Source: Phycisphaerales bacterium (GTDB taxonomy: Bacteria; Planctomycetota; Phycisphaerae; Phycisphaerales; SM1A02). From it: a stretch of 34,333 nucleotides of DNA. How positions within the stretch are numbered: the stretch's first letter is position 1; each line of letters starts with the position of its first letter. Made by a program: the position numbers and the translations under genes. Of the stretch, positions 1 through 34,333 are shown piece after piece. Below the pieces are notes generated by a model. It did no database searches. It was not told where the DNA came from and saw only the letters and a program-made list of their open reading frames with translations. The DNA lies in the NCBI GenBank assembly GCA_009691725.1, contig SIAP01000024.1, positions 1-34,333 of the forward strand, read 5' to 3'.

Positions 1-365
1 GGTGCACCACCGATCGTCACGCTTGTCGCACCCGTGAAGTATGCACCTGAAATTGTGATGGGTGTTCCTCCAACAATCGTCCCTTGACCTGGTGCAACGG
101 ATGCAATGAATGGCGGACATGGGCCCCAACCCGAAAGCAGTTGTCCAAGATCGTTCCCAGTCACCGCGCCGTCACCGTCGATATCGGCTGGGCAGTTTGT
201 ACACGGTCCCCAACTTGAGAGGATTTGCGCCAAGTCAACCCCATCGATAACGCCACTTGGAATGACATCGCCAGCGCACTGCGCATGCACCGTGGAAGTT
301 GACAGACCGAAAGTAATGGCCACTGCGGCGACAAGCGAGAACACATGCCGGTGATTGAACTTCAT
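1..365 (-). CDS. Secreted protein with dockerin-like repeats and a TIG/IPT domain (3' end cut off by the window)
   Basis: The reading frame opens at ATG 365-363 and runs off the left edge after 121 codons, so only the N-terminus is visible. An AAGGAG ribosome site lies 7 bases before the ATG. Residues 1-29 form a signal peptide (hydrophobic core, ending VHAQ). Two repeats follow, each ending in SWGPC or GWGPC; the second contains PADIDGDGAVTGNDLGQLL, the DxDGDG calcium-loop pattern of dockerin-like repeats in planctomycete exported proteins. The last visible residues (about 92-121) resemble the start of an IPT/TIG immunoglobulin-like domain (GGTPITISGAYF). The role is probably cell-surface or extracellular; the partner is unknown. 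The visible domains are clear, but the full architecture is not. Confidence 0.8.
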   Translation of the reverse strand, partial: MKFNHRHVFSLVAAVAITFGLSTSTVHAQCAGDVIPSGVIDGVDLAQILSSWGPCTNCPADIDGDGAVTGNDLGQLLSGWGPCPPFIASVAPGQGTIVGGTPITISGAYFTGATSVTIGGA

Positions 366-584
366 TTGATGACTCCTTGAAAAGACACAACCCGAACCAG
401 AAACCGAAATCAGAAACCCCAAACGCTGCGTCAAACATACTTCGAGATTGGTCGAGTTCCATCCCCCCCCCCATTTCACCCACATTCCACCCCCACTGCG
501 GTGAAAAACGACGGTTGAAGCGCACAATCTCACCGCGGCGAGGGGGTTCGTGTCGTGTCGCGGTCAGGGGATTCGTCTCGTTCC

Positions 585-932
585 CTACCGCGCCCACTCT
601 GGCTTCTGCCATCCCGAAACACGGGCCGACGCATCGAAGTAAATCACCCACACGCGGCTCGGCGGCGGTTGATCCTGAAACATCGAACTCGTGGCAATCG
701 ACGAGAGATTGTCGCCATACTGCCAACGCGCGGGAATATCGATCGAACCACTCTTGTTCAGTTGCGCGGGATAGCGCGACGAGGGATCCCCCATGATCGA
801 TACCACTTCGGACTCGTTCATGCCCTCGCGAAGTTGTTCAAGCGCTCCGGGAGCGGGTGTCTGACATGCGCAGATGCCGCCGCACGCGATGAGAATCCCA
901 GTGAAAGTTGTCGCCACGCGCATCGCGCTCAT
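585..932 (-). CDS. Small lipoprotein with BamE/SmpA-OmlA-like fold
   Basis: The protein is 115 residues. The N-terminus MSAMRVATTFTGILIACGG is followed by a lipobox-like ICAC, predicting lipid attachment at the second Cys. The segment LREGMNESEVVSIMGDPSSR matches the start of the SmpA/OmlA (BamE-like) domain, in which a helix-turn with GMxxxEV and a G-x-P is conserved. BamE itself belongs to the outer-membrane beta-barrel assembly machine, but many short lipoproteins share this fold, so no BAM role is claimed. ATG 932 was chosen; ATG 923 is equally possible and no clear ribosome site decides. It is divergent from the peptidase gene at 983, so the roughly 50-base gap must hold both promoters. 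Confidence 0.72.
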   Translation of the reverse strand: MSAMRVATTFTGILIACGGICACQTPAPGALEQLREGMNESEVVSIMGDPSSRYPAQLNKSGSIDIPARWQYGDNLSSIATSSMFQDQPPPSRVWVIYFDASARVSGWQKPEWAR

Positions 933-982
933 TTGCACCATCGCTTGAGAATAACGACACGATCGCACACAATGGGTGCTCC

Positions 983-2959
983 ATGACCATCTCACCAAAT
1001 CCGGTTCATCTCGACTCCGCTACCCAGTCCCTGGTCGACGCACTCGTGGCATCGCATGGAACGGCCGAGCGTGAGCGCATTGAACGCGGCGTTGCGCAGG
1101 TTTCCGAAGCGTGGCGCGACGAAGATGGAACGCAGCGGGACCTCGCCGAGTTCTGCATGGCGCGATTCGTTGCACAGGGGCCGCAACTCACGCGACTGCT
1201 TGCCAGAATCGAAGGCGCGCTCGAACAGGTGCATGGTCATCTCTACGAGATGCGCCGCACACTTCGTCGACACAGCGACCTTGCAGGCGACGAGTTTCCG
1301 GGCATCGATGACATGCTCGCGACATTCGATCCGGCGCCAGATCTTTCGGAGCAGATGTATCGCCAAATGCTTGGGTTTGTAGTGCTTCTCAATTTCCCGC
1401 GCGAGCCACTCGCCGCGATGCTCGAGCAGGGAGCGTCGTGGGATTCTGAAGCTTGGGCGCGTGTGCGCATCGCGCAGCACTTCACTGCGCGGATTCCAAA
1501 GGAGCTCGCCGATGAATCGCGCCGTATCAACCACGCCTGCCAACAGTGGGTCGCTGGCTTTCACATTCCAGTTGGCACACTGGTCGACTCAACTGGCGCG
1601 CGCTGGTTCGAGAAGGACCGCGCGCTCCTCACGCACTGGATCGTGCGCGAGGAAATCAAGGGTCAGTACAACGATTCGGCTGGAGTCACGCGCCAACGCG
1701 CCCTTGCCGGTGTGCTGGCGCGTGCCATCGACGGCAGCATTCCAACGACCGTGATGGATCGCACGAACACGCTCGACTGGGACGCACAGCACAACACACT
1801 CGACGGGAATCCGGTGCGAGGTGACATCATGGGACTGGCTCGCTATGAAAGGTGGATCGAGCAGTTTGCGCTCGCCCAGAAGTATGACAGGCACTACCCC
1901 CAGTACCCCACCGCCATCGCACGCAAGTTCGAACTCGCACGCGAGATGCCGCAGTCGCACGTGGAGCAACTGCTGACTGATCTGCTCGATCATCCCGTCC
2001 GAAAGGACCTCGCGGCATTTCTGCGCACGCGACTCGGCCGCGCACTCGAACCATTCGACATTTACTACGACGACATCGCCGAGTCGCGCCCAGCATCGGA
2101 ACTCAATGCCGCTGTCCGCACGCTCTTCCCTGATGAAAAGGCATTCGAGCGAGCGCTCCCCCAGATTCTGCGATCACTCGGTTTCACACCAGCCGACGCA
2201 GACTTTCTTGGATCACGCATTCGCGTCGAAATCGCCCGCGGATCAGGCCATGCGATGCGCCCTCTCCTTCTGGAGTATGGAGCGTGGCTTCGGACGGGTC
2301 GGCTCAAGGATGAATTCGGATGGGATGGATTCGACACCGCGATGCATGAACTCGGCCACAACCTCGAACAACTCTGTTCAACCTTCTTCGCACCGCGATC
2401 ATCGCTGCGCGGCGTGCCCAACACTGCGTGCACCGAGGCATTTGCGTTTCTCTATCAATCGCTGGCGAAGCGCGTGCTGGGCATCGAACCCGAAGGCGGT
2501 GCGCAGCGCGCGTTCGCCATCGACAGTGTGCAGACCATGCTCGCCGCGACACAGATTGCTGGACCGAGTTTGCTCGAACTGCATGTGTGGCGCTGGCTCT
2601 ATGCGAATCCATCTGCGACTGCGGCCGAGTTGCGCACCGAGGTTCTCGCAATCGCAGATCGGCTCTGGACTCGCTTCTACCAACGCGATTTCGGACCAGA
2701 TCCATATCGCCTGCTCGGCGCCTACCAGCACATGATCGGGCATCCGCTCTATCTTGCGGACTACACCCTCGGGCATGTGATGAGCCATCAGATTCGTTCG
2801 TTCATGCAGGGAAAGGACATTGCTGCAGAAACGCGCCGCATCACTTCGATTGGACGATTGACACCACAACTCTGGATGCAACGGGCAGTCGCAGGCGTCA
2901 TCTCCGCGAAACCGCTCGCGCAGGACACCGCCACCGCGCTCACGCTGTTGACGCGCTGA
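983..2959 (+). CDS. M3-like (gluzincin) zinc metallopeptidase
   Basis: A 658-residue protein without a signal peptide, probably cytoplasmic. The zinc site HELGH is at residues 455-459, with a third ligand candidate Glu485 in TEAFAF. The roughly 26-residue spacing is that of gluzincins such as family M3 (oligopeptidase F/thimet type). Near the C-terminus, YQHMIGHPLYLADYTLGHVMSHQI resembles the M3 segment with a conserved His and Tyr that close over the substrate. The N-terminal 400 residues are mainly helical, as in M3 enzymes. ATG 983 is used because upstream codons overlap the divergent lipoprotein. The likely role is peptide degradation; the substrate is unknown. It could also be a neighbouring clan-MA family, since the HELGH surroundings differ from textbook M3. 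Confidence 0.75.
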   Translation: MTISPNPVHLDSATQSLVDALVASHGTAERERIERGVAQVSEAWRDEDGTQRDLAEFCMARFVAQGPQLTRLLARIEGALEQVHGHLYEMRRTLRRHSDLAGDEFPGIDDMLATFDPAPDLSEQMYRQMLGFVVLLNFPREPLAAMLEQGASWDSEAWARVRIAQHFTARIPKELADESRRINHACQQWVAGFHIPVGTLVDSTGARWFEKDRALLTHWIVREEIKGQYNDSAGVTRQRALAGVLARAIDGSIPTTVMDRTNTLDWDAQHNTLDGNPVRGDIMGLARYERWIEQFALAQKYDRHYPQYPTAIARKFELAREMPQSHVEQLLTDLLDHPVRKDLAAFLRTRLGRALEPFDIYYDDIAESRPASELNAAVRTLFPDEKAFERALPQILRSLGFTPADADFLGSRIRVEIARGSGHAMRPLLLEYGAWLRTGRLKDEFGWDGFDTAMHELGHNLEQLCSTFFAPRSSLRGVPNTACTEAFAFLYQSLAKRVLGIEPEGGAQRAFAIDSVQTMLAATQIAGPSLLELHVWRWLYANPSATAAELRTEVLAIADRLWTRFYQRDFGPDPYRLLGAYQHMIGHPLYLADYTLGHVMSHQIRSFMQGKDIAAETRRITSIGRLTPQLWMQRAVAGVISAKPLAQDTATALTLLTR

Positions 2960-2964
2960 CGGAC

Positions 2965-3399
2965 TCAGGCGCTGAAACTGCTGCCGCAACCGCACGATGA
3001 ATTCGCGTTGGGATTGTTGAAGACAAATCCGCGGCCCATGATTTCATCCTTGAAATCAACGGTGGTTCCGTTGAGATAAAGGTACGACTTTGGATCACAG
3101 ACAACGCGCACGGTGAATGGTTCACCGGACTGCTCTGCGACTGCTGTGGCCGTTGATCCACCGTCGCTCGCGCCAATGGTCGCGCCGACTGCCGCCTTGG
3201 CCATGCGCCGATTGAAGGAGTAGGACCAGCACTCATCCGTGTCCTTCTGGACTTCGGTGAGATCCAAGATGTACGAGAATCCAGAGCAGCCGCCGCCCTT
3301 GACTCCAACGCGCAGGCAGATCTTTGTGGGATCCAATCCTTGTTGCTGAATGATCGTGTCAATCTCTCGGGCGGCGGTTTCGGTCACAATCAGAGGCAT
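2965..3399 (-). CDS. iscA: A-type iron-sulfur carrier (IscA/ErpA/SufA family) with an internal insertion
   Basis: A 144-residue A-type carrier that delivers Fe-S clusters or iron to target apoproteins. The family cysteines are present: Cys38 in VKGGGCSGFSY, and Cys136 and Cys138 in SSCGCGS. DPKSYLYLNGTTVDF is the typical core strand. Family members are usually about 107-120 residues. Here the distance from the first Cys to the CGC motif is 98 residues against 64 in E. coli IscA (recalled value), so about 34 extra residues sit near 57-91, rich in Ala, Gly and Ser. Start ATG 3399 has a strong AAGGAG site; a longer frame upstream overlaps iscU and is rejected. It is the last gene of iscS-iscU-iscA, 22 bases after iscU. 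Confidence 0.9.
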   Translation of the reverse strand: MPLIVTETAAREIDTIIQQQGLDPTKICLRVGVKGGGCSGFSYILDLTEVQKDTDECWSYSFNRRMAKAAVGATIGASDGGSTATAVAEQSGEPFTVRVVCDPKSYLYLNGTTVDFKDEIMGRGFVFNNPNANSSCGCGSSFSA

Positions 3400-3421
3400 T
3401 CGATACTCCTTGGGTCGGCGA

Positions 3422-3850
3422 TCATGTCGTTGAACAATTCGCGACGGTCGTCGATGCCGTCGCTTTCCTTTTCCAGTCCTCAATCGCACTGCGGATCGAG
3501 TCTTCGGCGAGAACACTACAGTGAATCTTCACCGGGGGCAGACTCAGCTCTTCCACGATCTGAGTGTTGCGAATCGTGAGTGCTTCATCGACAGACTTGC
3601 CCTTGATCCACTCTGTGGCAAGCGATGAGCTGGCGATTGCTGATCCGCAACCGAAACACTTGAACTTCGCATCTTGAATGATGCCTTGGTCACTGACTCG
3701 GATTTGCAACTGCATGACATCGCCGCACTCGGGTGCGCCAACAATGCCGATGCCGATATCGCTGCGCTTGGCAACTTCCGTGGATGTGCCAAATGAACCG
3801 ACATTTCGTGGGTTTTCGTAATGATCGATGACTTTCGTGCTGTATGCCAT
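3422..3850 (-). CDS. iscU: Iron-sulfur cluster scaffold IscU
   Basis: A 142-residue cytoplasmic scaffold on which IscS-derived sulfur and iron are assembled into a cluster. All expected ligands are present: Cys42 and Asp44 in APECGDVM, Cys65 in KFKCFGCGSAIASSS, and His110-Cys111 in KIHCSVLAED. The LPPVK motif (residues 104-108), recognised by the HscA chaperone in proteobacteria, is intact although no hscA or hscB lies in this window. The start ATG 3850 is preceded by GGAG at suitable spacing. The gene follows iscS by 13 bases and is clearly co-transcribed. About ten extra C-terminal residues rich in Thr/Ser follow the conserved core. Confidence 0.95.
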   Translation of the reverse strand: MAYSTKVIDHYENPRNVGSFGTSTEVAKRSDIGIGIVGAPECGDVMQLQIRVSDQGIIQDAKFKCFGCGSAIASSSLATEWIKGKSVDEALTIRNTQIVEELSLPPVKIHCSVLAEDSIRSAIEDWKRKATASTTVANCSTT

Positions 3851-3863
3851 AAGTGTTTCTCCG

Positions 3864-5117
3864 TCAGTGAGATTGCCAAACGATTTTGGAGAGGTCGATC
3901 CCCTCCTTGTGCAGGTCGTAGAGCGGGCTCAGTTTTCGCAAGTGATTGACTGCCCGTTCGATCATGTCGATTGCTGCGTCGATGTCTGCTTCGGTCGTCC
4001 ATCGTCCCAGTGACAGTCGCAGCGAGGAGTGAGCGAGGTCGTCGCCGACGCCGAGGCTCTTGAGAACATAAGAGGGTTCGAGACTCGCGCTCGTACAAGC
4101 CGATCCCGACGAGCAGGCGATCTCGCGCACACCCATCATCAGGCTCTCGCCTTCGACGAACCCAAATGAGATATTGGAAATGTTGGGAACACGCTTTATT
4201 GGATGGCCATTGACGACGGTGACTTCGATGCGCTTCACCAGTTCGGATTCGAGTTTCGTTCGCAGCGCCAGCAGTCGCGTTCCCTCTCCATCCATCGTCT
4301 GTGCGCAGAGTTCGCAGGCCTTCCCGAACCCCACGATTCCCGAGACATTCTGGGTTCCCGAACGCATCCCGCGCTCCTGACCGCCGCCATCCTGCAGTGC
4401 CTCAAGGCGAACGCGAGGCTTGCGCCGACGGACGTAAAGCGCGCCGACACCCTTTGGACCGTAAATCTTGTGACCGCTCCAAGAAAGCAAGTCGATCTGA
4501 TCGGTCTCGACATTCGTTGGCATCTTGCCGACCCACTGGGTGGCGTCGGTGTGAAAGATCACCTCGCGCTCATGGCAGAGTCGCCCAATTTTGGGAACCT
4601 CGTTGATGGTGCCGAGTTCATTGTTCACCCACATGATCGACACCAGAATCGTGTCTGGACGCATCGCAGCGGCGACCATCTCTGCAGTGATCACGCCATC
4701 TGCTGGTGGCTGGATGAATGTCGCATCAAAGCCTTCGCGCATCAGCCGACGGACAGGATCGAGTACGGCCTTGTGCTCATGTGCAGCGGTGATGATGTGA
4801 CCGCGACCGGTCTGACCTGCACCAGCCTTGGCGTAGATCTCTGCCGCACCCTTGATCGCCAGATTGTTTGACTCCGTGGACCCCGAAGTAAAGATGATCT
4901 CCTTTGGCTGCGCACCCACCAGCTTCGCGGCCTGATCGCGCGCAACCTCGATGCCGTCCTCGGCCTTCCAGCCGAACTGGTGATTGCGCGAACCTGCATT
5001 TCCGAAAAATTCGGTGAAATAGGGAAGCATCGCTTCAACCACGCAAGGGTCGCATCGAGTGGTCGCGGCGTTGTCGAGGTAGATTGGGTTGGGAAGTTGG
5101 TTCTTGGGTGAAATCAC
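3864..5117 (-). CDS. iscS: Cysteine desulfurase IscS
   Basis: A 417-residue PLP enzyme that removes sulfur from L-cysteine and passes it to IscU. YLDNAATT opens the protein, the PLP lysine is Lys217 in SWSGHKIYGPKG, and the persulfide cysteine is Cys341 in SSGSACTSA. The C-terminal DLHKEGIDLSKIVW matches the IscU-docking tail of true IscS rather than SufS. The start is GTG 5117-5115, with GAGGAG seven bases upstream. The longer ATG-initiated frame reaches into divergent panC and lacks family similarity there, so it is rejected. First gene of the iscS-iscU-iscA operon; no iscR, hscBA or fdx are linked. The Fur-like palindrome at 5135-5153 lies just upstream and suggests iron-dependent control. 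Confidence 0.94.
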   Translation of the reverse strand: MISPKNQLPNPIYLDNAATTRCDPCVVEAMLPYFTEFFGNAGSRNHQFGWKAEDGIEVARDQAAKLVGAQPKEIIFTSGSTESNNLAIKGAAEIYAKAGAGQTGRGHIITAAHEHKAVLDPVRRLMREGFDATFIQPPADGVITAEMVAAAMRPDTILVSIMWVNNELGTINEVPKIGRLCHEREVIFHTDATQWVGKMPTNVETDQIDLLSWSGHKIYGPKGVGALYVRRRKPRVRLEALQDGGGQERGMRSGTQNVSGIVGFGKACELCAQTMDGEGTRLLALRTKLESELVKRIEVTVVNGHPIKRVPNISNISFGFVEGESLMMGVREIACSSGSACTSASLEPSYVLKSLGVGDDLAHSSLRLSLGRWTTEADIDAAIDMIERAVNHLRKLSPLYDLHKEGIDLSKIVWQSH

Positions 5118-5134
5118 GGACTTACTCCTCGTAG

Positions 5135-5153
5135 ATTGAGACTCATTCTCAAT
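5135..5153 (-). promoter_or_regulatory. Fur-box-like operator in front of iscS
   Basis: A 19-base near-perfect palindrome, ATTGAGACTCATTCTCAAT, with seven-base arms (ATTGAGA and TCTCAAT) and only one mismatched pair in the five-base centre. Its form (TGAGA-N5-TCTCA) resembles Fur boxes of the TGAGAATnATTCTCA type. It lies 17 bases upstream of the iscS GTG and immediately downstream of the candidate -10, where a repressor would block initiation. Because the gap to panC is short, it could also affect panC. The family of the binding protein is inferred, not shown. Confidence 0.5.
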
Positions 5154-5157
5154 TCCA

Positions 5158-5186
5158 AGTGTATGGAGGGCGCCCCCCCTCAACAA
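5158..5186 (-). promoter_or_regulatory. Candidate promoter of the isc operon
   Basis: On the minus strand, TTGTTG (5186-5181) and TACACT (5163-5158) are separated by 17 bases, giving a predicted transcription start near 5151, inside the palindrome at 5135-5153. The -35 is weak and the -10 matches four of six sigma-70 consensus positions. Placement between the palindrome and panC is what supports it. Confidence 0.35.
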
Positions 5187-5187
5187 G

Positions 5188-6060
5188 GTGAATGTCGTGG
5201 AAATCATCGAACGACTCGAAGAACTCGCGCTATCGCAGCCATGCGCACTCGTGCCAACGATGGGCGCCCTGCACGATGGACACGCCTCCCTGATCCGGCG
5301 CGCCGCCGCCACCGGCACCCCGACAGTTGTCAGCATTTTCGTGAACCCCACTCAATTCGGGCCAAGCGAGGATTTCGCCCGATATCCACGCACTCTCGAA
5401 GCGGACATTGGGCTAGCGACCGCCGCAGGAGCTCGGGCGATCTTCCTTCCCGCACTCGAAACCATGTATCCAGATGGCATGGATTCCGCCCTGGCAGCAT
5501 CGCGATCCATCGCCCTTCCGCCTATCGCGACAGAACCGCAGCTCGAAGATGCGTGGCGACCAGGTCACTTCGGCGGTGTGTGCCAAGTCGTTGCGCGACT
5601 CTTCGATCTCTGCAAACCGTCGCAAGCATTCTTCGGCGAGAAGGACTATCAACAACTCCGAGTGATCACGCAGATGGTGGAGCTGGATCAGCGGCGATGG
5701 CCAGATCTCAAGATCATCCCCTGCGAAACTGTGCGAGAGGGCGATGGCATCGCGATGAGCAGTCGGAATCGCTATCTCAGCGTGGATGCACGAACTGCAG
5801 CGCTAGGGATTTCTCGTGCGCTCAATGAAGGCGCAAGGTGCCACGCGCTCGGTCGCACGATCGCGCAGTGCGAAGACGCGATGCGATCAGTGCTGGACGA
5901 CCACGGTTTGGAAGTGCAGTACGCCGTCATCCGAAATGCTGAAACCCTCCGTGCGGCATTGCCGACGGAGCATTCGCGACGAGCTCTCGTCGCGGCGAAG
6001 GTTGGTTCGGTGCGTCTGATCGACACCATTGGGATTTCGGATTCTGCCCGCGATCGCTAA
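5188..6060 (+). CDS. panC: Pantothenate synthetase PanC
   Basis: A 290-residue enzyme that joins pantoate and beta-alanine using ATP, the last step of pantothenate (coenzyme A precursor) synthesis. Signature motifs are present in order: VPTMGALHDGH (ATP-binding HxGH type), NPTQFGPSEDFARYPR, HFGGVCQVVARLFDL, FGEKDYQQL and AMSSRNRYL. Length is typical. The start shown is GTG 5188; GTG 5197 is also possible because AAGGTG lies six bases before it. No panB or panD is nearby. Divergent from iscS with a shared 70-base intergenic region containing the Fur-like palindrome. Confidence 0.94.
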   Translation: MNVVEIIERLEELALSQPCALVPTMGALHDGHASLIRRAAATGTPTVVSIFVNPTQFGPSEDFARYPRTLEADIGLATAAGARAIFLPALETMYPDGMDSALAASRSIALPPIATEPQLEDAWRPGHFGGVCQVVARLFDLCKPSQAFFGEKDYQQLRVITQMVELDQRRWPDLKIIPCETVREGDGIAMSSRNRYLSVDARTAALGISRALNEGARCHALGRTIAQCEDAMRSVLDDHGLEVQYAVIRNAETLRAALPTEHSRRALVAAKVGSVRLIDTIGISDSARDR

Positions 6061-6069
6061 ACTCCCGCA

Positions 6070-7434
6070 ATGCGCAGTTTTCGCCCGCTCGTCTCCATGA
6101 TCGTCATCGGTTGCGTCATCCAGGCTGCACCTGCTCAATATGGCGGAGGCTTCGCACCACCGAAGCCCTCTGGCACTCCACCGGCTGCGGACCCACCGGC
6201 ACCAGATCCCACGCCCTCAATGGAACCAGATCCCAGTGAAGTTGAAGAACCTCAAGCGCCCCCGTCGAAAGTTGCTCCCGCAACTCCCACGGCGCCCGCA
6301 TCGCCCGCTGCGCCAGCATCGCCAACTTCGCCAACGTCGCCGGATGCGAAGTCGCAACCCACACGCGTTGAATGCACTGCGCCGCCCAAGGGATGGATCG
6401 CTCGTTTGAATCCCGAGGATCGCACAGCGATCGAGGCGGGGCTGGGCTATGCCCTCCCACCGCGCACTCCACAGGTCGTGTGGGTTGGCGAGCATGCGAC
6501 TGCGTCAGAACCTCATCTCGCCGGCACAATCGTGGTCATTCAAAGTTTCGACTCGAATTCAAATGGAAGTTCCACCGTGGACAAACTGGTGAGCGCACTG
6601 GGGGATCTTGCGACTGATCCCCGAGTCGTGGTGATCGGAGTCCAGATTCCCATCAAGGTTGAGGCGACAACCAAGAGATTGGCGAAGTCCACATCCAAGG
6701 CAAACCTCTGCGTCGACCAGGATGGCAGCTGGTGCGATGCGCTGGGTGCATTCAAGAAACCCATCAACATTGTGGTCGATCGAAATGGCGCGATTCGATA
6801 TGCAGGGCTCACGGAAAAGGGGGTCGCCGCTGCTGCGAAACTGCTCCTCGATGAACCAGTTGTCGCAAGAACACCACTTGCCCGCCCAGTTGAGACCGCG
6901 AGTGCCTCGACGACTCCGGTTGCGTTCCCCACTTTCACTTCGCCTCTCAACGGCTGCACCGACCTTCGCGGAAAGGCGAGCCCACCGCTGGTCGTCGATC
7001 AATGGATCACCGCCAAACCAAACAACGACGGCAAGGTCACTCTTGTCGACTTTTTCTTCACAGGATGTCCTCCATGCCGTGCCGCGATTCCGCATCTGAA
7101 CGAGATCGCCAGCCACTACAAGGACTCGGTCGCAGTCGTGGGGGTCTCATTCGAAACCAAGTCGACCTTTGAGGAGGGACTCCGCAAGCACAGACTCAAG
7201 GAGAACGACTTCAAGTACTCGATCGGGCTCGACACCAGCAGACGAACGATCGGCGGCTTCGGAGTGTCGAGCTACCCATCGATCGCCATCATCTCCAGCG
7301 ATGGAGTCGTACGGTGGCAGGGTCATCCAAGCGCACTCACTCCCGCGGTGATCGACCCCATCGTCTTGGCGAATCAGCAACTCGCCGCACAGTCCCAACC
7401 CGTGGGCGATACGACGCGCGGCTGGGCGAAGTGA
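6070..7434 (+). CDS. Secreted protein with two thioredoxin-like domains, the first without CxxC
   Basis: A 454-residue exported protein. Residues 1-22 are a signal peptide (cleavage after APA, before Q23). Residues 28-98 form a Pro/Ala/Ser-rich linker. Around 138-265 is a thioredoxin-fold domain with AGTIVVIQSFDSNS in place of the catalytic loop and no CxxC; it still has the strand and cis-Pro-like segment KKPINIVVDRNGAIRYAG. Around 295-435 is a TlpA/ResA-like domain with FFTGCPPCRAAIPHL (Cys333, Cys336) and a YPSIAIISSDG cis-proline segment. It probably acts in the periplasm as a thiol-disulfide reductant or isomerase; the first domain may bind partners. It lies 9 bases after panC and may share its transcript. 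Confidence 0.82.
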   Translation: MRSFRPLVSMIVIGCVIQAAPAQYGGGFAPPKPSGTPPAADPPAPDPTPSMEPDPSEVEEPQAPPSKVAPATPTAPASPAAPASPTSPTSPDAKSQPTRVECTAPPKGWIARLNPEDRTAIEAGLGYALPPRTPQVVWVGEHATASEPHLAGTIVVIQSFDSNSNGSSTVDKLVSALGDLATDPRVVVIGVQIPIKVEATTKRLAKSTSKANLCVDQDGSWCDALGAFKKPINIVVDRNGAIRYAGLTEKGVAAAAKLLLDEPVVARTPLARPVETASASTTPVAFPTFTSPLNGCTDLRGKASPPLVVDQWITAKPNNDGKVTLVDFFFTGCPPCRAAIPHLNEIASHYKDSVAVVGVSFETKSTFEEGLRKHRLKENDFKYSIGLDTSRRTIGGFGVSSYPSIAIISSDGVVRWQGHPSALTPAVIDPIVLANQQLAAQSQPVGDTTRGWAK

Positions 7435-7452
7435 CCCACGGCTTGGAGTCGA

Positions 7453-8481
7453 CTAGGAAGTTCGTTCGATCGCTGCGTCGGCGATCGACTCGAGCATGTG
7501 CCGCGATGGGCTCTCCGTCACTCGCGACAGTCGAGACTTCGCCTGCGAAACGAATTGCATCGCCCGCTCGCGGGCAGCGTTGAGCGCGTCGGTCGACCGA
7601 ACACACGCCACGAGACCCCCCACATCGCCTTGCTCGATGGCCTCAATCGTCTGCGAGCGCTGCGTGCCATCACATCGTGCGAGATGGATCACAACAGGCA
7701 GCGTGAGTTTCCCCTTGCGAAGATCAATGCCGAGCGTTTTTCCGACGACTTGTTCGTCGCCGATCAGGTCCAAGACATCGTCCTGAATCTGAAACGCCAT
7801 TCCCAGTTCCTCGCCGTAGAGCCGAAGCGCCTCCGAAGTTTCTGGACTCCCCCCCGCGAGCCGTGCTGCGAAACCGCAGCACGCGCCGGCAAGAACCCCC
7901 GTCTTTCGTCGGATGATCTCGAAGTATGTCTGGTCGTCGAGTGACACATTGCCGCGATGCGAAAGTTGCAGGATCTCCCCCGCGCAGAGTTGTGTCGTCA
8001 TCGCTCCAAGCGCCGTATTCAGCCACGGCTCGCCAACGGACGAGCACAGGTGAAACGAACTCGAGATCAGGAAGTCCCCGAGCATGACGGCCGTTTCATT
8101 CCCACGAAGCGTGTTGACCGTCGCCCCACCACGCCGAAGGTCAGCCTCGTCGAGCACATCATCGTGCACGAGCGTGGACATGTGAATCATCTCAACGACT
8201 GCCGCGAGCGCGTTGAGCCGATGGTCCACCGATGCGCTCTGAGGCGAGCCATCGCGAACGGCCATCCCGCTGGTGATGACGAGTGTCGGGCGGAGCATCT
8301 TCCCTCGGTATCGCTCGACATGCTGCGTCAAACGAGTCACAGCGGGTAGATCGTTCACGAGTGATTGTTGAAACAGCAATGCGACTTCGCCAAGCCGTCG
8401 AGCGAGCACTTCAGTCACCGAAAGAGTGGCAGGCAGCGGAGTCATCGGACCTTCAATAGTAGATCGAGAGCGATCACTCAT
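7453..8481 (-). CDS. Long-chain polyprenyl diphosphate synthase
   Basis: A 342-residue trans-isoprenyl diphosphate synthase that extends farnesyl or similar diphosphates with isopentenyl diphosphate, most likely for the side chain of menaquinone or ubiquinone. The two Mg-binding motifs are DDVLDEAD (Asp107, Asp108, Asp111) and QIQDDVLD (Asp234, Asp235, Asp238). GKMLRPTLV is the substrate-binding region. Small residues before the first motif (STLVHDD) are typical of long-chain producers, consistent with hepta- or octaprenyl products; the exact length cannot be read. Its ATG shares one base with the stop of the upstream methyltransferase (TGATG), so translation is probably coupled. A methyltransferase next door could hint at quinone synthesis, but that is weak. 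Confidence 0.9.
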   Translation of the reverse strand: MSDRSRSTIEGPMTPLPATLSVTEVLARRLGEVALLFQQSLVNDLPAVTRLTQHVERYRGKMLRPTLVITSGMAVRDGSPQSASVDHRLNALAAVVEMIHMSTLVHDDVLDEADLRRGGATVNTLRGNETAVMLGDFLISSSFHLCSSVGEPWLNTALGAMTTQLCAGEILQLSHRGNVSLDDQTYFEIIRRKTGVLAGACCGFAARLAGGSPETSEALRLYGEELGMAFQIQDDVLDLIGDEQVVGKTLGIDLRKGKLTLPVVIHLARCDGTQRSQTIEAIEQGDVGGLVACVRSTDALNAARERAMQFVSQAKSRLSRVTESPSRHMLESIADAAIERTS

Positions 8482-9314
8482 CAGTTCTCAGCGACGATGT
8501 AGACGATCCAACCTTCGCATGCTTCGCCGAGCCGAGAGGGCTTGAACACTCCATTGCCCTCGCCGGACTTTCGTTCCGTGCCCTCCCAATACACCGCTGG
8601 CGATCGAAATCCAGCTTCGACGAGCAGTTCCTTTATCTCGGGGAGTGTCCAGAGCCTCCAGACATAGGTGAACGCTCGGCGCATTTCGCTGCCATCTGGA
8701 AATCGAAAGTGAATGTGATTCGTGACATCATGCGTGATCGGACTCACTCTCGCCTGATGCCACACATAGGTGAATCCATCGAGCGACCGCTCCTCCTCGC
8801 CCGTCGCCCACGACCCAGAGCCACCATACGCATCGATGACGATCATCCCACCGGCGGCCACACCCATCCGAGCGTTGATAAAGAATTCGAGGAGTTGGGC
8901 GCGAGTGCGAAAGATGAAGTAACTGAAATTGAGCGCGACGAGCACATCTGCTGGCGCCGTTCGGATCTCGTTGACATCGCCCTTCTTCAACTCAATCCGC
9001 GAGCGCGCCGCTGCGGGGAGTGTCGCGATCCGCTCACGTCCGCGACGCAGCACCGCCTGATCCAGATCGACCCCTACTGCCGTGTTGGAATCTCGCCGCG
9101 TCACCCATTCGCGTGCGAGCAAGCCCGTGCCGCAGAAGTCTTCGCGAAGGGAATGAGGTGATCGGTTGCGGCGCTGACGAAAGACGCGGTCGATGAATAT
9201 GCAGTCGGCTTCCGTCCCCTGCACGGCGAGTTCGTAGAGTTCATATCGATCCGAAGTGGACGCACTTCGCCATCCCCGAGATCGGGAGGACTTCACAACT
9301 TTTTTCTTCGCCAT
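8481..9314 (-). CDS. Class I SAM-dependent methyltransferase
   Basis: A 277-residue protein with a Lys/Arg/Ser-rich N-terminus (about residues 1-20), then a Rossmann methyltransferase core. DFCGTGLLAREWV is motif I (D/E-x-C/G-x-G), AVGVDLDQAVLRRG is motif II with the acidic ribose ligand, and ADVLVALNFSYFIFRT is motif IV. It looks like a small-molecule or protein methyltransferase; the substrate cannot be read from sequence. ATG 9314 was chosen because the longer frame overlaps the upstream lipoprotein gene in another frame. No purine-rich ribosome site is seen: a C-run precedes the ATG. It sits 13 bases after the DUF1573-like gene and overlaps the polyprenyl synthase start by one base, suggesting an operon of three. 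Confidence 0.82.
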   Translation of the reverse strand: MAKKKVVKSSRSRGWRSASTSDRYELYELAVQGTEADCIFIDRVFRQRRNRSPHSLREDFCGTGLLAREWVTRRDSNTAVGVDLDQAVLRRGRERIATLPAAARSRIELKKGDVNEIRTAPADVLVALNFSYFIFRTRAQLLEFFINARMGVAAGGMIVIDAYGGSGSWATGEEERSLDGFTYVWHQARVSPITHDVTNHIHFRFPDGSEMRRAFTYVWRLWTLPEIKELLVEAGFRSPAVYWEGTERKSGEGNGVFKPSRLGEACEGWIVYIVAEN

Positions 9315-9327
9315 GGGGGGGCGAAGT

Positions 9328-10080
9328 CTAATGCGTTTGCGGCTTTGTGGTGGCGTTGTTCCGCAGCCACAGGAAAACTTGCGAACAATCCAACTTGTCC
9401 GTGGAGATTCGCACCAAGAGCGTGGTCCAGTTTCCGACTGCATCCACCGCGACATCTGGGTGAGCGGGATGTGCGACTGCAAACGCATCCGCTGCTGCCC
9501 AATCAACCGAAAGCGAGTGATCCGTGGCGGGCGAGAGCGAGCGTGTCACAACTACTGGAGGCTGAGAGTCTGTGATAGAGAATGGAACATCATCGGCCGA
9601 TTCAATCTGAAAGGATCCATCGGGATTCACATCCCGCGCGATCCCGCTTGGCGTTGATCTCAGCGGCGAGCAGACTTCGTACCTGACTTGAATTCGACCA
9701 AGCGGCTTCGACTCCTCATCGATGAATCGAATGAACTGCTGCTTGCGCCCCTGCCCCCACAATTCCAATCGGATGTTCATGGCGAGTTCCCCTCCTGCAG
9801 CAATCTCCGTGTTTGGCCGGAGATCTGGAATCGTGCAGCCGCAGGTCGCAACAAATCCGCGCAGGCGAATCGGCTTGTCTGATGTATTGCGCAGGATGGC
9901 AGAAATTGGTTGCGGCATTTCGCACTGCGACACGATTCCACAATCGAACACATCTGGAATAACCAGCAGCGGCTGCACGTCGACCGCACCGACTGTCGGG
10001 AATGCTGGGGTCGGATGGATTGGCGTCGGTGCTGCGCAGCCAGTCATCGTGAGCAGGACACATGCATAGGCAATCCGCAT
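9328..10080 (-). CDS. DUF1573-like lipoprotein
   Basis: A 250-residue exported protein. The N-terminus MRIAYACVLLTMTGCAAP has a lipobox (MTGC), predicting a lipid-anchored protein. The segment DFG/DCG-like VFDCGIVSQC, then LRNTSDKPIRLRGFVATCGCTIPDL, matches the DUF1573 pattern of an immunoglobulin-like fold with a conserved CGCT near a strand end; such domains are abundant in Planctomycetes and Bacteroidetes. About 110 further C-terminal residues have no recognised motif. The start ATG 10080 coincides with the signal peptide; the longer frame lacks one. Function unknown. First gene of a probable operon with the methyltransferase and polyprenyl synthase. Confidence 0.78.
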   Translation of the reverse strand: MRIAYACVLLTMTGCAAPTPIHPTPAFPTVGAVDVQPLLVIPDVFDCGIVSQCEMPQPISAILRNTSDKPIRLRGFVATCGCTIPDLRPNTEIAAGGELAMNIRLELWGQGRKQQFIRFIDEESKPLGRIQVRYEVCSPLRSTPSGIARDVNPDGSFQIESADDVPFSITDSQPPVVVTRSLSPATDHSLSVDWAAADAFAVAHPAHPDVAVDAVGNWTTLLVRISTDKLDCSQVFLWLRNNATTKPQTH

Positions 10081-10123
10081 GGGCTCGAGCCTACGGTGAA
10101 CACGCCTCGAAAGCCATCTCATT

Positions 10124-11590
10124 TCAGTAGCGATAGAGCGCCGGCTTGTAGGGTCCATCAACAGGAATCCCTAGATACTCCGACTGCTTCGCGGTGAGTT
10201 TCGAGAGGCGCACGCCCAGTTTGTCCAAGTGGAGTCTTGCAACTCGTTCGTCGAGGAGCTTTGGAAGTGTGTACACCTTTTTCTCATACTTCTCCGCACC
10301 GCCGTGCAATTCCAGTTGAGCAAGGACCTGATTTGTGAAGCTGCTGCTCATCACAAATGAGGGGTGCCCCGTCGCGCAGCCCAGATTCAAGAGGCGACCT
10401 TCCGCCAAGATGATGATCGATCGACCGCTGGCGAAGACCCACTCATCGACTTGTGGCTTGATATTGACCTTGCGTATTCCTGAGAGTGCGCCAAGCCCTG
10501 CCATGTCGATCTCGTTGTCAAAGTGACCGATGTTGCCCACGATGGCCTTGTCCTTCATGCGCGTCATCAAGTCGGCGGTGATGACATTGCAGTTTCCTGT
10601 GGCTGTAATGAAGATGTCTGCGGTCTCAACGGCGTCCTCGACACGCACGACTTCGTAGCCCTCCATGCACGCTTGCAGCGCACAGATGGGATCGATCTCG
10701 GTGATCTTCACGCGACAACCCTGTCCACGCAAACTGTGTGCGCAGCCCTTCCCAACATCGCCGAATCCAAAGACGACGGCGGTCTTGCCGCCGAGCATGA
10801 CATCCGTCGCTCGCATGATCCCGTCGACGCACGAGTGGCGGCATCCATAGAGATTGTCGAACTTGCTCTTGGTCACCGAGTCATTCACATTGATCGCCGG
10901 GAAGAGCAACTGCTTGGCATCCTGCATCTGCTGCAGCCGATGGACACCTGTCGTTGTCTCCTCGCTCACTCCACGGATCCCCGGAGCAAGTCGTGCGAAG
11001 AGACCCGGAAAGGACTTCGAGATGTCGTGGATCAAGTGCAGGACGACTTGAAACTCTTCGCCTTCTGCAGTCGCTGGATTTGGAATTTCGCCAGCTTTTT
11101 CAAACTGCAGACCCTTGTGCACCAGCATGGTGAGGTCGCCGCCATCATCCAGGATGAGGGTCGGCCCTTGACCTTGTGGCCAGTTCATCGCCTGAAAGGT
11201 GCACCACCAGTACTCGGGAAGGGTCTCGCCCTTCCACGCAAACACAGGAATTCCAGAGGGCTTGGCGATGGTGCCAGTTGGACCAACAGCCACCGCAGCT
11301 GCGGCATGATCTTGTGTCGAGAAAATGTTGCATGACGCCCAGCGCACCTGCGCGCCGAGATCGACGAGCGTCTCGATCAGCACTGCAGTCTGAATTGTCA
11401 TATGCAACGACCCAGAAATGCGCGCCCCCGCGAGCGGGTTCTTGCCCTTGAACTCTCTGCGCAGCGCCATCAGACCTGGCATCTCAATCTCCGCAAGTTC
11501 AATCTCCTTTCGACCAAAGCGCACGGCTTCGGGCGAGAGGTCTTTCACCCAGAATGGAGGCGTCGCGGTGAGCGAAAGAGTGGTATTCAT
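10124..11590 (-). CDS. ahcY: S-adenosylhomocysteine hydrolase (adenosylhomocysteinase)
   Basis: A 488-residue NAD-dependent enzyme that splits S-adenosylhomocysteine into adenosine and homocysteine, relieving inhibition of methyltransferases and feeding the methionine cycle. Conserved segments include [62 protein letters not shown], the NAD loop [26 protein letters not shown] and the C-terminal KPALYRY (family KPDHYRY). In-frame ATGs exist at 11671, 11626, 11602 and 11590 and none has a clear ribosome site. The last was chosen because family members start only a few residues before the VKDL segment. The first ATG lies inside an inverted repeat (11669-11686), which favours a downstream start. 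No metK or metH is in view. Confidence 0.95.
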
Positions 11591-11668
11591 GAAGTTGGTC
11601 ATGGTGGTGGATGGCTTTGCGGTCATAGTCACAGTCGGCGTTTCCTTTGGGGCGAAATGAATCTGAAG

Positions 11669-11686
11669 CATCCGTCTATCCGGATG
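11669..11686. repeat. Inverted repeat upstream of ahcY, possible operator or mRNA hairpin
   Basis: CATCCG, six bases, then CGGATG: a perfect six-base inverted repeat about 80 bases before the chosen ahcY start. On the ahcY mRNA the right arm contains an AUG (11671). It may be a regulator site, possibly for the ArsR-methyltransferase fusion encoded at 12626-13786, or a small hairpin in the leader. A perfect 6+6 repeat can arise by chance, so support is moderate to low. Confidence 0.35.
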
Positions 11687-11800
11687 AACGAATCATAACG
11701 AGAGATCGCCTCCCGTCCAGATGGGCGCGCGACACTTGACCGCTCGCCATCGGCGCGAGAGCTTGGTGCTAGAGTGACGCATTCACCCCAAGGAACCACG

Positions 11801-12547
11801 ATGAACCACCTGAAATCAACCCCTCTCTCTCTTGTTGCTGCGGCCCTAACCACGCTCGCCATTTTCGGAACCACCGCCGCGGTGAGCATTGTTGGCGCGG
11901 CCAAGGGTTCGCCCTATCCGCTGGCCACCTGTCCAGTTTCGGGCCAGCCGTTGGGAAAGGATGCCACGATTTTTGTGATGGAAGACGCCGCCAATTCACT
12001 CAACGACGGCAGGGAAATCCGGTTCTGCTGCCCCAAGTGCGTCGCAACGTTTACTGCCGAGCCCACGAAATTTCTCCCCGCAATCGACGCCGCCATCATC
12101 GCTCAGCAGAGTCCACGCTACCCGCTCACCCACTGCCTCGTGATGACGGAAGATGAGCTTCCACTCGCAGGCAGTCCAGACTTCGACAAGGTGAAGGATG
12201 TCGTTGTGCTCAACAACATGATTCGACTCTGCTGCCCGGGATGCGTCAAGAAGATCAAAAAGGATCCGCTGAAGTTTGTCGCGCAAGTCGAAGCTGCGGT
12301 GATTGCGGCACAGAAAAAGAGCTACCCGCTCACGACCTGTCCTATCTCGGGCGAGGTAATCGATGCGGATTCGGCTGACATTGTGATCGGCGAGCGACTT
12401 GTTCGACTCTGCTGCAACGGCTGCGCAGACAAAGCGCGTCAGGATCCGACATCGATCTTTGCGAAGCTCGATGCTGCATCGACAAAGAACGCGCCGGCGA
12501 CACCAATCGCGCCCACGGCGCCGGCGACACCAATCAAGTCCAACTGA
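11801..12547 (+). CDS. Exported protein with three cysteine-rich YHS/TRASH-like repeats
   Basis: A 248-residue protein with a signal peptide or N-terminal membrane segment (residues 8-33). It has three tandem repeats of one module, starting near residues 39, 107 and 175. Each begins YPL-x-x-C, and each has a later pair-plus-one cysteine motif CC-x-x-C (Cys76-77-80, Cys144-145-148, Cys204-205-208) followed by a Lys/Asp-Pro segment. The first and third also carry CPxSG. This is the pattern of YHS/TRASH-type small metal-binding domains. The tail (229-248) is Ala/Pro/Thr-rich. It probably binds metal outside the cytoplasm, but no role is established. AAGGA lies seven bases before ATG 11801. Divergent from ahcY; convergent with the ArsR-methyltransferase gene. 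Confidence 0.78.
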   Translation: MNHLKSTPLSLVAAALTTLAIFGTTAAVSIVGAAKGSPYPLATCPVSGQPLGKDATIFVMEDAANSLNDGREIRFCCPKCVATFTAEPTKFLPAIDAAIIAQQSPRYPLTHCLVMTEDELPLAGSPDFDKVKDVVVLNNMIRLCCPGCVKKIKKDPLKFVAQVEAAVIAAQKKSYPLTTCPISGEVIDADSADIVIGERLVRLCCNGCADKARQDPTSIFAKLDAASTKNAPATPIAPTAPATPIKSN

Positions 12548-12619
12548 GTTCGCGCCTGCGGGTCGCCAGTCGCGAGGAGTATGTCGCCAGTCGCGACGAG
12601 TGAGTTGCGTGCCGCGAAC
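12548..12619. repeat. Inverted repeat enclosing two 21-base direct repeats, between convergent genes
   Basis: GTTCGCG (12548-12554) and CGCGAAC (12613-12619) are perfect complements. Between them are two adjacent 21-base copies (12562-12582, 12583-12603) sharing GTCGCCAGTCGCGA and a GAGT end. The structure separates the ends of two convergent genes and could act as a transcription barrier, but no T-run follows on either strand. Confidence 0.55.
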
Positions 12620-12625
12620 CGCGGA

Positions 12626-13786
12626 TCACACTTTGGTCAGCAATGCACCGAAGAGACCCGGTCCCTGCGCCGTTGTCTCTGGGGAGATGCGATGCCATCG
12701 ATCGATCCGCATCTCGCTTGCGCGCGCCCACTCCTGTGCCTGGCGATTCGAAAAACCCAGATGCTGATGCGACATCGTTGCGCGGTACTCGGACCGCGCA
12801 TGTTCGACCATGTCGATCACCAAGAGTCGCCCTCCCGATTTCAGCGTCCGCGCGATTTCGACCACCGCAGCGCTCGGATCGGCGATGTGATGGAGCAAGA
12901 GCATCGCAACCGCTGCGTCGAGTGTGCCATCCTTCAACGGGAGATGCATGACATCGCCCCTGCGAAACTCGACATTGCGTGCACCGCTCAAACGATGTCG
13001 GGCTGCATCGATCATCGCACTCTCTCGATCGATCGCAATCACCCGTCCAACATAGGGGGCGATGCGCGCGGAAACTTCTCCAGTTCCACATCCGATGTCG
13101 GCGACGACCCACGTCGAATCGAGTAGTCCGAGCACTGCGCCAGATCCGATGGACTCGCCAAAGAGCGTTCGTCGAATGGAATCCCACTCGCCTCCCACTC
13201 GCCCAAAGAATCCCGCCGTCGAAGTCTGGCGTGTCGCAAGCACAGCCGCAAGACGCGCGTCATCATCGTCAGACTGTGGGGATCCTTCGAGGCGCAGGCG
13301 TGTCAGGTTCCAGAGCGCACGAACATCTTCTGGCAAGAGTGCGAGACTCGCAGCATCAGCTCGGTAGAGACTGGTGGTTCCTTCCATCCTGCGCGACACG
13401 AATTGCGCATCGAAGAGCGGCTTGATGTGCCGACTCGCGGTGGACTGAGGCATCTGAAGTCCCTTGGAAATCTCTCCCACCGACAGCTCGTGTGACTCGA
13501 GCGCACGCAACACACGCAGTCGTGCTGGGTCGCTCAGCAGCGCGAGAAGTGCAGTCCACTCTTTCGTTGCCTCTGGTTTCTTGGAGGCCAGAGTCGGTCG
13601 GGATGTCGAAAGTGTCGGTCGGGATGTCGAAAGTGTCGGTCGGGATGTCGAAAGTGTCGGTCGGGATGTCGAAAGTGTCGGTCGGGATGTCGCGCCTGAA
13701 GATCCAATGCCTTCGCCTAACTTCGCCGCGCCCGTTCGCGTCGACCCCTTCGCACTCGCACTCTGCGCTCGCCGCCCGCGTGCCAC
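12626..13786 (-). CDS. ArsR-family HTH regulator fused to a SAM-dependent methyltransferase
   Basis: A 386-residue two-domain protein. Residues about 35-70 are five SRPTL units joined by ST (repeat DNA 13593-13692). Next is a winged-helix domain: LLALLSDPARLRVLRALESHELSVGEISKGLQMPQSTASRHIKPL is a textbook ArsR recognition region, without the Cys-x-Cys metal site of ArsR/SmtB sensors. The C-terminal half is a class I methyltransferase with VVADIGCGTGEVSARIAP, VIAIDRESAMI, VEFRRGDVMHLPLKDGTLDAA and LLHHIADP. Such fusions are plausible SAM/SAH-sensing repressors of methionine-cycle genes; ahcY lies about 1 kb away. The start GTG 13786 is four bases after the TPR gene's stop; GTG 13834 would overlap that gene. 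Cotranscription with the TPR gene is likely. Confidence 0.87.
   Translation of the reverse strand: MARGRRAQSASAKGSTRTGAAKLGEGIGSSGATSRPTLSTSRPTLSTSRPTLSTSRPTLSTSRPTLASKKPEATKEWTALLALLSDPARLRVLRALESHELSVGEISKGLQMPQSTASRHIKPLFDAQFVSRRMEGTTSLYRADAASLALLPEDVRALWNLTRLRLEGSPQSDDDDARLAAVLATRQTSTAGFFGRVGGEWDSIRRTLFGESIGSGAVLGLLDSTWVVADIGCGTGEVSARIAPYVGRVIAIDRESAMIDAARHRLSGARNVEFRRGDVMHLPLKDGTLDAAVAMLLLHHIADPSAAVVEIARTLKSGGRLLVIDMVEHARSEYRATMSHQHLGFSNRQAQEWARASEMRIDRWHRISPETTAQGPGLFGALLTKV
13593..13692. repeat. 21-base in-frame tandem repeat (four full copies and one partial)
   Basis: Copies start at 13593, 13614, 13635, 13656 and 13677, each beginning GTCGGTCGGGATGTCG; the last is cut after 16 bases. 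On the minus strand they encode SRPTLST units near the N-terminus of the ArsR-methyltransferase protein. The copies are identical at the base level, so the expansion is recent or kept uniform by slippage; copy number probably varies between strains. Confidence 0.95.
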
Positions 13787-13790
13787 GCGA

Positions 13791-14474
13791 TTAGATCCCC
13801 GGTGGATGAGCCGTGGTTCCGTCGAGGACCACACCTTGTGCTTGCAACGACTGAATCACGCGTGGATCCGTCTTGGAGATTCCGTAGGCCTGTCGAAGAC
13901 GATGTGCCGCTTGCGCGGTGTTTCCCAGACTCAATTGCAACATGGCGAGTTGGTAGTAAGGCTCCGTGGATCGTGGTCGAACGACTCCGTTGTCGACTTC
14001 GATCGCCGATTGATATGCCAAGAGCGCGCTGTCACTGTCCTTCAACTTGATCGCATATCCGCCAAGCGTGATATAGGGCTCGCATCGACCAAGCGCTGCG
14101 CCCGCTCCACGCAACAGTTGGTAGAGCTGGCTCGCGTCCCCTTGTCGAAAGAGCACATCCGCGAGCGCCGTAATGATCACAAGATTTCCTGGCGAGTGAT
14201 CGTTGGCGGTCTCAAGACATCTGCGCGCGGTCACGAGGTCCTCAAGATTCGCCATTGCCACCCCGTATCCATACTCACCTCGCCAGAGTCCCGGAGAGTT
14301 CGTCACGACTGGATGAAATGTGTCCGCCGCCTTCTGCCATTCGCCAAACTCCAAATAGTGATCACCAAGCGTGATCGATTGCTCTGTCGATCGCGGGCCG
14401 GTACAGCCCACCATCGACACAACAATAAAGGCGAACGAACAGGCGATCCATCGCACGATTGTGTGGCAGTCCAT
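13791..14474 (-). CDS. TPR-repeat lipoprotein
   Basis: A 227-residue protein starting MDCHTIVRWIACSFAFIVVSMVGC, with a lipobox at SMVGC predicting membrane anchoring. The rest is tetratricopeptide-like: SITLGDHYLEFGEWQKAADTFHPVV, GYGVAMANLEDLVTARRCLETAND, ITALADVLFRQGDASQLYQLLRGAG, YITLGGYAIKLKDSDSALLAYQSAIE and YYQLAMLQLSLGNTAQAAHRLRQAY each follow the helix-turn-helix TPR pattern. TPR proteins scaffold protein complexes; the partner here is unknown. ATG 14474 is used because it gives the signal peptide; the longer frame has none. The ArsR-methyltransferase gene begins directly after its stop, so the two may be one transcript. Confidence 0.85.
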   Translation of the reverse strand: MDCHTIVRWIACSFAFIVVSMVGCTGPRSTEQSITLGDHYLEFGEWQKAADTFHPVVTNSPGLWRGEYGYGVAMANLEDLVTARRCLETANDHSPGNLVIITALADVLFRQGDASQLYQLLRGAGAALGRCEPYITLGGYAIKLKDSDSALLAYQSAIEVDNGVVRPRSTEPYYQLAMLQLSLGNTAQAAHRLRQAYGISKTDPRVIQSLQAQGVVLDGTTAHPPGI

Positions 14475-14490
14475 TGGGATTGATTGTACG

Positions 14491-14946
14491 GTGATCCGTG
14501 TGGATGCACGAGATGAACCGCTCTGGAAACCGACTTCCATTCTTCGCCACGAGCTCGACGATGGTGCTGTGCACTTCGATTGGCTCTTGGGGCTGATTCC
14601 AACCTGCCATGATCCCGATGCCCTCGTCGCCCGCACCTTCCGCAGCGCCGATCGGCTGGATTCTCCGCTTCCCCGCAACGGGGTCGGACTCGAGGCGCTC
14701 GCACTCCACCGCTGGTTCTATCTCTTGCTGGATCACTCTCACACCCTCTCCAAGGGGCGGGGAGTCGTCAGCCCAGTGGCACAAGGATTCTGGCGCGAGG
14801 GGCAATCACTCCACGGGGTCCATGCCGATCATGGCGACGGCGCCGAAGAAATCGACATTCGATGGGGTGCGTCGGCGACCCCACGGCGCATGCGTATCAC
14901 GACGATCCCGACTCTTCGCGTCATCGAAGTGTCGCTTGGGAGATAG
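14491..14946 (+). CDS. Protein of unknown function
   Basis: About 151 residues, soluble and rich in His, Asp and Arg, with no signal peptide or recognised motif. Visible features are DGAVHFDWLLGLIPTCHDP, ALALHRWFYLLLDHSHTLSKGRG and a C-terminal MRITTIPTLRVIEVSLGR. The frame has normal coding character and no overlap with better candidates, and ends 12 bases before the DUF456 gene, suggesting co-transcription. The start is uncertain: GTG 14491 avoids overlap with the divergent TPR gene at 14474, but GTG 14461 and GTG 14500 are also possible. Confidence 0.6.
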   Translation: MIRVDARDEPLWKPTSILRHELDDGAVHFDWLLGLIPTCHDPDALVARTFRSADRLDSPLPRNGVGLEALALHRWFYLLLDHSHTLSKGRGVVSPVAQGFWREGQSLHGVHADHGDGAEEIDIRWGASATPRRMRITTIPTLRVIEVSLGR

Positions 14947-14958
14947 CCTCGCCGCCGC

Positions 14959-15498
14959 GTGTGGACGACCTATTCAAGCGCATCAGTTTTCACACTTCTC
15001 GCAGCAGTCTGCGGAATGTCCATCATCATTGGGCTGCCCGGGATTTGGCTGATGATCCTGCTTGCAGTGACCCATGAAGTCGTGTGCAGTTGGTGGCTCG
15101 CGAATCCGGGAGACTGGTTCGCTTGGACCGCCATCGGCATCGCAGTGGTCATCGCAGCGGGCGCGGAGGCGGTCGAGTTCCTTGCCACTGCCGCGGGAGC
15201 GAAAGCGGGCGGCGCATCAAAGTGGGGAGTGTTTGGAGCGATGGTTGGCGGTGTCTGCGGCGTAATTGGGGGAACCCTATTCATTCCAGTTCCAATCGTC
15301 GGAACACTCGGAGGCGCTGCGGTGGGTGCGGCGTGCGGAGCGATTGCAGGTGAGATATGCGGTGCAAAGAGGGCGCTCAAGGATTCGATGGCGCCCGCTG
15401 CGGGCGCTGCGGTCGGTCGAATCCTCGGCGTGCTCGCCAAGTTCCCATTCGCAATCGCTGCGTGGCTGATTTTGGTCGTTGGCGCGTTCTGGCGCTAG
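14959..15498 (+). CDS. DUF456 family integral membrane protein
   Basis: A 179-residue membrane protein with GTG start. Hydrophobic segments lie at about residues 8-40 (FTLLAAVCGMSIIIGLPGI), 54-75, 88-130 (Gly/Ala-rich, with GAMVGGVCGVIGGTLFIPVPIVGTLGGAAVGA) and 155-178. The GLPGIWLM segment near the first helix and the central glycine-zipper-like region match DUF456. The function of this family is not established. It follows the unknown gene by 12 bases and ends tail to tail with hisS, the two stop codons overlapping in CTAG (15495-15498). Confidence 0.8.
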   Translation: MWTTYSSASVFTLLAAVCGMSIIIGLPGIWLMILLAVTHEVVCSWWLANPGDWFAWTAIGIAVVIAAGAEAVEFLATAAGAKAGGASKWGVFGAMVGGVCGVIGGTLFIPVPIVGTLGGAAVGAACGAIAGEICGAKRALKDSMAPAAGAAVGRILGVLAKFPFAIAAWLILVVGAFWR

Positions 15499-16829
15499 CG
15501 CGGCACTGCGAGAATCCGTGCGACAACTTCGCCGACAGGGATCAGCGATTGCGTCCCTGCGCCAAGATCTTTCCACGCGATCATTCCTTGCTCGAGTTCG
15601 CCGCCCAAGATCAAAGCGTGCCGCGCGCGACACTTCACCGCTTCACTGAGCAGCTTTCCGACATTGCGAGTGGTCTTGTAGGTGTGACGGACATGCAATC
15701 CCGCACGGCGCATGCTGGCTGCAAGTTGCGGGAGAAGTTGTTCTGCTTCGGGAGAGCCCGCAGAAACCAGAAAGACATCGGGTCGTGGCAAGAGCGTGAG
15801 ATCATCATCGCTCGGCAACTTGCCTCGGTCGCGCAAGAGGAGTCCGATCACGACATCACCCATGCCAAACCCGACCGCAGGCATCGAGGGTCCGCCAAAG
15901 GACTCGATCAACTTGTCATATCGACCGCCGCCTGCGATCGCCCGTTCAGCGCCGCTTGCCTCATGCACCTCGAAGACTGATCCCGTGTAATAGGCGAGAC
16001 CGCGCACAATTCCAAAGTCAAGATCGCACCAGTGTCCCAGTCCCGCCGAGATGAGCCGCTGATTCAATTCAACGAGTGGCTGCGCATCGGTCGGGGAACA
16101 ACCGAGCGCGCCCGCGATGGTGTCCGCGCTGCTCTCGATGGAAAGTTGTGTTCTCGCGATCATCGCAAGCCGCGTCGTGGCGGATGCACCGAGCCCGATC
16201 GCGAGGGCACGCGCATCGAATTCCGAAGGCTCCATCTTGTCACGACGATCGAGGAGCGCGAAGGCATCTGCCAATCGTTCGGTCTGCGCACCGAGCGCGT
16301 GCAGTGCAGCGGCCACAACTCCGCGGTGGCTCAGTTTCACGCGGACATCGCTGTGCGACAACCCGAGCCGTTCCATCGCGACGACAGCGGTGGACAGCAC
16401 GTCCACTTCTGCCTGCGGACCCTCGACTCCGATCAGATCCACATTCCACTGGATGAATTCACGCAGACGCCCCCGCTGTGGTCGTTCGGCGCGAAAGTGG
16501 GTGGGAATCGCAAACCACTTGATTGGCTGGGGCAAACTGCTTGCGCGAGCCGCGACCATGCGCGCAAGGGTTGGCGTGAACTCTGGACGAAGCGCGTAAT
16601 CATCCTCGCCACCAGCACGCCGAAAGGAAAACAGTTCGTTGATGATGCCGTCGCCGCTCTTCACCGTGTACAGCGCGAGATGTTCAAAGGTCGGTCCATC
16701 GATCTCATCGAATCCGTGATCGATCGACGATTCGCGCCACGCCTTCTCGATGTGTCGACGCACCGCCATTTCTGGGGGATAGAAATCACGCGTGCCTTTG
16801 GGAGGCTGACGAGGAGCGGGAGCCGACAT
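15495..16829 (-). CDS. hisS: Histidyl-tRNA synthetase
   Basis: A 444-residue class II aminoacyl-tRNA synthetase that charges tRNA-His. Conserved parts: PPKGTRDFYPPEM at the N-terminus, ALRPEFTPTLARMV, motif 2 FRAERPQRGRLREFIQWNVDLIG, the histidine-specific VRGLAYYTGSVFEV, IAGGGRYDKLIESFGG, motif 3 PAVGFGMGDVVI, and a C-terminal anticodon-binding domain (about residues 350-444). ATG 16829 gives the usual N-terminus; the longer frame upstream adds unrelated residues. No ribosome site is visible. Neighbours are functionally unrelated. Confidence 0.95.
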   Translation of the reverse strand: MSAPAPRQPPKGTRDFYPPEMAVRRHIEKAWRESSIDHGFDEIDGPTFEHLALYTVKSGDGIINELFSFRRAGGEDDYALRPEFTPTLARMVAARASSLPQPIKWFAIPTHFRAERPQRGRLREFIQWNVDLIGVEGPQAEVDVLSTAVVAMERLGLSHSDVRVKLSHRGVVAAALHALGAQTERLADAFALLDRRDKMEPSEFDARALAIGLGASATTRLAMIARTQLSIESSADTIAGALGCSPTDAQPLVELNQRLISAGLGHWCDLDFGIVRGLAYYTGSVFEVHEASGAERAIAGGGRYDKLIESFGGPSMPAVGFGMGDVVIGLLLRDRGKLPSDDDLTLLPRPDVFLVSAGSPEAEQLLPQLAASMRRAGLHVRHTYKTTRNVGKLLSEAVKCRARHALILGGELEQGMIAWKDLGAGTQSLIPVGEVVARILAVPR

Positions 16830-16936
16830 AGGTCGAGTGTATGAAAGTGGGTTGCGCCCGCGACTGACGCCTTCGAGCGCATGAGTGTGCGACAGTCCAC
16901 CGAGGCGCTCGTGCCTCTCCACGCATCAGCTCTGAA

Positions 16937-18610
16937 TCACCACTCGGGACCGCCGCCGTAACGACCGAACACGTCTGCCATCGCATTGACCATCTCGCCA
17001 AGTGTGCACCGACCATGGGCGGCCGCGACAAGCGCGGGCATCGTGTTCTCATCCGCGCGCGCGGCGCGGCGAATCTCATCCAAACAGCGACGCGCACAAT
17101 CCGCATCACGATTCTTGCGAAACGCACTCAATCGATCGCACTGCACGGTTTCAACGGCGTGCGGTATCTGCAGGATCTCCATCGTGCGCTCTTCATTCCC
17201 CTCGTGATATGCGTTCACGCCGACAACAATGCGATCCCCCGCTTCCATCTCTTGTCCCACTCGGTAACTCGCCTCTGCGATGCACCGTCTGAAGTGCCCC
17301 TTGTGAATCCCAGCGACCACGCCACCCATCTCATCAATCTCGCGAATCATGCCGTTGGCATCGGACTCCATCTGATCGGTGAGAGCTTCAACGAACCACG
17401 AACCACCAAGTGGATCAACTGTGCGATGCACCCCCGTTTCGTGCGCAAGAATCTGCTGAGTTCGCAAAGCGACTCGCACGGCTTGTTCGGTTGGCAGACC
17501 GAGTGTCTCGTCCATACTGTCGGTGTGCAAGCTCTGACAACCGCCGAGCACGCCGGCCATTGCTTGATACGCAACACGGATGATGTTGTTGAGTGGCTGT
17601 TGCTCCGTGAGCGAGCATCCCGCGGTTTGCACATGCGTTCGCATCAACCATGACCGCTCGTTCTTCGCGCCGAATCGCTCCCGCATGGCGTGTGCCCAGA
17701 TGCGACGCGCCGCCCGCAACTTGCAGATCTCTTCAAAGAACTCGTTATGGCTATTGAAGAAAAACGAAAGCCGAGGCGCGAACGCATCAACGGGCATTCC
17801 GCGCTTCAATCCCCACTCGACATACTCCATTCCATCACGCAACGTGAAGGCGAGTTCCTGTGTCGCAGTCGAACCTGCCTCACGGATGTGGTATCCACTA
17901 ATCGAAACGCTGTTCCAACGGGGGGTGTGCTGACCAGCAAACTCCATGGTGTCCACGACAAGTTTGACACTCGCTTCGGGTGGATAGATGAACTCGTTCT
18001 GCGCGTGAAACTCCTTCAAGATGTCGTTCTGGAGTGTGCCGCCGAGTCGATCCCACGAGATGCCACGCTCTTGGGCCATCGCCAAGTACATCGCCCAGAT
18101 CACAGCGGCAGGGCCGTTGATGGTCTGGCTCACGGTGACATCGCCAATTGGAATGTCGGCGTAGAGCCGAGCCATGTCATCGATCGTTGAGATGGCGACA
18201 CCGCATCGACCGACCTCGCCAACAGCGAGTGGGTCATCCGAATCGCGACCCATCAGCGTCGGCAGATCGAATGCAGTCGAAAGCCCCGTGTTTGCCTTGG
18301 TCCCTTTGGCATTCTCCAAGAGATATTTGAACCGCTTGTTGGTGTCTTCGGCGCTGCCAAATCCCGCGAACTGCCGCATCGTCCAGAGCCTTCCGCGGTA
18401 CATCGTCTTGTGGATGCCACGGGTGTATGGAAAGGTTCCAGCGTCTGAGATTCGCTCACTGGGTCTCGCCGCATTCTTCGGATCGACCGCGCTCACCGCG
18501 TCTGGACCATACTGCGCGTCGATCTCATACCCCGACAAGGACACAGATTCGGGATCGACAGAAATGCGTGGTGCGCCAGCAGTATGCGACTTGGATGGAA
18601 CAGTACTCAT
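16937..18610 (-). CDS. B12-dependent acyl-CoA mutase, large subunit (isobutyryl-CoA mutase-like)
   Basis: A 557-residue catalytic TIM-barrel subunit of the methylmalonyl-CoA mutase superfamily without the B12-binding domain, which must come from a separate small subunit not in this window. Family motifs include [52 protein letters not shown] and [19 protein letters not shown]. Two specificity positions are informative. Phe81 in RQFAGFG replaces the Tyr (Tyr89 in Propionibacterium MCM), and Gln204 in KEFHAQNEF replaces the Arg (Arg207) that binds the methylmalonyl carboxylate. Both changes are those recalled for isobutyryl-CoA mutase, so rearrangement of isobutyryl-/n-butyryl-CoA or a similar uncharged acyl-CoA is more likely than methylmalonyl-CoA. 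The start ATG is at 18610. Confidence 0.85.
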
Positions 18611-18666
18611 CGGCAGAGCATCCTAGCGTGGTCACCATCATCGCTAGTATCGCTCGCACTGTGACA

Positions 18667-19776
18667 ATGCACGTTTCGATCGTCGTGCCGACCTACCGCG
18701 AAGCACTCAACATCCCCGAACTCACCAAGCGAATCGACGCGGCGATGCGTCCGACAGGGCACACATTCGATCTATGGTTGATGGATGATCCGTCCAACGA
18801 TGGCGTCGAAAAAGTGGTTCGCGATCTTGGCTACTCGTGGGTGCATCTTGTCACGCGAACCCCGCCGCGCGGGCTTGGATTTGCGGTTCTTGAAGGACTT
18901 CGCAAGGCTCCCGGCGACATCCTCGTGGTGATGGATGCTGACCTCTCACATCCACCGGAACGAATCCCGGATCTCGTCTCTGCCGCAGAACGACCGGAGA
19001 ATGACTTGGTCATCGGATCGCGCTACGCACCAGGCGGGACAATCGCCGGAGATTGGTCTTTGCTGCGTCATATCAACAGTCGTGCCGCAACACTGCTCGC
19101 GCGACTCTTCACATGGGTGAAGGACCCCATGAGCGGATTTCTTGCGATGCGCAAGGACATCTTGGACCGCGCCGCTGGCGATCTCGATCCGATTGGCTAC
19201 AAGATCGGCCTCGAACTGATCGTGAAGTGTCGATGTCGCCGGGTCGCCGAAGTCCCAATTCACTTCAGCGATCGGCAACTCGGAAAGAGCAAGATGGGCC
19301 TCAAAGAACAGATTCGATATGTCGTCCATGTCCGCAGGCTCGCACGCTGGAAGTATGGCGAACTGGCTCGCTTTGCAGAGTTTGGAATCGTTGGACTGAC
19401 TGGCGTCTTCGTAAATCTGCTGGTGGTCACTCTCGTGAGCGAGCAAATGAGCCGCATGGGATTTGCTGCGAGCGCGCGGCTGAACACGGCAATCACGCTC
19501 GCCGTGTTCGCATCAATGACCACGAACTTCTTTCTCAATCGGATGGCGACATTTTCGGACAAGGCGACAAAGAGTCTCGGGCGTGCGTATCTGACCTTTG
19601 TCGCCGTCTGCCTCATCGGCGGCGTTGTGAATTGGTGGACAACCAAACGACTGGCAACTGAGTGGCACGAGATCACGCTTGGGCTGCAGATTGCGGCACT
19701 CTGCGGCGTCGCGGCGGGGATGTTGTTCAATTACGCCGGCGCGCGGATGTTTGTCTTTCGCACCAAACGCACATGA
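18667..19776 (+). CDS. GT2 glycosyltransferase with C-terminal GtrA membrane domain (polyprenol-phosphate sugar transferase type)
   Basis: A 369-residue protein. Residues 1-230 are a family 2 glycosyltransferase like dolichyl/polyprenyl-phosphate mannosyl- or glucosyltransferases: VSIVVPTYREALNIPELTKRI, DDPSNDG, MDADLSHPPERIPDLV (catalytic DxD-type), VIGSRYAPGG and QLGKSKMGLKEQIRY. Residues about 240-365 form a four-helix GtrA-like membrane domain (AEFGIVGLTGVFVNLLVV, NFFLNRMATFSD, LFNYAGARMFVF). It probably loads a sugar from a nucleotide donor onto a polyprenyl phosphate at the inner face of the membrane for later transfer outside. GTG 18661 is an alternative start. Divergent from the mutase gene with a gap of about 56 bases. 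Confidence 0.88.
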   Translation: MHVSIVVPTYREALNIPELTKRIDAAMRPTGHTFDLWLMDDPSNDGVEKVVRDLGYSWVHLVTRTPPRGLGFAVLEGLRKAPGDILVVMDADLSHPPERIPDLVSAAERPENDLVIGSRYAPGGTIAGDWSLLRHINSRAATLLARLFTWVKDPMSGFLAMRKDILDRAAGDLDPIGYKIGLELIVKCRCRRVAEVPIHFSDRQLGKSKMGLKEQIRYVVHVRRLARWKYGELARFAEFGIVGLTGVFVNLLVVTLVSEQMSRMGFAASARLNTAITLAVFASMTTNFFLNRMATFSDKATKSLGRAYLTFVAVCLIGGVVNWWTTKRLATEWHEITLGLQIAALCGVAAGMLFNYAGARMFVFRTKRT

Positions 19777-19790
19777 CCCCGAGGGGGCGG

Positions 19791-20654
19791 TCAGCGTGAA
19801 TACTCAAACACGCCGCGATTCGTCTTGTTGCCAAGTCGCCCAGATGTCACGAGTTGTCGAAGCATCGGGCACGGGAAGAACTTCGCATCGCCGAGTTCGC
19901 GGTAGAGCACCATCATGATGTCGTGGCAGACATCGAGCCCGATGAAGTCTGCAAGACGCAGCGGTCCCATCGGAAAATTGCAGCCGAGCACCATGATCTG
20001 ATCGATGTCCTCTGCTGTGGCGACACCTTCCATGCATGCATAGAACGCTTCGTTGATGAGCGGCATCAGCACCCGGTTGGACACGAATCCAGCACGATCA
20101 TTGGCGGGCACTGGCGTCTTCCCCATCGCACGCGCGAGATCCAGCGTGCGTGCAACGGTTTCGTCGCTTGTGGCAAGCCCGCGAATCACTTCGACGAGTT
20201 TCATCACTGGCACGGGATTGAAAAAGTGCATGCCGATCACCTGGCTCGCACGCGCTCCCGCTGCGGTTGCGATGTCGGTAATCGAAATCGAACTTGTGTT
20301 CGTCGCAAGCAGCGTGTCAGCAGCGAAGGTTTCTGCGAAGGCGCGAAAGAGCTTCTTCTTCACATCGGGATTCTCACTGGCGGCCTCCACAACGCAGTCG
20401 GCATCTGTGACTGCCGCAAAGTCTGCGCCGTATGAAAGGCGACTCGCCGCTGCGTGCGCCTCATCCGCGGTCATCTTTTGCTTTTCGACGAGCCGAGCAA
20501 ACTGTTTTGTGTGATAGCCGCGTGCCTTGTCAAGTTGCGCCGCGCTCACATCGACCTGCACCGCTCGAAGACCACACTGCGCAGCGGTGAGAGCGATTCC
20601 CGATCCCATGGTTCCTGCACCGACAACGACGATGGTCTTCACTGGTCTTGACAT
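19791..20654 (-). CDS. 3-hydroxyacyl-CoA (3-hydroxybutyryl-CoA) dehydrogenase
   Basis: A 287-residue NAD(P)-dependent dehydrogenase of the 3-hydroxyacyl-CoA family, interconverting acetoacetyl-CoA and 3-hydroxybutyryl-CoA in fatty-acid or butanoate metabolism. It begins with the dinucleotide loop IVVVGAGTMGSGIAL. Further family marks are DADCVVEAASENPDVKK, ATNTSSISI, the catalytic His in GMHFFNPVPVMKLVEVI, and NDRAGFVSNRVLMPLINEA. Length matches the stand-alone (Hbd/PaaH-like) type. ATG 20654 gives the canonical N-terminus; a GTG nine codons upstream is less likely. It lies 46 bases downstream of nadC on the same strand; the two functions are unrelated. Confidence 0.9.
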   Translation of the reverse strand: MSRPVKTIVVVGAGTMGSGIALTAAQCGLRAVQVDVSAAQLDKARGYHTKQFARLVEKQKMTADEAHAAASRLSYGADFAAVTDADCVVEAASENPDVKKKLFRAFAETFAADTLLATNTSSISITDIATAAGARASQVIGMHFFNPVPVMKLVEVIRGLATSDETVARTLDLARAMGKTPVPANDRAGFVSNRVLMPLINEAFYACMEGVATAEDIDQIMVLGCNFPMGPLRLADFIGLDVCHDIMMVLYRELGDAKFFPCPMLRQLVTSGRLGNKTNRGVFEYSR

Positions 20655-20700
20655 AGGTGCGCAATGGTAAGGGGCACTCACCCATCCATGCCAGACGAGG

Positions 20701-21612
20701 TCAGTCCATGTCGAGCGCGAGATCGATCGACCCCGCCCCGTGCGTCAGTGCTCCCACACTGATGCGATCGACTCCCGTGCGTGCGATCGCTGCGATTGTC
20801 TCGAGGCGAACTCCGCCGGACGCTTCCAGGAGCATCGTGGGGTTGGTCTTCCCGCGCATCTCCACGGCGCGCGCGAGAAGATCCACGGAAAAGTTATCGA
20901 GGAGTGCGATGTCGACTGTGTTCGCCGGCAGCGCCAGCAGTGCTTCGAATTGTTCGATCGTGTCTGCCTCCACGCAGACGAATCGAAGTGGAGTCCCCGC
21001 GGCGCGCATTCGGGGCACTGCCTCTTGAATGCGACGGGCGTACTCCGTTGGTGAAAGCCCAGCGATGTGATTGTCTTTCACGAGGACTGCGTCGTCGAGT
21101 CCCATCCGGTGCAGCTCTCCCCCGCCGCACGCCACTGCATACTTCTGCAGCCACCTCAGTCCTGGGATTGTCTTGCGCGTATCGCAGACCCTTGCCCGCG
21201 TGCCCGCGACTGCGTCCACATACCGCGAGGTGACCGTCGCAGTCGCCATCGCAATCGAAAGCAGGTTGAGCAGCGACCTCTCGATGGGAAGGATGTTGGT
21301 CAATGAACCACGCAGGTGAATGAGCGTGGTCCCTTCGGCGACACGGACGCCATCTGCGATGCCCTCTTCGAGCGAACCCCGCAACTCACGACCCTGCAGA
21401 AACCCGTCAAGCAATCCCATCCCGGAACAGACACCGGGTTGCCGCGCAACAATCCTTCCCGCTCGTATCTGCGGCGAATCGCAAAGGAATCGCGTGGTGA
21501 TATCGCGCTGCGCCCCATCCTCCTCAAGCGTCTGGGCAATCGTGCGAGTGAGGTGACCCGCTGAAAGGTCGCGCCAGAGCGCTGCGAGGGTGGAACTTTC
21601 AATAACAATCAC
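20701..21612 (-). CDS. nadC: Nicotinate-nucleotide pyrophosphorylase (carboxylating)
   Basis: A 303-residue enzyme that converts quinolinate and PRPP to nicotinate mononucleotide, CO2 and diphosphate in de novo NAD synthesis. Motifs: EEDGAQRDITTRFL near the N-terminus, RKTIPGLRWLQKYAVACGGG followed by HRMGLDDAVLVKDNHI (substrate-binding Arg/His/Lys cluster), LLEASGGV and DRISVGALTHGA. Length is somewhat above the usual 270-290 residues. The start appears to be GTG 21612 with GGGAG immediately before it, closer than ideal. nadA and nadB are not in this window. Confidence 0.93.
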   Translation of the reverse strand: MIVIESSTLAALWRDLSAGHLTRTIAQTLEEDGAQRDITTRFLCDSPQIRAGRIVARQPGVCSGMGLLDGFLQGRELRGSLEEGIADGVRVAEGTTLIHLRGSLTNILPIERSLLNLLSIAMATATVTSRYVDAVAGTRARVCDTRKTIPGLRWLQKYAVACGGGELHRMGLDDAVLVKDNHIAGLSPTEYARRIQEAVPRMRAAGTPLRFVCVEADTIEQFEALLALPANTVDIALLDNFSVDLLARAVEMRGKTNPTMLLEASGGVRLETIAAIARTGVDRISVGALTHGAGSIDLALDMD

Positions 21613-21675
21613 TCCCGCATTCTATTGCGGGGGCGTCGGTCGAATTGACTGAACCGGCCGTTGATTGGGCGCGAC

Positions 21676-22290
21676 TCAGTTCCGTCGGCGACGAGCGATC
21701 AAGCCCGCCATCGCACCGAGCGCAAGCACGGCTGGGGATGGAATCACACCAACGACCACATGGTTCGAAGACGCGAAAGTTCCGTTGGATCCAGATCCGA
21801 ATGTCGAAATTGTGATCGAATGGATCGCACCGCTTGTGCTGATGAATCCGGTAAAGCTGTTATCGCTCGCCGACGCGAAGACATACGAGACGCCATTGAC
21901 TTCGGCGCTGACGAATCCGCCGGCGCTGCTGAAATCCGCGTTTGTATTGAAGAAATCTCCGCCGATCGCGAACACATTGTTGTTGGCGAATGTGAACGTC
22001 AACGGGGCGTTTTGATGATTGGTCGACATGATTCCGCCGCCCGCATAGAGCCCCCCGACTCCAGCAGCGGTCCATGATGAATCGCCGCTTCCGCCCGCGA
22101 GTCCACTCTCGTAGTAGCCCGAGTAACCCGCAAAGTCTTCGTGCAGAACAGTTCCGCTCATCGAGGCGACAATGCCGTCGAAAAGCGCGCTGCTGCTGAC
22201 GACCATCATCGCTGCGCCGGCATCAACCACCGTCAATGAAATTGTTGTTGCGGCGACGAGAGTTGAGATAATCGAGGCGTGGTTGGTCAT
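21676..22290 (-). CDS. Exported PEP-CTERM-like surface protein
   Basis: A 204-residue secreted protein with N-terminal signal segment (residues 1-26, ASIISTLVAATTISLTVVDAGAA), a middle rich in Gly, Ser, Asn and aromatic residues, and a C-terminal sorting signal: IPSP, then the hydrophobic AVLALGAMAGLIA, then RRRRN. This is the tripartite PEP-CTERM arrangement with a planctomycete variant of the motif. PEP-CTERM proteins are processed by an exosortase and end up at the surface or in a matrix; no exosortase gene is in this window. ATG 22290 has a strong GGAGAG ribosome site. A good promoter lies at 22332-22360. Function beyond surface location unknown. Confidence 0.85.
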   Translation of the reverse strand: MTNHASIISTLVAATTISLTVVDAGAAMMVVSSSALFDGIVASMSGTVLHEDFAGYSGYYESGLAGGSGDSSWTAAGVGGLYAGGGIMSTNHQNAPLTFTFANNNVFAIGGDFFNTNADFSSAGGFVSAEVNGVSYVFASASDNSFTGFISTSGAIHSITISTFGSGSNGTFASSNHVVVGVIPSPAVLALGAMAGLIARRRRN

Positions 22291-22331
22291 AGGGCTCTCC
22301 AGCAATCCTTGACCTCCCTCAGAACTCCAAG

Positions 22332-22360
22332 AATATACGTGACGAAACACCCTCATGCAA
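22332..22360 (-). promoter_or_regulatory. Sigma-70-type promoter of the PEP-CTERM-like gene
   Basis: On the minus strand TTGCAT (22360-22355) and TATATT (22337-22332) are separated by exactly 17 bases, giving a predicted start near 22325 and a leader of about 35 bases that contains the GGAGAG ribosome site of the gene at 22290. This is one of the best promoter matches in the window. Confidence 0.6.
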
Positions 22361-22378
22361 GTAAGCGGCCGTTATTTC

Positions 22379-22409
22379 TCAAAAAGCGCATTTTGCTTTC
22401 GCAAAGCGA
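22379..22409 (-). terminator. Possible intrinsic terminator of the citrate synthase gene
   Basis: Downstream of the gene ending at 22416, the minus strand reads GCTTTGCGAAAGC (five-base stem, short loop) followed about ten bases later by CTTTTT. An alternative fold pairs AAAGC with GCTTT next to the T-run. The stem is short and A/T-rich, so activity is uncertain. Confidence 0.35.
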
Positions 22410-22415
22410 CGGTGT

Positions 22416-23576
22416 TCAAACTCGCCAACCCTGTACAGCTGGTCCAGAATATGTCGCTAGAGGCCTGATGATACGGTTATTCGCGTGCTGTTCCATGGCG
22501 TGGGCGCACCAGCCGGTGATCCGAGATGCGACGAATATCGGCGTGTATTGAGGCACGGGAATTCCCATGCAGAAATATGTAATGCCGCATGGGAAGTCGA
22601 CATTGGGGTGAATCGCCTTGTCTCGCAGCATGATCGCTTGAACGGAATCCCCCAAATCGAACCACTTCTGACCACTTGGACCAAGGTTGGCAGCGAGCTT
22701 GAGCCCCCACGCGCGCAAGATCGGTGCGCGGTGATCGCCATTCTTGTAGACGCGGTGCCCAAATCCCATCAGCTTGCGCTTTTCGGCAAACGCGCGCTTC
22801 ATCCACGTTTCGACGCTCATCGCTCCACCAGCGCAATCGGCATCGATGTCCTTGAGCATTTCCATCGCCATCTCATTCGCCCCACCATGCAGTGGACCCT
22901 TCAACGCACCGATCGCACCGCAAATTGCGCTGTGCAGATCGGTCTCGGTACTCGCAATCACGCGCGCCGCGAATGTGCTCGCATTGAAGTCGTGCTCTGC
23001 GTAGAGCACGAGGCTGACATCCATCACACGCGCAGTCAACTCGTCGGGCTTCTTTCCAGTGATGCACCAGAGCAGGTTCGCGGCGTGCGAAAGCGTCGCA
23101 TCTGGTTCAACTGGCGCTCGACCTTCGCGCGCAGCCTGACAGACTCCGATGATCGTTGGAATCTGCGCAAGCAGTCGCTTTGATTTTCGCAATTCCGCAG
23201 CGGGATCATTCGATTCGCACTCCGCATCAAGGTGTGAGAGCAGCGAGATTCCAGTTCGCAGGATGCACATCGGATGTGCGGACGGGCTCTCCTTCACGAC
23301 GCGCACGACTGCGTCGCGAACACTTGCTGGAATCGCTCGCAACCCCCCCTGCTCGCGTTTGAATTCCGCGATCTCGGTCGCGGATGGTTTATGACCGACG
23401 AGCAACAAGTACGCAACCTCATCAAACGACGCATGCGCCGCAAGATCTGCAATCTCGTAGCCGCGGTAGACCAACTGCGTCTGATTCACCTCGCAAATGG
23501 CAGTGTCACCCACCGTTTGACCTGCGAGTCCCCGCGTGTCTGGCACCTTTGTCGCCTGTGGAGCAGTTGCATTCAT
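22416..23576 (-). CDS. Citrate synthase / 2-methylcitrate synthase
   Basis: A 386-residue type II citrate synthase family enzyme condensing oxaloacetate with acetyl-CoA or propionyl-CoA. Key parts: GLAGQTVGDTAICEV and LVYRGYEIADLA at the N-terminus, ALKGPLHGGANE with a catalytic His, GFGHRVYKNGDHRA with the second catalytic His, and VDFPCGITYFCMGIP with the catalytic Asp. The short form without an N-terminal extension groups with PrpC-type and Gram-positive-type citrate synthases. A PrpB-like lyase is encoded about 2 kb away (25406-26287), which makes a methylcitrate role reasonable, but no prpD is present and it could equally be the TCA-cycle enzyme. Confidence 0.92.
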   Translation of the reverse strand: MNATAPQATKVPDTRGLAGQTVGDTAICEVNQTQLVYRGYEIADLAAHASFDEVAYLLLVGHKPSATEIAEFKREQGGLRAIPASVRDAVVRVVKESPSAHPMCILRTGISLLSHLDAECESNDPAAELRKSKRLLAQIPTIIGVCQAAREGRAPVEPDATLSHAANLLWCITGKKPDELTARVMDVSLVLYAEHDFNASTFAARVIASTETDLHSAICGAIGALKGPLHGGANEMAMEMLKDIDADCAGGAMSVETWMKRAFAEKRKLMGFGHRVYKNGDHRAPILRAWGLKLAANLGPSGQKWFDLGDSVQAIMLRDKAIHPNVDFPCGITYFCMGIPVPQYTPIFVASRITGWCAHAMEQHANNRIIRPLATYSGPAVQGWRV

Positions 23577-23617
23577 TGGATCATCGATACTAGCGCAGTC
23601 ACTCCTTTGCGATCACA

Positions 23618-24331
23618 ATGCCTCGCATGAGCACGCAGACTCTTTCGATCCGTCATTCGCTTCCAGGGAGGCGCGTCGCACGCACACTCGCCGTCGGTGT
23701 CGTCGCATGTTGCATTCCAGTTGGATGCGGAACAGAGACATCCGCGAGGATCGATCCAGCAATGCCGTCGATGAATAGCAGCGAGGTTGCGACTGCGATG
23801 GCCGGCAGTTACAGCAACGCAGCGCAAGCACATGTGGACACATCATTCCAGTCGCTCACGCTGCACATGAGGGCAATCTGGGTGGACCGTGCGGACGGCC
23901 TTTGGCTCTATGTCGAGCAATCACTTGCGACAACTCCAGAGAAGCCCTATCGACAGCGTGTCTATCAGGTCGTCGATGGCCTCGATGCAACATCGGTCGA
24001 GTGCAGAATCTTTGATCTCCCAGGTCATCCTCTGCAGTTCGCGGGCGCATGGTCAGAGGATCGACCTCTCGATTCGCTCACCCCAGATCTGCTGAGTCCT
24101 CGCGAAGGATGCACCATCACGCTGCGACGGGACGCGCTTGGCGAGTGGCTCGGCACGACCGCGCAGAATGAGTGTGCCACGACATATCACGGAGCGTCGT
24201 ACGCGACGACGACCCTGACACTCACACAGCGCGCAGCGAAGTCTTGGGATCGGGGCTATGACAGCAGTGGGAAACAGGTCTGGGGATCGACGACTGGACC
24301 CTATGACTTTGTAAAGTCGTCGAAGCCGTAA
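23618..24331 (+). CDS. CpcT/CpeT-family lipoprotein
   Basis: A 237-residue exported protein. Residues 18-37 are a lipoprotein signal ending in IPVGC (Cys37). The rest follows the CpcT/CpeT pattern: MAGSYSNAAQA, FQSLTLHMRAIWVD, GLWLYVEQSLATTPEKPYRQRVYQV, LTPDLLSPREGCTITLRR, GTTAQNECATTYHGASYATTTLTL and the C-terminal WDRGYDSSGKQVWGSTTGPYDF. In cyanobacteria CpcT and CpeT attach bilins to phycobiliproteins, but exported homologues occur in non-photosynthetic bacteria with unknown function. Nothing in the window suggests phycobilisomes. ATG 23627 is an alternative start. Divergent from citrate synthase with only 41 bases between. Confidence 0.85.
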   Translation: MPRMSTQTLSIRHSLPGRRVARTLAVGVVACCIPVGCGTETSARIDPAMPSMNSSEVATAMAGSYSNAAQAHVDTSFQSLTLHMRAIWVDRADGLWLYVEQSLATTPEKPYRQRVYQVVDGLDATSVECRIFDLPGHPLQFAGAWSEDRPLDSLTPDLLSPREGCTITLRRDALGEWLGTTAQNECATTYHGASYATTTLTLTQRAAKSWDRGYDSSGKQVWGSTTGPYDFVKSSKP

Positions 24332-24383
24332 GAGCCTGTGACGTCATCGACACCTGTGCGAACTGCACCACGTCTGGCACTTC

Positions 24384-25409
24384 TCACGCAATGCGCCGAA
24401 GCAGCGTGATGCGCCCGATGGGAACCCATTCCGCAACGAGGATGTCCCCGTTTGCAAGAAAGATCGCATCGTGGGGATGCACAAACTTGCCTGGAACGAA
24501 TTGCTCGCGAGCAGCACCACGAAGCGATGAGGGATGACCGTCTCCGAGCGAGACGATTGGCTTGAACTTCTCGTCATACAACATCACCACGCTCTCCAGA
24601 TCTGCCACGAGCATCATGCCTTCGCGAAACTTCATGTCGCAGGGCATCCGCACGCCATCGGTGTGAAAGGCGATGTGCTTCCCGTCAAGGTCGAGCACTT
24701 GAATCCGCCGGTTGCCACGATCGGCAACAACCAATGTCGGTGATGCGGATCGCGGATCAACCCACATCCCGTGTGGACAGGATGTCTCCCCCGCCGCGCT
24801 TCCCGGCCGACAGATGACTTTTTTCCACGATCCATCGGCGCCGAAGAGGTGAATAAACGATCCGCCGTACCCATCACCAACGAAGATGTTCCCATCCGGC
24901 GAGAAAGCGACATTCGTCGGGCACCACGACTCTGGTTTTTCGTAGACACCACTCTCCATCGGACAGGAGGATGTCCATATCACAGTTCCATCGAGGTCAG
25001 TCTTCTCCACGCATCGCCGCCTCGTATCGCAGTGATAGAGAAACTCTTTGCCACCCTCTTCGTGCACATCGAGACCGTGCGCTCCGCCTGCAAATTGACC
25101 ACCCCACGAATTCAGAAATGTGCCGTGGCGGTCATACACGCAGACGCCCAACGCGGGCGAACTTCCGCCTCCCACTGTGTGAGCGACATAAATCCTTCCC
25201 ATCTTGTCTTGTGCAAGACCGTGCGTGTCGCCGAAGGTCATGCCGGTGGGCGGTTTGATCCAGTCATGGACACAGCTGAATCGATGTGCATCTGCCCCGA
25301 AGATGATGGGTGATTGCTCACCTGTCTGCCCACACGCTCGCGTTGCAATATGGGGCAGAATCGCAGCAGCCGCGGAGAGCCGCAAGAATTCTCGTCGATC
25401 GAGATTCAT
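24384..25409 (-). CDS. Tat-exported NHL-repeat beta-propeller protein
   Basis: A 341-residue protein with a twin-arginine signal: DRREFLRLSAAAAILPHIA (residues 4-22) with the RRxFL motif, so it is folded before export. Repeats typical of NHL propellers follow: HGLAQDKMGRIYVAHTVG, GVCVYDRHGTFLNSWGG, GAHGLDVHEEGG, PTNVAFSPDGNIFVGDGYGGSFIHLFG, LVVADRGNRRIQVLDLDGKHIAF and HPHDAIFLANGDILVAEW. NHL propellers bind ligands or act as peptidylglycine lyase-like enzymes; here the function is unknown. The start ATG 25409 overlaps the stop of the PrpB-like gene (ATGA), supporting translational coupling. ATG 25433 also has a ribosome site but lies inside that gene. Confidence 0.85.
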   Translation of the reverse strand: MNLDRREFLRLSAAAAILPHIATRACGQTGEQSPIIFGADAHRFSCVHDWIKPPTGMTFGDTHGLAQDKMGRIYVAHTVGGGSSPALGVCVYDRHGTFLNSWGGQFAGGAHGLDVHEEGGKEFLYHCDTRRRCVEKTDLDGTVIWTSSCPMESGVYEKPESWCPTNVAFSPDGNIFVGDGYGGSFIHLFGADGSWKKVICRPGSAAGETSCPHGMWVDPRSASPTLVVADRGNRRIQVLDLDGKHIAFHTDGVRMPCDMKFREGMMLVADLESVVMLYDEKFKPIVSLGDGHPSSLRGAAREQFVPGKFVHPHDAIFLANGDILVAEWVPIGRITLLRRIA

Positions 25410-26287
25410 GCCGACCCTCGTGGAAAACTCCATTCAACTCCAGGGGTGTAGTTCATGAGTGCGTAGAGGTCTGTGCGCGATTGCATCTGCGGCAGCATCG
25501 ACTCGACTGAGCCCTGCGCTTTCAAGCACGCCAATCCACTCTCGACTGCGTGCATTGCGATGCGCATCATCGAGAGTGGGAAGATCACGATGGAGTATCC
25601 CAAAGCTGCGAATTCTGCGGCGGTGAGATGTTGCGTCTTCCCAAACTCCGTCATGTTCGCGAGCGAGTGTCCGGGCGATTCCTGCGCGAATGTGCGGAAT
25701 TCATCGGCGGTTGCGAGACCTTCGGGGAAAATGACATCCGCGCCGGCCGCGCGATAGAGATTTGCTCGCCGAATTGTTCCAGCGAGTCCTTCGATTGCGT
25801 AGGCATCCGTGCGTGCGATGATCACGAGCTCCTTCGAGAGTCGACCGCGTGCCATCGCGGCCACCTTCTCCGACATCGCAGATGCCGAAACAAGTTCCTT
25901 GCCATCCAAGTGACCGCATCGCTTTGGGAAGACCTGATCTTCGACATGCAGCGCAGCGGCTCCAGCGCGTTCATACTCAACGACCGCACGCACAGCGCAT
26001 TCCACTTCACCAAACCCAGTATCTGCATCAGCGATCACTGGCAATCCCGATGCATCCACGACTTCGCGAATGGTTCGCACCATCTCGGTCAACGTGATCA
26101 ATCCGATATCTGGATAGCCCGCGCCATTTGCTGTCGCCCCACCCGACACATAGCACGCCGAGAATCCGGCGCGCGCTACCGAACGCGCGACCAGCGCATT
26201 GAATGCGCCCGGCGCAACGACCACACCCGCATCCATCAATCGTCGGAGGCGTGTTCCAGGATGAACCTGAGCGGAGCGGTCGATCAT
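25406..26287 (-). CDS. Isocitrate lyase/PEP-mutase superfamily lyase, probably 2-methylisocitrate lyase
   Basis: A 293-residue TIM-barrel lyase. Motifs match PrpB: VAPGAFNALVARSVARAGFSACYVSGG, Asp60 in GYPDIG, the metal-binding DADTGFG (Asp87, Asp89), HVEDQVFPKRCGHL with catalytic Cys124, and IIARTDAYAIEG. PrpB splits 2-methylisocitrate into pyruvate and succinate in propionate use. Oxaloacetate decarboxylases and carboxyphosphonoenolpyruvate mutases share the fold, but KRCGH favours a lyase. ATG 26287 is chosen over GTG 26296. It overlaps the downstream NHL gene by four bases and follows the unknown exported-protein gene by only 10 bases, so these three form a probable operon. Confidence 0.86.
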   Translation of the reverse strand: MIDRSAQVHPGTRLRRLMDAGVVVAPGAFNALVARSVARAGFSACYVSGGATANGAGYPDIGLITLTEMVRTIREVVDASGLPVIADADTGFGEVECAVRAVVEYERAGAAALHVEDQVFPKRCGHLDGKELVSASAMSEKVAAMARGRLSKELVIIARTDAYAIEGLAGTIRRANLYRAAGADVIFPEGLATADEFRTFAQESPGHSLANMTEFGKTQHLTAAEFAALGYSIVIFPLSMMRIAMHAVESGLACLKAQGSVESMLPQMQSRTDLYALMNYTPGVEWSFPRGSA

Positions 26288-26297
26288 GGCGCACACT

Positions 26298-27611
26298 CTA
26301 GTTCCCGCGACCGATGTCCCACACCCACGGGGCTTCTGCGTCTTGCCGAGTCTTGAACCATGTCAACTTCAGGCCGTGCTGTGCCAGGTCGACCACATGA
26401 ATTGACGGCGGCGACTTTCCCCCACTCTCGTGGCTAGGTGTGTCGGTCAAGGCAAGCTCGAATCGTGCCCGAGCGGTTCGCCCCACGGGTGCGGGTCGGC
26501 TTGCGTCGACTGCGGGTTCAACCGGCGTGAACACATTGGACGAGTCCGCGCGAACTTGCGAGAAGCCTGCGCTCCATTGTTGAGGCCAGACAAATTTTTG
26601 GTCCCTGAGTTCTCCTTCGAGCGTTGCGAAATCGATCGGCACTGCCCCGTCTCGATCAAGCGCACGGACTCCCTCGCCCAGAAACCCAAGGCGCTCGCGC
26701 AGCGTCTCAATCGAACTCGCACGCTCCGTCCGTGCGAATGCTCGCCACTCCTTGTCCAGTGCCATCCATCCAGCATCATCTCGCACGCCGTACACGATGG
26801 CAATCGCAAGTGGACTTGGCGTGCCCTCTGCGACGAATTGCAAGTACCGCTGAAAATGCAGCGGCGAGGTCGCTGCGCTGGGCTTCATCAAGAATCGAAT
26901 GATCGATGCCGCCTGTTCACAGTTCGGTTCTACCCGATCGGTGGATTGTGCTTTCTTCCATGCGTTTCGATCCATCGACAACAACTCGCGCACACTCAAC
27001 GCAGCAGAATCTGACAACGAATGTCGAACAACTTCGAGTCCGGCTTCTCCGATTCCGCCGGCGCCACCTTTGGAGTCCAGCCTCGCCAGGAAATCCATCA
27101 CGCCACACTGAATCGCGGGTGGAAGATCGGCACCGCAACTGAGGCGCAGGTATTCGGACCCCACCGCCGCAATCAGCCCGCGGGCGGCGAGCGGAAGCGG
27201 CATGTCTTCAGTACACACTGCGATCCCTTGACCGAGCGGAGAGTGAAACGCGAAGGCTGCACTCGAAGCGTCGATTGCGAATTGACTGCGCATCGTTTCA
27301 CTCAGGTCCTCCTGCGACGAGAAGAGCAGTCCCTGTTGGAGCCCGCGAGTGCGGGGGCGCAATCTCCCCAATCCCAGATCGACCGACTCCCAGAGTCGAT
27401 TGATTCCCTGAGCCGTGGACGCGGTGACATCGGTTGGGAGGTCGCTTCGAACTCGGTGGAACTCTGACGCGATGATCTTTTCCGATGTCCTATCCCACCA
27501 ACTTGCCCTGGCGACCTCGGACTGCCCCGGCGCAGCAACCGAAGTCGTGAGGAGCGCAATAGTGACTGACATGCCCTTTTTATGTTTGAAAATGAAGATG
27601 TTATTGCCCAT
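26298..27611 (-). CDS. Exported protein of unknown function, possibly a degenerate peptidase-like protein
   Basis: About 437 residues if started at ATG 27611, which gives a basic N-terminus (FKHKKGM) before a hydrophobic SVTIALLTTSVAAPG signal. ATG 27572 would remove the charges, and ATG 27731 extends into A/T-rich DNA that looks non-coding. No family is recognised with confidence. The segment GSEYLRLSCGADLPPAIQCGVMDFLARLD resembles the HExxH...LPxWLxEGLAEY region of MA-type peptidases found in planctomycetes, but the zinc residues are absent, so it could be an inactive relative. The C-terminus contains short Trp-rich segments. It lies upstream of the PrpB-like gene and is probably co-transcribed. 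Confidence 0.68.
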   Translation of the reverse strand: MGNNIFIFKHKKGMSVTIALLTTSVAAPGQSEVARASWWDRTSEKIIASEFHRVRSDLPTDVTASTAQGINRLWESVDLGLGRLRPRTRGLQQGLLFSSQEDLSETMRSQFAIDASSAAFAFHSPLGQGIAVCTEDMPLPLAARGLIAAVGSEYLRLSCGADLPPAIQCGVMDFLARLDSKGGAGGIGEAGLEVVRHSLSDSAALSVRELLSMDRNAWKKAQSTDRVEPNCEQAASIIRFLMKPSAATSPLHFQRYLQFVAEGTPSPLAIAIVYGVRDDAGWMALDKEWRAFARTERASSIETLRERLGFLGEGVRALDRDGAVPIDFATLEGELRDQKFVWPQQWSAGFSQVRADSSNVFTPVEPAVDASRPAPVGRTARARFELALTDTPSHESGGKSPPSIHVVDLAQHGLKLTWFKTRQDAEAPWVWDIGRGN

Positions 27612-27880
27612 CTGTGCGTTCAGATGCAATGGTTTCTGGACATTCACCAGCCATCTCGAATCGTTGGAAGTCCGCCTGTATAAAAACTTTAGAAAAATCA
27701 TCATGTTTCGCAACTCGAGGCGCCACAACAACGGATACTAGTGCGTCAGGATCGAAGTAGGGATCTTTTCTGACAGCAGTAGATCGGGATGGTGGATGGG
27801 AGTTCGAGGTAGTTAAAGGGACCGCGAACAAACAAGACCAGTCTGGATTGAGGGAAAAGGTTTGGTTTGAGGGAATTGGG

Positions 27881-27910
27881 GCTTCCGCCTTCCGAAAGGG
27901 AGAGGGAAGC
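27881..27910 (+). repeat. Hairpin in the non-coding gap
   Basis: GCTTCC (27881-27886) pairs with GGAAGC (27905-27910). Inside, TTCC and GGGA close a GAAA tetraloop. The nested stems, one of them capped by a GNRA loop, suggest a folded RNA transcribed on the plus strand. Confidence 0.5.
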
Positions 27911-27978
27911 GTTAGACGGTTTTCATGGGATGTGATTGAGAACTACCCGATCTGCAGGATGGGAATTAGGAAAAGGGA

Positions 27979-28021
27979 GGCCGGCCGCGACTCTGAAAAG
28001 GGCGCGGCCGAGCCTGTTTTT
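27979..28021 (+). terminator. Strong intrinsic terminator upstream of the PQQ-like propeller gene
   Basis: GGCCGGCCGCG (27979-27989) pairs with CGCGGCCG-A-GCC (28003-28014), giving an eleven-pair GC stem with one bulged A, followed by TGTTTTT (28015-28021). It lies 77 bases before the ATG at 28099 and points toward it, so it either ends a small upstream transcript or acts as an attenuator in the leader of the operon. Confidence 0.72.
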
Positions 28022-28098
28022 GCGGTCGCGCTCGCCGATCCAACAGCCTCATGAACAACGCGGACTGACCAAGGTGGGTCGTATACTCCGCCTCCTAA

Positions 28099-29445
28099 AT
28101 GCGTTCATTGATTAATCAAATTCGTGCCGTCTCGCTCACGACGGTGTCTATCGCAATGTCCCGCGCAATGTTTCTGACCGCTGCGCTCTGTTTTTCTGCG
28201 GCCTCGGAGGCGTCTGTGCCAAGCACAGAATCCGTGGAGCCGACCGCCCCACTGGCGACGAGTGCGACGGTGATGCAGTCGAAGTCGGCACCCACCGAAA
28301 AGCAACTCAACGATCTCTTCCTCGTTGGACCTTCCGTACTTCAATCGCTCGGTCTTCGCACCGTGTGGCAGTCCTCGATCGTTCGACATGCCGACGCATC
28401 AACAACCCACGTATTCGCCGCCGATGGCGACAGCGTTTTCGTGATGGACAGCGAAATGCAACTGACTCGAGTGCTGTCACGCGATGGCAGATCCGTCTGG
28501 CGCAGTACATGCGGGCGAAAGACAGACAAAGTCCTCGGCGTCAACCGAGTTTCCGTCGGGAAACTCGATGAAGTATGCGTGACACTCGATGTCGCAATTC
28601 GTGGAGTTGATGCCGTGACCGGCGATCTACGAATCATGCAGAATCTAACGGTGACTCCTGCGAGTGCCCCTGTGTCGACGGGGCAGTATCTCGTCTTTGC
28701 ATCAAAAGGTGGGCAAGTCGCTTGGCAACAAGTTCCGCTGGGGGTCTTCTGGCGCGCCAATGAACTCAAGGGAGTGATCACTTCAGCTCCGCTCCTCATT
28801 GGACGCAGCGTTGCAGTCGCAAGCAATTCCGGACAAGTGGCTGTCCTCAATGCGGAGGATGCACGCCAGATTTGGCGGAAGGAATTGCGCGGATCGATCG
28901 ACGGAAGACTTGGTGCTGGGGCGGATGCGGTCTACGCAGCGTGTGAAGATCATTCGATCTCGGCACTCGAACTGGAGACCGGAAGGCTTCGATGGCGGCA
29001 TCTTGCAGGAGAACCACTGACTGGTGATGTCTTTTGCGACGACGAACTTGTCTACACGCAATCGCCTAGTGGAGGACTGCTCGCCCTCGTTGCCAAGCCA
29101 GACATTGACGGAACCACCTTTCAAAGAGATGGAATCCTCAAGTGGACGAGCACCGCTCAGGGGACACCAATCTGCAGAGTCGGTTCACTGCTCCTGCTTT
29201 GGGATGCGAACGCGCATACTCTGACTGCCGTGGAATCATCCAACGGCACCATCGTTTCCTGCGCCGCGCTTCCACTCGTGAGTGCGATCGCTCTCACCGG
29301 ACCGATCGACCCTGACATCTATCTGCTTTGCACGGATGGCACCCTCCAACGATGCGAGTCCATTGATCGTGCGACCGCTTCCGCACGAGAGACTGCTTCA
29401 CGTGCAAGACCCGCTTCAACTGAGCCCACCATGGCCGCCCCATGA
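28099..29445 (+). CDS. Exported PQQ-like (BamB-type) beta-propeller protein
   Basis: A 448-residue protein. The N-terminus (residues 1-40) holds a signal peptide; ATG 28156 would give a shorter but still adequate signal. From about residue 70 it has WD/PQQ-like blade repeats: THVFAADGDSVFVMD, LSRDGRSVWRSTCG, GRSVAVASNSGQVAVLNAEDARQIWRKEL, DAVYAACEDHSISALELETGRLRWRHLAG and DIYLLCTDGTLQRCE. The A-x-D/E-x-x-x-G-x-x-x-W pattern is that of PQQ-like propellers, used for protein docking. A TATACT hexamer lies 11 bases before the ATG and could be a -10 giving a very short leader. The stop overlaps the purH start (ATGA), so translation is coupled with a purine enzyme, an unexpected pairing. Confidence 0.85.
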   Translation: MRSLINQIRAVSLTTVSIAMSRAMFLTAALCFSAASEASVPSTESVEPTAPLATSATVMQSKSAPTEKQLNDLFLVGPSVLQSLGLRTVWQSSIVRHADASTTHVFAADGDSVFVMDSEMQLTRVLSRDGRSVWRSTCGRKTDKVLGVNRVSVGKLDEVCVTLDVAIRGVDAVTGDLRIMQNLTVTPASAPVSTGQYLVFASKGGQVAWQQVPLGVFWRANELKGVITSAPLLIGRSVAVASNSGQVAVLNAEDARQIWRKELRGSIDGRLGAGADAVYAACEDHSISALELETGRLRWRHLAGEPLTGDVFCDDELVYTQSPSGGLLALVAKPDIDGTTFQRDGILKWTSTAQGTPICRVGSLLLLWDANAHTLTAVESSNGTIVSCAALPLVSAIALTGPIDPDIYLLCTDGTLQRCESIDRATASARETASRARPASTEPTMAAP

Positions 29446-31073
29446 GCGACTTGGTCCCGGTTCGACGAGCCCTCATCTCCGTCAGTGACAAGCGCGATGT
29501 GGTCGCATTCGCTCGCGCGCTTGTTGAGCATGGCGTTGACATCATTTCGACCGGCGGAACCGCTGCAATGCTCCGCGCGCAGGGAATCAAAGTCGTTCCC
29601 ATCGAGGAATTCACTGGATTCCCCGAGATGCTTGATGGCCGCGTCAAGACGCTTCACCCGCGCGTGCATGGCGGTTTGCTCGGGAGGCGAGATTCAACGA
29701 CCCATCTCCAAGCGATGGCTGAACATGGCATCCTCCCCATCGATCTGGTCTGCGTCAATCTCTATCCATTTGAATCCACGGTTCTCAAGAGTGGCGTCAC
29801 GGAAGAAGAAGCGATTGAGAACATCGACATCGGCGGACCAAGCATGATCCGTTCCGCCGCGAAAAACTTTTCGCATGTGTGCGTCGTCACGAGTCCTCAG
29901 CAATATGACCGTGTGTGCAGCGACCTGCGCGCGCACTGCGGATCAACCACAGGATCTCTTCGGCGCGAACTCGCCGCCGCAGCATTTTCACGAACCGCTG
30001 CGTACGACGGTGCAATCGCGGGATGGTTTGACTCGGGGTCAAAGTGGGGGTCAAAGGGGGCTTCAGAGGGGGCTTCGAAGGGCGACTTTCCAAATGCACT
30101 CACGCTCTCGTTCACGAAGTCCGAGGAATTGCGTTACGGCGAGAATCCACATCAGCGTGCGGCGGTCTACATGCAACCCGGGGCGACCGAGTCCACGGTG
30201 GTGGGAGCGCCACTGTTGCACGGGAAGCCACTCTCCTACAACAACCTTCTCGATGCCAGTGCCGCGCTCGAACTCGTCCAAGACCTGAGTGACCTGGACG
30301 ATCACAGTTGCGCATGCGCAATCATCAAGCACACGAATCCATGCGGCGCAGCCATGGCGGGATGCACACGCGATGCGTTTCTCGAAGCCTATGGTGGTGA
30401 TCCAGTTGCGGCCTATGGCAGCGTTGTCGCATTCAACGGAGTCGTGGACGCAGCCGCCGCTGAGGTCATGATTGCTGGCGATCGGTTCCTGGAAGTCGTC
30501 ATCGCCGAAAGATTCGATGCTCCCGCACTCGATCATCTCTCGCAGCGCTGGAAAAATGTTCGACTCATCGCACTGGGGCCGATTCGACATCGCATCGATC
30601 GTCCCCTTTCGGTTCGTTCCATTCCAGGCGGAGTGCTCCTGCAGGAACGGGACACGCTTCCGCTGCGATCCGATGCCTTCAAGCATGTCGCTGGACCGCC
30701 GCCAACATCCGCTGTGCTCACGGATGCGGTCTTTGCATTCATGATTGCCAAGCACCTCAAGTCCAACGCCGTCTGCATCGCCTGCGAAAAAGTTTTGTGG
30801 GGTGGGGGCGCAGGTCAGATGGACCGCATTGCGAGTTGCGCCATCGCCATCGAAAAGTCCAAGGGGCGATTGACGAATTCGTCCGCCCTCGTACCAGTCG
30901 CCGGAAGCGACGCCTTCTTCCCATTCTCCGATGGACCAGAACTCTTGATCCGCGCTGGCGTGAAGTGCATTGTTCATCCAGGCGGGTCGAAGCGGGATGC
31001 GGACACCACCGAACTCTGTGCCAAACACGGCGTGACATGTTTGATCGCCGGGTCGCGGCACTTTCGCCACTGA
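29442..31073 (+). CDS. purH: Bifunctional AICAR transformylase / IMP cyclohydrolase PurH
   Basis: A 543-residue cytoplasmic enzyme for the last two steps of IMP synthesis: formyl transfer from 10-formyl-THF to AICAR, then ring closure. The IMP cyclohydrolase domain (about 1-195) shows ISVSDK, STGGTAAML, EMLDGRVKTLHPRVHGGLL and NIDIGGPSMIRSAAKN. The transformylase domain shows RYGENPHQRA, the catalytic KHTNPCG (Lys296, His297), KSNAVCIA, GGGAGQMDR, DAFFPFSDG and the terminal RHFRH. It is slightly longer than usual. The linker near residues 198-215 has a Gly/Ser/Lys expansion (GSKWGSKGASEGASKG) from short G-rich DNA repeats at 30035-30085. It begins inside the stop of the PQQ-like propeller gene. 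Confidence 0.95.
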   Translation: MSDLVPVRRALISVSDKRDVVAFARALVEHGVDIISTGGTAAMLRAQGIKVVPIEEFTGFPEMLDGRVKTLHPRVHGGLLGRRDSTTHLQAMAEHGILPIDLVCVNLYPFESTVLKSGVTEEEAIENIDIGGPSMIRSAAKNFSHVCVVTSPQQYDRVCSDLRAHCGSTTGSLRRELAAAAFSRTAAYDGAIAGWFDSGSKWGSKGASEGASKGDFPNALTLSFTKSEELRYGENPHQRAAVYMQPGATESTVVGAPLLHGKPLSYNNLLDASAALELVQDLSDLDDHSCACAIIKHTNPCGAAMAGCTRDAFLEAYGGDPVAAYGSVVAFNGVVDAAAAEVMIAGDRFLEVVIAERFDAPALDHLSQRWKNVRLIALGPIRHRIDRPLSVRSIPGGVLLQERDTLPLRSDAFKHVAGPPPTSAVLTDAVFAFMIAKHLKSNAVCIACEKVLWGGGAGQMDRIASCAIAIEKSKGRLTNSSALVPVAGSDAFFPFSDGPELLIRAGVKCIVHPGGSKRDADTTELCAKHGVTCLIAGSRHFRH

Positions 31074-31100
31074 CGCACTCTCGTTAGGATCGAACCCCTC

Positions 31101-31655
31101 ATGACAGACATGACAGAGGTATCACTCAAGCATCCATCTCTCGCCCCTCTCAAACGAGCATTCCCGAGTGCGCGAATGCAGGTCGAGGAGTTCCGTGGAC
31201 AAACGACAGTGATTGTCCCCGCGTCGACGAGTCAAGAAATCCTGAGATTCCTCAGAGATGACGCTGACTGTGACTACAACATGCTGCTCGACCTCGGCGG
31301 TATTGACTATCTCGGATATCCCGCACCTCAGCCAGGTCGATTCGCAGTTGTCTACATCCTCAGCAGTCACCAGTTCAATCAACGAATTCGGATCAAAGTT
31401 TTCTTGAACCCGACGATCGACACAAGCGGAATTGAAGAGGACCCTGCTCTCTATCTCGACTCTGTCACGAAAATCTGGCCGGGAGCAGAGTGGGCTGAGC
31501 GCGAAGTCTTCGACATGTTTGGAATCCGATTCGCAGGTCATCCCGACCTACGCCGCATCTTGCTCTGGAAGGACTATCCAGCCCATCCACTGCGCAAGGA
31601 CTATCCGCTGAGAGGTCGCGGCGAGCGGGAGCATTACCAAGTGATGCCCCGCTGA
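31101..31655 (+). CDS. nuoC: NADH-quinone oxidoreductase subunit C
   Basis: A 184-residue peripheral-arm subunit of respiratory complex I (30 kDa subunit family). The family signature WAEREVFDMFGIRFAGHPDLRRIL is followed by HPLRKDYPLRGRGE. FAVVYILSSHQFNQRIRIKV is the typical central strand region. ATG 31110 is an alternative start; no strong ribosome site is visible. It lies 27 bases after purH on the same strand and is followed by a non-coding gap, so it is not inside a nuo operon; the other complex I genes must be elsewhere in the genome. Confidence 0.95.
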   Translation: MTDMTEVSLKHPSLAPLKRAFPSARMQVEEFRGQTTVIVPASTSQEILRFLRDDADCDYNMLLDLGGIDYLGYPAPQPGRFAVVYILSSHQFNQRIRIKVFLNPTIDTSGIEEDPALYLDSVTKIWPGAEWAEREVFDMFGIRFAGHPDLRRILLWKDYPAHPLRKDYPLRGRGEREHYQVMPR

Positions 31656-32043
31656 GGAGCGAACTGCGCCCACGGCGGAATCTTCTCTTGTTTTTTGGGG
31701 GGGGTCAGAAGTTGCTGCCAAATTTGAGTTGAGAGCGGCGAGTGCAACGCACGCGCCACTGGATCTCGTCTTGGGCGAGCACCGCTGGCGAAACGGTGAG
31801 TTCTCGGCCGAGCGCATCGAGGGTCTCGCCGCGCAGGATTCGCGGGACCACATCCCAAATCGGTGTGGCAACCAATCGTGGGCTGGGGCTCCCCCGGGAC
31901 GGCGTCGCGGAGTCCCGCCGAGGATTGTCCAGTTCCGGTGGCAACTGGCCGCAGATTTTCGAGTGTTTTTGGCTCTTTCATGCTGTGTTTTTGACCGTCA
32001 GTCGTGAATGGCCATCGAATCCCCGGAAAATGGGTCGCAAAAC
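31656..32043. other. Intergenic region without a convincing intact gene
   Basis: About 390 bases between nuoC and the promoter of the next gene. TCTTGTTTTTTGGGGGGGG follows the nuoC stop closely (near 31684) but no stable stem precedes its T-run, so it is not called a terminator. The minus strand holds a possible transposase relic, listed separately at 31705-31944. Nothing else is recognised. Confidence 0.4.
31705..31944 (-). pseudogene. Possible relic of a transposase OrfA-type helix-turn-helix
   Basis: A 79-codon frame whose residues 31-57 (DVVPRILRGETLDALGRELTVSPAVLA) resemble the helix-turn-helix of IS3-type OrfA proteins, which read roughly LRGE-sLDxLSRELGV-xxxLxxW. The usual Trp-Arg pair after the second helix is out of register (DEIQWRV), and no catalytic DDE part follows, so at most it is a decayed fragment. 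No terminal inverted repeats were seen. It may also be a chance frame. Confidence 0.28.
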
Positions 32044-32071
32044 TTGACGGACTTTGGAATCGTGGCATAGT
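32044..32071 (+). promoter_or_regulatory. Candidate promoter of the second PEP-CTERM-like gene
   Basis: TTGACG (32044-32049) and CATAGT (32066-32071) are separated by 16 bases, matching sigma-70 consensus at five and four positions. The predicted start is near 32078, giving a leader of about 150 bases before ATG 32230, unusually long compared with other genes here. Confidence 0.45.
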
Positions 32072-32077
32072 CATCTT

Positions 32078-32229
32078 GTCACGGGCCCCACCGCAATGTG
32101 TGGAGGGTCAACCCAGTGAGCATTGGGAGTTTCGAAAAGGAATTCAAACTACTTTTTGAGACCAGGAAAGGTGTTGGTGGATTCCATCAGTGGGTCCACA
32201 CAACTGACCACACATAGGGAGATTCAGAA
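32078..32229 (+). promoter_or_regulatory. Long mRNA leader with two competing pairings
   Basis: TGTGTGG near the 5' end (32097-32103) is complementary to two copies of CCACACA, at 32196-32202 and 32208-32214. With flanking bases each pairing reaches eight pairs (TGTGTGGA/TCCACACA or ATGTGTGG/CCACACAT), and they exclude each other. The second copy is directly before the ribosome site (AGGGAG, 32216-32221), so pairing with it could hide that site. This is inferred from complementarity only. Confidence 0.35.
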
Positions 32230-32910
32230 ATGAAGACTTTCGCAGTACTGGGAGCGGCAGCGCTCATCACCTCATCCGCAAGCGCGACATATACAAACCT
32301 CACGGTTGAAGTGGCGTACAACGTCTCGGGCTCCCAAGGAGTTCGCGATGTGTATTCGGTCTACGCAAACTTCACGCTGTCGAATGATCGCATCCTGAAC
32401 CTCTTTGATTACGCCAACATTTCAGGCACGATGGGCGCGCGGCACAATGACAACGCCTTCGGCGATATCGATACCGACGGCGACGGCTACCCCGACATCT
32501 TCGGAGCAACCGGCAGTTGGTCTCTTGCATACAACTTTACTGCTGGCAACGCCACCGATACGTATGTCACCGTTCAGGGAACATCCGCAACCGGAACGGC
32601 TCTTGACCCATCCTTCACCCAACCATTCACCAGCGCCACCATCGGTGGAACGAATGCAGGTTGGTATGACGCAACTCCAGGAACGCAGAACACCATCGGG
32701 GCCACGCTCCGAGTGAAGGTCATGCAGATTTCACGCGTCGCGGGAGACATGACGGCATACACAGGTGAGATGACCGTTGGATACTCAATCTTTGGTTCGA
32801 CCAATCCATTCTTCGGATTGGATCAGAGATTCAGCCTTCCGATTCCAGCGCCGGGCGCACTCGCTCTGCTCGGTCTCGCTGGCTTCGCATCACGACGACG
32901 TCGCGCCTGA
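32230..32910 (+). CDS. Exported PEP-CTERM-like surface protein
   Basis: A 226-residue secreted protein. Residues 1-19 are a signal peptide (MKTFAVLGAAALITSSASA). The middle is rich in Thr, Asn, Gly and Tyr as in surface beta-proteins and contains DIDTDGDGYPDIFG, a calcium-loop-like acidic motif near residues 78-91. The C-terminus is a PEP-CTERM-like sorting signal: PIPAP, the hydrophobic GALALLGLAGFA, then SRRRRA. It has a good ribosome site (GGGAG), a candidate promoter at 32044-32071 and a strong terminator at 32955-32998, so it is a stand-alone unit. Function unknown; no exosortase is nearby. Confidence 0.88.
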   Translation: MKTFAVLGAAALITSSASATYTNLTVEVAYNVSGSQGVRDVYSVYANFTLSNDRILNLFDYANISGTMGARHNDNAFGDIDTDGDGYPDIFGATGSWSLAYNFTAGNATDTYVTVQGTSATGTALDPSFTQPFTSATIGGTNAGWYDATPGTQNTIGATLRVKVMQISRVAGDMTAYTGEMTVGYSIFGSTNPFFGLDQRFSLPIPAPGALALLGLAGFASRRRRA

Positions 32911-32954
32911 TTCTGCGCAAGTCGAATCGTCAAGAGCAATCTTGACTGAACCGG

Positions 32955-32998
32955 TCGCCGTCCTTGGTCTCCCCGAGGACGGCGATCTTTTCCTTTTT
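32955..32998 (+). terminator. Intrinsic terminator of the PEP-CTERM-like gene
   Basis: TCGCCGTCCT (32955-32964) pairs perfectly with AGGACGGCGA (32976-32985), followed by TCTTTTCCTTTTT. A ten-base GC-rich stem with a T-rich tail 45 bases after the stop codon is a textbook plus-strand terminator. Confidence 0.85.
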
Positions 32999-33282
32999 GT
33001 CGCAGGGGCCTGGCGGGAGCACGCGACTGAAACCCCCAGATCGGCAGCAACCTCGTTGCGCACTCGTCTCTTGCGGTGGCCACGAATACCCTGCGATTCC
33101 ACTGACTTCACGATCAATCGCATGCGGAGCTGCATGATCCACCGATCGATACCACCGTGCTTCGGCATCGGAACTTTCACGACGATTCCGGCACTCGTTG
33201 TACTCGCATCGTTCTCACGCTTCCGCACGACGACACCGCGATGAAGACATCGCAATCAAATGAATAATCGTGCAATGATAAA
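32999..33282. other. Intergenic DNA, nothing recognised
   Basis: About 280 bases between the terminator and the next promoter. Open frames on the minus strand run through the terminator and into the antisense of the PEP-CTERM-like gene, lack ribosome sites and show no family motif, so none is accepted. Confidence 0.4.
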
Positions 33283-33310
33283 TTGACTTCGCACATTCTC
33301 GTGCTAGATT
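33283..33310 (+). promoter_or_regulatory. Promoter of an orphan transcription unit
   Basis: TTGACT (33283-33288), 16 bases, TAGATT (33305-33310), with TGC directly before the -10 as in extended -10 promoters. GCAC and GTGC within the spacer (33291-33304) form a short inverted repeat that might be an operator. No gene starts downstream before the terminator at 33499. Confidence 0.5.
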
Positions 33311-33316
33311 CAACAA

Positions 33317-33530
33317 GTCGATTCGATTTTCAAGCAATGGACGCTTGGGTGCGAGTCGACCTTGGAGAGGAACTGGAGAAAAGGAAATCACAAGAGAATT
33401 TTTTGTCCGCTGGATGTTTGCAATGACCGCAACATTCGACGGCACAGGGCGAGTCGCTCGCACCTGCGTCTGATTTTTCTTCCCATCCATCCCGCTTCAA
33501 CCCCCCCCGCAAGGGGGGGTTGTTGTTTTT
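33317..33530 (+). ncRNA. Candidate small RNA of about 210 bases
   Basis: Predicted from a promoter (33283-33310) and a strong terminator (33499-33529) with no convincing gene between. The 5' end folds: GTCGATTCG (33317-33325) pairs with CGAGTCGAC (33352-33360) through nine pairs including one G-U, and encloses a second stem CAAGC/GCTTG (33331-33335, 33343-33347). A purine-rich single-stranded stretch with several GGA units follows (33364-33390), then a hairpin GCGAG-TCG-CTCGC (33449-33461). The octamer GCGAGTCG occurs twice (33351 and 33449). A 19-codon frame at 33414-33473 (starting MFAMTATFDG) lacks a ribosome site but cannot be excluded as a small protein. No known RNA family recognised. 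Confidence 0.45.
33499..33529 (+). terminator. Strong intrinsic terminator ending the orphan unit
   Basis: AACCCCCCC (33499-33507) pairs with GGGGGGGTT (33513-33521) around the loop CGCAA, followed by GTTGTTTTT. The stem is perfect and the T-run is on the plus strand only. There is no accepted plus-strand gene between the previous terminator (32955-32998) and this one, which implies a separate transcript. Confidence 0.85.
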
Positions 33531-33580
33531 GGAGTATGTCTTCTGGACTGACGTTGATTGGCGCTGTCGCCGACGAACAA

Positions 33581-34150
33581 TCAGTTCGATGGCGCATCTG
33601 CGAGAGTTGTGTATCGCAGGTATTGCAAACCGACCGACGCCCCTGCCATCATCCCCCTCTGCGCCGTGATATAGATGGCGACGCCATTGCTATACGGGGC
33701 AGTCGCCGAAGTGCCGCTCTCGCCTCCGACCGCCGTGCCACCTGCGCTTCCACTGAGCACATTGGTCTTGAACTCATCAAAGACTGCCTTCGTTTGAAAG
33801 ACGATCAACATTTACATTTCTTGACCGCCAAGTTGGAGCCCAACGCTCGGGTTGGAGGTCGATGCCCAACCTTCCTGTTCCCCAGCGGGGGTGTAAACCA
33901 CCGCTCGGCCGAATTCGCTCCCACCAAAAATCACCCCCCACTTTCCGATACCCGGGAACACCGCGTATCCAGCGCTTTCGGCGAGTTGCTTGTCGAGTCC
34001 CGGCGTTTCCTTGATGAACAGCGCCCGACTATCCGCAGCTTCCCTGATGAATGACTGGCGATCCTGCACGCTCGGTGCGGTATTGCAAGAAGTGATGAAA
34101 GCAGCGGCGGCAATGAAACACGATGCAATGCAGGTGGTGAGTTTCGTCAT
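33581..34150 (-). pseudogene. SYLF-domain (Ysc84/DUF500) lipoprotein gene interrupted by an in-frame stop
   Basis: Read through, this is a 188-residue lipoprotein: MTKLTTCIASCFIAAAAFITSC with lipobox ITSC, then a SYLF domain (SAGYAVFPGIGKWGVIFGG, GRAVVYTPAGE, SNPSVGLQLGGQE, then MLIVFQTKAVFDEF, GVAIYITAQRGMMAGASVGLQYLRYT). SYLF domains bind phosphoinositides or other lipids in eukaryotes; bacterial members are exported proteins of unclear role. Codon 113 is TAA (33814-33812), exactly between GGQEM and MLIVFQ, in the same frame and without loss of alignment length. The next codon is ATG, so the second half could be started afresh. It may be a recent nonsense mutation, a sequencing or assembly error, or a gene now made as two chains. 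It lies 23 bases after glyS. Confidence 0.8.
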
Positions 34151-34173
34151 ACGCGCAAGGTTATCGATTCGCG

Positions 34174-34333
34174 TCATACCTCTGCGACTTGACTGTCGAG
34201 CCATGCTGCCACCGCGTCGATCGACATCCGTTCTTGTTGCTGCGTATCGCGGTGACGGATCGTCACTGCCTGGGAGGTGAGCGTGTCGGTGTCGATGGTG
34301 ATGCAGAATGGTGTGCCCGCCTCGTCCATGCGC
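34174..34333 (-). CDS. glyS: Glycyl-tRNA synthetase, C-terminal end (5' part outside the window)
   Basis: Only the last 53 or so codons are visible, ending at TGA 34176-34174. The sequence RMDEAGTPFCITIDTDTL followed by VTIRHRDTQQQERM matches the C-terminal anticodon-binding domain of the single-chain (alpha-2, eukaryote-like) glycyl-tRNA synthetase, where EIGTPFxxTVDxDTL and TVRxRDTxxQ are conserved. The bacterial alpha-beta (GlyQ/GlyS) type lacks this. It charges tRNA-Gly. The SYLF lipoprotein gene follows 23 bases downstream on the same strand. Confidence 0.85.
   Translation of the reverse strand, partial: RMDEAGTPFCITIDTDTLTSQAVTIRHRDTQQQERMSIDAVAAWLDSQVAEV

Follow-up and report, generated by a model that had tools for sequence, protein, structure and literature searches.

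Several C/U-rich small RNAs (sRNAs), namely RsaE, LhrC, AbcR and the alpha-r8 RNAs, act on Shine-Dalgarno regions, and the usual seed of such sRNAs is a conserved C/U-rich linker ahead of the terminator. RNAs of the CsrB/RsmZ type sequester the protein CsrA. Pairs of RNAs that act on each other have also been reported: the sponge CrfA and the SisA-D (alpha-r8) sRNAs form such a pair in Caulobacter (PMC12559287), and the CU-rich CjNC140 and the GA-rich CjNC110 bind each other in Campylobacter jejuni, which lacks Hfq (PMC10470494). The list of regulatory RNAs from planctomycetes and their relatives is short; a table in one review counts 8 distinct sRNAs across the PVC group as a whole (PMC9029176). 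The RNA described here comes from this group and is accompanied by an RNA partner that can be named.

The window analyzed is contig C39 of the 2.07 Mb genome G000, a stretch of 34,333 nt, and our genus sample comprised 19 genomes of uncultured planctomycetes. The unit of interest lies on the plus strand and opens with a promoter at 33283-33310, in which a -35 box (TTGACT) and a TG-extended -10 box (TAGATT) are separated by 16 bases. The 5' hairpin (33317-33360) consists of an outer stem of nine pairs, one of them G-U, at 33317-33325/33352-33360 and an inner stem of seven pairs at 33329-33335/33343-33349. It is followed by a purine element, GGAGAGGAACTGGAGAAAAGGA (33364-33385; consensus GGAGAGGNNGAGNNGAAAAGGG), a variable middle with predicted hairpins (33386-33473; mean z -2.8 over 12 homologues), and a conserved C/U-rich segment, TTTTTCTTCCCATCCATCCC (33474-33493), which the alignment and its complementarity mark as the proposed pairing segment. 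The unit ends in an intrinsic terminator (33498-33530), whose stem at 33498-33522 is followed by T-rich DNA up to 33530. The predicted transcript would extend from 33316 to 33530 (about 214 bases), in agreement with the independent transcript of about 210 bases, encoding no convincing protein, that a sequence-only reading of this DNA had proposed. The extended -10 promoter, the nine-pair stem enclosing a second stem, the purine-rich stretch and the terminator of that reading were all present where it had placed them. It had, however, passed over the most conserved element of the RNA (33474-33493), and its description of the GGA-rich stretch as exposed did not hold, since folding predicts the stretch to be partly paired.

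The gene upstream has a terminator of its own at 32953-32987. The window contained six terminator-like sites against 1.9 expected, and four of the six were versions of the terminator at 33498-33530. A 221-base stretch spanning the unit folded at -86.2 kcal/mol (z -4.6), and none of 200 shuffled sequences folded as well; the terminator contributes to this value. When the C/U segment and the terminator were removed, z was -2.85, and the 5' region alone gave -4.1.

A covariance search with a model of the RNA (R1) in 201 genomes revealed full-length copies in 12 of the 19 genomes of the genus; G003 has a 3' half only. The blastn search of 61 genomes gave E values below 1e-4 in 12 of the 19, counting the window's own genome and the 3' half in G003, and a weaker match in G008 (E 0.004). 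The RNA was found by neither blastn nor covariance search in G005, G006, G009, G013, G014 and G017, whose completeness is 70-95%. Outside the genus, where the covariance search ran with strict filters that lose weak matches, 11 of 182 genomes matched at E below 0.01 with only 17.7-29.9 bits. Seven of these matches were confined to the 3' end of the model and four reached further at E 0.004-0.01, and we accepted none as a homologue. Among the 201 genomes searched, we could find this putative RNA family only in the one genus.

Alignment of the 12 full-length homologues showed that GAAAAGG is invariant and that UUUYCUUCCCAUCCAUCCYGC is nearly so. The best-kept parts are thus the purine element and, above all, UUUYCUUCCCAUCCAUCC just ahead of the terminator, not the 5' stem. 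In all 12 homologues a TTG[AC] box stands at the same position, 16 bases ahead of the -10 box; the -10 boxes, picked by eye, read TATGTT in eight and TAGATT, TACTCT, TACGTT and TACTTT in one each. The 5' region, including 33317-33325/33352-33360, where the earlier reading had asked for compensatory changes, could not be aligned and its sequence is not conserved, but a hairpin at this place is mostly kept (z at or below -2.1 in 10 of 12; -0.96 in G007 and -0.52 in G010). Both sides had changed in 5 of the 22 pairs of the consensus structure, all five within the terminator stem. GGA varies within the purine element, where G018 and G004 carry GGGCGAGG and GCGTGAGG in place of GGAGAGG.

The sequence downstream of the sRNA gene varies between genome groups, as judged by eye. 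In the window, a lipoprotein-like gene lies on the minus strand at 33581-34204; we take it to be SYLF/YSC84-like, and its first part had no Pfam match. One in-frame stop interrupts it at 33812-33814. The same frame is open in G018 and G004, where the downstream gene is presumably SYLF-like. The stop may reflect an assembly error or a pseudogene. In G003, where the 5' half is missing, the C/U segment and the terminator (L017, about 1284-1347) come directly after a gene's stop codon; the end of this gene presumably resembles that of a PEP-CTERM protein, judging from its motif. A near-match to the C/U pattern was seen at G011:C39.

No reading frame of 12 or more codons was common to the 12 full-length homologues, and a 16-codon frame was shared only by the closely similar G001, G011, G012 and G016. 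The 19-codon frame at 33414, which the earlier reading had singled out, occurs in the window RNA and is absent from the other 11 homologues. The Rfam comparison that it had recommended returned nothing in the window at the gathering score (Rfam 15), and a further Rfam search gave a best E of 0.21, on the minus strand. Among the papers retrieved on planctomycete small RNAs, none describes this RNA in its title or the opening of its abstract. A separate small RNA is supported because the promoter, the terminator and two sequence elements are conserved in 12 of 19 congeners, no frame is shared and no Rfam family applies. The proposal of a new, independently made small RNA is thus well supported by sequence, and the unit appears free-standing, with its own promoter and intrinsic terminator kept in relatives, as would be expected of a trans-acting base-pairing sRNA.

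To find RNAs that could pair with the C/U segment, we searched 19 genomes, of which 12 belong to the genus, for its complement, GGGATGGATGGGAAGG, allowing two mismatches or fewer, and scanned 400 genomes, the whole genus sample of 19 among them, for exact 14-base matches. Besides the sRNA loci, exact GGGATGGATGGGAAGG was present at one purine-rich locus each in G002, G005, G008, G010 and G014, and the remaining partners carry near versions of it. Pattern searches and alignment identified this partner as a GGA-rich, RNA-like unit of about 320-450 bases in 16 genus genomes and then in G013, that is, in 17 of 19; genus-wide pattern searches did not find it in G003, which has only the 3' half of the sRNA, or in G006. 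The unit has a conserved TTGC box upstream, a conserved 5' end reading AAGAGGYGCCCCG, internal purine repeats (for example GGAGGRTAGGAAAWGG), a conserved TTGGGGAT and a terminator. In G000 it lies on the minus strand of contig C31 at about 34795-35197 (L098; other loci include L099 and L142), and it contains two imperfect complement sites at C31:34878-34949, just ahead of a tRNA-Ile gene. ARAGORN placed a tRNA-Ile gene after the partner in G000 and G004, and by eye one also follows in G014 and G018. Tandem 10-base units, TTGGTGAACC / TTGGTGATCA, were noticed by eye between the partner's terminator and tRNA-Ile at G000:C31.

The partner is not a tmRNA by ARAGORN, which on seven partner loci reported only the neighboring tRNA-Ile, in two of them. 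An Rfam search (E up to 1) of five partner loci and two loci of the efp-upstream RNA described below returned only a tRNA above the gathering score; the sub-threshold matches were to ES003 (outside the partner), SorX and suhB. The partner's 5' motif matched ten genomes outside the genus, and inspection of five of these and of G006 revealed no purine-rich RNA behind the motif. The partner and the efp-upstream RNA are unlisted RNA families.

The complementarity between the C/U segment and the partner exceeds chance. We tested 16 genomes, 12 with their own segment and four with the consensus. The duplex was better than the mean of 500 shuffled C/U segments per genome in 16 of 16 (z -3.1 to -7.0, matched by no more than 5 of the 500), and comparison with dinucleotide-shuffled partners gave z -2.8 to -6.8, where 3 of 200 at most did as well. 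We also compared it with 120 natural C/U-rich 21-mers, drawn from 147 of 271 loci and the window after tracts overlapping the two small RNAs had been removed; a first pool was dropped because it still held complements of the partner (1 to 32 of 195 tracts as good). No natural tract did as well in 10 of 16 genomes, and one did in four. The values for G017 (4 of 120) and G015 (10 of 120), whose partner lacks the site, were unexceptional. In the window's own genome, one of those four and with imperfect sites, 1 of 120 natural tracts pairs better. The sRNA thus carries, as trans-acting sRNAs do, a conserved segment with a complement in a separate RNA, G015 and G017 being unexceptional against natural tracts. 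Within the sRNA, the predicted unpaired probability of the segment ranges from 0.29 to 0.86 and is 0.29 in the window RNA.

Some observations count against a pairing interpretation or leave it unaided. Complementarity between purine and pyrimidine tracts arises easily. The partner is present in all 12 genomes that have the full sRNA and in 5 of the 7 that lack it, and this co-presence is not significant (one-sided Fisher about 0.12). In G013, which is 95% complete, the partner has a site that fits the consensus segment (z -5.3) and the small RNA was not found. Because the C/U segment hardly varies, no true co-variation between sRNA and partner can be demonstrated.

We lean, with modest confidence, toward the view that 33316-33530 encodes a trans-acting sRNA of a new family whose conserved partner is the purine-rich RNA, with pairing through the C/U segment and, likely, mutual titration. 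The window RNA is probably a pairing regulator, because its most conserved part looks made for a second, purine-rich RNA. The C/U segment beside the terminator would pair over about 18-22 bases with the partner's purine-rich region, and the two RNAs would most likely titrate each other, either because the purine-rich RNA soaks up the small RNA as a sponge or because the small RNA antagonizes the purine-rich one. Since Hfq was not found, any helper would have to be CsrA or some other protein, if there is one at all. We infer from these comparisons that the unit is transcribed and that the duplex forms in cells, and our statements on the direction of control, mRNA targets and the helper protein are to be taken in the same way. 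This pairing runs opposite to the functional guess of the sequence-only reading, since it is the C/U stretch that is best conserved, which makes the window RNA the C/U partner of a purine-rich RNA. That guess, in which the purine stretch could bind CsrA-type proteins or pair with C/U-rich messages, is only partly supported: the stretch gave a weak-to-moderate match (z -1.2 to -3.5) to the one C/U-rich RNA tried, the linker of the efp-upstream RNA.

This second small RNA-like unit lies on the plus strand upstream of efp (L143 931-1057, corresponding to G000:C41:4430-4556). Its layout is that of the window RNA, with a 5' hairpin, a variable stem, a near-invariant C/U linker (CCCUUUUCCCUCCCUCC), a terminator and often a TATGTT-type -10 box, and the two RNAs look like one class by layout. 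Unlike the window RNA, however, it is shorter, more conserved and more widespread, its model matching 98 of 301 genomes, and its linker has a different order; a 3' block of some 50 bases, nearly invariant, occurs in 17 of the 19 genus genomes. The fit of its linker to the purine-rich partner was less specific (z +0.05 to -3.9). The unit could instead be an efp leader with an attenuator. One of two loci scanned matched suhB/alpha-r8 (RF00519) with 22.8 bits, below the gathering score of 41. A candidate at G016:C65 proved on retrieval not to be an efp-upstream RNA.

Among other explanations, a C/U-rich sRNA that mainly targets Shine-Dalgarno regions of mRNAs, with the purine-rich RNA as one of many targets or a decoy, deserves serious attention but is in our view rather less than probable. 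The position of the linker ahead of the terminator, the usual seed of such sRNAs, and the second, family-wide RNA of the same layout upstream of efp would both fit this explanation. The exact 16-base complements besides the sRNA loci, however, fall in the partner locus (sites with one or two mismatches were inspected in part), and the leaders of three csrA genes, considered as targets, gave no strong pairing in any case (-11.6 to -12.7 kcal/mol). It is very unlikely that a long-range helix between the RNA's own purine element and its C/U segment, 6S-like or protein-sequestering, accounts for the conservation and that the complementarity in trans is a by-product. The minimum-energy folds of several homologues and the consensus fold do partly pair the two elements, but no pair of that helix has changed on both sides, and in none of the 12 homologues did the segment match its own element better than shuffled C/U segments did; usually it matched worse (z +0.1 to +2.0). 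These values rule out the own purine element as the target; the match is therefore to the partner in trans, and a self-clamp is an unlikely reason for the conservation of the C/U segment. That the unit is a chance promoter-to-terminator stretch without a functional RNA is scarcely credible: the promoter on the window alone was not above chance (one found against 0.8 expected in shuffles), but ordered elements are conserved in 12 genomes, and the DNA beyond them, compared by eye, is not the same from one group of genomes to another.

CsrA offers a further explanation, in which the partner sequesters CsrA as CsrB and RsmZ do and the window RNA either covers its GGA sites as an anti-sponge or binds CsrA itself. 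A CsrA family match was present in 18 of 19 genomes, all but G017, and the three sequences inspected resemble CsrA. The partner has 14-31 GGA motifs per genome, at least one of them in a predicted hairpin loop in 14 of 16, and GGA motifs lie inside the pairing site. On the other hand, the GGA count may reflect composition, the partners of G018 and G014 have no GGA within predicted hairpin loops, and GGA is not invariant in the window RNA's purine element. Several conserved GGA motifs, typically in hairpin loops, as in CsrB/RsmZ-type RNAs, were not found in the window RNA, and no hairpin with a GGA loop was common to the 12 homologue folds by eye. The partner may have a CsrB-like role, but we consider this explanation as a whole unlikely. 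An elaborate version, which we think improbable, is a three-RNA circuit without detectable Hfq, in which the GGA-repeat RNA would sequester CsrA and bind both C/U-linker sRNAs, and the window RNA, as an antisense switch, would cover GGA sites and release CsrA. Hfq (PF17209) was detected in none of the 19 genus genomes, and the same profile matched 5 of 14 control genomes; an Hfq-dependent sRNA would need a genome that encodes Hfq, and by this profile none of the 19 does.

We know of no sequence relation between the window RNA and CjNC140 or CjNC110. The proposed titration of a C/U-linker sRNA by a purine-rich RNA shares with CsrB/RsmZ a GGA-rich partner with some GGA in predicted hairpin loops and a CsrA gene in the genome; it differs in that the partner has no Rfam match (five loci) and the window RNA does not itself consist of GGA repeats. 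As with CrfA and SisA-D, two separately encoded RNAs are involved, one of which would mask the conserved pairing segment of the other (PMC12559287). Caulobacter, however, has one sponge, four sibling sRNAs and Hfq (PMC12559287), whereas here a single sRNA faces a larger RNA of purine repeats and Hfq gave no match, and the lack of an Rfam match at the gathering score sets the window RNA apart from SisA-D (alpha-r8). The Campylobacter pair is likewise composed of a CU-rich and a GA-rich RNA in a bacterium without Hfq (PMC10470494); the contact described there is a predicted six-base one between stem-loops (PMC10470494), in contrast to a predicted 18-22 bases or so beside the terminator here. If our interpretation is true, sRNA-sRNA titration would extend to a group without detectable Hfq, and a genus-restricted sRNA would have become attached to another fast-changing, purine-rich RNA. 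None of the resources searched contained the window RNA, its partner or this setting, and the mechanism is of a known kind, since sponge pairs are known from CrfA/SisA-D and from the GA-rich and CU-rich sRNAs of Campylobacter.
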